Part shown: positions 1-64,000 of the stretch, one piece after another | Numbering within the stretch: position 1 is the stretch's first letter | How the letters are laid out: each line of letters opens with the position of its first letter | Assembly: GCA_024663395.1 (NCBI GenBank) | Contig: JANFAH010000004.1 | Location: 3,286,001 to 3,350,000 of the forward strand | DNA from: Pisolithus tinctorius | Taxonomy: Eukaryota > Basidiomycota > Agaricomycetes > Boletales > Pisolithaceae | Length of the DNA: 64,000 bases | Direction of reading: 5' to 3' | Program-made: the position numbers and the translations under genes | Notes under the pieces: generated by a model | The model's input: the letters and a program-made list of their open reading frames with translations, nothing else | The model's database searches: none | Told to the model about the DNA's origin: nothing

Positions 1-1488
1 CCTATACCAATGGAAAGGGGTGACTCTAAGCTCTCCAGAGCACTAAGGTTCAGTCCAAACAAAGCAATACATGCTGAGATACACCCTATTCTTTCCAAAA
101 AGTGCATTGCAATGCTTTTGTCCCTGACTGGTGAAATCATGAAATGTGACCATTTGATGGGATTAAGGGCATGGAGGATGGGAAAATATGATTACATAAT
201 AAACCACATGATCATCCAGATGATTTGTCAGCATGTAAACAATGACAAACATTGGACTTGTACCATTAATCCTCCCTCTTTTACCACAACTCATGAAATC
301 ATCTCTCTAGCTCACATGGTCATTTTCTCAAGGAATTCTTATCAAATACTGGTGGCCACCACAGTTCCATCAGTATAACATGCTCTCAGAACCATCAGTC
401 CCTTAAAAAACCTGCTGTCAGTCATTTCCTGGACTGTTTCCCCCCCCCCCCCCCCCCATGCCTGATGTATTCTGGGACTAATCAGTACTTGGAAGGCTGA
501 AAATGTTATGGAGGTCAATCTGGCACTTCAGAACATGATGTACAAACCAGTCCCCTCTCAACCAATGCATTTCTGGCACAGGAACACTGATATGGAAGTT
601 GGGGTGAGACAAAACCTCCTTGTGCTCTGAGCACCATAAGAGGGTTCACTAGATCTCACTCTGATCTGAACTGTAGATGACTGGGGAAGGATTATTTGAT
701 CATATGTGACCAAAGGAGATATTCAGGGCCAGATGGAAGCACAGGCTTCTGCTTCATGGCAGTGCAGTAGCATATCCTTCTGATGACACCCAGGGGTAAA
801 GAGGATTTTGTCTTGCCCTAACTTCCATACCACTGTCCCTGTGCCATAAATGGATTGGTTGAGAGGGGACTGGTTTGTAAATCATGTTCTGAAGTGCCAG
901 ATTGACCTCCATAACATTTTCAGCCTTCCAAGTACTGATTAGTCCCAGAATACATCAGGCATGGGGGGGGGGGGGGGGGAAACAGTCCAGGAAATGACTG
1001 ACAGCAGGTTTTTTAAGGGACTGATGGTTCTGAGAGCATGTTATACTGATGGAACTGTGGTGGCCACCAGTATTTGATAAGAATTCCTTGAGAAAATGAC
1101 CATGTGAGCTAGAGAGATGATTTCATGAGTTGTGGTAAAAGAGGGAGGATTAATGGTACAAGTCCAATGTTTGTCATTGTTTACATGCTGACAAATCATC
1201 TGGATGATCATGTGGTTTATTATGTAATCATATTTTCCCATCCTCCATGCCCTTAATCCCATCAAATGGTCACATTTCATGATTTCACCAGTCAGGGACA
1301 AAAGCATTGCAATGCACTTTTTGGAAAGAATAGGGTGTATCTCAGCATGTATTGCTTTGTTTGGACTGAACCTTAGTGCTCTGGAGAGCTTAGAGTCACC
1401 CCTTTCCATTGGTATAGGTATCATCATTATCTGTGCAGAATAGCCTGAGCTACATCAGCAACAAGTCACATCTCACAAACATTGCAAC
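1..1488. mobile_element. Fold-back (long-palindrome) DNA element, copy 1, left end outside window
   Basis: The sequence from 1 to about 600 returns as its reverse complement from about 830 to 1418, around a unique spacer of about 230 bp. The two arms encode the same 122-residue open frame on opposite strands, so they are near-identical. The right terminus is cut at 1488 by the LTR of E1 and resumes at 9573, ending CACTG at 9589 followed by TA. Copy 2 at 34839-36412 is the same element and gives its full length of 1574 bp. No transposase is encoded. The TA target and the CAGTGAGGGAC-type terminus suggest mobilisation by a Tc1/mariner-type transposase, which is inference. The open frames in the arms show no recognisable domain and are probably not genes. 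Confidence 0.85.
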
Positions 1489-2202
1489 TGTCATGACCAT
1501 GCGATCGTCATAGGTCTTTACTCACGCCGCAACCTTTTCCGCCAGTCATTCGCTCACTCTGCACCAACTCCGCCCACCTTCTATTGTCTATGAACCATCT
1601 CCACTCCGACTGCTGTCAGACTTGTGTCTCTCTCCTACCGGACCGAGCAGTCCGTCCTCTGAGGGGTCATGTGACTACCTTCGCAGTCAGGTACTCCGCA
1701 GCGCGCTCACCACATGGCCCAGCGCCTGGACTATTTCCTTTTCTAGATGTTCTGTGTTACCCGTTCGTATGTCCTCCGTCTACCCTTCATTCGTCGTCCA
1801 GGAAGTTTTACTTGAAAATTTATGAGTCTCCGTATGTCAGTTCCGATTCTGGTTACTGTACCTCCATAGCAGTATAAAAGCATGTACTGTACTCCGCTGT
1901 TCTTCAGTACGAATATCAACTTAGTTCCTACTCCCTCCGATTCCGTCTTCTGTCTGTCGGAGTTATCTCCAACTCTCCGTCTGTACTCTCCCTCTGAAAT
2001 ACGAGGGCTGAGATCGTGCAAGGGGGTAGCGCACGAGCTAAACCCAACGCCCTCACTCCGCTCCGCCTTTGTCTCAGTGGTCTTCGTTCCTGCCGACACT
2101 CCGCTAGTCAGAGTTCTGTTCTTCTGTGTCAGACTTGCCTCCAGACCCTCCTCTAGACCTTGTTTAGCATCGGAGTTGGTCGGAGTAGGCCCGGACTTGA
2201 CA
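1489..2202 (+). repeat. 5' LTR of E1
   Basis: The LTR is 714 bp, begins TGTCATGACC, ends CTTGACA, and matches the 3' LTR at 8854-9567 in length and sequence. A TATAAAA box lies at 1873-1879. The putative mRNA start, set by complementarity to the primer site, is at 1906, 33 nt downstream. LTR-wide enrichment of CTCCG words is visible although this region is not coding. Confidence 0.96.
1873..1916 (+). promoter_or_regulatory. E1 core promoter and self-priming donor
   Basis: TATAAAA at 1873-1879 is followed at 1906-1916 by AGTACGAATAT, the exact reverse complement of the 11 nt at 2205-2215 just inside the LTR. In Tf1/sushi-type elements the first 11 nt of the mRNA fold back as the reverse-transcription primer. 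The spacing from the TATA box fits a start at 1906. Confidence 0.8.
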
Positions 2203-2204
2203 GT

Positions 2205-2215
2205 ATATTCGTACT
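2205..2215 (+). promoter_or_regulatory. E1 self-complementary primer binding site
   Basis: ATATTCGTACT begins 2 nt after the LTR and pairs perfectly with AGTACGAATAT at 1906-1916. No tRNA-type site beginning TGG follows the LTR. E2 and E3 have the same arrangement with different sequences, also starting 2 nt from the LTR, which makes chance unlikely. Confidence 0.8.
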
Positions 2216-2263
2216 CGCACTTGTACGATCTCCTTTTCTGTCTTCCAAAAAACTTACACCATT

Positions 2264-3517
2264 ATGAGAACTCGAGCTCAATCCCAAAGAGAGGTCGCTG
2301 AGAACCTCGCTGTAGCGCTAGCTAATCCACGTCGACTCCCTTCCGTCGTTGAACAGTTCCAGTCTTTCTCCGCTCGACGCCGCTCTCGCGCTGAAGGCGA
2401 AAGCCCTTCGCAAGCTGGTCGCTCCAACCTCCACCCAACAACTTTCCATACTCCGTCTCCTCATAACCGAGATGATGGACCCGACCCCGACCCTGACTAT
2501 CCTGATGGTGATCCCGATGGCGGGGGCAGTGGTGATGGGGATGTCCCCGAAGACCCGGCTGAGCCACCAGAGGATCCCCTCATAGCTCTTGCTAGAGCTG
2601 TCCATGCGCTTGCACGGTCTAGTTCGCGCACTGGGGACTCCGCTCCGAAAACCAAAGTCCGCAAGCCTGACACTTTCGACGGCTCCGATCCTAAGAAACT
2701 CCGCGAGTTCCTCGTACAATGCAAGTTGAACTTCCAAGACCACCCCCACGCATTCCGCTCCGACAGAGCCAAGGTTACCGTCGCTCAGTCTTATCTTAAG
2801 GGTATGGCCCTGGCTTGGTTCAAGCCAGATTTGCTAAACCCCGACAACTATGACTGCCTGCTCTGGATGGACGACTACCATGAGTTCTTACAAGAGCTCA
2901 CAGCTAATTTCGGTCCGCACGATGCTATAGCGGATGCTGTCCAACAACTCGAGAACCTTACCATGAAGGACGGTTCTCGTATTACCAAATATGTCGTGGA
3001 GTTCAACCGCTGGGCTTCGCAAGTCAAGGACTATGGTGTCGGTGCACTCCGCCACCGCTTCTATAGCGGACTTCCAGACCGCATCAAAGACGAGATCGCT
3101 CACGTCGGTAAGCCTTCTACCCTCACACAACTCCGCGAACTCGCCCAAACCATCGATGCGCGCTACTGGGAGCGCAAAGCAGAGATCTCGCGCACCACCA
3201 AGTCTGCCTCTGACAAGTCACAGTCCTCAAACTCCGACAACAAAAGTAAATCATCATCCTCCGCCTCCGCTCCGAAGTCCGACACCAAGGGCAAGGGCAA
3301 ACAGAAAGACCCACCCAAGTCCGATATTGCCCATCTTCTGGGCAAGGATGGCAAACTCACCTCCGCTGAACGCCAGTGCAGGATGAAGAATAACCTCTGC
3401 CTCTTCTGTGGCGAGGCTGGCCATTCCACCGAGGACTGTCCCAAGTCCACCTCTCGTGCAGCTACGGCTGAAACTCCGCCTACTCCGCCTGCGGAGAAGG
3501 CAGAGTCAAAAAATTAG
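2264..3517 (+). CDS. gag: E1 Gag (capsid-nucleocapsid)
   Basis: This intact 417-residue frame begins at the first ATG after the leader. Residues 1-110 are acidic, rich in Pro, Asp and Gly, and low in complexity. A capsid-type retrotransposon Gag domain covers roughly residues 125-305; it contains PDTFDGSDPKKLREFL, typical of chromovirus Gag. A Ser/Lys-rich linker and one CCHC zinc knuckle follow near residue 380 (CLFCGEAGHSTEDC, C-X2-C-X4-H-X4-C), which would bind RNA. It would form the virus-like particle. The stop is TAG at 3515-3517, directly after a slippery heptamer. Codon choice is dominated by TCCGC-containing pairs, as in the rest of E1. Confidence 0.93.
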   Translation: MRTRAQSQREVAENLAVALANPRRLPSVVEQFQSFSARRRSRAEGESPSQAGRSNLHPTTFHTPSPHNRDDGPDPDPDYPDGDPDGGGSGDGDVPEDPAEPPEDPLIALARAVHALARSSSRTGDSAPKTKVRKPDTFDGSDPKKLREFLVQCKLNFQDHPHAFRSDRAKVTVAQSYLKGMALAWFKPDLLNPDNYDCLLWMDDYHEFLQELTANFGPHDAIADAVQQLENLTMKDGSRITKYVVEFNRWASQVKDYGVGALRHRFYSGLPDRIKDEIAHVGKPSTLTQLRELAQTIDARYWERKAEISRTTKSASDKSQSSNSDNKSKSSSSASAPKSDTKGKGKQKDPPKSDIAHLLGKDGKLTSAERQCRMKNNLCLFCGEAGHSTEDCPKSTSRAATAETPPTPPAEKAESKN

Positions 3518-3573
3518 TCCACTCCTCCAGGGAGCTCGCACAGCCTGGAGGAAGCGTTGAACCCAACTGTGCG
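3508..3573 (+). promoter_or_regulatory. E1 gag-pol -1 frameshift signal (slippery heptamer plus pseudoknot)
   Basis: A_AAA_AAT lies at 3508-3514 in the gag frame, immediately before the TAG stop. After a 9-nt spacer there is a perfect 8-bp stem (3524-3531 CCTCCAGG with 3544-3551 CCTGGAGG) enclosing a 12-nt loop. Loop nucleotides CGCACAG (3537-3543) are complementary to CTGTGCG at 3567-3573, which gives an H-type pseudoknot. A -1 slip enters the pol frame. E2 has the same layout with different but complementary stem bases. Confidence 0.82.
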
Positions 3574-6500
3574 CAACCGGACATCTGACTCAACGCGTCT
3601 GCTCTTTCTAGTCCCAATTCTTTACTTCCGTCTGTAACTCTTCTGGATTATTCTGTGGATACTGTTTCTGCGTTGATCGATTCTGGTTCTTCTCATTGCT
3701 TCATAGATCCATCTGTAATTAAAAAATATGCCATTCCTGTTTCCTCCGTCTCTCCGCCAATTCCGCTCCGCTTGTTCGATGGTAGTACAAATGCTGTCAT
3801 TTCTCAAGAAGTAGATTTTTCCCTCCGCTTTCCTTCCGGCGATGTCAATTCCGCTTCGTTTTATGTTACTCCGTTGGATTCTTCTTGTTCGCTGGTATTA
3901 GGACACAACTGGCTCACCCGCTTCAATCCGTCGATTGACTGGGTACTGGGCAGTATATCGTTCAAACCACCGCTACAGGGAATGCCGACGCCCCAGGCGC
4001 CTTCGTCACCTTCCGTTGCGACCTCCGCTCCGGATCCGACACCCTCCGCTCTGTTTGCAGCTCCGACTGCATCGCCAACCGACTCGCCGCGCTCTGCTCC
4101 GCTCATCTCACTCATCAATGCTGCTGTGTATGTCAGAGCCTGTGCCCTCCCTGGCTCTAGACAGTGCCGCTTACAGCTCTCCGCTGATGATGTGAAGCTT
4201 CATGCGTCCTCCGCTTCATCTCCACCTCCTGACCTCTCCTCGGTTCCTTCTGAGTATCACGAGTTTGCCAACGTCTTTAGTAAAGACAAGGCCACTGAAC
4301 TTCTGCCACACCGCTCATTCGATCTCAAGATCGACCTCGAGGAAGGAGCTTCTCCGCCCATTGGTACAATCTACTCTCTTTCTCTGCCAGAGCTTGAAGC
4401 TCTCCGCACCTTCATTGACAAGCATCTTGGCTACGGTTTCATCAAGCAGTCCACCTCCGCTCACGGTGCCCCTGTCCTCTTCGTGAAGAAGAAGGACGGT
4501 TCACTCCGCCTCTGCGTAGACTATCGAGGACTCAACAAAATCACGAAAAAAGATCGCTATCTGCTGCCGCTCATCTCCGACTTACTCGACTCCCCAAGCC
4601 GCGCTAAAGTCTATACCAAGATCGACCTCCACCATGCCTATCATCTAGTCCGCATCGCAGACGGAGATGAATGGAAAACAGCATTCCGCACTCGTTATGG
4701 TTCTTATGAGTGGCGGGTAATGCTGTTCGGTCTGACTAACGCGCCTGCGGCCTTCCAGCGATTCGTCAATAGCATCTTTGTGGACATGCTCGATGTCTGC
4801 ATCGTGGTATACCTCGATGACATCTTAATCTATTCGCAGGATATGGAGTTGCATCGCGAACACGTAAAAGAGGTACTCCGCCACCTTCGAAAGCATGGTC
4901 TTTATGCCAAGCCAGAGAAGTGCGAGTTTCACTCCGACTCTGTCGAGTACCTTGGTTATGTTCTTTCTCCCTCCGGTCTCACCATGTCCGCTGAGAAGGT
5001 TCAGGCAGTCCGCAACTGGCCTGAGCTGCGGAAGGTGCAAGACATCCAGTCTTTCCTTGGCTTCACAAATTTCTATAGACGATTCATTAATAACTACTCT
5101 GACATCATCGTTCCACTCACTCGCCTCATGTGAAAGGGTGCTCCTTGGAACTTTTCCGAGGAGTGCCGCTCCACTTTCCTCTGCCTGAAGGATGCCTTCA
5201 GCTCCGCTCCCATTCTCACTCATTGGGTCCCTGACGCTCCGCTTACAGTTGAAACCGACGCCTCCGACTATGCCATTGCTGGCATTTTGTCGATCACCTG
5301 CTCCGACGGTGAACTCCGCCCGGTCGCTTTCTACTCTCGCACCATGACCGCGCCAGAACTCAACTATGATACCCATGACAAGGAGCTGTTGGCTATCTTC
5401 AAGGCCTTCTGCCATTGGCGGCATTACTTAGAAGGCTCCACCTTACCTGTTGATGTGGTGACAGACCACAAAAACCTTGAGTACTTTTCTACCTCTAAGG
5501 TTCTCACTCGTCGACAGGCCCGCTGGTTGGAGTACCTTTCCCAGTTCAATCTTTCCATCCGCTTCCGACCTGGCCGCCTAGGAGCCAAACCCAACGCACT
5601 TACGCGACGTTGGGATGTCTACCCAAAAGGGGGGGATAGGGACTACGTGCAGGTAAATCCTCACAATCTCCGCCCTATGTTTACACAGGAGCAACTCGCG
5701 TCGTCCCTCCGTACCACCACCCTCATGGCACCTGTGCTCCGCACTGCCATGGTCTTCGATGTTGAGTGCTTGCACTCCGACATCATCTCTGCCCTACCCT
5801 CCGATCCTGTCTCCGCCAGCCATCTCCCAACTCCGACTAAGCCTTGGTGGTCCTTGGACTCCGACGGTCTACTCCGCCTTGACGGTCGTATCTTTGTCCC
5901 TGACATTGATGACCTCCGCCTCCGAGTGCTTCAGTTCAAGCATGATCATCCTCTAGCAGGCCATTTCGGGCAAAACCGCACCTTAGAACTCGTCCGCAGG
6001 GACTATGTGTGGCCCAACCTCTGCTCCGACGTAAAGGAGTACATCAGGTCTTGCACCGCCTGTGGACGGAGCAAAACTCCGCATCACCACCCTTATGGTC
6101 TACTGAAGCAACTCCCCATCCCAGAGAGACCTTGGAACTCCATCTCCATGGACTTCATCGAACACCTCCCCAACTCCGATGGCTACTCCGCCATACTCGT
6201 GGTAGTGGACCGCCTCTCAAAGCAAGCGGTGTTCATCCCCACCCACGACTCTGTCACCTCTGCCGAACTCGCTAAGCTCTTCCTTACCCATGTCTTCTCC
6301 AAGCACGGAGTACCAGCTAATGTCACCTCCAACAGAGGTCCTGAGTTCGTCTCACACTTCTTCCGCTCTCTAGGAAAGGCCCTTGATATGCGTCTTCACT
6401 TCACTTCGGGTTACCACCCAGAAGGCGATGGCCAGACCGAGCGAACGAACCAGACCCTCAAACAGTACCTTCGTGTTTACTGTAACTACCAACAAGACAA

Positions 6501-7233
6501 CTGGGCTGAGCTCTTACCTTTAGCGGAGTTCGCTTTCAACAACGCACCAAGTGCGACTACTGGAGTTTCTCCCTTCTTCGCTAACAAGGGATACCATCCA
6601 AACTTGTCTGTGATCCCTGATCAAGACTTCACCTCTCCGAGGGCTCACGACTACGTCGTCGAGCTCTCCGCCCTTCATGACTTCCTCCGCTCCGAAATGT
6701 CTGCCGCTCAACAGCGCTACCAGGGTCCAGCAGATGCTAAACGCATACCTCCGCCTGAGTTCAAGGTCGGAGAACAGGCCTACGTCAAAGCCAAGTACTT
6801 CCGTTCCACTCGTCCTTTGGAAAAACTCTCCGAAAAGTACTTAGGTCCGTTCACCATCCTGGCCAGGCCAGGTACGCATTCTGTCACCCTTAATCTCCCT
6901 GACTCTATGCGCTCGGTACATCCGGTCTTCCATGTCTCACAACTGGAAGCCACAGCGGCTAACCCTTTCCCAAACCGACAACAACCTCCACCTCCGCCAG
7001 TGGATGTCGATGGTGACCTTGAGTACGAAGTATCAGAGATACTTGACTCTAAGGTGGACCGCCGTCGCCGCCATTGCCAACTCTTGTATCTAGTCCGCTG
7101 GGCTGGTTACGAGAACACCGACGAAGAAACCTCTTGGTTGCTTGCAACTGAGCTGGATCACGCTTCCGACATAGTATCCGCTTTCCATGAATGCTATCCA
7201 CATAAACCTGGCCCATACCAACCTCCGCCATAA
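3509..7233 (+). pseudogene. pol: E1 Pol polyprotein: protease, RT, RNase H, integrase, chromodomain
   Basis: Pol lies in the -1 frame relative to gag and is reached by frameshifting. Domains in order are: aspartic protease with DSGS at about 3679; reverse transcriptase with YLDD at 4810-4821; RNase H with DASDYAIAG near 5260; integrase with an HHCC zinc region around 5940-6075 and the catalytic core; and a C-terminal chromodomain at about 7018-7200 (EYEVSEILDSKV...LVRWAGY...TSWL). Two in-frame TGA codons (3586 and 5131) stand where E2 has CGT and CGC codons for Arg. The second catalytic Asp of the integrase is Asn (AAC at 6331-6333), where E2 keeps Asp; the third residue Glu (6439-6441) is present. 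This copy should be dead for integration in cis. A chromodomain normally steers insertion to marked chromatin. Confidence 0.93.
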
Positions 7234-7391
7234 TACTCCGCCTACATAAACCTCCTCCGCAGGCTAACTCCGCCTCTTACCGAACTACCTTAAGTACTTT
7301 AGAATTTTCTCTGCTTATCCGTTTCACTTCTCAGAGTCACAAGCAAAAACACAAGTCTATCTCGTAGTAATACAGAATATACAGACTAAAG

Positions 7392-7433
7392 ACAAAAAAA
7401 AAAAAAAAACAGAAAAGAAAAAAAAAAAAGAAA
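7392..7433. repeat. A-rich tract between convergent genes of E1
   Basis: Two poly-A runs of about 12-17 separated by mixed bases lie between the end of pol (7233) and the end of the convergent gene (7440). They could hold 3'-end processing signals, but no specific signal is evident. The rest of 7234-7391 shows no gene. Confidence 0.5.
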
Positions 7434-7439
7434 ACAACA

Positions 7440-8660
7440 CTATTCTTCCATCACTTGTCCTCTGCCACCTTCCTGTTCTTCTCCACCTTCCTGCTCCCCT
7501 TCGACTTCTTCCTCGTTATCCCCCTCTGCACCTTCGTCCGCTTCCTCTCGCTGGTCCTCCGCCGCCTCCGACTGCGGCCTCTTCCATCCTCCTCCTGCGC
7601 GTTCGAACTCGGCCACTCTGGCCTCACGCGCATCCTCCCTTCTCCTCATCTCCGCCCACTCTGCCCAGGTGTGGTACAGCGCCCACTCATCGGCGGTCCA
7701 CTCTGCAGCCTCCGCCATCCGCTCCGCTGCCTCTGCCATCCTCTCGAAGGCCAGCGCAGCAGTCTCGTGCGCTTCGGCCTGCCTCTCCATGGCTTGCAGC
7801 TGTCGCTCGCGCTCCCACTCCGCCCACCGCGTGTGGACTCCCGCACCCGAGGGACCCTCGAGTGGGGTCGCAGGCTCGTCTTCTTCTCCGCCTGCCTCCC
7901 GCTCGTCATCCGCCTCTTCCGTCTCCGCCGCTCTCTCCTTCCCCTTCCCTTGCGGTCTCTTCTTCTTCTCCCCACGTGAGCTCCCTGTCCCTGCTCTTTT
8001 CCACAATGGCCCTGCCACCGTGTCCTCCCTCGTCCAGCTACATACCTTCTTCTTCTTGTGACAGGGCAGGCAAGCCCTGGTCTTGCCTTGCCCTGGCTCA
8101 CATTGCCCTGCTGTCAAGCTCGCTACACAGCGAGTACAGGGGGGCCGCCTGGTCGTGGTAACCACCACAGAGGTCCCAGGGACCCTCTGGGCGGTGTTGA
8201 CATCATACACCGCACCGCATAATCTAAGAAATTTAGACTGCGAGTCAGCTCCGCCTGACTCACAGCACTCCGCCACTCACCTTTGTGCGGCCTCATCCTG
8301 CCTGGCCTGAGCCCTCTCTTCAGAGGCCCTTTGCCTCTGCCTTTCTGCCTCCTCCTCTGCTGCCTTCTTCCTTCGAGCCTCCTCTTCCTCCTCTGCTCTC
8401 TTCCTCTGCTCTGCCTCCAACCTCTCCTCCTCCGCCTTCCGCCTCTTGGCCTCCTCATGCTTGGCCTTGCGCTCCGCTTCGCGTTCTCTCTCTCTCTGCT
8501 TGGTCTCCTCTCGTCAGCGTGCCTTCTCCGTGGACTTCTCCCGCTCGGTGTCGGTGGAGTCGTCGGTGAGGACGACCAGTTCTTCATCTGCGACTTGAGA
8601 GTAGTCGCGGACGTGGCCGGGGGTTGGCTGGGGGGTGTTGCTCTGGCGCTGGGAAGGCAT
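7440..8660 (-). pseudogene. E1 convergent spliced gene: coiled coil, zinc cluster, acidic tail
   Basis: It lies opposite to pol, between pol and the 3' LTR. I infer two exons: 8660-8281 (ATG at 8660) and 8223-7440, joined across a 57-nt intron (8224-8280, GTGAGT...CTTAG, phase 2). The joined frame is exactly 388 codons including the stop. Exon 1 encodes a highly charged Glu/Arg/Lys/Ala heptad-like coiled coil. Exon 2 begins with a cysteine cluster, C-X2-C-X8-C-X9-C-X2-C-X6-C, followed by a basic KKKK segment, Ala/Glu-rich helices and a very acidic Glu-rich C-terminus. One in-frame TGA at codon 49 (8516-8514) inactivates this copy. E2 carries the same gene intact with the same intron phase. 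The cluster resembles fungal Zn(II)2Cys6 DNA-binding domains. The function is unknown. Confidence 0.78.
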
Positions 8661-8839
8661 GATGATGGGAAGAAAGGACGAAGGTTCAGTACCCTAACAC
8701 GTGTTTTTAAGCGGTACTTCGAACTCCGACGGAGCTCTGCCGCGGCTAAAGCCATTATCCTCGAGGCATCAAAGTAATTTCAAATGATCAACTCATGTTG
8801 ATCTCGTTCTGTACATACGGCCTTCAGGGGTTCAGGCCC

Positions 8840-8853
8840 TAGGAGGGGGGCAC
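8840..8853 (+). promoter_or_regulatory. E1 polypurine tract
   Basis: The purine-rich run AGGAGGGGGG lies three bases before the 3' LTR start at 8854, the expected position for plus-strand priming. Confidence 0.75.
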
Positions 8854-9567
8854 TGTCATGACCGTGCGATTGTCATAGGTCTTTACTCACTCCGCAACCT
8901 TTTCCGCCGGTCATTCGCTCACTCCGCACCAACTCCGCCCACCTTCTATCGTCTACGAACCATCTCCGCTCCGACTGCTGTCGGACTTGTGTCTCTCTCC
9001 TACCGGACCGAGCAGTCCGTCCTCTGAGGGGTCATGTGACTACCTTCGCAGTCAGGTACTCCGCAGCGCGCTCACCGCATGGCCCAGCGCCTGGACTATT
9101 TCCTTTTCTAGATGTTCTGTGTTACCCGTTCGTATGTCCTCCGTCTACCCTTCATTCATCGTCCAGGAAGTTATACTTGAAAATTTATGAGTCTCCGTAT
9201 GTCAGTTCCGATTCTGGTTACTGTACCTCCATAGCAGTATAAAAGCATGTACTGTACTCCGCTGTTCTTCAGTACGAATATCAACTTAGTTCCTACTCCC
9301 TCTGATTCCGTCTTCTGCCTGTTGGAGTTATCTCCGACTCTCCGTCTGTACTCTCCCTCTGAAATACGAGGGCTGAGATCGTGCAAGGGGGTAGCGCACG
9401 AGCTAAACCCGACGCCCTCACTCTGCTCCACCTTTGTCTTGGCGGTCTTCGTTCCTGCCGACACTCCGCTAGTTGGAGTTCTGTTCTTCTGTGTCGGACT
9501 TGCTTCTGGACCCTCCTCTAGACCTTATTAAGCGTCGGAATTGGTTGGAGTAGGCCCGGACTTGACA
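8854..9567 (+). repeat. 3' LTR of E1
   Basis: The LTR is 714 bp, matches the 5' LTR end to end, and is flanked at its right by the target duplication GCAAC (9568-9572). Differences from the 5' LTR are almost all C/T or A/G. Confidence 0.96.
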
Positions 9568-9572
9568 GCAAC

Positions 9573-9591
9573 ACTTTTGTCCCTCACTGTA
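9573..9591. mobile_element. Displaced terminus of fold-back element copy 1, with TA target
   Basis: ACTTTTGTCCCTCACTG followed by TA continues the fold-back terminus interrupted at 1488. The same bases end copy 2 at 36396-36414. The fragment shows that E1 jumped into the last 20-25 bp of the fold-back element. Confidence 0.85.
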
Positions 9592-9593
9592 CT

Positions 9594-10312
9594 TGTCACA
9601 ACCATGCATTTACTCTAAGTCCCTACTCCTCTGCTCATTCACACTCTCTGCACCAACTCTGCCTGCACTCTACCATTTACAAATCTCCTCCACTGTGCCT
9701 TCTGTTGGACTTGTACTGGTCTCTCATCAGACCATGCAGACCATCCTCCAAGAGGTCATGTGACCATCTTTCAGACTTCTTGTTGACAGTGCACAGTCAG
9801 GTACTCTGCAGCATGTGCACCACATGGTCCAGCACCTGGACTGTTTCCTTTTTGGCTTGTTCTGTGTTACCTGTCATATGTTCTCCATCTTCCCTTCATT
9901 CATCATCCAGGAAGTTGTTACTTGAAAACTTATGAGTCTCCATATGTCAGTCCTGATTCCAGTTACTGTACCTCCATAGCAGCATAAATGCATGTACAGT
10001 ACTCCACTGTTCTTCAGTATGAATATCACCAAAGTTCCTACTCCATCTCTCTCCATCTTCTGTCTGTCAGAGTTATCTCCAAACATCTGTCTGGTCTCTT
10101 CCTCTGAAATATGAGGGCTGACATTGTGCAAGGGGGTAGTGCACAAGCTAAACCCAACACCCTCACTCTGCTCCATTTCTGCCTCAGCTGACTTTGTCCC
10201 TGCCAATCCTCTGCTAGTCAGAGTTCCATTCATCTGTGTCAGACTTGCTTCCACACCTCTCTCCAGACCTGGTTAAGCATCAGAGTTGGTCAGAGTAGTC
10301 TCAGACTTGACA
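9594..10312 (+). repeat. Solo LTR of the E1 family, old copy
   Basis: The 719-bp sequence runs TGTCACAACC...CTTGACA and aligns end to end with the E1 LTR. It is flanked by the 5-bp duplication GTACT at 9589-9593 and 10313-10317. Nearly every CCG of the E1 LTR reads CTG or CCA here, so it is the oldest and most CpG-eroded copy. Its insertion point straddles the TA border of the fold-back element. Confidence 0.93.
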
Positions 10313-10454
10313 GTACTCTATAGAATCATATGTGTCTTGCTTAATTCACTTGCTCTATATGTTCCTTGGCATCCATTCCACTTATACATCTACCTTTCTG
10401 AGATAAGTTGTGATTAGAACAGTTAGAACAACCACTGTTTTCCTGATGCATGGA

Positions 10455-10815
10455 GAATCCCCACCAGGACATGGCCTGGGAAAGTGGGTCTATTTAGCCT
10501 ATGGGAAGCCCATGTTCTGCCTGGAAAGCAGGTCTATTTACCCTGGGGAAAACCCAGGTCAGCCTAGAATGTAGGTCTATTTAGCCTGGGGAAAACCCAG
10601 GTTCACCTGGAAAGCAGGTCTATTTAGCCTGGGGAAAGCCCAGGTTCACCTGGAAAGCAGGTCTATTTAGCCTGGGGAAAGCCCAGGTTCACCTGGAAAG
10701 CAGGTCTATTTAGCCTGGGGAAATCCCAGGATCAACCTGGACAGCAGGTCTATTTAGCCTGGGGAAAGCCCAGGATCAACCTGGAAAGGGGGTCTATTTA
10801 GCCTGGAGAAAGTCT
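10455..10815. repeat. Tandem array of eight 43-44 bp units, each with two hairpins
   Basis: GTCTATTTA recurs at a spacing of 43-44 bp, eight times from about 10488 to 10800. Each full unit holds two short inverted repeats with the same GAAAG loop: ACCTG-GAAAG-CAGGT and CCTGGG-GAAAG-CCCAGG. The array sits in or just before the U3 part of the E4 LTR. Confidence 0.85.
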
Positions 10816-10861
10816 GTACCCCTTTGCATCTATGGCCTCTATCCTTCGTGTTCCACTCCAT

Positions 10862-11575
10862 TGTCATAACCGTGCATTCATCATAAGTCTTTGCTCACTC
10901 CACAACCTTTTCTGCTGGTCATCCACTCACTCTGCACCAACTCCGCCCAACTTCTGTTGGTTGCAAACCATCTCCACTCCAACTGCTGTCGGACTTGTGT
11001 TGCTCTCCTACCAGACCGAGCAGTCCGTTCTCAGAGGGGTCATGTGACTACCTTCGCAGTCAGGTACTCCGCAGCACGCTCACCACATGGTTCAGTGCCT
11101 GGACTATTTCCTTTTCTGGATGTTCTGTGTTACCCATTCATATGTCCTCTGTCTACCCTTCATTCATTGTCCAGGAAGTTTTACTTGAAAATTTATGAGT
11201 CTCCATATGTCAGTTCCGATTCCAATTACTGTACCTCCATAGCAGTATAAGAACATGTACTGTACTCTGCTGTTCTTCAGTATGAATATCAACTTAGTTC
11301 CTACTCCTTCTGTCTCTGACCTCTGTCTGTTGGAGTTACCTCCGACTCTCCGTCTGTACTCTCCCTCTGAAATACGAGGGCTGAGATCATGCAAGGGGGT
11401 AGTGCACGAGCTAAACCTGACGCCCTCACTCCACTCCACCTTTGTCTCAGCGGTCTTCGTTCCTGCTGACACTCCGCTAGTCGGAGTTCTGTTCCTGTGT
11501 GTCGGACTTGCTTCTGGACCCTCCTCTAGACCTTATTTAGCATCGGAGTTGGTCAGAGTAGGCCTGGACTTGACA
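10862..11575 (+). repeat. Solo LTR of the E1 family, intermediate age
   Basis: The 714-bp sequence runs TGTCATAACC...CTTGACA and is flanked by the duplication TCCAT (10857-10861 and 11576-11580). It keeps some CCG words of E1 and has lost others, so it is intermediate between E1 and the copy at 9594. It lies inside the E4 5' LTR; the interrupted sequence is seen uninterrupted at about 52741-52800. Confidence 0.95.
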
Positions 11576-12212
11576 TCCATGGCATGATGTACACTTGTCC
11601 TGTTGGATGATACCCATCTTTTCCCATTTGTTTTTCTTGGTTACTACTTAACAGTTTGTCTTCACACAATTCTATATGGCTTTGACATCTGACATGTCAC
11701 CCTCTTTGTTTTTTGGAATTTTGCTTTACCTGCCCCACATTTCTCCAATCAGTACCTTACTATCCTTGCACTATATAAGTCCACCTCAGCAATCAAAAAG
11801 AATCATCATCTTTTGTGACTCACAATCCATGTCATATGCAAGTCTAAAGTGTTCAAAGAGTCCTTGCATCCTCTGTGTCTGCTGTGTATCTGTGTCTTTG
11901 CATCACTTGCATCTACTGTGTCTTCTGTGTCTTTGTGTCCTTAATCTGCTAGTTCCTTGTTTCCCCTCCTGTGCACCTAATTTATCTCAGAGTTACTTCA
12001 TCAGGTCAAGATCATCACTTGGAATTTCAAAAGCAAGTCTATTCCTACCTACAACTCTGCAGAATTAAATTCTGTGCCCTACATTTGACTCTTTGACCAA
12101 CTCTACCATCGCACTCTATGTCTCCTTCCTACTCAGCACCCCTTGGGTTGAGCCAGGGATTTCCCCTACAGCTTTCCCCTATTTGCATGCTACCCAGAGG
12201 TAGTGTCCCACA

Positions 12213-12697
12213 TTGTTTTGGAGCCCACCACAAGGGCTCTGTAGATCTGGAAAGGAGATCCTTATGACCCACTCATCAAAGAACTGAACTTGAAGAGCTC
12301 TTAGAGCCCTTCCATTGTCTTTCTATTTCTTCATCAGAGATCCTAATCCCCATAACTGACCCCAGAGAGATTTCAGAACCCCATTCATCTGACTCAGACC
12401 TCAGCCTAGATGAGTTCTTACAGAATTCCAAGTCTGCATCACTTCATCTGGATTTTCCAGGAGCTTTCAACCTTGACAAATCCTTTGCCCCACCTCTCAA
12501 ATGCCAAGAACTTTTTGCCCCCTGCAGTCCCATCACCATCTTCATCCTTGTCATCTAGTGATTCCAAACTCACTGCTGAATAACTTCTTATCCCTTCTCA
12601 ATCACTCACTTTAATTCCTGCTATCATTTCCCCCACCCAAGTTCCCACTCAGAATACCTCAGTTGCACCACTCTTAAATTCTGCATCTGTTTGCATA
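12213..12697 (+). other. E4 leader with tRNA-type primer site
   Basis: TGGAGCCCACCA at 12219-12230, six bases after the LTR end at 12212, is a plausible tRNA-type primer site. This differs from the self-priming sites of E1-E3. The rest of the leader has short broken frames and no gene I can support. Confidence 0.55.
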
Positions 12698-13927
12698 ATG
12701 TCTGGAGCTAGAGACATGCCACTCAGGGACTCTAACAAAGCCCTGACATTTTCTGGTTGTACTGAAGATATCACTTGCTACCTTGAAGACATTGAACAAC
12801 TCTGTGTTGAAGCTGGCCTTGACACCAGAAAGGATAAAATCCACTGGGTCATCTGTTGCGCCGATCACAACAAGGCGGAATTTTGGTCCACCTTAGATGC
12901 TGCAACCAACAGCTTCTACTATCCAGGTGCCTTGGTGAAAGATTGTTGCTATACCAAAGCCAACCTTGAAACCTTACTCTACCATCAAGTTCAGAAACCT
13001 ATGGGATTGCTGGAAGATCTTGGTAAATACATCCAGGAATTTCAATGCATCCTCAGCCTCATCCAGAAGAAGAAGAAGCTTCCTGAGGACTACATCAACA
13101 AGAAGTTCCTTGAGGGGTTTCCCCCAAGGTTCTGGAATTCCTTGCTCATGCAATTGCAACTTTCTGACCTAGATCATGACATTGATGAACCTTGGGAGTT
13201 CAACCTGGTCTACAAGCACACTAACTACCTGCTCAGTGGAGCAAAACAAAATCTCCCTCAGCCTGATTCTTTGGCTTTGTTTCCCCAGAACTCTGCACCC
13301 CCTTCTTCATTGACTGTTTCTACTATCTTAAAACACAAGTACATCCAAGTGGCCCAAAAACCTACCTCCACATCACCCCCTCAACAAGGTCAAGAGGGCC
13401 AATTCCATCGCTCTTTTGACCCATGGTGCTTCTTCTGTGGAAGCACCAATGGTCACTGTACAGCAGAGTGTGCACTGTGTCATGAATATGTACAGGCTGG
13501 GAAATGCTCCCTGATAGGGGGAAGAGTATTTATGCTGGATGGTTCTGACATTCCTAGGATGGCTGCTGGCCAGAACTTTAAAGACAAGATTGATAATTTC
13601 CTCACCATGCATGATTCTATCATCGCCTCAGCAAATCTCATCTCCATACAACATCCTAGCCAGTCATCAAACTTGACTCGAGGATGTGATACCCCACCTC
13701 ATCTCATCAGCATGATGTTCTTCAGTAATGAAGAAACCACAGAATTTCAGGTCGACTTACATCCCTCCTCCTACCTAATTGATGAAGAACTAGAGAGTAA
13801 TACTAATGAGGAAGACCAGCATGCCCTGGCAAGAGCCTACACACAGGTAGAAAAATTGAAAAATAATATCAAGAAGAAGAAGGTTGCTCATTTCAATGGA
13901 GTAGATATTCCAGCTCACTGTCAGTGA
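12698..13927 (+). CDS. gag: E4 Gag
   Basis: This intact 409-residue frame begins MSGARDMPLRDSNKALTFSG, a start typical of one basidiomycete Ty3/gypsy Gag group. A capsid-like helical region with YKHTNYLLSGAKQNLPQP covers residues 15-190. A zinc-knuckle-like CFFCGSTNGHCTAEC follows near residue 243, with one extra residue before the His. It would form the particle and bind element RNA. The DNA is nearly CpG-free, unlike E1 and E2, in keeping with long methylation. The frame is intact, but much of pol is missing and no partner 3' LTR is visible. Confidence 0.82.
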   Translation: MSGARDMPLRDSNKALTFSGCTEDITCYLEDIEQLCVEAGLDTRKDKIHWVICCADHNKAEFWSTLDAATNSFYYPGALVKDCCYTKANLETLLYHQVQKPMGLLEDLGKYIQEFQCILSLIQKKKKLPEDYINKKFLEGFPPRFWNSLLMQLQLSDLDHDIDEPWEFNLVYKHTNYLLSGAKQNLPQPDSLALFPQNSAPPSSLTVSTILKHKYIQVAQKPTSTSPPQQGQEGQFHRSFDPWCFFCGSTNGHCTAECALCHEYVQAGKCSLIGGRVFMLDGSDIPRMAAGQNFKDKIDNFLTMHDSIIASANLISIQHPSQSSNLTRGCDTPPHLISMMFFSNEETTEFQVDLHPSSYLIDEELESNTNEEDQHALARAYTQVEKLKNNIKKKKVAHFNGVDIPAHCQ

Positions 13928-13933
13928 ACCCCC

Positions 13934-14837
13934 ATGACAAGTCCAGCCCCTGCTAACATGTCAGCCACCCCCAGGCCAGTCGTTAATTCCGTTCCAAATG
14001 ATCCTGCCCATGCTACAAAAAACCCAGCCATTAGTAAAACTCTGGTTGTCTCTAATCCCACAGACCCCAGGGAATCTAAGCCTACAATAACTCCCACACC
14101 CCAATTTCAATACGACAACTCATAAACCAAGTCTTAGAGGTGAAGATGGAAATTTCTACCAAAGACCTCTTTGCCATCAGCCTGGAGATTTGCAAGCAGG
14201 TCCGAGAACTGGCCATGATGAAGAAGATAACGATTGGGAGCTTGGACACAGTGTCTGAAGCTGTGGCATCACCTGCCTGGGCATCCTATGAGCAGTACTG
14301 GGTCAGAGACACAGAAGGGAAGTGCATAGGCCTCACTATGGCTCCCTTATGTGCTGTTGATGGAATCTTGATAGACAAACTTCACATCAAATGTATTCTG
14401 GACAGCAGATGCCAGGTAGTGGCCTTGTGGTGGGAGTTGTGGGAAGCCTTAGAGGCCCCCCTCCATACTGACATGACCATGACTCTGGAGGCTGCTAACC
14501 AATCCAAAGAAAGCACCCATGGGGTCATAGAGAACATGTCCTTGCACATAGGAAATATTGCAGCACACCTCCAGATTCAGGTTGTTGACTGCACACCATT
14601 TGATCTACTTCTCAGGCGACCCTTCTTCTGCCTGCTCTCCAGCATCCTATGAGATTTCCCTGATGGAGAACAGTCTCTGGAGATTCATGACCCTAACATG
14701 GGTAGACAGGTATTAATTCCAATGTGCCCTTGAAACAGACTACAGCCTCTTCCATGGTTCATAAATCATGAAGATGAAGAAGACTACTTTGCATGCATGG
14801 AGATGCATCACCACATGAAACAAGCTGAGCAGGGTTT
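13934..14837 (+). pseudogene. E4 Pol, N-terminal part with degenerate protease
   Basis: Fragments at 13934-14125 (Pro/Thr-rich linker) and 14140-14652 continue from gag. The second contains a retropepsin-like region: ILDSRCQVVAL stands where an active ILDSGSQ would be expected, and DLLLRRPFF where the family has LLGRPF. The loss of the DSG Gly suggests a dead protease. Stops follow, and the frame is then cut at 14840 by the Harbinger element; reverse transcriptase sequence resumes after 18153. Confidence 0.7.
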
Positions 14838-14840
14838 TTA

Positions 14841-14930
14841 GGGCCTGAATGGTAGTGAAACTTCTGCTTCCTTATGCACAACATATACAAACCAAGTCTG
14901 TGTGGAGTTCAGTGGACTTCCAAGTTGATA
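14841..14930 (+). repeat. Harbinger left terminal inverted repeat
   Basis: The segment is complementary to 18063-18150 with few mismatches. Both contain the stretch reading CTTCTGCTTCCTTATGC from the outside in. Confidence 0.9.
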
Positions 14931-14987
14931 CCTGGCTGTGGGCACATGGCAATCAACTACTCATACACTACACTGTTGACTATTGCT

Positions 14988-16381
14988 ATGGTCGAGAATC
15001 GCCTCATTACCATGGAGGAGGAAGAGGAGGAGGATGATGAAGATTCCAGGTCCAATCTCATTTGGAGGGTGCTAGTCATGCAGCAGGTTCAGAACTACAC
15101 AACAGTCGCTGCTGTACTCAGTATATACCAGGCTGCAATTGCAACCCTTCGAAGCACTACCCCAGAACCTTACCACACATCTTCTCTTTTGGGACAGGGA
15201 TGGGTAGATGAACTGCTTAATGGGCACCCCCAGTGGATCAGACCCAAACTTGGCATTCACAAACATATCTTCCTCAGGCTCATATCTATCCTTCGAGAAG
15301 GGCAGCTTCAAGATTCAAGGAACATCACACTAGAAGAGCAACTGGCAATTTTCCTGTATGCAATGGTTACGGGCTTATCAGCCTGGCATATCAGTGAGCG
15401 ATTCCAACATTTGATGGACACTATATCATGGTGAGTGTGCAGTCACCTGAATGCATGTGAATTTCTGCTAATCATATATTTTACCCAGGTATTTCAAATG
15501 AATGCTCCATGCATTCAGTGAGGGTCCAATTTATACCACATATGTCCACCTTCCCAGAGCTGATTCACCAATCCCCAGTCATATTGCCACCAATACTAAA
15601 TTCTATCCTTACTTCAAGGATGCCATAGGCACTCTTGATGGCACACATATCGCATGTGTGCCATCAAAAAGTGAACAGGATCTGATGCACAATTGCAAAG
15701 GTTTCTTATCTCAAAATTGTCTTGTTGCATGCTCGTTTGATGGTATTATTACATATGTTCTTGGAGGCTGGGAAGGATCGGCTGCTGATGCTACTGTATA
15801 CCACAATGCGCACTTGCACAACTTCGCAATTCCTGATGGGTGCTATTATCTTGCTGATGCAGGATATCCATCGACTCCACAATTACTTGTACCATACTGT
15901 GGCCAACATTATCATTTGGCCAAGTGGGGTCAAGCTAACTTATGGTAAGTACTATTATATCCTTATGTATGTTTGATTCTCATTCACTCCATACAGGCCA
16001 AAGGATAGCAAAGAACTCTTCAACCTTCGCCATGCCATGCTTTGAAATGACATCAAGCATAACTTCAGAATCATAAAGTGGCATTTTTGCACCCTTGTTC
16101 TTCCACCCAAGTATGATATGGCAATCCAATCACAGTTTCCTGTGGCTGCATGCTGCCTTCACAATATTATCCACCTCCATGATCCTGATGATGTCAACAT
16201 GCCAGATCCCAACACAGTCGATGAAGAAGGGCCATTCCTAGCACCTGAAGAAGCTGATGTCGGAGACTTGCAAGATATTCTGTTGAATGCTGAGTCATGC
16301 AGGCAGATGAATACCTTGCATGACACGATTGCAATGCAGATGTGGGAGGACTATTGTGCTGAGCTTGTGAGGCATGGTTGA
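14988..16381 (+). pseudogene. PIF/Harbinger DDE transposase, three exons
   Basis: I infer exons 14988-15430, 15489-15944 and 15997-16381. Their introns of 58 and 52 nt have GT...AG ends, and together the exons make exactly 428 codons. An acidic N-terminus (EEEEEEDDED) is followed by a helical region and the transposase core. TLDGTHI supplies the first Asp and YLADAGY the second. The third catalytic position, normally Glu, is Lys in NDIKHNF. TGA codons at 15499 and 16043 stand where relatives usually have Arg. The transposase is therefore triply inactivated. The start was chosen at the Met before the acidic run, since an earlier ATG lies inside the terminal repeat. Confidence 0.85.
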
Positions 16382-16875
16382 TTCAGCCATTTGTAGTTTT
16401 TGTATTTTTTGTATCACATACCTTGTATTCGCAACTCTCTTGTGAATGTTACTGCTCCCAAACATCGTGACTCGACCTTTGCATTGTGATTCTCGACTAC
16501 AGCATTGACTAAAGCATAATGGCACAAGTACAGATAGACTACTTATCCCCCCCCCATTCCTGTGTATTCCAGAACCTCACAGCCAACTGCCTCAAGCCTC
16601 ATCTTGACCCAAAACATTCTGTATGTTGGCGAGTGAGCAGCGGTATTCTTGTAACCTGTGACATAGGAAGGTTTCTCTTCAAATAGCATTTGCAAGTGGA
16701 CCAGGTTTTGCTCCAAAAGGTTCTTCTCAAGCTCGAACATCAGTGCACAAACTTCATCTAGATCTCAGCTCTTGGATTGGTCAAGGGCAGCAAGAGTCTT
16801 GGTGACATTATCTTGCACACCAGTCATGAGATCCCACACTACGTCTTCAAGGCCAGCTGTCTGTGAGTGCCACTT
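16382..16875. other. Harbinger internal spacer
   Basis: This stretch separates the two convergent genes. It contains short broken frames only, and I see no further gene or structure. Confidence 0.4.
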
Positions 16876-17910
16876 TCAAGAACCAGAAGAACTTCCCCTG
16901 GAAGCTGTTGTGGACATGGTGTTGAGCTTGGCAGTGGCATCACTTTTCCGCTTCTTGCCATGAGACAACAAGCTGGATGAAGGTTTGATGGATGTGCTTA
17001 CTGATGTCATCGCAGAAGATGGTGGCAATGTGGGAATCGATGAAGGGGAGACCATGGGGTCAGGTAGGAGTATGGAGGGCACACTAGACCAGGCCTGCAA
17101 CACACCTGGTGGTAGAGGCATACCCTGAGCATTTACAGTGGGCTGTGTCATCTGAGGAGTTGGTGTAATTTGACTTTGATCAGGAGACCTGGGTTGATAT
17201 GGCACAAAGGTAAACTGTAAAGCGGCTTGCATTGGTGGCATGGGGGGAAAATTGGATGGTGTGGATGTGGAAGCCTGGGACCTTTGGGCAGGGGGTTGGG
17301 AATGGGTGGCATGGTGTGTGTTGGTGCCCCTCGCCTTGTCAGGAAGGATAAGTCTCACATACAGTCGAAGTATTTGAAGCCTGTGTTGCAGTACTGGGCA
17401 GTATCTGGTCAATTCTAGTGGACAGTCAAGGATTTGCACGCCACATGATGAGAAAATCCCAGATGTACCTCGACAATATCATCCATCATGAGTTGCCCTG
17501 CCTCAGTTATGACATTAGCACCTTTTGCTGCTGAATACACAAGCCCTGACCCCCCTGCCACAGCTGAAGCTGCATAATAATCCCATTTCAGCTGTTTATG
17601 AGATGAGTGATTCAGAACGCAATGATAAACCAATCAATGCACACTTTCCCACTTGTCCTGACAGTTTTTTGCAGTTTTACGGTAGCCATTGGGTTGGACA
17701 GGTAACCGAGATACTAAATCGTTAAAGTGCCCTGCTTGAAAGGCCATATGATTGCCTGCCTTGGGCCGGATTTCCTCCACAAAATCAAGAAGTATCTCAA
17801 CATCTGCATGGGGCCATACAGCTCACAACTTTGGCTGAGGCTCAGAGCTCGAACTGATTGATGGGGCCTTTCCCTTTGACCCAGAACCCCTACCTTCCAT
17901 CTTGCCATGA
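16876..17910 (-). pseudogene. Harbinger Myb/SANT-like accessory protein, frame-broken
   Basis: Reading the minus strand from about 17910, fragments in changing frames spell a Myb/SANT-like region (VEILLDFVEEIRPKAGN, then YRKTAKNCQDKWESVH). A Gly/Ala-rich stretch with ANVITEAGQ follows, then a Pro/Ser/Thr-rich tail with a KKRKSD basic motif at 16876-17439. In active PIF/Harbinger elements this second protein binds DNA and carries the transposase to the nucleus and ends. Several frameshifts and stops are present. Confidence 0.7.
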
Positions 17911-18062
17911 AGTCAAAGTGAGCAGTGGGTCAGGGACAGGGAATGATCTAGCCTGCGATAATGGTCAGTTCATCGAGGTGGCATATCATACTATGCATAC
18001 ATGGGTAACTGTGAGTCATCACCTGATCAGTAGACACCACAGTCGCAGATAGTCCATGATTA

Positions 18063-18150
18063 TCAACTTGGAAGTCTGCTGAACTCCACACAGACTTGGT
18101 TTGTATATGTTTTGCATAAGGAAGCAGAAGGTTTGTTACTGTTCAGGCCC
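18063..18150 (-). repeat. Harbinger right terminal inverted repeat
   Basis: This is the reverse complement of 14841-14930, ending GTTCAGGCCC before the duplicated TTA. Confidence 0.9.
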
Positions 18151-18153
18151 TTA

Positions 18154-19060
18154 GTGTCAGTTGATGACTCGTTTGGATTGTGAGGAGGCCATGATAATGT
18201 TTTCTCTGTGTGTTCTCTTTATGTTTCTGATCCTCCCTCTGTTACCTTTGAAGCTGGCTTCACTTTTCTCTACAGACACTACCAAAAATTCTGCTGTGGC
18301 ATTGCTCTATGATTTACAAAGCAACAGTATGCCCCCCATTGATCTGTTTGATTTTAGTTCTGTTTCTTCGAATGACCCCTTCTTATTTTCTACTAGCACT
18401 ACCATTTCACCACTGACAATTTCAGCTTTACATTCCACTTACCAGTTCAATCCCATTCTTCATATCTTAAAGTACAAACCTGTAGTGAAGAACTTGAGGC
18501 CTGTACCAATGTCAATGGCTGTGGAATTCTGGGTAGAGTGTCAGGAGGCTAAAGATCCTCTCACAGACCTACCTGTATTACCTACTCATCCTCCTCCATT
18601 TGTGCCAGGTTCCAGGTTCACCCAGGAAAGGGCTGACAAGCTCAATCTGGACCCTTTGAAGTTCCTCTGGCCTATGGAGTTAAATCTGGTATGATGGCTG
18701 GTCAAGACACATGAGACTGCCTTTGCTTGGGATGCCACAGAAAGAGGAACCTTCGGAGAAGATATGTTTCTGCTGCTGAAGATACCCATGCAAGCCCACA
18801 AACCCTGGGTCAAGCAGAATATCCCCATACCCCCAGCCATTTTTTGTGATGTTGTCAGCATAATCAAAGAAAAGATTTCTGCAGGTGTCTATGAACTGTC
18901 TACTTTGTCCTATCACTCAAAATGGTTCTGTGTAGTCAAGAAGGACAGAAAATGTCTGTGCCTTGTCCATGACTTACAACCTCTGAATGCTGTATCTATA
19001 CAGGATTCAGCCATTCCCCCCTTCATTGACTCAATTGCAGAAGCTTTTGCTTGCCACTCT
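18154..19060 (+). pseudogene. E4 Pol, linker and N-terminal reverse transcriptase
   Basis: A Ser/Thr/Asp-rich linker (18161-18694) leads into an RT N-terminal region at about 18764-19060 with IPIPPAIF, SAGVYELS and HDLQPLNAVSIQDS, as in Ty3/gypsy RTs. The protein breaks off after the IAEAFAC stretch, before the catalytic YxDD. The remainder of pol is not found downstream, so E4 is truncated or deleted here. The sequence is CpG-poor. Confidence 0.72.
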
Positions 19061-21106
19061 GATACCCAACCTTCCACCACAACAGACTCTCTTTTAACCT
19101 TTGGTGCTGCACCAAAGAATGGTCGCTTGTTGTTGATTGCAACTGTGCATGAGGCCTCGATGTGTACTGTGAGCAGTCGTGGCCCTGATGGTCCTCCCAT
19201 CACAAAGTCCCAGACCCTGTAGGTGATTTGAACTGAAAGCTCAAGTGGATTCTGTGTGTTGCTCATCTCTGGCTAAGTCTGAAGGAAGCAGGTGAATGTC
19301 TATCTTCATGTCACTTGCACCACTTACAATTGCTGACTGATAGAAACTCCTGAGTCATAGAACTGGTTCTTCACAGAGTTGGCTTGATCTTGGCATTTTA
19401 AGGGTTGTGTTTCCCCAACATCAAGCCCCCTTACCAGGCGAGATCCCCAGTTCTTTGCAATGACATGTATGCTCATGCTGGCCCTAACACTCACAGTCAT
19501 ATAAAGGAGCTGCATCAAGAGCAGTCCCCTGCATCTGTGCTGTCATGTCTGCAGACAAAAACTCTATGTCCAATGTCCTCGTTGCTGCTTGTTCTCACCT
19601 TCTCCATACTGGATTGTACCTCACAGATGACAATCTCAGTGATGAGGTGCATTGGGTGGCTCATGGCTGTGGCCACATGCTTGCTCTACTTCCACAGTAC
19701 ATGCCAATCATCTGTGACAATGTGAAGAGGGCTGTCACTGATCCCACCACCTCCATGGTCATGGGGAACATGATGACTGGGGGGGCATCATCCTCTGTCA
19801 CTGCACCTTCTGACGGCACAGCCCCCAACAACTCCATGGTCCTGTCTGATGCCATCAATGGCACACCTGACAAACCTGTTCTGGCTCCTATCACCGCATC
19901 CAACTGCTCCATTGAAGGGGAGCTGAATACTGATGACAGTAGTGCTGCACCTCATGTGTTAGCATGACTTGCTGCCATTGTGTGTGTAGATAGCAAAGAC
20001 TTCTGGTTGTCTGCAGATGGGGGGTATCAAGGTCCCAACCACATCTGTAAGGAAATCATTGATGTCAAACCATCCTGTGCTGTTGGTGCTCCAAGTACTG
20101 TTGGCATGCTCAACAATGACTTCTCCTCTGTTGTTGCTAATCTCTGTGCTTTGCAAGATTGTTGTGTCATGTCCAGATACAGCCCAGGCAAGAGTTTCTT
20201 CTCTGCAGATGCCTTCAGCAATCCATGCTTCAAAGTGTGTCACACTTTCTTGGAGGTACATGCATCCCCCACTGTGAAATGCAGCAGGCCTGACTCAATG
20301 GTCCCTGTCATTAGCCACTCGAGGGTATGCTGAGCTCAGATAACAACAGTGAGGACTCCTTGGGTGATGGTAACATTGTTCACCATTGGTGCATAATGAC
20401 AATGCTAACTTATTGGCAAGCTGATAATAATCTATTCTCTTTTGAGAATTGGCCCCTCACTAAAGAAAAGAATTGGGCAGAACTTCTCACATTAAAAACT
20501 ACACATTGGTTGGTACCCCTTGCAGCTATGGATGTTTCTGGCCACCAGATCAGTCCCTATGCTTATTGCCACTGTCTGCAAGATGCCATCATCAAAGTCC
20601 ACTTGATGTTCTCCCACTGGGGGATTGCCAGGAATAAACAGGACATGTATGCAGCCAACATCATCTTCATGCACATGCTCATGCCTCCTTGTGCTTTCTC
20701 AGTGCCTGCAAATAAATGGATCATGCCCCAAACTGAGGTCACTACTGATTTGGCTGCAAAAAGGAGTCGCAGTGTTTGAGTGATGTAGTTCCATGTTATC
20801 CAATCTCCTCCACAGGACAATGATTGCTCTTCCTATGGACTTTATGGTAGAGTACTTACAAGGGCTTTACTACTCTACTCATCCAAAAAGGACACTAAAT
20901 TTTCACAATGGACAATGGACACTATCCCTAGAGTGTGTGCTGTGGACTACATGCTACCATTAGTACTCATCCACCAGGACACTGACTGTGCACAAGGAAT
21001 GATGGACATGAAACTTATCTCCTGTCACCATGTGTTTTTGCCATTGAAAGACACTGGTAAGATGGAGGCACAAGCAAGGTTAGCACTGATGCAGGCAGCA
21101 CTTCCT
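19061..21106. other. CpG-depleted decayed DNA with unrecognised coding-like fragments
   Basis: Open stretches at 19545-19967, 19980-20333, 20327-20779 and 20915-21124 read like pieces of one decayed protein-coding region on the plus strand. One contains IIKVHLMFSHWGIARNKQDMYAANI, split here only by its own length, with no domain I recognise. I cannot tell whether they belong to E4 or to another element. CpG is nearly absent throughout. Confidence 0.35.
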
Positions 21107-21213
21107 GAGTGTGACGCTTTTTGAGATACTTGAATGTACCCTCGGTGCGTGTTACACTTTCCCTAATTTGTTGATGGATTAAGTGTTGCAAGTTGAAAAG
21201 GCGTGAAAGTGCT

Positions 21214-21600
21214 TCACCTAGTACGGTGAACCCCAGGTGGTGCACCTATTACCACAGCGTGAAAGCCTTCGTCGTCGTGGAGTAGGTTTCGCACGTTTCG
21301 AGAGTCGCCCAATGCAGCAAGTAATTGTGTAGGGCTCGGGTTGGCTGGCAGTGCGTTCACGATGGGCTGCAGTGTTCTGCATACAAGTTGGGCCTCCCAT
21401 TCGGAAATACATTGAATGGCGATTGGTAATGGTGGCGATGCTCTCCCACACTCCATGCAAGGACTACATTGCTTCATGTCAGTACCACACACAATAATCG
21501 AGTGACATGTAAAGTACCAGTCCAAGTCTCGATAGATGCCTGTCACCGGGCCACCAATGACTGCCCACATGTACTCTACGTTAGTTGAGGGGATGGCCAT
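21214..21600 (-). CDS. Hypothetical small protein, 128 residues
   Basis: The frame runs from ATG at 21600 (an upstream in-frame ATG at 21636 is also possible) to 21214, at the left edge of the CpG-containing island and 100 bp beyond the end of the alpha-kinase gene on the same strand. It has a cysteine-rich CSPCMECG and is otherwise unrecognised. It could be a single exon, an extension of another gene, or a chance frame. Confidence 0.35.
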   Translation of the reverse strand: MAIPSTNVEYMWAVIGGPVTGIYRDLDWYFTCHSIIVCGTDMKQCSPCMECGRASPPLPIAIQCISEWEAQLVCRTLQPIVNALPANPSPTQLLAALGDSRNVRNLLHDDEGFHAVVIGAPPGVHRTR

Positions 21601-21706
21601 GTCGAATTGGAGCGAGGACCGCTTCAGCAAGAGCAAGCATCAATGAGTGTACTACACAAGATTCATGGAAGCCATACAGCCAAAGAACCTTTACTTTCAA
21701 CAGTAA

Positions 21707-24540
21707 TCAGAACACCCCTCCTGTGTTGTGAGTCTTTCCTTTGCACGACGCCGTCCCTGAGCTTCGGGCCTTCCCCTTGCCAAACACCTCTAGCTGGAAT
21801 CCCGGCCATTTGCAATACTTGTTACAGATGTGCTGGTGCTCAAACGCCGCAACTTCATCCTCCAGATTACCTTCCCCAAACAAGATCTGGCCTTGGTTAA
21901 CGTCACTGGAAAGCAAGGTGATTCATCAGTCTATTACACACAATCAGAGCGTCAGGTGGTTATTGCGCACGGGTGGGTGAGAATTTGGGGATCTGATAAC
22001 AGCGTCATACTGCCTGCATAAGAAGTCACAGAAGTCAGTATATCAACATACTATGATCGGATCCGAGGCGACTTACCTTGGTAATCAGAAATGTATACTT
22101 GACCATTCGTGTTGCTGTATTGGACGTGTTGTGTGAATGCGAGAAATTCTGCCGTTTCATACCCGTACTCGCCGGGTTCGGGGAAGGGATTGGGGTTGCT
22201 GTTGTGAATAAACTTCGTGAACTTCTTCAAACCGCCGCCACTGATTCCGTCTGGGCCATCGTCAAATCTAATCAACTCCTCGGCAAGGTACATAGCACTG
22301 GCGGAGCCAGGTTTTGGGGCATGAGGCCCTGTGGGACCACCCGGACGGTGTGAATACACGACCACTAGGCCAGCAACTACGAAACGCAAGATGGGGATTT
22401 CGAAAGGAGGGGGATCTGTAGATTTGGAGACGCAATGATGGATGTAGTTGTAGGTCATGTTGAGGAGCGCCTTCGACCAGTACAAAATGTTGGCCTCCCG
22501 AACTAGCTTTATCGACTCTTCATGCAGCGTCAGTCGCGTATAGGGTGGACTGCCCTGCACGACATCATACGGACGCTTGAGGATGATTTCTTCGTTTGGG
22601 GTAGACCCAAGGGAGTTGGCCGCACTCCCGAAAATGTTGATTCGGGCGCGTTGTGCTGTCTTAAATGCACCTACACCGATGATGTCGTGACTGGAGTGAG
22701 TTACCAGGATCGTACCAGAGAGAGAATTGATCTTGTTGATGTCGAAGGTGTCATTTCCCCTGACGAGCTCTGTTATGTCACGAGTGGGTATCAGATAGAA
22801 GTTGATCGGTTCGAATTTCTGCTTAAGTACTGATGTCACGATGCATTAGCGTAGGTCAATGAAGATTGTAGTGTGACGTACTGGTCTGTAGCTCGAACTT
22901 CCCTCTGCCTCCGGACTGGAGTGCGGTTTTGAGACGGTCAGGGTCTGGAAGCGACGCAGTGGCGGGCTTATTACGAGGCAGAGTGAAACCTGTTGCGCTC
23001 GAGATACTGTTCGATTCAGGGTCTGGAAGCGACATGGCAAGAGGCTTCTTATGCCAAGGTACGGTGAGACCTGCTGTGCTCGAGATATCGCTGCTTGATT
23101 CGAGGTTGTCAAGGTCTAGAATCGAGGTGACAGACTTCTTATGAGGTGGAGAAAGACCCATTGTACTTGAGATACTGCTTGATTGGCGATGGTGGCGTTT
23201 GGCGAGCATACTTGTACCTGCCTCCATCATCAAAGAGGTGGACAGCTCTGTCTGGTCGAAGAGATGCCGGATATCATGAGAAATAGGGCGATCGAAGAGG
23301 GTTGTAGTCAATGTCCGTGAGGCAGATACAGCTGGAGCCTCGGAACCCTTGGGAGTGGTGGCGGCATTAGTGACAGACGTCACAGGAAACATGGATGTGC
23401 CTGCCGCTGTGGTGTCATCAAGTTTCTCCCGGAAAGCCTCAAGCTCCTGCCACTGGCTTGCAGGGACGACAATGTAGAGACTGAACTGCTTGGCCTTGAA
23501 GACCATGGCTCGGGAATTTTTGTGGGTGGCCGGATGGAGGCACTGGGCATAGAAGTATGGCTCGTTCGATGTCAGTGAGTGTCAGAAGAGATCCACCCAC
23601 ATCGCGTCATGCACTACAAACTCAGAGTCCTGCCACAGGAATTCAGGACGGAAAGCTTGGATACGTGGGGTGATTGTGCGGAGGGCAATGTCCACGAGCT
23701 CGGCTGCTGAGGCCAAGGCATTAATGTCCTTCAGGCCCTCGCATATGTTCTGTTATAACACGTTAGCTATGTTGACAGGGAAATGCCCACATAATACACA
23801 TACTCCGATGGGATTGCCCTGAAGACCTTTCTTCCTAACCCCAGATTCATATAACGCCGAAACCTCCAATGATATTGTTTCCGCAGGTGGGGGGTGGTGG
23901 GCCACACATTGCCAGTGTTCACGCTGAACAGCATACTGCAGGTGCCGCGGAGTATAGCCAACAGAGCCGGCAGGCAATGAAGCGCCTGCACCCGCTGGTG
24001 CCATGGCTGAAGGCATGTGAATGTTGGGTCCTTGGATTGGAAGTTGTGGATGCAGCGTGTGGCTGATGCTCGGCAGTTGGATCGGAACGGGCGGAGGTGG
24101 CATGTGAAGGTTCGCCATAGCCATGACTGGAGGGGGATTAATTGACGCTGTATAAAAACTAAGTAAAAAAACGGACAGGGAATGGTCATTCATAACTCAC
24201 CGCGTGACTGAGCAGCACCCACAGATTGGCGAATGGCTTGTGGACTTGGTAGTGACGCTGTCAAAGGGTAAGTGGATATTTGCCAGACATAGAACTGGAA
24301 AGTTTACTAACCTTGGGTTCGGCTAACAGTTGTCGAAGGCTTCCTCTGATAATGTGCATAGCAACTACCACATACATACCTGCCAGGCTTGGTCTGGTCA
24401 ACAGGTGCGACGTAGTGGCAAGGTTCACCTGGGTTGATGACGACTGTGCAGGAAGGTCGCTGGCAAAGCCTTGCTACTTGTGCATATGCGTCTTCACTGA
24501 ACTGTGTGACAAGGTGTGAGCTTGGATCGGTAGTGGACAT
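21707..24540 (-). CDS. Fungal alpha-type protein kinase, seven exons, one in-frame TGA
   Basis: I infer exons 24540-24312, 24257-24201, 24147-23804, 23749-22882, 22829-22077, 22013-21971 and 21905-21707. All six introns (52-65 nt) have GT...AG ends, and the exons sum to exactly 831 codons. A zinc-ribbon-like N-terminus (C-X4-C...C-X2-C, with HYVAPVDQT) is typical of Agaricomycete alpha-kinases. A Pro/Ser/Thr linker follows, then the alpha-kinase domain: IGVGAFKTAQ (nucleotide-binding Lys), AEELIRF, YISDYQG and a C-terminal FEHQHICNKYC zinc motif. Such enzymes phosphorylate Ser/Thr in helical contexts. One TGA (23584-23582, codon 266) interrupts an otherwise perfect frame. It looks like a CGA to TGA change, meaning a very young pseudogene or a sequence error. 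Confidence 0.87.
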
Positions 24541-25076
24541 GTCAGTGATTTTTACCGCACCTGTATATGCAACACACAATGATTTATACTGCACATGTAT
24601 ATGCAACGCAACAAGATTTGCAATGCAACAAATGTCCGCCGGACATGTGAGGACAGGGGAATCGAGACTTGAGACTCACTGACGATTGATGCCTTCATGC
24701 TGGAAGGACAGGCAGGTGCGGAGCACACTCGAGGAATGCACCCGAGTTGGAAACACTCGGGAGGGACAGGAAGGGAATGGTCAGTTCTTAAGTGCATCCG
24801 CATTGAAATGAAAGACACTTCGCTTCAGCCTTGATGCAGCTGTGTTGTAGCGTGGAGGGATCTGAGTGGTTAGAGATAATCAAGAACGCAGCCATGAGGC
24901 CTTGCACGGAGATTCGGGCCTCAGGTAGCGGTTGCGCATTTTACATATACATAGTACACTCGGCTATGATAGGTGACTTGTCACTCCGCCTCAACCTCTC
25001 TGCTTCACAAATTGCCACTCATTTGTAAAAAGCAGGTTGGGATGGGCCGACTGCTCGCTCCCTCAATATTGTCTCA
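24541..25076. promoter_or_regulatory. Divergent intergenic region between alpha-kinase and integrase-like genes
   Basis: These 536 bp separate two divergent start codons and probably hold both promoters. Two copies of GCAC(C/A)TGTATATGCAAC at 24557-24575 and 24591-24609 lie 17-70 bp upstream of the alpha-kinase ATG and include TATA-like cores. No other feature is clear. Confidence 0.45.
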
Positions 25077-27011
25077 ATGCCCAATCAGTGGAAACCGAAC
25101 CGTAAGCTCAGCCTCATTCTTTGAAATCATTGCATCTGATCAATGTCGCTAACACAGCACCGGTGGAACTCATTGAACCGCATGTTCAAAGACTCTGGAA
25201 GGCATGCTTCAACGACTGTCAAATTCTGGCAGAGTTAAGGAAGCACATAGATTTGAGCCAATACGGCATTGGGTGTGCGATCATTTATTTCCTCGTGCCG
25301 AATGCTGATACATGTGTTGGCTAGTCTGACAAGATTTGTTGCGATCCGTAAGAGCCTCGGTCTCGTGCGCACTCGGCAGCAGGCGCATACACCAGAAACC
25401 ATTCGGGATGCCATGATCAAACTGCAAGAAATGTACCCCAATGCTGGGACTCGGGAAATGATCAGCCTTATTTTCTTCGAGCATGACATGTCCGTCTCTT
25501 GGTGAGTACTCAAAATATAGCATGCGCAAGGCATGCTGATTAACATCTTTAATAGGAGCACCATGCAGTCGTACTTCGCTACGTATGAGCCTCATTTAGT
25601 TAGGCACCGTAAGGCGAGGCGCCTCCAACGTCGCCGGTTCTGGGCCGCAGGTGTCAACGACATCTGGCCAGTGGATCAACACGACAAATGGCTTCGATTT
25701 GGCCTCGGTTTACACACAGGGATTGAGCCGTTCTCGGGGCAGATCCTTTGGATGAAGGTTTGGCACTCTAACTGCAACCCACAGCTCATTCTTTCTTATT
25801 ATTTGGAAACTGTTACAGAGTTTGGATGTAAGTGAAACACAAGTCGGTAGTGCTATTATACTGACAAGAATTTGATTCTAGTTATACCGATGGTGACTCA
25901 AAGTGATCCTGGAACGGAAAACTTTGGGATCGCTAACACTCAAACCATGCTACGACAGCTGCATGATCCCGCATTGAGGGGCTTTGTGCAACACCGCTGG
26001 ATGCGCACAAAGAAGAACATCATGCCGGAAATCATATGGTCCCAGCTTCGACGACGATTTACCCCTGGCTTTGAGACTCTGCTCGATGAAGGCCTTGATG
26101 AAGGCTGGTATGATCCCGACAATACGCTGCAGCTGTAAGATATCCCTTTCAGTTTACGGTTCACCACTGAGCCATATATCTGAACAGGATGGTCTTTCGT
26201 TGGTTGTTTATTCCCTGGCTCCAGAGGGAGCTGGACCAGTATCGAGACCGAGTCAATAATAGTCGCAAGCGCCGGGACAAAAACAAGGTATGCAGTGATT
26301 GGACCTCCGTGATCAACGTAACGAGTGTTTTTCAGGTCCTACCTCATGGAATTCCCGAGTTAATCCACACCTGTGCGGAGGACTATGGCGCGCTAGATTT
26401 CAAGGTACTATATATTTGTTTATTGTATACATTTAACACGCTATGGTTTCTGACAGGTGATGGTCGATCCAAAAACAATCGAGGACGTCCGACAACTCTA
26501 CATTAAGGCTGACCATCCAGTATTCGATCTTGTCCCGCACGCACTCAACGCCTTCATCGATGAGTGTTATATACGACTGGGCTCCCCGTCCGTTCAGCGC
26601 AACACAATATGGGCGATCTACCTTGACCTCCTCTCCCTCCTACAGCAGCAGCCAGATATCGTTCCCATCGTCGAGGGGGCCACGTCTGACAATGAAGAGC
26701 AGAATGATGACGTACCTCTGATAGATGGACTTCAAGACCTTATCGAGAATGATCAATATATGGGTGGCCTTGGAAATGGGATGGGATTGCGTAAGTCAAA
26801 ATATACTAATGGTTAGAGTGAAGAAACGAGGCTGACCTGTATCATCTCCTTAGAAGAAGAACATGTCCGTGCCCTGCAAAAACTTGAGCGTGATGAGGAA
26901 GAGGTTGATGGCGCAGACGACATGGAGGTGCCGGGTGCGTTCCTCTGGGTGGATCGCTTCTCCGATGTTGGTTCAGACGATGAAGCAAGTGACGTCGAGG
27001 CGAGTCTGTGA
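25077..27011 (+). CDS. DDE integrase-like protein (rve core), nine exons, intact
   Basis: I infer exons 25077-25101, 25158-25272, 25325-25501, 25556-25827, 25882-26134, 26188-26287, 26336-26404, 26457-26790 and 26854-27011. All eight introns have GT...AG ends, and the sum is exactly 501 codons with no internal stop. The start MPNQWKPN is typical of a basidiomycete family. A helical N-terminal region precedes the integrase core: WPVDQHDKW gives the first Asp, TQSDPGTENFG the second, and NIMPEIIWSQLRRRF the Glu. An acidic C-terminus ends the protein. It resembles retroviral-type integrases but has no protease, RT or LTRs beside it, so it may be a DNA-element transposase or a host-adopted copy. 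Confidence 0.85.
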
Positions 27012-27047
27012 ATTCTTTACCTACGTCTACGAAATCTACTACATACA

Positions 27048-27266
27048 TTTCATGTTTTTTTCTTTTTTCAATACGACGATGGCAAAAAAAAAAGTACTTT
27101 GACAAACGCGTTTTTTCTTTTTTCATTATGACGATGGCAAAAAAAAAAAGTACTTTGACAAACGCATTTTTTCATTTTTCATTATGACGATGGCCAAAAA
27201 AAAAAAGTACTTCGACAAACGCGTTTTTTCATTTTTCATTACGACGATGGCAAAAAAAAAAAAGTA
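27048..27266. repeat. Tandem repeat of four 55-57 bp units with paired T and A tracts
   Basis: GACGATGGC recurs at 27075, 27130, 27186 and 27243. Each unit has a T tract, then GACGATGGC, then an A tract of 10, 11, 11 and 12 bases, then AGTACTT. T and A tracts of one unit can pair. The array begins 37 bp after the integrase-like stop codon and would lie in its 3' UTR or terminator. Confidence 0.85.
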
Positions 27267-28239
27267 CTTGGAGTGATCGAGGTCCGCCGTCGGCCATTTC
27301 CATTTTGAGTTGGGCATTTTGCCGTTGGACTTTCCTTATTCGAGCGTGATTGTCCGGCTTTCCATACTTTCCCACCCTCAAAGCAGAGTTTGAATTTCTC
27401 ATTGATGTGGCTGTGTTCATTATGTACACAGCTGTATTCAGCTCAACAAATGGCCCCTGATGGTATTAGTATTAATATGCTTACCTAATTAGATGTAGTG
27501 GAGTTTCAATCTGATTTTGTCATGACATCATTGTGGCTGTGTTTATTATGTACACAGCTGTATTCAGCTCAACAAATGGCCCCTGATGGTATTAATATCA
27601 GTATGCTTATGTAATTAGTTGGGGCCAAGTTTCAATCTAATTTTGTCATGACACCATTGTGGCTGTATACCCCTTACCATCACTATCCCACCCTCAAAGT
27701 GGAGTTTGAATTTCTCATCAATGTGGCTGTGTCAACATATGTGCAGCTGTATTCAGCTTCACAAATGGCCCCTGATGGTATTAATATCAGCATGCTTATG
27801 TAATTAGTTATGGCAGGGTTTCATTACAAATTTGTCATGACATCATTGTAGCTGTGTTTTCATTACCAATTAACTACTTTACTTTGTAGTGTAAGGTCCA
27901 CTTTTGTGATTACATAAAAGGAATGTTATGCTGTGCAGTGTGCCATTGGCATGTCATGTGATGTCATATGACATGGTTCACTGCATATGCTGTGACCAGT
28001 GGCTGATGACCAAACAGCAGCAAACAGAAAATTTTATAAAAGACACACTTCCAACACCACTCTTCATCTTTCTCCCTCCCATGTTCCTCTTACCACTCCC
28101 TTGATGCCAGACTTCACCTATGTAGACTGCAGCTGCATGGGTTTCAGGTATGTCTTGTAGTATCTTGCTGTTGTCCTGCAGCCCACTGTGTGCCTGGCCA
28201 GCACAATATGGGTGTGTAGGTTACTGATACTATCTTCCT
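27267..28239. repeat. CpG-depleted region with three imperfect direct repeats
   Basis: A block containing GTACACAGCTGTATTCAGC and GGCCCCTGATGGTATTA recurs at about 27452, 27578 and 27767 (spacings 126 and 189 bp). A perfect 14-bp palindrome ATGTCATATGACAT lies at 27961-27974 and a TATAAAA at about 28035. This could be a promoter or an LTR remnant. No gene is evident. Confidence 0.5.
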
Positions 28240-28445
28240 GTGGGTTCTGGGGGTTTAGTCTGTGCCTGCTTTTGCAGGCCAGCTGGGGTTCTGGGGGTTA
28301 CATAGTCTGTGCCTGCTAGTGCAGGCCAGCTTAGGACTTTTTCATTGTGGGACCTGGGGGCTTAGTCTGTGCCTGCTAGTGCAGGCCAGCTTTGTGGGTT
28401 CTGGGGGATTTATAGTCTGTGCCTGCCAGTGCAGGCCAGCTTCTG
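28240..28445. repeat. Four dispersed-tandem GCCTGC-N4-GCAGGC hairpins
   Basis: GTCTGTGCCTGC-N4-GCAGGCCAGC occurs four times, with N4 = TTTT, TAGT, TAGT and CAGT. The 6-bp stem is invariant while loop and spacers differ. TGTGGGTTCTGGGGG-like sequence precedes most copies. Confidence 0.8.
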
Positions 28446-29659
28446 ACACCTGTATTATCTTTATACTAGTCTTTTAGATACCTTTTTTTCTCTAGAGATC
28501 TCAGTGTCTTCCTGGGGAGGGGCCCCTCCAGGATGCCTGAGGTCTCAGTTCCACTTGGAACATTTGCTCTGTAACTTAGTCCTGTATTTTCTTGGCTGTG
28601 TATTTGGTTGGTCAATCCTTGTAGTTGCTAGGCTGTGTAACATGAATTGTCCCATGCTGCTTGATTTTTTGAAGTTGTCTAACCATAACCCTAACCCTAG
28701 CGAAGGACAAGTAGAAATCCCACCACCCTGGGGATTGAGTCAAAGGGTAAACCTGAGGGTCAGATGAGTGTGAAATCTAAGGGATCCATACTACATGGGG
28801 TGGGTGTGAGGTTGTATGTAAGTAGTGTGCAAATGGGTATGGCATAGGCTAAAGACTTGGGACCCAAGACCAAGGTAATCAATCCATTGGTCTAAGCTCA
28901 TGTTCAATCCATTGGGTCTAACCTTTACCATACTGGACCATACCTGTCAGTCTTTGGATTACTGGCACTTGGGATCTTTGTGTTGGCTGTGCATACCTAA
29001 ATTGTAGCCTGCATTGCTTGTTGGTAGTACATACATATGTTGGTAACTCATGTGGTAGATACCTCAGTTTGAATATCAACTGGAATGCCTTGACTAGGTC
29101 TTCTTTATTAGCCTTCTGTCAGGACTTGTACAAGGACATTGCTACATAACATGTCAACTACAGAGCAGGTCCACTTTGTGTTCAGTATCATTTGATCAAC
29201 TTCATAACATCTCAGTTGTAATGTCCCACCCTTGGTACTGCATTGGTACTTGTCAGTGAGCATCAGCAGATCCCCTGGAGCTTTAGACCCCCCTTGGGTG
29301 AGAGGATCAGTTCTAACCTGACAAGAGACTTTAAAAGAAAAAAAGCAGATAGACAACTAAGTGCAGAATGTTAGATTAGGATCAAACATGAAGAATGGAG
29401 ACATGGCAAGAGACTGTCAAGATTGGTTGCTCCTGGGGACAAGGAGGGGGGGGGTTCCACAAGACTTAGTGATGAATGCTGATGTGGTACTGGCTACTGG
29501 GGGTCACAACCAAAAGGTGCCTAGTGGTAAAGGGAGACCTGCTGAAGGCCAAAAAGCAAGTAATGTGGAGGGGGCTTACTCTGTACTTTGCCATGCTATC
29601 TTGCAATGCCCTCATACAAGTTTTGACAGAAAGCTGAAGGTACCAAAATTGAACCTCTG
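28446..29659. other. CpG-depleted DNA without recognisable gene
   Basis: Only short frames occur. A weak CCCTAACCCTA run lies at 28688. I see no mobile-element terminus or domain. Confidence 0.3.
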
Positions 29660-29679
29660 ATTGGTGTGGGTATGTGCAT

Positions 29680-30110
29680 CTCCCAGTGAGGTCAGCCAAC
29701 CCCACTTCCAGGAGGTGGGTGCACCCTCCAAACAGGTTGGCCAAACCCACTGCCAGGCACTGGATCCACCTCCAAACAGGTCAGCCCAATCCACTGCCAG
29801 GCACTGGATCCACCTCCAAACAGGTCAGCCCAATCCACTTCCAGGCAGTGGATCCACCCTCCAAACAGGTTGGCTGACCCCACTTCCAGGCAGTGGATCC
29901 ACCCTCCAAACAGGTCAGCCAACCCCACTTCCAGGCAGTGGATCCACCCTCCAAACAGGTCAGCCAACCCCACTTCCAGGCAGTGGATCCACCCTCCAAA
30001 CAGGTCAGCTGACCCCACTTCCAGGTGGTACATCCATCTCCCAGTGAGGTTGGCCAATACCACATTTAGGCTAGTCAATCCTCCACCCAGTGACATCAGC
30101 CAATCCCACC
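29680..30110. repeat. Minisatellite of 44-45 bp units
   Basis: GGATCCACC recurs at 29762, 29806, 29850, 29895, 29940 and 29985, with diverged flanking units, about nine in all. The later units are exactly 45 bp, so they read as 15-residue repeats in several frames on both strands. No start, domain or splice signal supports a real protein. Confidence 0.85.
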
Positions 30111-30959
30111 TCCACACACTGGCCTACCCACCTTTGGGCACCATTGGCCAACATCAGTTAGTCCCACTTTTAGGCCAAAATGTACATGTCAGATGACCCA
30201 CTTTCAGGCCTACAGGTGACTGAAGGGTCTGCACTGACATAAGTGGTAAGGGCAGGTTTGGGTTACTGCATCTCCCCACTCTGTGTAGGCTGGCAGGAGC
30301 CTTCCCTTCCCTCCAAAGCCCATTTGAGTCATCCCCCAACATCTCCCACTCTTTGTTGCCACATCAGTGGCCATTTGTGGTGAGTACCTGCCAGCAAGCA
30401 TTTCAGCATGTTACATCCAACAGTTCACAGTGCTATCGAGCTCAATTCCCTGGCAAAGCACACTCACTAGCTGGAGTGCACCCCCAAGATCTGACTTGAT
30501 CCATCCTTTGGTGAGCTCTTTCATCAGCCACCAGCACCTCCACTGATGGTTTCAAAACATAGATTGCCTGTATCAAGTACATCCATTCTTGCACCATGGT
30601 CCTGGCACTCTGGCTGGTGGCCAATCTCATATTTGTCAGCTGGGCATCAGCCTATGCCTACATCAACTGGCTTTGTCTCATTCTCCCCCTGTTGACAATC
30701 CTCCTAACTAGTCCTCAGAGTCCACCACACATGAGGGTCTCTGAATTATGGCCTGTGAGTATTTCCTCTCTTCTGCCATTTTGTTAGCATGTTATACTGA
30801 CCATACATAGCTCCTTGCACCTGCAGCACAGCCTTACACACTTGGCCAGCTGGCTGCTGAAATATTTGACCCATCAGGCAATGATGGAGGTGTTTGATTA
30901 CTTACTGTAGGATTCAATGCTAGGTCAGCACTCTATTGTCCATGGTCCATTTCATCTGT
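30111..30959. other. CpG-depleted DNA without recognisable gene
   Basis: Short frames only. A minus-strand stretch near 30442-30630 reads like decayed coding sequence, but no domain is recognised. Confidence 0.3.
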
Positions 30960-32796
30960 CACAGATGACACATCACCCAGTGCATGGATGCATTCACTAA
31001 TCAATGTGTTTTCATGGTGTCAAGCTGGTACAGGACAATTGCACAAAATGGATATTATCTTTTGTCATCTTTCTACTATCTCTCACATGTTGCTTCACCC
31101 TTACTTCGTCTTTGATGGGCCAGACTGTCCCAAACTCAAGAGGGGAAAAGACATTGTAGGTTTGACCTTCCCACATCTCCTCATGCAGCACTTTCAAGAA
31201 TTACTGATGGCATTCAGCTTCAACTGGCACATGGTAAGTTGCTCGCTATGTATGCTGTAGGGAATGTAATTTCCCTACTAGAGCAATTGTTTTATTTTGT
31301 TCATTTTATTTAGTTTTCATCCTAGGTGTTTTTCTGTTAGTGGTACTTAGAATTTCGCTTTTTGGGTTGCTTAGTCAGCCCTACCTAGTACTTGCTGTAC
31401 TTAGTTTTTTTTTAAAAAAAAATAGACAAGTCACCCTGAGACAAGAAGAGTTTGAGTTGAGCCCACAGACTGACCTAGAAGTCCCCAGATGTCACCTCAA
31501 TCATTTGCTCAGGCTATAGGAGCCCCTCTGGCCATACTCACCCCTTCAGAATTCTACAGTCCTCCCCAATCACCAACAAAGTAATATTCCTTCAACACTA
31601 TGTCATATCTCAACAGGTGCTAACATGACTCATCAGGCCCCAGGAGAGGCAGATGCAGAGCTCACAAATCTTCAATCCTATGGACTGATTGAGGCTGTGG
31701 TGACACTGTACAATGATGTGCTACTATTTGGCATGACCTGCATTATATGCAGGTGAGTTGTTCATTCAAATATTGGTGCAACCAACCAACTCTAGAAATA
31801 GCAGCACCCCTTACTCTACCAGGTATGAAGATGTTCTAGTTTACTCCTCCAAAGACATAGAAAATGGCATTGGTCTTGAATTGGGGGACCTCTATCTGAT
31901 TTTGTTGATGAGCAGTGTGGACACTGAGGTACATGCCATCCCCAGCACCAAGATGCCATCCAGTCTCATTTGATTCATAGACAGGTAATCGGTGGTGCAG
32001 TGTGGACATTGCCCATCAGCTGGCAAAATATGGCTTTGGAAGGAGTCTCTTGCAAGCCACCACTGCACTCCAGTTTGCCAAGTTCATGAGCTTCATTTCC
32101 AAGTGGTGTGACAGCATCTGTGAGGTGTTAAGAATGGATCCTTGACAGTTCCTTGGATGTAGACACTATGAACTTGCCCACATCATCATGGAGGAGCACA
32201 TTGAGTTCCCTGACCTGCTGTCCTGGCAATGTATCTTTTACCTCTTACCTCGTAGTTGGACAATGGATGCCCTCCTATTACTGTTGTGATGTCTTGCCAG
32301 CCTGATCTCATGTCCCTGGCAGAATTTTGTTTGCAGCACCTTGACTGGCCACCAGACATCATTCAGTCCAGATTGGTGGATGCTCATGCTGCTGCCACTG
32401 AATGTGCACTTCTACAGGTAAGTTCTGCAATTATAAACACATCCACCCCACCTCATCATCTGCCATACCCAGCTGCCAGGCAATGTTGATGGCAAGAGAC
32501 TGCAATGTGATCTTTGAGTCACAGGCTACTTCAATGAGTCGCTGTCCTCACCCACATACAAGCTCTCTGTTCCAATCCAACCCCTTGCAACATCAGGTGA
32601 GAAGAGTGATGGTGATCCATTCTATGACATGGAGATTATGGCAGTCATGTTGGAATATTCAAGGCCTGACTTAGTGCTGGGCTCTGTCTGTCCATCTTCC
32701 CCATTGCCTTGTGTGGAGTTTGCAGATGAGAATGCAGACATTAAGGATACATCATGTCTCAAAGCTGGAATTGATGATCCCATGAATGAGGGCTAG
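30960..32796 (+). pseudogene. XPG/Rad2-family (FEN1/GEN1-like) nuclease pseudogene
   Basis: The N-terminal XPG region is at about 31000-31230 (YFVFDGPDCPKLKRGK). The XPG internal motif APGEADAELTNLQ...VVTLYNDVLLFG is at 31618-31752. YEDVLVYSSKDIE at 31823-31929 follows an intron-like gap. A helix-hairpin-helix-like segment is at about 31996-32233 (HQLAKYGFGRSLLQ), and a C-terminal part at 32250-32420. Stops and frameshifts break it, including a TGA inside the helix region. CpG is nearly absent. Active relatives cut flap or four-way DNA junctions. About 390 bp with an A/T run (31231-31617) separates the first two blocks and is longer than other introns here. Confidence 0.75.
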
Positions 32797-33109
32797 TCAG
32801 GCTTACTACACACTTTTTGTAGCATCATATCAGGTCGTGAGTGGCACACTATGTGCACTTTTCAATCCATCCCTTACAACCCATGGGTAGAGACAGCTTC
32901 AACTTTGCTTGTGACTATAGTCTGGTTGTTATGGTTAACATGTGATATATGCAAGAGAGCTCAGAGGAAGACAACATCCTATGGATAACTGTTCAATTTT
33001 TCAGGCAGCAGAGTGTAAAAGGCAAGCATACACTGAGACAATTCAGCTTCCTCCATCAATATTAAGCCTCATGATATCTGTCCTGACTTAGCCAGTATCC
33101 CATATTGTT
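32797..33109. other. CpG-depleted DNA without recognisable gene
   Basis: This lies between the XPG-like pseudogene and the 135-bp repeat array. Nothing supportable was seen. Confidence 0.3.
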
Positions 33110-33770
33110 GAAGACAAAGATGTTCACATTCATGTCACCTGCCATTTGATTAACAGCTTTCAGCTCTCTGCATTGGCCAAAACCATGTCCACATTGTCTT
33201 AGCTCCCAATGGAGCATGTATGCACCCTATCATTGAAGATGTCCATGTTTGCATTTGCTTTGCATTCATGTTTGCAACACAGTAAACAACTTTCAGCTTT
33301 CCACATCAGCCAAAACTATATCCACATCATCTTAGCTGGGGTACTCCCTGATGGAACACAGTCCACCCTATTGTCAAAGACAACATCACCTGCATTTAGT
33401 AAGTAAATTCCAGCTCCCCTTGCTAGCCAAAAACTGTGTCCACATCATCTTAGCCAGGGTACTCCTTGATGGAGCACCTACATACCTTATCATCAATGAT
33501 GAAGTTTTGTTCACATTTGTGTCACCTGCCATTTGATCAGCAATTTTCAGCTCTCTATGCTAACCAAAAATCGCATTCACATCATCTTAGCCAGGGTATC
33601 CCTTGATGGAGCATGTACATACCCTATCATCAAAGATGATGATGTTTGCATTTGCATCACCTGCCATTTGGTAAATAATTTTCAGCTTTCCACATCAGCC
33701 AAAACCATGTTTACATCATCTTAGCTGGGACACCTCTTAATGGAGCATGTACATTTTGCCAATATTAGAA
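33110..33770. repeat. Tandem repeat of about 135 bp, five units
   Basis: TCACCTGCC-type and ACATCATCTTAGC-type words recur at about 33135, 33386, 33522 and 33657, giving a period near 135 bp over about five diverged units. A further partial unit occurs at about 34690-34750 and again, inverted, at about 36500-36560 inside the palindrome arms. Confidence 0.8.
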
Positions 33771-33800
33771 TTGTTTCAGTCTGCCCCAATGACACCCACA

Positions 33801-34680
33801 GCCACATTGAATGTGTCAAGTATTCACCTATGTCACCTTCCCTCTCACCAATGTCACTATGGTACAGTCCACAGTTGCCCTCCTTCAGTCCCACATCTCT
33901 GTGGTACTTACCAACTAGTCCACCCTTTTAGCCCCTTGTCTGCTAACCATGACACAGCAAAGCAGCTGCATCACTGACAAATGCCACCCACCCTTGATCG
34001 AATTCACCAACCAGCCTGTGGTATTGATTCATCCACATCACTGCCTTCCTTCTCATTGATGTCTCAAACAGTACATCCACAATCACCTTCCTCTGTCCCA
34101 CACCTCCACAGTATTCACCAACTAGTCTATCCATTGAGCCCCACATCTCCTAACTACAACAGCAGCAGAGTGACTACATCACCAACATACTCCCCAACAT
34201 CACCCACAACCAGTCTGTGGTATTCACCTATGTCACCTTCCCTCTCACCAATGTCACTGCAGTACAGTCCACAACTGCTTTCCTTCAGTCCAATATCTCT
34301 GCAATACTCACCAACTAGTCCATCCTTTAGTCCTGCCTCTCCTAGATGTAAGTCATGTTTATCTGTCAGCAAACCAGTCAATAACTTCACAAGATCCACC
34401 TAGCACAACTTTTCATTTGCTTTACCAACCATCCCTTTCTCATGCTATCCTCACTGCAGCTTGTAAGTAATTTATCTCGCTTGCATAGTTACATTACTCA
34501 CAGCTCTGCAACCCCTGCACAAATGTCACTCCTGTCTTCAAAATACTTGCCCATGTCACCAGTGTCACCCCCTCCACTCAACCAAATATTCTCCACAGCT
34601 CCTGCCTATTGCAAGTGTAGCCTCTGTCCCCCCTGCATACAACTCAACATCTCCACGATGGCCACCTTCTAGCCCTACCC
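33801..34680 (+). pseudogene. RNA polymerase II CTD-like heptad repeats, left palindrome arm
   Basis: Translations in changing frames give repeated YSPxSPx heptads, for example [22 protein letters not shown] and [13 protein letters not shown] around 33815-34350, and KYLPMSPVSPPP near 34550. YSPTSPS is the RPB1 C-terminal-domain consensus. No polymerase body precedes it, and stops and frame changes break it. It is a decayed fragment of an RPB1-like CTD or of another protein with CTD-type repeats. Confidence 0.6.
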
Positions 34681-34838
34681 ATGTGATACAATGTATCATC
34701 AAAAATGAAGATATTCATGGTTTGCATCACCTGCCATTTGGTAAACAAATGTTGGCTCTGGAACAGGTCATCAACACTGCTGATGGATGAGGTGCCATGG
34801 TTGACTTTAAGGGTGAAACCTAATTAAACTTGCATGTA

Positions 34839-36412
34839 CAGTGAGGGACAAAAGTGTTGCAATGTTTGTGAGGTGTGACTTGCTGCTGATGTAGCTTGGG
34901 CTATTCTGCACAGATAATCATGATACCTATACCATTGGAAGGGGGTGACTCTAAGCTTTCCAGAGCACTAAGGTTCAGTCCAAATAAAGCAATACAAGCT
35001 GAGATACACCCTATTCTTTCCAAAAAGTGCATTGCAACACTTTTGTCCCTGACTGGTGAAATAGTGAAAAGTGACCTTTTGATGGGATTAAGGGCATGAA
35101 GGATGGGAAAATATGATTACATAATAAACCACATGGTCTTCCAGATGATTTGTCAGCATGTAAACAATGACAAACATTGGACTTGTACCATTAACCCTCC
35201 CTCTTTTACCACAACTCATGAAATCATCTCTCTAGCTCACATGGTCATTTTCTCAAGGAATTCTTATCAAATACTGGTGGCCACCACAGTGCCATCAGTA
35301 TAACATGCTCTCAGAACCATCAGTCCCTTAAAAAACCTGCTGTCAGTCATTCCATGGACTGTTTCCCTCCCCATGCCTGATGTGTCCTGGGACTAATCAG
35401 TACTTGGAAGGCTGAAAATGTTATGGAGGTCAATCTTGCACTTCAGCACATGGTGGACAAACCAATCCCCTCTCAACCAATGCATTTCTGGCACAGGGAC
35501 ACTGGTATGGAAGTTAGGGCAAGACAAAATCCTCTTTATCCCTGGGTGTCATCAAGAGGATATGCTACTGAACTGCCATGGAGCAGAATCCTGTGCTTCC
35601 ATCTGGCCCTGAATATTGCCTTTGGTCACATGTGACTGAATAACCCTTCCCCAGTCATCCCAATTTCAGGTCAGAGCAAGATCTAGTGAACCCTCTTAGG
35701 GCACTTTGAGCACAAGGAGGTTTTGTCTCCCCCCCAACCTCCATACCAGTGTCCCTGTGCCAGAAATGCATTGGTTGAGAGGGGATTGGTTTGTCCACCA
35801 TGTGCTGAAGTGCAAGATTGACCTCCATAACATTTTCAGCCTTCCAAGTACTGATTAGTCCCAGGACACATCAGGCATGGGGAGGGAAACAGTCCATGGA
35901 ATGACTGACAGCAGGTTTTTTAAGGGACTGATGGTTCTGAGAGCATGTTATACTGATGGCACTGTGGTGGCCACCAGTATTTGATAAGAATTCCTTGAGA
36001 AAATGACCATGTGAGCTAGAGAGATGATTTCATGAGTTGTGGTAAAAGAGGGAGGGTTAATGGTACAAGTCCAATGTTTGTCATTGTTTACATGCTGACA
36101 AATCATCTGGAAGACCATGTGGTTTATTATGTAATCATATTTTCCCATCCTTCATGCCCTTAATCCCATCAAAAGGTCACTTTTCACTATTTCACCAGTC
36201 AGGGACAAAAGTGTTGCAATGCACTTTTTGGAAAGAATAGGGTGTATCTCAGCTTGTATTGCTTTATTTGGACTGAACCTTAGTGCTCTGGAAAGCTTAG
36301 AGTCACCCCCTTCCAATGGTATAGGTATCATGATTATCTGTGCAGAATAGCCCAAGCTACATCAGCAGCAAGTCACACCTCACAAACATTGCAACACTTT
36401 TGTCCCTCACTG
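34839..36412. mobile_element. Fold-back DNA element, copy 2, complete
   Basis: The element is 1574 bp, begins CAGTGAGGGACAAAAGTGTT, ends with its reverse complement, and is flanked by TA on both sides (34837-34838 and 36413-36414). The same terminal motif recurs inverted at about 35030-35058 and 36193-36221, so each arm starts with a 220-bp segment that looks like a small MITE. The central spacer lies in the opposite orientation to that of copy 1. There is no coding capacity for a transposase. Confidence 0.9.
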
Positions 36413-36569
36413 TACATGCAAGTTTAATTAGGTTTCACCCTTAAAGTCAACCATGGCACCTCATCCATCAGCAGTGTTGATGACCTGTTCCAGAGCCAAC
36501 ATTTGTTTACCAAATGGCAGGTGATGCAAACCATGAATATCTTCATTTTGATGATACATTGTATCACAT

Positions 36570-37449
36570 GGGTAGGGCTAGAAGGTGGCCATCGTGGAGA
36601 TGTTGAGTTGTATGCAGGGGGGACAGAGGCTACACTTGCAATAGGCAGGAGCTGTGGAGAATATTTGGTTGAGTGGAGGGGGTGACACTGGTGACATGGG
36701 CAAGTATTTTGAAGACAGGAGTGACATTTGTGCAGGGGTTGCAGAGCTGTGAGTAATGTAACTATGCAAGCGAGATAAATTACTTACAAGCTGCAGTGAG
36801 GATAGCATGAGAAAGGGATGGTTGGTAAAGCAAATGAAAAGTTGTGCTAGGTGGATCTTGTGAAGTTATTGACTGGTTTGCTGACAGATAAACATGACTT
36901 ACATCTAGGAGAGGCAGGACTAAAGGATGGACTAGTTGGTGAGTATTGCAGAGATATTGGACTGAAGGAAAGCAGTTGTGGACTGTACTGCAGTGACATT
37001 GGTGAGAGGGAAGGTGACATAGGTGAATACCACAGACTGGTTGTGGGTGATGTTGGGGAGTATGTTGGTGATGTAGTCACTCTGCTGCTGTTGTAGTTAG
37101 GAGATGTGGGGCTCAATGGATAGACTAGTTGGTGAATACTGTGGAGGTGTGGGACAGAGGAAGGTGATTGTGGATGTACTGTTTGAGACATCAATGAGAA
37201 GGAAGGCAGTGATGTGGATGAATCAATACCACAGGCTGGTTGGTGAATTCGATCAAGGGTGGGTGGCATTTGTCAGTGATGCAGCTGCTTTGCTGTGTCA
37301 TGGTTAGCAGACAAGGGGCTAAAAGGGTGGACTAGTTGGTAAGTACCACAGAGATGTGGGACTGAAGGAGGGCAACTGTGGACTGTACCATAGTGACATT
37401 GGTGAGAGGGAAGGTGACATAGGTGAATACTTGACACATTCAATGTGGC
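36570..37449 (-). pseudogene. RNA polymerase II CTD-like heptad repeats, right palindrome arm
   Basis: This is the inverted copy of 33801-34680, with identical translations on the minus strand at 37269-36847 and 36808-36578. It is part of the palindrome, not an independent gene. Confidence 0.6.
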
Positions 37450-38399
37450 CATTGACCTAGTCACAATCAGGCCCACTGATAAGCTAGGCACATGATTATG
37501 AGTGTATGTAACAGCATATTAACAGAACCACATACCTTAGCAATGTAAGCAGGGAGGATGAATGTCCCTGCTGTGACCACAGTTTCCTCATTCACAACAT
37601 AGACTTCTTGAGAGATGGCCATAGCAGGAACACCAGTACTGAAGATTGCAGTGCCAGCCTCGATGATGGGGTTTGGGGAGGATGGGAGGGGATTTACAAT
37701 TTATGAAGCATGCTCAGAAGGAGGGGGATTTGATGTGCTGTAGCAAGTAGGCCAGTACCAAGGATTGCAGTGCCAGTCTCAGTGATGAGGTTTGGTGAGG
37801 ATGAGGGGATTTGATGTGCTGTAGCAGGAAGGCCAGTACCAAGGAGATTTTGGGAGGACAAGAAGGAATTTATGGTTTCTGAAGCACACTCAGAAGGAAG
37901 GAAATTTGATGTGCTCATGACACTGCTGGAGGTGAGATCATCAGCTAACATGGCTTGGTTTGATAGTTGGACTGAGGAAATGTATGCATTGATCACATGG
38001 GTGACAGTGGGTGCTGTGTGTTAATGCAGCTTCAAGGCAAACTGTGAGTACACAAACCATTAGTGGATGTAGATGAATCAACCAAATGCCTTGTGTATTC
38101 AGTGCAATCCTGGGTGCCAATGTGATACTTTGTAGACAAAACTAGAAATATCTAGCTATAGCTGCACCATATTTACACTAGTCCTTGGAATTCATTGCAC
38201 TTCATAGTATATGTATTGCAAATAACTACCTTAGACTTGTGACATCACAACTCCCACCTTGCCATGTCCAATCAGTTTATGACCAGTAACTGAATATCCT
38301 GTTGTGATGGTCAGACAGAAGGCATCTGGGACCAAGCATGCCATGTTGTCCCCAGACAAGCCCAAAAAGAGGGCAAGGGTATCCACCATGAAAGAACTA
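37450..38399. other. CpG-depleted DNA with a short internal direct repeat
   Basis: A unit with GGATTTGATGTGCTGTAGCA and GGCCAGTACCAAGGA recurs about 80-90 bp apart between 37724 and 37860, with a diverged copy before it. The minus-strand frame at 37996-37694 reads through it (LGTGLPATAHQIPSSSPNL twice), without a known domain. Confidence 0.45.
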
Positions 38400-39101
38400 C
38401 CTAGCTTGCATACTGCCCACCGAATTAAAGAAGCTGGCAAAGAAACTCACCTTTGGGCAGCCAAGATGAGAGCAGCATACTAGGGACACATCCACCAAGT
38501 GCACTTGTGGCTGCAGAGCCATTTTCCAGAGGAGGGGATGCCACCAACTCTGAATCACACCAGAGAGGACTCTGAAATCTACAGTGATCCAAATTTTAAG
38601 AATGCATTTGAGCATGTGCTAAATAGGTGCTCAGATAAAGCATTAGCCCTTTACCTTTCATGGAGAGGATTCCAAGAAAATAGCAGCCAAAGCACCATTG
38701 ACAGTGTTCAAGCAGGATTCAAGATGTTGTGGGACAAAGCATGTGTGGTGTGATTGCTCAGTTTTCCTTGATGCTCATAGACTAATACCTTCAGTGTAGT
38801 GATGGTGTGACATTCCATGGGAAGTGGCATCACAATGATGCCCATCACCAATGGGAAGGCAACCTGGTCCTGTCAGCAGAAGTTGATGACATTGTGGCAT
38901 CTATCAGACACAAGGTTAGTTCCAAAGGAGCTGAATGGAAGCACTCAGGTGCCATGAAGAAGGAATACATGGATAAGATACTCGCCTGGTCAGAATCATT
39001 TTGTCCACTTGACACCCCACTCCAATACATTTGTCTTGCAACAATAGGCTACAAAGCACTGCCATTGGGCAAGTCCTTGAATGGGAAAGTGAAGCTAATG
39101 G
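38400..39101 (+). pseudogene. Tyrosine-recombinase-type gene, N-terminal part (split by E2)
   Basis: KALALYLSWRGFQENSSQST, then an intron-like gap at about 38745-38800 with GT...AG ends, then FHGKWHHNDAHHQWEGN and MKKEYMDKILAWSESF match a basidiomycete protein family with a C-terminal phage-integrase-type (tyrosine recombinase) domain. The reading continues across the E2 duplication AATGG to 46680 (VKLMVTQHLEHLAFST), which proves that E2 inserted into an exon. A TAG and other lesions are present, and CpG is depleted. Confidence 0.7.
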
Positions 39102-39630
39102 TGTCATAGTCATGCCTCGACCCCGGCCGGACTCGGCCTCGCACTCACTCAGTCCGGCCTCGGCCTCGCCTGTCCCGCATCTCCAGTTGGTCTAGCGCGG
39201 TAGACACTGCTTTGCAGTGTCTGTCATTTCGGTTAAGTCCTGTCCCCGGTCTTGTCCCCGGTCCACTCTGTCCCGGTCTCCGTTACCTTAGTCATACGTT
39301 ACTAAACCTGTCTTACCAATCCTCTTAGCAATCCTTGCGAGACCGGCATTACCGGTCTCCGTACTATAGTTACTTCTGGTATATAAACTCGTAGATACTC
39401 GGCCTGTACTCCTTAGTCTGAAATCAACTAAGTCACCTCTGATAACTCCGTCTCGGCCTCGGACTCGGACTGAGACCCACGCAAGGGAATAGCGCTGTAT
39501 CCTCAGTCGCTAAGTCCAAACAGTCCAAACATCTGCATCCTCGACTTCACCCCTGACCCCGACCCCTCGGCTTCGCGCCCGCTTCGGTCTCCGGTCCGGA
39601 CTCAAACCCGGACACATCCCGTACTTAACA
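39102..39630 (+). repeat. 5' LTR of E2
   Basis: The LTR is 529 bp. TATATAAA lies at 39380-39387, and the inferred mRNA start AGTCTGAAAT at 39415-39424 is complementary to the primer site. Six CCGG tetramers occur in the first 240 bases. Confidence 0.96.
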
Positions 39631-39632
39631 GT

Positions 39633-39642
39633 ATTTCAGACT
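39633..39642 (+). promoter_or_regulatory. E2 self-complementary primer binding site
   Basis: ATTTCAGACT, two bases after the LTR, is the exact reverse complement of AGTCTGAAAT at 39415-39424, 35 nt downstream of the TATA box. The sequence differs from that of E1, but the pairing, the spacing and the 2-nt gap are the same. Confidence 0.8.
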
Positions 39643-39668
39643 CGCCACTTGTGTGGGTCTAAACCATC

Positions 39669-41063
39669 ATGGCAACCAAGACTCGATTCCAACCTCCCCG
39701 TGGCCGCTCTGCCACCAATCCCGACTCCGCTTCAGCCAGTGGGGCTCGCCGCGAAACAGCACTAGCTGCGTTGGGCACCACTAGGCGCTCCCCAGACCCC
39801 GTCAGTCCTTTCAGGGGCTTCTCAGCCCGCACATCTAACACCCCCACCCCACGTCGTCCCACTGCTCCCATCCCCGAGGGTGACCCCGGCGATGATGGGC
39901 CGGGCGACGATGATGACAACAACCCAGACGATGATGACCCCGGTGATAATGGTCCTGGTGATGATAACCCGGAAGATAATGATCCGGAAGACGATCCGGA
40001 CTTCCCAGATCCGGACACCGAACCCGCGGTCGCGGTCTTCGACAGTCTCGCGAAGGCCATCAAGCTGTTGGCTCGCAATACCCATACTAGTCCTGAGTCC
40101 TCAAGCAGGACCAAGTTACGCGAGCCCGACACCTTTGACGGCACCGACCCAAAGAAACTTCGCGCTTTCTTCATCCAGTGCGAGCTTAATTTCCAAGACC
40201 GACCTCGGGCTTTCAGGACCGACCGCGCCAAAGTCATCTTCGCGCAATCCTACCTCAAAGGTATGGCTCTCGAATGGTTCGAGCCGGACTTGCTCGGGCT
40301 CGACGACCCCGATGACCGGCCTCTTTGGATGGACTCCTGGAGGGAGTTCGTCCTAGAGCTGCAAACCACCTTCGGCCCCCACGACCCGGTCGCTGACGCC
40401 GAGAGTCAGCTTGACCATCTACATATGAAGGAAAGCCAGCGCATTAATAAGTACGTAGTTGACTTTAATCGGCTTGCTTCGCAAGTCCGAGGCTACGGTG
40501 ACGGTGCGCTGCGCCATCATTTCTATTCCGGTCTCCCAGACTGAATTAAGGACGAAGTCTGTCGAGTTGGTAAACCGCGGACTCTACACGAGCTCCGTCA
40601 TCTCGCCCAGGAGATAGATGCGCGCTATTGGGAGCACAAGGAAGAAGTCCAGCAGGCGAGTAGGCACCAAGGCTCGTCCAACTCCAGCAACAACAAGTCC
40701 GGAGGTTCCGGCAATAACAGCCAGCCCAAGACCGGTCAGGAGAAAGCCAAGACCGGCAACAACAACAATAACAACAACAACTCCGGTTCCACCCAGTCCA
40801 AGCCGGCTTCATCGAAGCCGGGCAATAGCAATAACAGTAATTCGTCCAAGCCCGAGCCTAGCAAACTCGGCAAAGATGGAAAGCTTACCCCGGAAGAACG
40901 CAAGCATCGCCTAGACGGAAACCTCTGCATGTTCTGCGGAGGGTCCGGTCATTTTGCTGACAAATGCCCTAAGAAAGCCGGAAAAGCCAAAGCTCGTGCT
41001 GCGGCTACCACCGAAGCCGCACCGGCCTCGGGCTCGGGTTCTACCCCCGAGACAAAAAAATAG
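39669..41063 (+). pseudogene. gag: E2 Gag with one in-frame TGA
   Basis: The frame is 464 codons if TGA at 40542-40544 is read through. E1 has CGC (Arg) at the same place (SGLPDRIKDE). The N-terminal 110 residues are acidic Asp/Pro/Gly repeats. The capsid-type domain with PDTFDGTDPKKLRAFF covers about residues 150-300. A Gln/Asn/Ser-rich linker and a zinc knuckle CMFCGGSGHFADKC near residue 420 follow. The stop is TAG at 41061-41063, directly after seven A residues. Confidence 0.9.
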
Positions 41064-41118
41064 GTAGCAGCTCCCAGGACTCCGCACAATCTGGGAGCTG
41101 CGTTGACTCCGGTTGTGC
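41054..41118 (+). promoter_or_regulatory. E2 gag-pol -1 frameshift signal (slippery heptamer plus pseudoknot)
   Basis: A_AAA_AAA lies at 41054-41060 in the gag frame before TAG. After a 6-nt spacer there is a perfect 11-bp stem (41067-41077 with 41091-41101) and a 13-nt loop, whose GCACAA (41084-41089) pairs with TTGTGC at 41113-41118. The pol frame is open from the slip site onward. Stem and loop pairings are kept relative to E1 although the bases differ. Confidence 0.87.
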
Positions 41119-44100
41119 AAACTTGGAGGCTCGTCTCAACACGTCCGCTCTTTCCAGTCCGAATTCTTTGACCCCGTATGTCACTATAGAAAACCCAGAA
41201 ATACCTCGGCTTCGTACTTTAGTGGACTCCGGTTCCACCCATTGTTTTATAGATAATCAGTTTGTTAATCAACACTCGTTTACCCCTTACTCGGTCTCAC
41301 CAATCCGACTCCGGCTCTTCGATGGAACGTCCACCTTCACTATAACCCAGGCAGTAGATGTCAATATCCGCTTTGCGTCCGGCGATGTCACCCCGGTAAC
41401 CCTGTATCTAGCCCCGTTGGATTCTGAGTGTAGAATAGTCCTCGGACACGACTGGCTCACCTGCTACAATCCGTTGATTGATTGGGTATTGGGCAGTCTA
41501 ACATTCCGGACTCCTGCACAAGGAATGCCAACCCCGTCGACACCCCCTGTAAGCCCGGTCTCCACCGGCCTTCCTGACCCCGGTCCTAGTGACCAACCCG
41601 GCCTCGCGCCATCTGTACCGGTCTCCGACTCCCCGGCTCGCACCCCTCTGAAAGCCCCTCTTGTTTCCCTCATCAATGCAGCCGCCTTTGTGCGCGCCTG
41701 CAAACTAGAAGGGTCCGTCCAATTCCAACTTCAGCTCCGCCCCTCGGACTCAGCTCAAGCCCGATCGGCCTCGGCTTCCTCTCCTCCGGCCTTACCCAAT
41801 GTCCCGGAAGAGTATCACGACTTCGCTGATGTATTCAGCAAGGCCAAGGCCTCGGCACTCCCGCCTCACCGGGAGTACGACCTGAAAATAGAGCTTGAAG
41901 AAGGAACTACCCCGCCTCTCGGCACTATCTACTCGCTGTCCCCGGTTGAGCTGCAAGCTCTCCGGACTTTCATCGACGAAAACCTCACTACCGGATTCAT
42001 TCGGCCTACTTCCTCCCCATATGCTGCACCAGTCCTCTTTGTCAAAAAGAAGGACGGCTCCCTCCGGCTTTGCGTAGACTTCCGCGGCCTCAACAAAATC
42101 ACTAAGAAGGACCGATACCCGCTACCGCTCATCTCCGACCTCCTGGATTCACCAAGCCGAGCGAAGATCTATACAAAGATTGATCTTTGGCATGCCTACC
42201 ATCTCGTCCGGATTGCCCCGGGCGATGAATGGAAGACCGCATTCCGGACTCGGTATGGATCTTATGAGTGGTTAGTGATGCCCTTCAGCCTCACCAATGC
42301 CCCGGCCGCCTTCCAACGCTTCGTCAACACTATCTTTGCGGATATGTTGGATGTCTGCGTAGTTGTCTACCTAGATGACATCCTGATCTACTCCGGAGAT
42401 AAGGAGTCTCACAAGCAGCATGTCCGAGAAGTCCTCCGCTGGCTTCGGCTTCACGGCCTTTATGCGAAGCCGGAGAAATGCGAGTTCCACTCAGACTCGG
42501 TCGAATACCTCGGATTCCACCTCTCCCCTGCCGGCCTCACGATGTCGAAGGAAAAAGTCCAGACCATCTGCGATTGGCCTGAGCCTTGCAAGGTCAAAGA
42601 CATTCAGTCTTTCCTCGGCTTCGCAAACTTCTATCGCCGGTTCATTTTTAATTACTCAGACATCGTCGTACCACTGACTCGGCTTACCCGCAAGGGAGCT
42701 CCTTGGAACTTCTCCGAGGAGTGCCGCCGGTCATTTAATAACCTCAAGGCCGCCTTCACTACTGCGCCGGTCTTAACTCACTTCATCCCCGGGGTCCCCA
42801 TCACCGTCGAGACCGATGCTTCGGACTATGCCATCGCCGGCATCCTTTCCATTACCTGCGGCGACGGCCAAATACATCCGGTCGCATTCTACTCCCGGAC
42901 TCTGACGGCCCTGGAATTGAATTATGACACCCATGATAAGGAATTGCTTGCAATTTTTGAAGCATTCCGGACCTGGCGTCACTACCTTGAGGGCTCGGCC
43001 TCACCGGTCGACGTTGTTACTGACCACAAGAACCTCGAGTACTTCTCCACCTCTAAAGTACTCACCCGCCGCCAAGCTTGCTGGTCAGAGTTCCTGTCTC
43101 AGTTCAACATGATCATTAGATTCAGGCCCGGTAAGCTCGGGGCTAAGCCCGACGCCCTGACTAGACGATGGGACGTCTACCCCAAAGAGGGGGATAGCGG
43201 CTATGCCCGAGTGAACCCGCAAAACCTGAGACCGGTCTTCACCCAAGAGCAACTAGCGGTCTCCCTTCGCGCAACCTACCTCGAGTACCCGGTCTTACGA
43301 GCAGTCGCACTGATGGATGTAGAGAAACTTCATAATGACATCCTGACCGCACTGCCGGACGACCCGGTCTCACAAATCCGCCTGTCCGACATGTCTGATC
43401 CCCGGTGGTCAGTAGATGACACCAGCTTCCTTCGTCTTGATGGAAGGATCTACGTGCCGGACTCAAATGATCTCCGTCTTAGGGTCTTGCGGCTTAAGCA
43501 TGACCACCCCTCTATCCAGCCACTTTGGCCAGAACCGAACCCTAGAACTCATTCAGCGTGAATACACCTGGCCCGGCCTCAGGACCTTCATCAAGGACTA
43601 TGTCCGGTCTTGCACGGCCTGCGCTCGGGCTAAGGTTCCCTGCCATCGGCCTTACGGCCTCCTCAAGCAACTCCTGGTGCCGGAGAAGCCGTGGAACTCC
43701 ATCTCTATGGATTTCATCGAGCAGCTTCCGGCCTCAACCGGCTTCACGGCCATCCTCGTAGTAGTTGACCGGCTTTCCAAGCAGGCCATATTCATCCCAC
43801 CCACGACACCATAACAGCCCCGAACTCGCCAAACTATTCCTACTCCATGTCTTTTCGAAGCACGGAGTGCCGGCCCATGTAACCTCAGACCGAGGCTCGG
43901 AGTTCGTCTCTCACTTCTTCCGGTCACTCGGTAAGGCCTTAGACATGCGCTTACACTTCACCTCGGGCTACCACCCCGAGGGTGATGGCCAGACCGAAAG
44001 GACCAACCAGACACTGGAACAGTACCTCCGAGTCTACTGTAACTACCAACAGGACAACTGGGCCGACCTATTACCCTTGGCCGAGTTCGCTTATAATAAT

Positions 44101-44778
44101 GCCCCTAGCGCTACTACCGGTGTTTCACCCTTCTTCGCTAATAAGGGCTATCACCCTAACATCTCGGTATACCCGGAGCACGACCTCACCTCCGCTCGGG
44201 CTCGTGACTATGCAGTCGACTTAGACTCACTGCATCAATACCTACAGGAAGAAATGACCTTAGCACAGCAGCGCTATCAAGGACCGGCCGATGCTAAACG
44301 CATGCCGGCTCCGGACTTCAAGGTCGGTGACCAGGTATATGTGAAAGCCAAATACTTCCGGTCTACTCAGCCTTCCAAGAAGCTCTTGGAGAAGAATCTT
44401 GGACCGTATCCGGTCATAGCTCAGGCCGGTACCCACTCCTTCACACTGCGCCTGCCGGACTCAATGCGCGCGGTGCACCCGGTTTCCATGTTTCCCAACT
44501 CGAGCCGGCCATTCCTAACACCATCCCGAAACCGGACTCAACCACCACCTCCACCAGTCGAAGTCGATGGTGATCTAGAGTTCGAGGTAGCAGAAATCCT
44601 CGACTCTAAGGTCGACCGGCGTCGCCGGTGTTGGCTTCAGTACTTAGTCCGGTGGACCGGCTACGAGGGGACTGATGAAGAAACTACTTGGGTACTCGCT
44701 ACAGAGCTTGACAACGCTTCTGAACTCGTCCAAGAATTTCACTCCAGCTATCCCGGTAAACCCGGACCATATCAATGA
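41054..44778 (+). pseudogene. pol: E2 Pol polyprotein with two frameshifts
   Basis: It is in the -1 frame relative to gag. Protease DSGSTHCF is near 41227, RT YLDD at 42368-42379, and RNase H DASDYAIAG near 42815. The integrase keeps all three acidic residues (SMDFIEQL; SDRGSEF with Asp at 43888-43890; DGQTERTNQ with Glu at 43996-43998). The chromodomain is at about 44575-44750 (EVAEILDSKV...LVRWTGY...TTWVL). One base appears gained near 43508 and another change lies near 43800-43820, moving the reading through three frames. A compensated shift alters the segment around 44485-44520. RT VMPFSLTN has Ser where E1 has Gly. Confidence 0.92.
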
Positions 44779-44978
44779 GAACCGGTCTCAACCGGCCTCA
44801 GTTTCTTTTCTGTTTTCTATCGGTATCTAGTTTTTTCCTTTAATCTCATACTTACCTTGTTTTCCCCTTCTTGTCTCTTCTACCTTACTGTATAACACCG
44901 GACACCGAGCACCGGACTCTGGACACCGGACACGTCACATTCGCAGAGGAGGGTAACAAAAGCACTACGCTATAAACA
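44779..44978. other. E2 spacer between convergent genes
   Basis: This T-rich sequence after pol lies between the ends of pol and the convergent gene and presumably holds both 3' ends. No specific element is recognised. Confidence 0.4.
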
Positions 44979-46012
44979 CTACTCGGTCATATCCTCATCT
45001 TCCCCTCCGGCCTCCTCCCCCTCGTCCTCGCCATGGTTCTTCAACCAGTCGGCTTCCTCGCGCAACTCGTCGGAGTCGAGCTCAGATGAGCCCGAGTCCG
45101 AGGGGGACACCGCCATTCCGAAGCCATAGGATTCGTCAAGTATCGACTCGAGGGCATCGGCAATGTGGCCCGAGTTCTCGACGGCGGTCTCGTGCAGCTC
45201 GAAGAGGCTGGCCAAGTTGTTGGCAATCAGCCCCGCGGCCTCGATCAATCGCTCGAGCTTGTCCACGCCAGCCTCCCTCGGCCTACTCCCGCCGGCCTCA
45301 GACTCGTCGAGGTCCAAGATTTCGGTCGGCCTCGTACTCGTCTTCGCCCGTTTCTGATTGCTGGGCCCGGCTTCGGCGTTCTCCTCGTCGACCTTCCTCT
45401 TCTTGCCCTTGACAGCCTTGGGACCGGCCTCGGCGTCCTTTCCATCCCCGGGCCAGCGACACTTGCCTTTCGATTGGTTGCATCGCACGCAGGCGACGCG
45501 TTTCTTGTTACCGTCCACGACAAATTCGCAGACGGTGTGAGCTCGGGCACAGCGGGTACAGCTAAAAAGGTTGTCAAAGAGGATACACACAAGGTTGAGA
45601 AAACCACTCACCCGGGGTCCATGACCACTTTCTTCACCTCCCCCCCGGTCTCATCACCCTTACCGGCCTCGGCCTTGCGCCTACGTTCGGCCTCCCGCCT
45701 CTCCTCCTCTTCGCGCGCTCTCCTCTCCTCGGCCTCCCGCACTGCCTTCTCGGCCTCGGCCTTCTCCTTCTCGGCCCTCTCGGCCTCAATCCGCTCCCTT
45801 TCCGCTCTCTCGGCCTCCAGTCGCGCCTGCTCTTCCCGCCGGGCTTGCTCTGCCGCCTTTCGCTGCTTCCTTTCCTTCGACTTGGCCTTCATCACTTCCT
45901 CCTCGTCGTCGGTGTCATATCGAATGGCGTCATCCGACACCTGGGTCCAGTCGACGACGACCCGGCCTTCGTCGTTCTTGTCTGTCGCGGTGATCGGCCT
46001 TGAGTCAGACAT
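44979..46012 (-). CDS. E2 convergent spliced gene: coiled coil, Zn(II)2Cys6-like cluster, acidic tail (intact)
   Basis: I infer exon 1 as 46012-45612 and exon 2 as 45561-44979, around a 50-nt intron (45562-45611, GTGAGT...TTTAG, phase 2). Together they make exactly 328 codons with no internal stop. Exon 1 begins MSDSRPIT, then an acidic DTDDEEE and about 75 residues of Glu/Arg/Ala-rich coiled coil. Exon 2 opens with C-X2-C-X6-C-X12-C-X2-C-X6-C, which fits the Zn(II)2Cys6 consensus of fungal transcription factors. Basic KGKKRK and KRAKTS segments (nuclear-localisation-like), a helical LERLIEAAGLIANNL region and an acidic tail with EEAGGEDEDM follow. The start lies 139 bp from the 3' LTR, which could supply its promoter. 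I know of no named family. Confidence 0.82.
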
Positions 46013-46137
46013 GATGGTTAGGATGAGAAAGAAAGACGCAAAGGGCTTAGCGGGCCACAAGTATCATTTTTTTCGAACTCAGCCAACTTTCGGACTCAGC
46101 CCACCACTCTCGCAGGGGTCTCATGGGTTCGACCCCT

Positions 46138-46150
46138 AAGAGGGGGATAC
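46138..46150 (+). promoter_or_regulatory. E2 polypurine tract
   Basis: AAGAGGGGGATAC immediately precedes the 3' LTR at 46151, the position expected for plus-strand priming. Confidence 0.75.
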
Positions 46151-46679
46151 TGTCATAGTCATGCCTCGACCCCGGCCGGACTTGGCCTCGCACTCACTCA
46201 GTCCGGCCTCGGCCTCGCCTGTCCCGCATCTCCAGTTGGTCTAGCGCGGGTAGACACTGCTTTGCAGTGTCTGTCATTTCGGTTAAGTCCTGTCCCCGGT
46301 CTTGTCCCCGGTCCACTCTGTCCTGGTCTCCGTTACCTTAGTCATACGTTACTAAACCTGTCTTACCAATCCTCTTAGCAATCCTTGCGAGACCGGCATT
46401 ACCGGTCTCCGTACTATAGTTACTTCTGGTATATAAACTCGTAGATACTCGGCCTGTACTCCTTAGTCTGAAATCAACTAAGTCACCTCTGATAACTCCG
46501 TCTCGGCCTCGGACTCGGACTGAGACCCACGCAAGGGAATAGTGCTGTATCCTCAGTCGCTAAGTCCAAACAGTCCAAACATCTGCATCCTCGACTTCAC
46601 CCCTGACCCCGACCCCTCGGCTTCGCGCCCGCTTCGGTCTCCGGTCCGGACTCAACCCGGACACATCCCATACTTAACA
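46151..46679 (+). repeat. 3' LTR of E2
   Basis: The LTR is 529 bp, near-identical to 39102-39630, and is followed by the target duplication AATGG. Confidence 0.96.
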
Positions 46680-46770
46680 AATGGTCACACAGCACCTCGA
46701 ACACCTTGCCTTTAGCACTGTCGCATTTATGCTTTGGACAAGGTAAGTCCTGGCAGGCAGTTTGACCAAC
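46680..46770 (+). pseudogene. Tyrosine-recombinase-type gene, middle exon end and intron start
   Basis: TQHLEHLAFSTVAFMLWTR continues the exon broken by E2. It then reaches a GTAAGT donor at about 46743, whose intron is interrupted by E3 after CCAAC (46766-46770). The intron resumes at 55925 and ends TTGCAG at about 55945. Confidence 0.7.
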
Positions 46771-47439
46771 TGTTATGCTGATGACTCGTATCGCATCACG
46801 AATCAAGTGCGATGTAGCACAAGCACGTGACTGCATGAGAAGTGACATGTAATTTAACTTCACTAGCAGCAGGACACTAGTCTTGGCCAACCGAAGTCAT
46901 ACTGGCAAGTCCTTGTTGGTACAATGCACAGAGCTAAGGGTGGTTGCAAAGTAGATTTCGAATGAGGGACTGGTACGATACATGCGGGTTTATATACGTA
47001 TGGACAGTACCATAGGTCAAACATTCGAACACAAGTGTGAACACTCACCTGAGCCCGAAAGCAGAGGGCGCAAGGGCGAACGACTGTGGATGGAGCACGA
47101 CAGGGGTGAGCAAGCACAGGGAAGGGGGATTAACTGCGTATATGAGTCATAGGTGGAGCGTTCACCTGGGGTGAATGTGTCACGTGACTGCGTGGATCAG
47201 GGCCACCAGCGGATCACGGTTGGAAGGGGAGTGGACATAATGTCCGGTTATAGTACAACACGGGGTAGACAGGGGTTTACCAAAGGAGGAAAGGGATGAC
47301 ATAAGAGAAATGTACAGAACGCAAGTCTGACTGCATAGACAGCGGCTTGCAGAGTGGCAGAACATCCCAGGAGTGGGATGAGGCACGAACAGGCTACGTA
47401 AGTGTCTGCAAGAGGGAACAATGTGAGCGCAGTGTAACA
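46771..47439 (-). repeat. 3' LTR of E3
   Basis: The LTR is 669 bp and matches 55256-55924. On the minus strand it begins TGTTACACTG and ends GCATAACA. It is preceded on that strand by the purine tract TTGAGGGGGGGGTGA. Confidence 0.94.
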
Positions 47440-47514
47440 TCACCCCCCCCTCAAGGCCTGAGGTCCTCCGAAGGCGAGTAGAGGCCTTGTTGCACCCAGG
47501 AGCAGATCTCGGAG

Positions 47515-48920
47515 TTAGTTGCCACTGTGAGCTGGGCAGTTAGCCAACCAATGTCCAAGGCATGAGCATTGGTAACAGGTGAACTGATGCAAGGGGATGC
47601 TGCCAATCGATGGGAACGAGCCCACCAAGTTCTCTCTTGCTGAGGGCAGAGACAGGTACAGGGACGAAGGGAGTTGCTGGTAGAGCTCTTGACGTCTGAT
47701 GAGTGTAGAAGAGGGCTCTTCCAGCAGCATCACCTTGGGCCTGAGTGAAGAAGTCAAGCCAGTCATGGGGCGATCCGTTGAAGGGGACAGACACAAGTGC
47801 GTCTGCAATGGCCTGGAAGTGTTCTCGACCCTGGCCCAGTACAACCTTCTCCCAGCAATCGTGACACCTCTGTTCGACATTTCCGACAGCTTCTCCACCT
47901 CTTCCAGATCCAGATTGTAGCGGCCCTCAGAGACTGGCTTCTTCTCCCACAACCTTCTGTGTTTGTTCTTGGTGAGGGTCCACAGGTAAGCCTGATCCTC
48001 TAGACGCTGCTTGATGCGTCGGAGGGAGGAGCCCATGGGACCATGACATCAAGGGGGGTTTGGTTGAGGAAGGCGCGAAAGGAGGAGATGAGGGAGGGGC
48101 CGTAGTCTTTGTAGATGATCTTGACAACAGCCTCCTGGGTCTTGAGGGTCTCCTGGAGGATGGCAGAGTTGGCTTTGTCAATGTCTTCATATGTATGTGC
48201 CTCGAAGCTTCCCTCCGCTGTCGCTACCTGATCATGTACATGCTTACCAATCACTTCTGAGCTTCTGAAGATCTTAGACAACACCCGTAAATGCTCGTGG
48301 CATTCTCCTGCTCTCCAGCCATGTGATTCCCAGCGCTTGAAGTCGTTAAGGCAGCCACATGTAACCAAGGAAGATGCTTGCCTCGGGAGCCACCCACCTG
48401 GTCGTAGAGGGGGCTGTGGGTGCGACTGTGGGGGCCGAGAGGTCGGCCGGTGCAAACGGATGGTGCTGGAGTGGATGCACCAGAGCGAGGGACTGGGGAG
48501 GGGGACTTGTAACCAGCTTGGGAGAGTGGAGGGGTGTTGCAGGACCGGAAAGAGGCGTCATAGCGAGGCTCAGGTGGTCCCAAGTGAGCCCTGGACTTTC
48601 CCTTGCAGGCATCCTTGCAAGCTCTCTGCAAAGTGGGGACCGAGCAGATGACCGGGTATGGGTATGGGCAGCCGGTGGAGGCGACAGAGTTGTGAAGGGG
48701 TTGGTAGGCACCCACATATGAGGAGTGGGCAGATACCACAGGGGATGGGGAGCATAGCACTCTGTGGGGGCGTACCAGTGGTTCTGAGACATGTGGAGGG
48801 GGTACTGGCATAGCGATCAAAGTAGGGTCTGGCGGGATCATAGGGTTCGTCAATGTCAGCATGGAAGTCATTGTCGAAATAGTCGGAGCCGGGGTTCTCT
48901 GTGTTGGGGGTGTAGGACAT
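47515..48920 (-). pseudogene. E3 third ORF: Pro/Ser-rich protein with C-terminal zinc knuckle
   Basis: Downstream of pol and in the same sense, fragments in shifting frames read from MSYTPNTENPGSDYFDNDF near 48920. They pass through a Pro-rich region, then WESHGWRAGECHEHLRVL, EDIDKANSAILQETLKTQE and DYGPSLISSFRAFLNQTPLD, to a terminal CYQCSCLGHWLANC knuckle near 47550. The estimated product is about 460 residues. Gag-like domains downstream of pol are unusual. This family recurs as hypothetical proteins in Agaricomycetes, from memory. Role unknown; RNA binding is likely from the knuckle. Confidence 0.65.
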
Positions 48921-48926
48921 AGCAGT

Positions 48927-51900
48927 TCAGAGGTTGTGGACACGCTTGTACTCCCTGAGAGCCTCTGGGGCATTTATAAGGTTTTCCTTGCCTTCCCAAC
49001 TGTTCTGGGAATGCAGGTAAGCGAGCCACTTGACAAGGTAGAGGTATTTTTGCTGTGGGGTTACACTGGGCTCTTTTGACGATGACTTGACCTTGTGCGC
49101 ACATTTGTGCTTAAGTATAGCCTCAACTTCCCATTCGTTCTCATCTCCTACCAACTCAGGAGGAAGTGGGGGTTGAGCTGGGCCATACTCGTGCATTTCG
49201 ACAAAAGGGGTGAGTTTTGATGCATGGAACACGGGGTGTATTCGCCAGCTAGGGGGTAGCTGGAGCTTGTATGTGACTGGGCCGACCCATCCAGAAATTA
49301 CAAATGGCCATGTCATCTGGGCACAAGCTTCTTCGAGGGAACCTCCCTTTTCAGGTCGGAAGTGTCTAGCCACACCTTATCTCCCATGGCAAACTCCGTA
49401 TAGGTCCCTTTCGATCTTGATCTCATCAACTCCTGTGCTTCTTTATGAGCGATTATTGTGGCGTCTCGGTTGGCAGCCAGGTGCTCGAGTCGGTCTCTCG
49501 CTAGGGACTCCTGCGGGGGTTGTTCCATAGGGTAAGGGGGTGGAATCAAATCCATACATGAGCGAGTATGGCGTCTGGCTGTGAGACAAGTGTACACACG
49601 AGTTATGTGCCATTTGAGTGTCCGGGAGTTTGGTGTGCCAGTTGTGAGGACCCGTATCTGTGTACATGTGCAGGTAGGTGCCGACCTCCTGGTTCACACA
49701 TTCTGCCTTGCCATTGGTCTGTGGATGGTAGGCGGTGGAGGCCTTCAGTTCAATTCTGAGGGACCGGTAAAGGTCTCTGGTAAAGGTGGAGACAAACTGA
49801 GGTCCTTGGTCCGATATGACAGCTTCTGGGACACCCCAATGAGGTAAACGTAGGCATGGTAGAGGTCTGTGATACCAACACTGTCTATGGTCTTAGCGGT
49901 CAGTAGGAAGAATGCGCCTTTAGTTAGCCCCTGATCTACGAATGGTGAGGATGGAATCAATATTTTCCTCCTGACAGGGGTAGGTCGGTGACCAAGTCCA
50001 TTGAGATCTGTTTGAAGGGGAAGGGGTTCTTTGCTATGTCATGCGGGGTGATCGGCAGGGTCGTCAGATGCGTGTTGACCTTGTTTGCCTGGCAGACCAG
50101 GCATCCTTTGCAGTAGTTGTGGATGGACTGGTACAATTCCAGGGCCACCACACATACTTGTTCATTTTCTTCATCATTGCCTTTACTCCAGGGTGTCTGA
50201 ACATGGGGAGGTCATGGTACTGCAGAGGACGTCTTGGCAAACTGGCTCTGGCATGAAGATCCTCCTTCCTTTCCTTCTGACTCTGTCAGACCTTCTGTTG
50301 TTTCAGGGGCTGAGAGGGACACAGATGCTTTCTTTACCTCCTGGTACAAGTCAGCATTTAGCTGGAAAATGTGTCCTTTACCTTTCTGAACCTTTGGTGT
50401 TTCCTCAGATGGGTGTTCAGCAGGTTTCGGTTCCCCAAAAGAGACCTTTCGGACAGGCTTCGGAGCCTCTGAGGTCTGGGAATTGTCCTGTTGATTTGAT
50501 GAGGGAAACAATGGAGGGTCTCACCCCCCCCTCAAGCCAAACGGCCTTTGGAAGTAGGGTAGAGACAGTACTTGGCTTGGCATTGAAGTCCGAGCGGCAG
50601 GAAAGGGTGTCGGTGGTGGAGTTTTTCATCCCCACTATGTGGATGAACAGGAGCAGGTACTCCTGAAGTGTGGCTTGCCACCTGGCCTGTCAAGCAGTCA
50701 ACCTCTGGGGTTGTGCATAATAGGTGATATTTTGGTGGTCGGTGTAGACCTTAGTCAGTTCTGGCGGCGAAAGCAAATAGGGGCGCCATTGCTTGAGGGC
50801 GCGCATTACTGCTAGCATCTCCAGATCATAGACCTGGTAATTTTGTTTGGCGCCAGTAAGCGACTGGGACATATACGCACAGGGGTGAAGTGTTCCTGAG
50901 TTGTCGGCCTGTGACAGGACAGCACTGGTGCCAGAGCCTTGAGGCATCGGTGTGTAAGACGAATGGCTTCCAGAGGTCCGGAAGCCATAGTACCCGGTTT
51001 GGATGAGAGGGCCTTCTTCAGATCTTTGAAGGCCAAAGTCTGTTTGGGGCCCCAGGTCCATTTGGCGTTTTTCTTGGACAGATCATGCAGCAGTCGGGTG
51101 GTCTGCGAGAAGCCGGAGATGAACTGCCTATAGAAGTTGCAGAAGCAAGGAAGGAATTAAGGGTTGTCGGAGCAGGCCAAGTTTTGATGGCTTCGATTTT
51201 GACCTCTGATGGTTCGTACTGACCCTGTCGGATCACAAACCCTAAAAACTCTATCTCTTCGGCTTCGAAGGTGCACTTCTTGAGCTTGAGGCAGAGGTGT
51301 TCCTTTGAGGCGACTTGCAGAAACCGTCAAACTGCAGCGTGCAGTCCTTCCTTGGTTTTTGAGTGTATTGTGACATCATCCATGAAGATGACAGCCTTCC
51401 TCTCATTCTTGAGCTCTCCGAAGGTGTGATCCATGTATCTCTGGAAAGTCGGTGGTGAGTTGCACTGCCCAAAGAACATTACCGTCGGTTCGAAGAGTCC
51501 TCTCGGGGTAATGAAAGCCCCTTTCCACTCGTCACCCTCCTTCACCCTTACGTTGGTGAATCCCCAGTGGACATCGAACTTGGCGAAGTATCATGAGTTG
51601 GCGAGCTCGTCCAGGAGGGATTTTACGTCGGGAAGGGGGTACAAGTCGATGACAGTATGAGAGTTTAGGTAGTGGTAGTCTTGGATGAGTCTTCTTTTAC
51701 TGTCCTTTTTTCCTACGAAGAACACGGGAGCTGCCTGTGAAGACTTCGAGGGGTGTATCTTTCCACATCTAAGGTTTTCATCGATGAACTTGTTGAGAGT
51801 CTTGAGTTCGTCGAGGGACAGCAGATAGATGGCTCCTTTCTTCGGCTGGAAGCTGGGCTTCAGGCGGATTTTGTGGTCGAGGAAACCCCTATGGGGTGGA

Positions 51901-53590
51901 AGAGGGATTTCTTCTTTGGAGAAGACTACCAAGAAATCATGGTATTCCGGGGGTAACTCTACCTCTGCCTGTATGTGAGAAGCCTCAAGTTTCATAGAAA
52001 TGGAGGTTTGGTTTATCTTGATGGTTCTAGCAAAATCGGTTCCTTGGACATGGTTTTTCTTGTCGAGGCCATGGTCGAGTTCTCCCCAGCCGATCAGCTT
52101 TCTGGTCGTCCAGCTGATTATAGGGTTATGCTCTTTGAGCCAGGGCATGCCGAGGAGGAGGGATTCCCAGTTCCCGAGCTTGAGGACATACGCGCGAATA
52201 TGCATGGTTCTTCCCCATATTCTTGCTCTAAAGGAAGCGATGTGGGTTACCCCAATCTCCGGTTTTGCCTTTGTAGCCCCTGGACTCCCATGGTCTCGCA
52301 ATCTTCTGTGTCGGGATGTTGTATTTCTCAACTATCGCAGGATTGATGATGTTTGTTTCGGCGCTGTAGGGAGTAGTATACTCCCTGAGGCCGAAATAGG
52401 GATGCCAACACCAAAATTCCCGCCGTCACCAAAGTTGACCCCTATCAAAGTTCCACATCTGTCGTCTTCAGAATTATTGCATCAGCCTCGTGCATCAGCC
52501 TCGTGCACCGCCTCGCCTGTTGATCCTTCAGAGCTCCCCTGTCCATCAATAACACACACCAGTCATTGTCCCGGAATTCTGTGTCAACATCAACCTGACA
52601 CACGTCTATCCGGAATTCCGCAGTCCTGTCGCCTCAACCTCCGCCTCGCCACGTAGCCGGGAGATCACGCAGATCATCAGTAAAAACTCCGGTTACCTCT
52701 CTCGCTCTTCTCCTGCGAACCTTTCTCTGCAATGCGAGTACCCCCTTGCATCTATGGCCTCTATCCTTCGCGCACTCCATGGTATGATGTACACTTGTCC
52801 TGCTGGAATATACCCATCTTTTCCCATTTGTTTTTCTCGGTTACTACTTAACAGTTTGTCTTCACATGATCCTGTATGGCTTTGACATCTGACCATGTCG
52901 CCCTCTTTGTTTTTCGGAATTTTGCTTTACCCGCCCCACATTTCTCCGATCAGTACCTTACTATCCATGTACTATATAAGTCCACCTTAGAGATGAAAAA
53001 GAATCATCTTTCAGGACTCACCATCTGTGTCACATGTGAGTCTAAGGTGTTCTAAGTGTCCTTGCATCCTCTGTGTTTGCTGTGTACCTGCGTCTTTGCG
53101 TCATCTGCATCCACTGTGTCTCCTGTGTCTTTGTGTCCTTGGTCTGCTAGTTCCTCATTTCCCCTCTCGAGCGCCTAATTCGTCTTGGAGTTACTTCGTC
53201 GGGTCAAGATCATCTCTCAGAATTTCAGAAGCAAAGTCTATTCCTATCTACAACTCTGCGGAATTAAATTCCGTGCCCTACATTTGACTCTTCAACCAAC
53301 TCTATCATCGTACTCTACGTCTCCTTCCAACTCAGCACCCCTTGGGTCGAGCCTAGGGATTTCCCTTACAGCCTTCCCCTATCCACACGCTACCCAGAGG
53401 TAGTGTCCCACAGCGCCTGAGTCGAGGATGGTTCAGACTGTAGCGTTTTTGCGATTGATGAGGTAAGCGAAACCAGCGATGGAAGTGATTGACATATCTT
53501 GTTCGTAATCATACACTTTCTTGGTTTCTACCCTGACCTCTACCTTTCAGGATACAATGGGCTCTCTTCCTGATGCTACACCAGGATAGC
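48927..53590 (-). pseudogene. pol: E3 Pol: protease, RT, RNase H, integrase, chromodomain (fragmented)
   Basis: Minus-strand order: protease DSG split by the solo LTR (TNIINPAIVEKYNIP resumes at 52360); RT with FMDD at about 51386-51375; RNase H near 51060-50690; an integrase zinc region and core at about 50151-49500 (QISMDLVTD first Asp, VISDQGPQF second); and a chromodomain at about 49115-48930 (EWEVEAILKHK...YLVKWLAY). TGA codons at 51593-51591 and 51329-51327 sit where Arg is expected, and several frameshifts follow. If the 1052-bp insertion and its duplication are left out, pol is in the same frame as gag, unlike E1 and E2. Confidence 0.85.
52365..53412 (+). repeat. Solo LTR of the E4 family inserted in E3 protease
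   Basis: The 1048-bp sequence begins TGTAGGGAG, ends GTCCCACA, and is flanked by a 4-bp duplication GCGC (52361-52364 and 53413-53416). Leaving it out restores continuity across the protease DSG region. Its last about 675 bp match the E4 5' LTR (about 10814-12212 without insert); the first about 370 bp do not. TATATAA lies at about 52971. Confidence 0.9.
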
Positions 53591-53593
53591 CTT

Positions 53594-54943
53594 TCAAAAA
53601 TCCAGTTGACCTTTCGGTCCACCATCATCTGTGGGTTCATCATTCTCCCCACAGTAGTGGTCAACTGGCTCTGAATCTCCCTCCTCTTCGGAATTCTTGT
53701 CGAGCTCCTTGAGCATTGCCAGGATGCGAGTGTGGAACTTTTGGGCCAAGGAAGACCTACTGTTTGTTGTGGATGAGGGACATTTGGATTTCATATGTCC
53801 TGTCCTACTGCACCCATAACAGGTAGGAGCTTCACTCTGTGATCGGACCTTGGACTTCCAATCAACATCCATGGCGTAGGGGTCTCGGTATGGAAGCTTT
53901 GGAGATGAAGAGGATTTTGATCCGTGCAATCCTTGTTCTTGCTTCCAGAGATAGGAGCAGTCTTGGAAGGTTGCCTTTCTGGAAAAGACCTTGAGTGTGG
54001 CCATTGCTGCACATGTGGCTGTCGCTTGCCAGATCCAATCCTCTACAGTGTCGGGCTTGGGCCCCGACATGAGGATCCACTTGTTAACCTCCTTGTTGAG
54101 TCCCTTTCCAAAAAACACTGCAGCAGTTGTGTCGCGGGTGGAAATTTGGGCTTTGTTGAGGCAGTTGCAGAAATCTGCAATATACTCGTCAAGGGAGCAG
54201 TCCCCTTGACGGATGGCCGAGAGGTAGATTAATGCAGTAGCTTTGGCATCTCCTACTTGGAAGGTTTCTTTTAATTTCACGACAAACTCATCCCAACCAT
54301 CGAAGATCTTGAGATCCCCAAGAGCAGTTGTGTTCTCATTGACGTAGGCTTCGGCGAAGGCATGGGCCAAGCCACTTCCCATATAGGAGAGGGTAAATGC
54401 GATCTTGGACTGATCCTCGTAGTAGACATGGTCGTTGGTCACAAGGTAGAGTTTGACACTGCTTAACCAGGCCGAAAAGTCCTGGTGCGCTCCATTGTAA
54501 GAGAAGGGTTTATTCAGGCCAATTTCTTTCAGTCCTCCTCCCTTAGAGTCATGTTCCTTTCCTTTCTCCTCGGAACCTTGGGAGGGGCCTTTAGGCCTTA
54601 CCACATCTCTGCCAAAGAGCGACTTGTAGAATTTGGCAGCCATTTTGGGGGTGACCCTAGTCTGGCTGGCAAAGGGGTCCTGGATGTTTAGTCCAGAGGC
54701 TTGGTGGGCAAGTTCTTCTGCCATTTGGTTGGCTGAAGTAGTAGGTAGGTAGATATCTGTGGATGACGAAGGTGTGGGGTCTGCTGGTCTGGCTGTCCCA
54801 ATCTGAGTTTCGATGTCCAGGCTTGAAGGCCTCAGTTCGTGATAAGAGGTAAAGTTTACTGGTGAGGTCGATTCTGCCGCTTGCCCAAGTTGGGGTCTTA
54901 CTGGCGGGTCTTCAAGACCTATACGAGGGTTTGGTGTTTGCAC
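53594..54943 (-). CDS. gag: E3 Gag
   Basis: This intact 449-residue frame has an N-terminal Pro/Thr-rich region, then a Lys/Gly-rich segment. A capsid-type Gag domain covers residues 145-330 (KPFSYNGAHQDFSAWLSSVK...WDEFVVKLKETF). A zinc knuckle CYGCSRTGHMKSKC (C-X2-C-X4-H-X4-C) lies near residue 385, followed by an acidic tail. The start chosen is the first Met after the leader. The TGA stop at 53596-53594 is followed in the same frame by protease sequence, so readthrough or a lost sense codon may once have joined them. Confidence 0.9.
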   Translation of the reverse strand: MQTPNPRIGLEDPPVRPQLGQAAESTSPVNFTSYHELRPSSLDIETQIGTARPADPTPSSSTDIYLPTTSANQMAEELAHQASGLNIQDPFASQTRVTPKMAAKFYKSLFGRDVVRPKGPSQGSEEKGKEHDSKGGGLKEIGLNKPFSYNGAHQDFSAWLSSVKLYLVTNDHVYYEDQSKIAFTLSYMGSGLAHAFAEAYVNENTTALGDLKIFDGWDEFVVKLKETFQVGDAKATALIYLSAIRQGDCSLDEYIADFCNCLNKAQISTRDTTAAVFFGKGLNKEVNKWILMSGPKPDTVEDWIWQATATCAAMATLKVFSRKATFQDCSYLWKQEQGLHGSKSSSSPKLPYRDPYAMDVDWKSKVRSQSEAPTCYGCSRTGHMKSKCPSSTTNSRSSLAQKFHTRILAMLKELDKNSEEEGDSEPVDHYCGENDEPTDDGGPKGQLDF

Positions 54944-55255
54944 CGAAGGGTGTCAAATAAGTGGCCTCGCTTGGAGGACTTCCTTTCCTTTATGAGATGG
55001 TATGGGGGGTTTGAATGAAGAGGCTGCTGATGGAGGCCTCTTACTTCCTTCTTCTTGGCAGTGCGAAGACACGTTGATGAAGTGGAAGGTTAGTGCCGAA
55101 GGTTAGGGGCTAGCTCACTGATATTAAACCAGTGGTTCCTGTGGGAGTGGTGGGAGGTGGTCGTTCTGCAGGCTATTTTGCCTAGCAAGGATTCCAGACC
55201 ACAGGTATCCGAAGGTAGTCCGGGCTTTGATGTGTCTGGGTGATTCGAAATCTTC
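54944..55255 (-). other. E3 leader with self-complementary primer site
   Basis: The minus-strand primer site AGATTTCGAAT (55253-55243), 2 nt from the LTR, is the reverse complement of ATTCGAAATCT at 55448-55438 inside the 5' LTR. A TATATAAA-like box on the minus strand near 55482-55474 places the mRNA start there. The rest of the leader is not coding. Confidence 0.72.
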
Positions 55256-55924
55256 TGTTATGCCAATGATTCGTATCACGTCACAAATCAAGTGCAATGT
55301 AGCACAAGCATGTGACTGCGCGAGAAGTGATGCATAATTTAACTTCACTAGCGGCAGGACACTAGTCTTGGCCAACTGAAGTCATACTGGCAAGTCCTTG
55401 TTGGTACAATGCACAGAGCTAAGGGTGGTTGCAAAGTAGATTTCGAATGAGGGACTGGTATGATACATGCAGGTTTATATATGTATGTACAGTACCGTAG
55501 GTCAAACATTTGAACACAAGTGCAAACACTCACCCGAGCCCGAAAGCAGAGGGCGCAAGGGCAAATGACTGCAGATGGAGCACGACAGGGGTGAGCAAGC
55601 ACAGGGAAGGGGGATTAACCATGTATATGAGTCGTAGGTGGAGCGTTCACCCAGGGTGAATGTGTCATGTGACCGCGTGGATCAGGGCCACTAGCGGATC
55701 ACAGATGGAAGGGGAGTGGACGTAATATCCGGTTATAGTACAACGCGGGGTAGACAGGGGTCTACCAAAGGAGGAAAGGGATGACATAAGAGAAATGTAC
55801 AGAACGCAAGTCCAACTGCGTAGACAGTGGCTTGCAGAGTGGCAGAACATCCCAGGAGCGGGATGAGGCATGAACGGGCTACATAAGTGTCTGCAAGAGG
55901 GAACAATGTGAGTGCAGTGTAACA
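55256..55924 (-). repeat. 5' LTR of E3
   Basis: The LTR is 669 bp and matches 46771-47439. It contains the minus-strand TATA-like box and the 11-nt self-priming sequence. Confidence 0.94.
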
Positions 55925-57055
55925 CCAACAACATTTTCAATTGCAGCTGATGACAGGAACTACGAGCTCCTGAAACTAAAGCATGGGGATGTCAAGCTTG
56001 ACAAGACTGTCATAGATGGCATGTTCATGAAATACCTTTGAGGCGAGGAACTCTCCCTCACCATTAGTGAGCACAATGCTTACTTCAAGATCCACCTAAA
56101 AAACTGTAAGGGATGGCAGAGAAAGTTAGATAAGGGGATGAGGGAAGCTGACCTACAAAGTTCGTCTTTATATCCATTTGTGCATATCCCATTTTATCTG
56201 ATCTCCTTTTGTTGGTACTTACCAGGCAATCACTACAAGATTTATCCATGCCTGGATATGGCCAAGGCATGTGACACCCTCCTGCACCTTGTGTCCTGGA
56301 TGAAATGGGTCAAACTTGTCCATCTCAGCCAGCTGATGACTGAAGAGGATTTCCTTTTCCCCACAATTGGCATAAATGGCATGCTGCAACTGGGTGAGCC
56401 ACTTTCCCATGACACAATCCAAAAATGGATCAATGAGGCAGTGGTGGGGTCTGGAATTCCCAGAACATTCACAATGCATTGCTACCATCACAGTGGAATG
56501 CAATACTGCTTCATGTTCACACCAGTGGGGCAGCGATGGACCCTTGTGTGGGTCCAGTGGTGGGGGGGATGGGCTGAAGGTGAGCATGTGAGTACTTCGT
56601 CCTCCTTCCTATCTGGGTGTGTAGTAAAGTCAACTGACTCCTTGCCTTTCACTCCACATGACTACACAGCATGACACACTGATGCACTACCTCCTCAATG
56701 AGTTGAATTGCTACAAAAACAACCACAGTGATGTGCTGCAACCAGTCCCACACAAAGGTGATCATTCACTCACAGGCAAAGCTGTGCTCATCTGGCCAGC
56801 ATCCACTGAGGTACTCAACATGGCACATGCATCGATAACAGCTGACATTGCAGCACTACACATGACTGTGAAGGAAGTGAAGGAAACCTTGTGCTCACTT
56901 TCAGTAGATGTAAGGGAGATTCACCAACAGCTCAGTGACATGAGCAACCTGGTCGTAAAGGCCCTAACCTCAGCCTCCGCATATTCAGCCCCTTCTGGAC
57001 CTGTGCTGTGCCAGAGTACTACTGGCAGTAATGCTCAAGCAATGCCAATAACAGG

Positions 57056-57330
57056 TGAGCCTCATTGATTCTGTGATTTCTACTGCACCAACTGACCAGC
57101 CACATGAATCAGCCTACCAACATTCACCTGCACAGACCACAACATTGTTGCCCCCAGTGATCCAGTCCACTTCCATGCCAACAGTGGGTGAGTCTCATTC
57201 ATTCTATGACTTCCATCACACCAACTGACCAGCCACATGGATCAGCCCACTGGTATTCACTTGCACAGACTGCAGCTTTGTTGCCCCCAGCAATCCAGTC
57301 CACTTCCATGCCAGCAGCCCAGCCGTACCT
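57056..57330. repeat. Tandem duplication of about 132 bp within the recombinase gene
   Basis: GTGAG(C/T)CTCATT...CACCAACTGACCAGCC...CAGTCCACTTCCATGCC occurs twice in tandem. Each copy starts with a GT donor-like sequence, so the repeat may multiply an exon-intron junction. Confidence 0.75.
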
Positions 57331-57729
57331 ACCTATGCTCAATTTACAACTGACTCAAATGCAGTTCAGGATGCCATGAGTTGTCCAACTGTCAGATCTT
57401 TTGCTCTCAATGTCCCTCCTCTCACAGATCAGACCCCAGAGGACCAAGGCCTGTGCCTCTACCTCCCTTCTGGGAGTTGTCATCCTGGACATGCCCATTT
57501 TGTGTCCCAATGGGACACAGACCACAAAGTCAGACTCTTGGAGGGACATAGTATGCCACTGGACAGAGGGGGAGCCATGGCTTGACCTGCATATTCTGCT
57601 CAAGGACTGGCCTTATCACTACTACAATGGGAAGAGCAGCTGTCAATTCAACATGAAGTACTCTCAGTGACATGTCATTGCAATGGAATTCCTTGACAAG
57701 TAAGTCAGCTTGTCACACTTCTACCACTC

Positions 57730-57930
57730 ACCCAAGTCCCTCTGACATGTAGAAATATCTGTAGGCTACCTCAGTAGTGAACAAACTACTGATATATTAG
57801 ATATACCTGTAGGCTACTACAGGATGTCAGTATTGTAGAATACTTGTCGTATGAATGGACTTACCCTCAGTAGTGAACAAACTACTGAGGGAATACTAGT
57901 AGGAAACACTACAAGTATGTGCGCTATTTC
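57730..57930. repeat. Nested small hairpins, MITE-like
   Basis: A perfect 11-bp stem with a 6-nt loop (CCCTCAGTAGT-GAACAA-ACTACTGAGGG) lies at 57863-57891. A shorter copy with the same loop is at about 57769-57792, and CCTGTAG-GCTA-CTACAGG lies between them. They interrupt the recombinase gene before its last coding block. No clean target duplication was found. Confidence 0.55.
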
Positions 57931-58115
57931 AGCTTATGTAAGCAGCCAAAACATCGCACAGTGGTCAAGTACCACAGGGGCACTTTATGTTCCAACATGA
58001 CATGGTCCCCAGATTCCAGGGGGACAAGGAAACCTTCCTCAAGATTTATGGAAGTGCCATTGGTCAAGGACACACAAAACTCCTCAAAGTGATCTTGGCC
58101 ACCCACAAACTGTTA

Positions 58116-59379
58116 TGCTCGTGACAAGTGACTTTGTCAAATGGACTAGGCATGACGGTCATGAGGAGGATCTATGGGCTGAACTTGTCATAACCCCTAT
58201 GGCTCTGCTTGTTATGGATGAGTACTGACAAAGGTTCATTCTACTGGCAAGATCTTCTTGAGATCACGACAGAGAGCAAACAAGGTACGAGTCTGAGATG
58301 ATAGCTGAGTTGCAAGAAATCGAAAAACTGGGGATACAGTGTACAGTACATCTACTTAAATACCCTTCAAGGGTTTGTACCATACACACATCCACAGTTA
58401 GATACAAACAAGTAAACGATGAAATTCCCAGTGTCAATAATGGGGAACTAGAAGGAGGCAACGGCCAAACTGACTGCAGATGCAGTCCGCAGCAAGGGGC
58501 CTTGACACCGGAACTAAGTTCTAAACATCCAGGCAATATAAACAAGTCAGAAACAAGACATGGATCAGCAAGTAGTAAAAATGAAATATGTGTCCATCAG
58601 CTGTGGGTGCAGCTGTGAGTCAGTGTGACTACAGCGCATGCAGCATCAGTTGGTATTGGAAATACCACCACTGCTGGTGATCTGAAGGCTCTGCAAGCTT
58701 CCAGACCAAGGACAACCACAGCAAGGACAAGTGATGTGATGAGGCATGTGACACACATGACTTGGTGGTTTAGGGGCATACAACAAAAAAGGAAGGGATG
58801 GCAAAGTGGTCGTAACACAAACAGTATTGTGGAGCTGGGGAGTGCCATCGTTGCCTCACAAGTGAAGAAGTCTGTGATGATTCTTCTTCGGGCATCAGCA
58901 AGCAGCACTGATGCATATCACACCAAGGCTGTCATTCCACCATTGCCATCCTGTTCTTTTTTTTCTTTTGTTTTCTTTCTCTTAATACATCTATCAACCA
59001 CTTGTCAATACTATCACCCCAGCATCACCCAAGCTTGTGATGTACTATGTCACTAGTCGCATACTTGTACATGTGCAGTAGCATACTTGTCATATGTTGT
59101 CGCAAAAATGTTTAGGGTCATGCCAATGATGACAAATTGTAATAAGCATTATGAAACCCCTCTCCTGCTTAATAATGATCATTGTAATGTTCTGGCAATG
59201 CAACCGAGATATGATAATGCAATGAGTTCCATTATCTTCAGGGTAAGATTGCCATAAGATCATCACAGCGGCATTGCAACGTGGTGGCTTGCGCTGCATG
59301 TTGTTGGTACATACTTCCTCACGATCCCCTGCCCTTTTTCCTGAACCACTGCAATCCCTTCGTCTTCAGCGTTTCGGAA
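58116..59379. other. Intergenic DNA with unrecognised short frames
   Basis: Frames at 58298-58618 (106 residues) and 58625-59056 (143 residues) have no known domain and no clear promoter or splice support. The 3' part regains CpG toward the Plavaka gene. Confidence 0.3.
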
Positions 59380-62300
59380 ATGGCCCCCGTTCGTCACGCA
59401 AAATATAACTATTCGGAAAAAACACTTTCAAAAACATCCAAATGCCAGATCTGCGGAAAACTATTCAAACCTCAGGGCATCAAGAGCCATGCGACACACT
59501 GTGCGGCTCGTCAAACAAGGGAAATACAATGAATAGACGCTACTAAGGAATATGAGAGGGACAAGGAGCAAGGTGTGTCTAGTTTTCATATGCTTTGTTT
59601 GTGATTCTCACTGTGTATTGACATTCTCAGCTGAGGAATTGAGGGTAGCGTTGGTCACATCTGCATACTTGACAGTGCGCACACACATCACGCAGGCAGG
59701 CCCTTCTCAAGTAACCTGCATGCTTAATGAAGATAACGATGGATTGCCAAGTATGTTTCAATTTCAACCTATGCTACACCTGCACTTAAGGCCGTTTCTT
59801 TACAGCTCCCAACATTTCTCACTCGGGACACATGGATTTTGTTGATCAGGATGTGTGGGAGCCTCATGGAGATCCCGCTGCACAAAGTGGTGAGTGCATG
59901 AATTCAGTGCTACCTGGTTTCCGAGTGCGCCATACTAAGTACATACGTGCTTGATATGAATAGATCAATCAAATGTCTCCATGGCAAGTAATGGCAGTGA
60001 CCGAACACCATCCCCTGAACAGCCACCTGCTGACTTCAAGACTGAGTTCCATCCCCGCAGCAATACCCCATCGCTTTTCCAGTCGCAAGAAGAATTCAGT
60101 CAGCATGCTGCTGCTACGATGGCCCCCAATCCACACCCATGGCGCCCATTTATCAAGGAGGGCGACTACTTGTTTGCTGAAATAGCATTGCAAGCGGGCC
60201 TCAACGCGTTGCAGATCAATGGGCTGCTTTCCCTCATTTCACGCATCGTCCAAGGAAAGGCAAATGTTACCTTGCAGAACGATGTTGACCTTCAATGTGC
60301 ATGGGACAGGGCGGCCATGCAGGTGACACCGGTAAGTTCTTTCTCTTCATACACCGTGAGCTTCTGTGCATTCATCCACAAGCTTCTACTCTAGTTTACA
60401 TGACACAACGTGACTGCACCTTATAAAGGAGAGAACTTAACATTCCCAGTTTATGCACGTTCATTATGGGAGTGGGCTCTTGATCTCTTATCGAACCCCC
60501 TCCTTGCACCTCACTTCGTCTGGGATGCCCAACGGGTCTTCCGACATAATGGCCATGAGTACAAGAGATTCTACTCAGAACCATGGACTGGTGATCGCTG
60601 GTGGGACATTCAAGTATGTTGTAATGACCTGTACACTCTGTATATACTGTGTTTAACTTGTGCTTGCTTCTAGTCTTGTTTACCTCAGGTTGAAAATGCG
60701 GCCCCATTTGCTTTTATCCTCTATGCCGACTGAACACATCTAAGTTCCCACAGAACTGTCAAAGGTTATCCTGTCGTAGCTCATTGTGGAAATCTGCCCA
60801 CGAACATCAGAAATGGAGAATGCTTTGGTGGCAGATGTGTCGTCGGCTGGTTACCTATTGTAAGTTACTGAGTGCAGTCTTCAGCATCCTTGCTCATGTA
60901 TATTATGCAAGGTTCCCGAGTCCGCCAAAGAAGAGGGGAAGACTGGCTACACCAATTACAAATGCGTTATTTGGCATGAAGCATCCCTTTGTATCATTGA
61001 TAGACTCGCCGAACTCTCAAAGCTAGGATACAAATATGAGTGCTATGACAAGATCACTCGGTGGCTCTTTCCCTTGATTCTTATCTTATCCGCTGACTAT
61101 GAAGAACAGTAAGTCGAGGGCACTACAAGTGCGCATTAGACATACTAATAACTATGTTGACATTAGATGCATGATGAGCCTAATTCAAGGCACGAAGAGT
61201 AAACGCCCATGCCCAGTTTGTTTGGTTCCTCTTGAGGAGTTATCCCACCTTGCCAAATCATTTCCAACGCATACCATAAGACAGGCAAAAGAAGCCCTCA
61301 CCATCTATCAGGAAAAGAAGTCAGCCGGTGAACCGATCCTCAAAGCCCTCAGGCTTCGGCTGGTTGCGGTGAGTTTTGTATTTATTGATGACTCTTACCA
61401 ACCACGTAACCAAATCGCAAGAACGTTTTCTGGAAGGTTGAGAACTCGGAGCCAGAGGAAGCTGTGAGCTTCGACCGCCTCCATGCTCTGCATGACGGTC
61501 TCTTTGGGCACCACTCACTCGAAGAACTCGAGATTCTCTTAAGCAAATTACCGCGTAAATATGCAGCGCAACTTGAGGAGCAGTACGTATTACCCTCTAT
61601 TTACTTCGCTAAGACATCCTAATCCTAAATTGAATGCAGGCTTGCAGCATTTCCAAGCTGGCGAGGTTTGGCGCACTTCAATGGCATCCTACATGTAAGC
61701 TATGCTGATGGGAACAAACTCCGAGATCTCGCACAGGTGAGATTCTTCTTTTGACTTCCCGGCATAAGCTAACAAACTCACAAGCAAACCTTCTACGCCA
61801 CTTTGAATATTCTCACAAACGATGTAAGCCGTGAAGGCTACCAGCTCCTATGGATGCTCCGTAGCTACTTGGAATTGGACAGTCTCATTGGGCTGGACGT
61901 GCACACTGACAGGACCCTTGAATTGATAGAGAGGGAGCAGTTGGTTTTCAGGAGTGAGCTAAAGGTGCATGATATTTCCTTGCCGTTAGAGTTGACTGTT
62001 GATCCCCCGCTCTGACCTAGGAGTATGTCTCCCGAGTGGCTAATGGTGAGCTAGCAGAACACCTCAAGACGGACTGGAATTTTCCAAAGGTCCATCTTTG
62101 GAAACATGTTGTGCGGGATATTCGGAATAAAGGAGCAGCCCGTAACTACAGCACTCAGCCCAACGAGAAAATGCACAGCTCACTTAAAGATGCCTATCAG
62201 GACCGCTCAAATGGTAAGGACGTTGCCGTTCAGGTGCGTCCAGCTTCTGCTCTCCTCATTTCATTCGGTCCCGCTGACCTGAAGTTACATAGGTCCTTCG

Positions 62301-63142
62301 TGTCGACCACCACTGCCTAGCCATGAAACTAATTAGGAACCGGGTGGATGCTGAAGCCAATCGTACACAGCAAGATCACAATGACGATGATATTGACGAT
62401 GGGGGTGATGAGGATGCCCTCATGAGTTTCAGCGAGCATGTTAAGCTCGGTTCACCATGGTCACCGAAGAGCATTCAATCCATCATTCATGATCATGCTT
62501 CACAGCAAGAATTCCAAGGTTTCCATCAGAAGTTTACTCGGTTCATTAATCAGTGCCTGCCTATTTACCTCAATCGCGACCAGAATTCTTGGAAAAACAT
62601 CTCGTTTGCCGAAACGTTCCAGGTATGTTTTGCCATGTTGCATAGTAGTCATTACCCCATCTTACAACGACCTACGCATGTAGTTGCAGGAGCATGCTTA
62701 CCTCAAGGTCAATTACGAGTCAAGGATGGACTGGTGGCAAGCTACTGACTACCTACGATGCAACCCTTCGTTCCACGGCAAGCCTCGTTATAACACTGTC
62801 CTCTTTCAGCTTTCACATAGTGAGATTGCTTTTGCTCGTTTGGTATTCATGTTTTCATGCAACATTCCTGACTTTGGCACCTATCAATTTGCTCTCGTTC
62901 GCCCCTATACAGCCAACATCAATGCAGCTCGCAGCTCCTTTGACAACACCTTCAGGCTTGTGCATGTTAAAGCATGTCCCCACACAGCGTCGATATTCAT
63001 CCCCATCCGGTCCATCGTCAGGGGAGCGTTGCTGTACCCTGACCCCAAATATAAAGACAAATATTTTGTGGTGGAGCACATCGATGGAGACATGTTTTGT
63101 CGCGTCAACGAGTGGAACGGGCGTCATCAAGACCAGGAGTAA
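59380..63142 (+). CDS. Plavaka-type DNA transposase gene, multi-exon, three in-frame TGA
   Basis: Inferred exons begin 59380-59572, 59631-59750, 59806-59889, 59964-60331, 60395-60613, 60674-60859, 60912-61108, 61167-61368 and 61422-61582, with several more to 63142. All checked introns have GT...AG ends and phases keep the frame. The N-terminus has a zinc-finger-like CQICGKLFKPQGIKSHATHC. The core has FILYAD (first acidic residue, 60728-60730), VVGWLPI, ILILSADYEEQ (second), a CPVCLVP zinc pair and VSFDRLHALHDGLF. The tail has MHSSLKDAYQDRSNGKDVAVQV and a C-terminal domain ending in VVEHIDGDMF. TGA codons at 59530, 60401 and 60731 stand where Arg is usual, so this copy is probably a recent pseudogene. 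No terminal repeats were identified. Confidence 0.8.
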
Positions 63143-63584
63143 GGAAATGTTATGTCGTACTTTAGATAGCTGCTCTCTTTTCCTCATACCAATGCTCTGT
63201 GCTAGCATATTCTGAATCTCTCACTGGATCTCTAGCAATGATATGGTTTATCCCTCAAATCATTGTCGCAATGTTTGAGTTACAAATTCCGACCTCTTGA
63301 GTCATAATATTGCATGTTTACTGACGTCATGATGTCAACCCAATAACATCAAAGTGGCGGCGGCGGGGCCTTACAGACACGTTCGAATGGTGAGTCTGCT
63401 CTGATCGCCATTCCGATTGGTTCTCCTGGCTGCCATTCTAACTTGGTACGCTCTACCGGTAGGTAACAGTGAGGTAAGATACCTCAACGATGTTGCACCA
63501 GCGTAAACGGTTAGTCAATTTCATTTCCGTCTTTTGCCTCATTGAACACCCTTCAAAAGGATCTGCTCGGCTCCAACGTGTAGT
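63143..63584. other. CpG-containing intergenic region
   Basis: There is no frame with support. A GGCGGCGGCGGGG run lies at about 63355-63367. It may contain the promoter of the next gene. Confidence 0.35.
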
Positions 63585-63899
63585 ATGAGGACCTCACCCC
63601 CGATTTGTTACACGTTGGTCACAGAACATCAGCTGCAACCTCGACTAGGTCTGTTTTACCACTTTCCAGTGATGTCCAAGGATTTTACTCTAGATATCGA
63701 CGCTGTGGGCCATGATAGCCTTGACGAGAATACCGATACTGATGAGGATGTCCCGCATGCAGCAAACCATGGGGCAGCCAGAGGTGCAGGCACTAGCTTG
63801 GACAGGGAACTCGATGAGGTGCGAAGGGTTATGGCTGCCCCTGTGCTGGATGCGAGCCCTGCTGAGTTGCACCAGGTATGCGTTCTGACCTGCCTATGA
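63585..63899 (+). CDS. Start of an unrecognised gene, partial
   Basis: The frame of 104 residues contains SKDFTLDIDAVGHD and the acidic LDENTDTDEDV, and probably continues by splicing: AGGTATGC at about 63875 is a plausible donor. It follows the Plavaka gene in the same orientation and could be its second gene or an unrelated one. No domain is recognised, and the window ends before it can be followed. Confidence 0.4.
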   Translation: MRTSPPICYTLVTEHQLQPRLGLFYHFPVMSKDFTLDIDAVGHDSLDENTDTDEDVPHAANHGAARGAGTSLDRELDEVRRVMAAPVLDASPAELHQVCVLTCL

Positions 63900-64000
63900 A
63901 ACTGAATATTACTGATCTCTGGGGATGATGAATTCTCATCTACCGGTAGTCAAACCGGAATTTCATACGAGAAGGACTTCGAATTCTATATAGAGCTGCT

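What the first reader, a model, noticed from the sequence alone, without database searches (positions are those of the whole stretch)
44979..46012. Intact convergent spliced zinc-cluster gene inside chromodomain retrotransposon E2
A two-exon gene on the strand opposite to gag-pol is intact although gag and pol are already broken. It encodes a long coiled coil, a cluster fitting C-X2-C-X6-C-X5-12-C-X2-C-X6-8-C (Zn(II)2Cys6, known only as a fungal DNA-binding fold), basic segments and an acidic tail. Retrotransposons do not normally carry sequence-specific transcription-factor-like genes. Intron phase and domain order match the E1 copy, which shows selection across diverged elements.
Basis: partly seen in the sequence, partly recalled or inferred. 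Interest (0 to 1): 0.88.

Follow-up and report, generated by a model that had tools for sequence, protein, structure and literature searches.

The report
Spliced antisense gene in fungal retrotransposon
A jumping element in the mushroom Pisolithus carries a real, spliced protein gene on the strand opposite to its other genes; evolution has kept it working, it looks like a nuclear zinc protein, and it seems to be exchanged between element lineages as a separate module, but its function is unproven.

Summary
Window 44979-46012 (-) is a two-exon gene (401 nt, 50-nt intron, 583 nt; 327 aa) between the pol chromodomain and the 3' LTR of a Ty3/gypsy chromovirus in a genome matching Pisolithus tinctorius. 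It is a family trait: 21 of 21 E2 copies examined keep GTGAGT...AG and phase 2; exon 1 lengths stay in frame while intron lengths do not; pN/pS is 0.17-0.22, lowest of all six frames (gag/pol 0.10-0.12). A homologous gene sits in the same place in E1 and in a third family, E3. Copies with identical chromodomain protein carry divergent antisense genes, so the gene behaves as a separately exchanged module. Six cysteines are spaced 2-6-12-2-6, but Pfam Zn_clus is below cutoff in the full proteins and matches the halves in crossed order. So "Zn(II)2Cys6 transcription factor" is not established; a half-swapped variant fits better. Intactness of this one copy proves little: the insertion is young, and gag and the antisense gene are intact at similar rates. 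Antisense genes at this place are known (Grande, Retand, Boty brtn). New here: spliced, zinc-cluster, three families in a basidiomycete, modular exchange. Function (nuclear regulator) is inferred.

The parts
39102..39630 (+). 5' LTR of element E2
   Evidence: direct repeat with the 3' LTR; end read from the sequence
39669..40544 (+). gag, cut short in this copy
   Evidence: PF03732 41.6 bits; 293-codon frame against about 460 in 9 of 14 copies
41123..43561 (+). pol: protease, RT, RNase H, start of integrase
   Evidence: PF00078, PF17919, PF08284; frame broken near its end in this copy
43765..44778 (+). pol: rest of integrase and chromodomain
   Evidence: PF00385 43 bits, PF24626 39.5 bits; rve partial, below cutoff
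44779..44978 (.). 200-bp spacer between the convergent pol and antisense stop codons
   Evidence: median divergence 0.20 against 0.06-0.08 in pol
44979..45561 (-). antisense gene, exon 2: zinc cluster, basic stretch, helix, acidic tail, stop
45459..45560 (-). six-cysteine cluster C-x2-C-x6-C-x12-C-x2-C-x6-C
   Evidence: pN/pS 0.161
45562..45611 (-). intron, 50 nt, phase 2
   Evidence: GTGAGT and AG in 21 of 21 copies, 49-52 nt; branch-site-like YTRAC before the acceptor in 21 of 21, counted by eye
45612..46012 (-). antisense gene, exon 1: D(W/Y)(T/S)Q motif and long helix (predicted coiled coil)
46013..46150 (-). leader between antisense ATG and 3' LTR, likely 5' UTR/promoter side (inferred)
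   Evidence: median divergence 0.065, against 0.177 in exon 1
46151..46679 (+). 3' LTR of E2
   Evidence: 4 differences in 528 to the 5' LTR; flanking AATGG on both sides
8281..8660 (-). E1 antisense gene, exon 1 (premature stop at codon 49 in this copy)
8224..8280 (-). E1 intron, 57 nt, phase 2
   Evidence: GTGAGT...AG in 8 of 8 E1 copies, 55-58 nt
7440..8223 (-). E1 antisense gene, exon 2 with cysteine spacing 2-8-9-2-6

Best explanation
It is an element-encoded accessory gene of a family of basidiomycete chromoviruses. SHOWN by sequence: it is protein-coding, has a conserved intron, lies on the strand opposite to gag-pol, is under purifying selection, is homologous in three element families, and is largely decoupled in descent from the LTR-gag-pol backbone. 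INFERRED: it is transcribed towards pol from a promoter in the leader or 3' LTR. Its intron survives retrotransposition because the genomic RNA is the other strand, where the intron is not a splicing substrate. The protein dimerises through its long helix, enters the nucleus by the basic stretches after the zinc cluster, and binds nucleic acid or chromatin through a Zn2Cys6-like cluster whose halves are in the reverse of the usual order. It then regulates expression, silencing or integration of the family in trans. Lineages exchange this cassette by recombination during reverse transcription.
For: Coding and selection: pN/pS 0.224 (codon bootstrap 0.168-0.302) and 0.166 (0.125-0.219), 17 copies, 136 pairs; 8 disjoint pairs give 0.220 and 0.167. 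E1, 8 copies: 0.206 and 0.191. E3, 3 copies, exon 2: 0.18-0.27. Splicing: donor and acceptor kept in 21 of 21 E2, 8 of 8 E1 and 3 of 3 E3 copies; exon 1 is 2 mod 3 in all E2 and E1 copies (371-422 nt in E2) while the E2 intron is 49, 50, 51 or 52 nt. All 20 public E2-type models aligned run from VVMD to the first cysteine with the intron removed. Homology: hhalign E1 vs E2 97.2%, E 2.9e-11; E3 vs E2 exon 2 32% identity, E 2e-29, same intron position. Family trait: for 46 of the first 50 of 150 rows of the chromodomain search the E2 list (150 scored of 512) has the gene next door in opposite orientation, compared by eye; 1 is at a contig edge, 3 have no listed hit. Module: distances correlate within LTR-gag-pol (0.57-0.76) but RT-exon 2 is 0.13 and RT-exon 1 0.17 (14 copies); five copies with identical chromodomain protein differ 3-6% in chromodomain DNA and 13-24% in exon 2. 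Nuclear reading: basic runs (KKRK, KKKR), acidic tails, no hydrophobic 19-mer above 1.04. Zinc cluster: exchanging the halves raises the Zn_clus score in 10 of 10 E2, 5 of 5 E1 and 3 of 3 E3 pieces built alike, and lowers it for Gal4.
Confidence: 0.6

Rival explanations
1. The conserved product is a cytoplasmic or particle-associated accessory protein: the zinc cluster and basic parts bind RNA and help packaging or reverse transcription, and there is no gene regulation.
For: Gag-like chemistry (zinc plus basic stretch); purifying selection of nearly gag strength; no covariation with LTRs.
Against: Antisense, separately spliced expression would put it outside the gag-pol programme (inference); acidic tails and net charge -14 to -28; cluster halves match a DNA-binding profile.
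Confidence: 0.2
2. The transcript matters, not the protein: antisense RNA makes double-stranded RNA with the genome RNA and controls copy number.
For: Convergent overlap with the genomic RNA; antisense RNA control is discussed for plant elements (PMC7264820).
Against: Selection acts on codons: in the same bases the other two antisense frames have pN/pS 1.05-1.63; exon 1 lengths differ by multiples of three.
Confidence: 0.07
3. A captured host zinc-cluster transcription factor gene, recently picked up and now decaying.
For: Resemblance to fungal Zn2Cys6 proteins; host-type intron.
Against: Same place in three families, with gag only 49% and IN-chromodomain 75% identical between E1 and E2, so old; purifying selection; the 120 listed of 178 hits are Pisolithus tinctorius hypothetical proteins without a Pfam domain. 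A distant host origin is not excluded.
Confidence: 0.08
4. Chance open frame opposite a GC-rich sense ORF (the 324-aa sense ORF 45165-46139 would be the real one).
For: The sense strand is open for 324 aa, with no stops over exon 1 in 17 copies.
Against: Over exon 2 that sense frame has pN/pS 1.54 and 26 stops in 17 copies; over exon 1 it is 0.394 against 0.224 antisense, as expected for a shadow frame that shares third positions.
Confidence: 0.01

Closest known systems
Boty / BcGypsy1 antisense gene brtn (Botrytis cinerea; Zhao et al. 2011, seen only as cited in PMC8365987 passages and PMC7264820 text)
   Same: Fungal LTR retrotransposon with an extra antisense gene; PMC7264820 places it between pol and 3' LTR
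Antisense aORFs of plant elements: Grande gene23, RIRE2, Retand ORF4/TRP28 (PMC7264820, two of three parts read; PMC11963269, passages)
   Same: Same place and orientation; kept in most copies; Grande protein nuclear; TRP28 predicted to bind DNA; function unknown
   Different: Different protein families; no zinc cluster or spliced antisense intron in what I saw ('intron' and 'zinc finger' do not occur in PMC11963269)
HTLV-1 HBZ (PMC1459196, abstract and outline)
   Same: Antisense, spliced, transcripts start in the 3' LTR, regulator of transcription
   Different: bZIP protein of a retrovirus; no sequence relation claimed or tested; analogy of layout only
Fungal Zn(II)2Cys6 cluster, Pfam PF00172 (Gal4)
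   Same: Six cysteines in two C-x2-C-x6-C halves (E2, E3); each half matches the profile
   Different: Halves in crossed order and below cutoff in full proteins; E1 spacing 2-8-9-2-6
Ty3/gypsy chromoviruses
   Same: LTRs, gag, PR-RT-RH-IN, chromodomain
   Different: Carries the extra antisense gene

Membership tests
Chromovirus (Ty3/gypsy with chromodomain) | gag, then protease-RT-RNase H-integrase, then chromodomain | tested here: met
   PF03732, PF08284, PF00078, PF17919, PF00385 above cutoff; rve only 23.8 of 32.6 in a broken frame
Chromovirus (Ty3/gypsy with chromodomain) | paired LTRs and target-site duplication | tested here: met
   LTRs 4/528 different, AATGG on both sides
Antisense aORF between pol and 3' LTR (aORF-3R) | antisense position after pol in most copies | tested here: met
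   46 of the first 50 chromodomain rows (by eye); E1 in 3 of 3 full copies, E3 in 3 of 3
Antisense aORF between pol and 3' LTR (aORF-3R) | conserved as a protein | tested here: met
   pN/pS 0.17-0.22
Zn(II)2Cys6 fungal cluster (PF00172) | six cysteines, C-x2-C-x6-C-x5-12-C-x2-C-x6-8-C | tested here: met
   E2 and E3 2-6-12-2-6; E1 2-8-9-2-6 departs
Zn(II)2Cys6 fungal cluster (PF00172) | profile match above cutoff in the native protein | tested here: not met
   window protein 11.6, P0001 11.2 bits against 21; best E 0.065 among 20. As short cut-out pieces 1 of 10 E2 and 1 of 3 E3 pass 21
Zn(II)2Cys6 fungal cluster (PF00172) | order of the halves as in the profile | tested here: not met
   best stretch is the first half on profile 16-38 or the second half on profile 1-15
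Zn(II)2Cys6 fungal cluster (PF00172) | fold | tested here: inconclusive
Zn(II)2Cys6 fungal cluster (PF00172) | zinc and DNA binding | not testable with these tools
   needs protein
Boty brtn | sequence homology to brtn | not tested

The most novel reading that the evidence does not exclude
A half-swapped (circularly permuted) Zn2Cys6 regulator, encoded antisense and spliced inside basidiomycete chromoviruses, is a mobile cassette: element lineages trade divergent versions of it while keeping a common LTR-gag-pol backbone. This would be a retroelement counterpart of HBZ-type antisense regulators, with long-kept diversity like that of a recognition locus.
Probability: 0.3. Interest if true: 0.82.

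Novelty: new variant of a known kind. Interest (0 to 1): 0.64.

Why it matters
The function of antisense extra genes in LTR retrotransposons is an open question in plants and fungi (PMC7264820). Here is a case with many copies, a testable domain, a built-in strand marker (an intron that can only be spliced from the antisense transcript), and three homologous families in one sequenced mushroom. Many Pisolithus 'hypothetical proteins', some named Zn(2)-C6 in databases, would be retrotransposon genes rather than host transcription factors.

Tried and rejected
Rejected: chance ORF and the sense ORF. Intactness of one copy as proof of selection. E1 intron at the same position (only the phase matches). 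Co-evolution of the gene with LTR type inside E2 (no correlation). Envelope-like protein: no hydrophobic 19-mer above 1.04 in seven proteins.

Half-swap test, all results. First trial: E2 18.5 to 22.8, E1 11.7 to 14.6; doubled halves 16.7 and 16.0. E2, ten pieces: native 9 hit, 1 at or above 21; swapped 10 hit in one stretch, 7 at or above 21, each higher than its native form. E1, five pieces: native 4 hit, at most 14.0; swapped 5 hit, 13.9-17.9. E3, first try: 20.7 to 19.3 and 16.3 to 18.3, mixed; these pieces were joined otherwise than the E2 ones and three of the four had one residue mistyped or altered. E3 repeated with the E2 join and correct letters: 20.7 to 22.9, 21.4 to 24.6, 16.1 to 19.3. 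Gal4 control: native 49.4 in one stretch, swapped 37.6 in two. Of 12 E2 and 12 E1 pieces prepared, 10 and 5 were scanned.

Full report
WHAT IS THERE. The window lies in a 92.5-Mb genome. It matches Pisolithus tinctorius: the listed public proteins are from that species, and one of them (P0089) is held on a contig of 1,431,670 bases, the length of contig C15 of this genome. At 39102-46679 stands element E2: two LTRs that differ at 4 of 528 sites, flanked by AATGG, with gag, protease, RT, RNase H, integrase (partial match) and chromodomain by Pfam. On the other strand, between pol and the 3' LTR, lies the gene reported: ATG 46012, 401-nt exon, 50-nt intron, 583-nt exon, 327 aa.

IT IS A GENE. 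I took 20 further copies, from among those whose exon 2 is most like the window's. With the window, 21 of 21 have ATG, GTGAGT and AG; exon 1 ranges from 371 to 422 nt and is always 2 mod 3, while the intron is 49-52 nt; 13 of 21 give an intact spliced frame and 8 carry premature stops. A branch-site-like YTRAC precedes the acceptor in 21 of 21 aligned introns (by eye). In 17 copies (4 of 21, truncated or rearranged, were left out) pN/pS is 0.224 in exon 1 and 0.166 in exon 2, against 0.121 gag, 0.122 protease-to-integrase, 0.098 integrase tail and chromodomain. The other antisense frames are 1.05-1.63. One sense frame reaches 0.279 (exon 2) and 0.394 (exon 1) because it shares third positions with the gene; the 324-aa sense ORF is excluded by 1.54 and 26 stops over exon 2.

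THREE FAMILIES. E1 (window 7440-8660) has the same kind of gene: 8 of 8 copies with GTGAGT...AG, 55-58 nt, phase 2, pN/pS 0.206 and 0.191, but the intron is about 29 codons upstream of the first cysteine; 4 of 8 are intact, and the window copy stops at codon 49. A search with the E2 chromodomain (150 scored of 1249 candidates) led to E3, whose gene is antisense in the same place, intact in 3 of 3 (334, 328, 335 aa), with the intron at E2's position and phase. E3 and E2 share 86% of the integrase tail and chromodomain but 32% of exon 2. E1 and E2: gag 49%, RT 67%, integrase-chromodomain 75%, antisense protein 28% over 283 aa; hhalign 97.2%, E 2.9e-11 over the N-terminal motif, helix and zinc cluster. 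Copy numbers are lower bounds: 150 scored of 512 (E2), 570 (E1) and 566 (E3) candidates; the E3 list ends in E2-type rows at 33-42% identity.

NO INTRONLESS COPY SEEN. All 32 copies examined (21 E2, 8 E1, 3 E3) keep the intron. This is what one expects if copies are made from the sense RNA, in which the antisense intron cannot be spliced (inference).

A SEPARATE MODULE. Against the window, median divergence of 16 copies is 0.06-0.08 in LTR, gag, pol and leader, 0.148 in exon 2, 0.177 in exon 1 and 0.20 in the spacer, with steps at the pol stop and the antisense ATG. Four-fold sites agree: transversions 0.088-0.123 in the gene, 0.046-0.057 in gag-pol. Distances correlate within the backbone (LTR-gag 0.63, gag-RT 0.71, RT-IN 0.76, RT-chromodomain 0.57) but RT-exon 2 is 0.13, LTR-exon 2 0.05, RT-exon 1 0.17 (p 0.044), exon 1-exon 2 0.40 (14 copies; 3 of 17 dropped for partial or misaligned LTRs). 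With all 17: RT-exon 2 0.13, RT-exon 1 0.24 (p 0.003), chromodomain-exon 2 0.23 (p 0.03), gag-RT 0.75; the LTR values are spoiled by those three. These copies were chosen by exon 2, which restricts range. Five copies chosen by chromodomain instead (identical protein there) differ 3-6% in chromodomain DNA, 4.3-9.1% in integrase, 13.4-24.3% in exon 2. So diverged versions of the gene sit on closer backbones. Recombination between lineages is the simplest reading; a higher substitution rate in the gene is the alternative and is not fully excluded.

WHAT THE PROTEIN IS. N-terminal D(W/Y)(T/S)Q motif (E1, E2); helix, residues 41-90 of P0002 at block pLDDT 82-96; six-cysteine cluster; basic stretch; second helix 211-261 (77-93); acidic tail. 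Pfam Zn_clus gives 11.6 and 11.2 bits in two full proteins, cutoff 21. In cut-out native pieces the best stretch is either the first half on profile 16-38 or the second half on profile 1-15. With the halves exchanged in one standard way the score rises in 10 of 10 E2, 5 of 5 E1 and 3 of 3 E3 pieces; 7, 0 and 2 of them then pass 21, against 1, 0 and 1 natively; Gal4 does the opposite. An earlier E3 try with another join was mixed. Scanning short pieces helps scores, and both halves are alike by nature, so this is a lead, not proof. Structure models do not settle it. Not every E1-type model keeps the cluster: 19 of 67 match the pattern.

WHAT IT MEANS FOR THE FINDING. Some of these proteins are already named 'Zn(2)-C6 fungal-ty...' by UniRef (names cut in the listing); the listing does not link them to a retrotransposon.

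KNOWN OR NEW. Antisense extra genes after pol are known in plants and Botrytis. HBZ of HTLV-1 shows that an antisense spliced regulator made from the 3' LTR exists in a retrovirus (abstract). I found no report of this protein family, of its splicing, or of its modular exchange (searches named under Tried and rejected). Hence: new variant of a known kind.

Noticed in passing
window 33801-37449: Long inverted repeat (arms of 904 and 818 nt, 100% complementary) that holds on both arms a 140-aa ORF resembling the heptad tail (CTD) of RNA polymerase II Rpb1 (PDB phmmer best E 1.3e-15); could be a real palindrome or an assembly artefact.
   Followed up: partly
window 1-1418: Second palindrome, arms of 456 nt at 100%, carrying nearly the same ORF (122 and 128 aa) on both strands; no Pfam match for the first.
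   Followed up: partly
L045, L046, L047 (genome contigs C15, C49, C4): Third family E3 with its own antisense zinc-cluster gene; 10 of the 150 chromodomain rows have a pol frame of 1257 aa, and 13 rows of this type that I picked by eye all have the gene.
   Followed up: partly
window 46013-46150: The leader before the 3' LTR has low divergence (0.065, below the LTRs) and holds a T-loop-like GGTTCGACCCC; no tRNA found.
   Followed up: partly
genome-wide: In-frame stops in the copies look to be mainly TGA, as C-to-T decay at CGA would give (possible methylation-linked decay); not quantified.
   Followed up: no
window 48927-49373 (-) and 53594-54943 (-): Remnants of other elements: an ORF that looks like a chromodomain pol end (by eye, not scanned) and a Retrotrans_gag ORF (PF03732 26.9 bits).
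   Followed up: no
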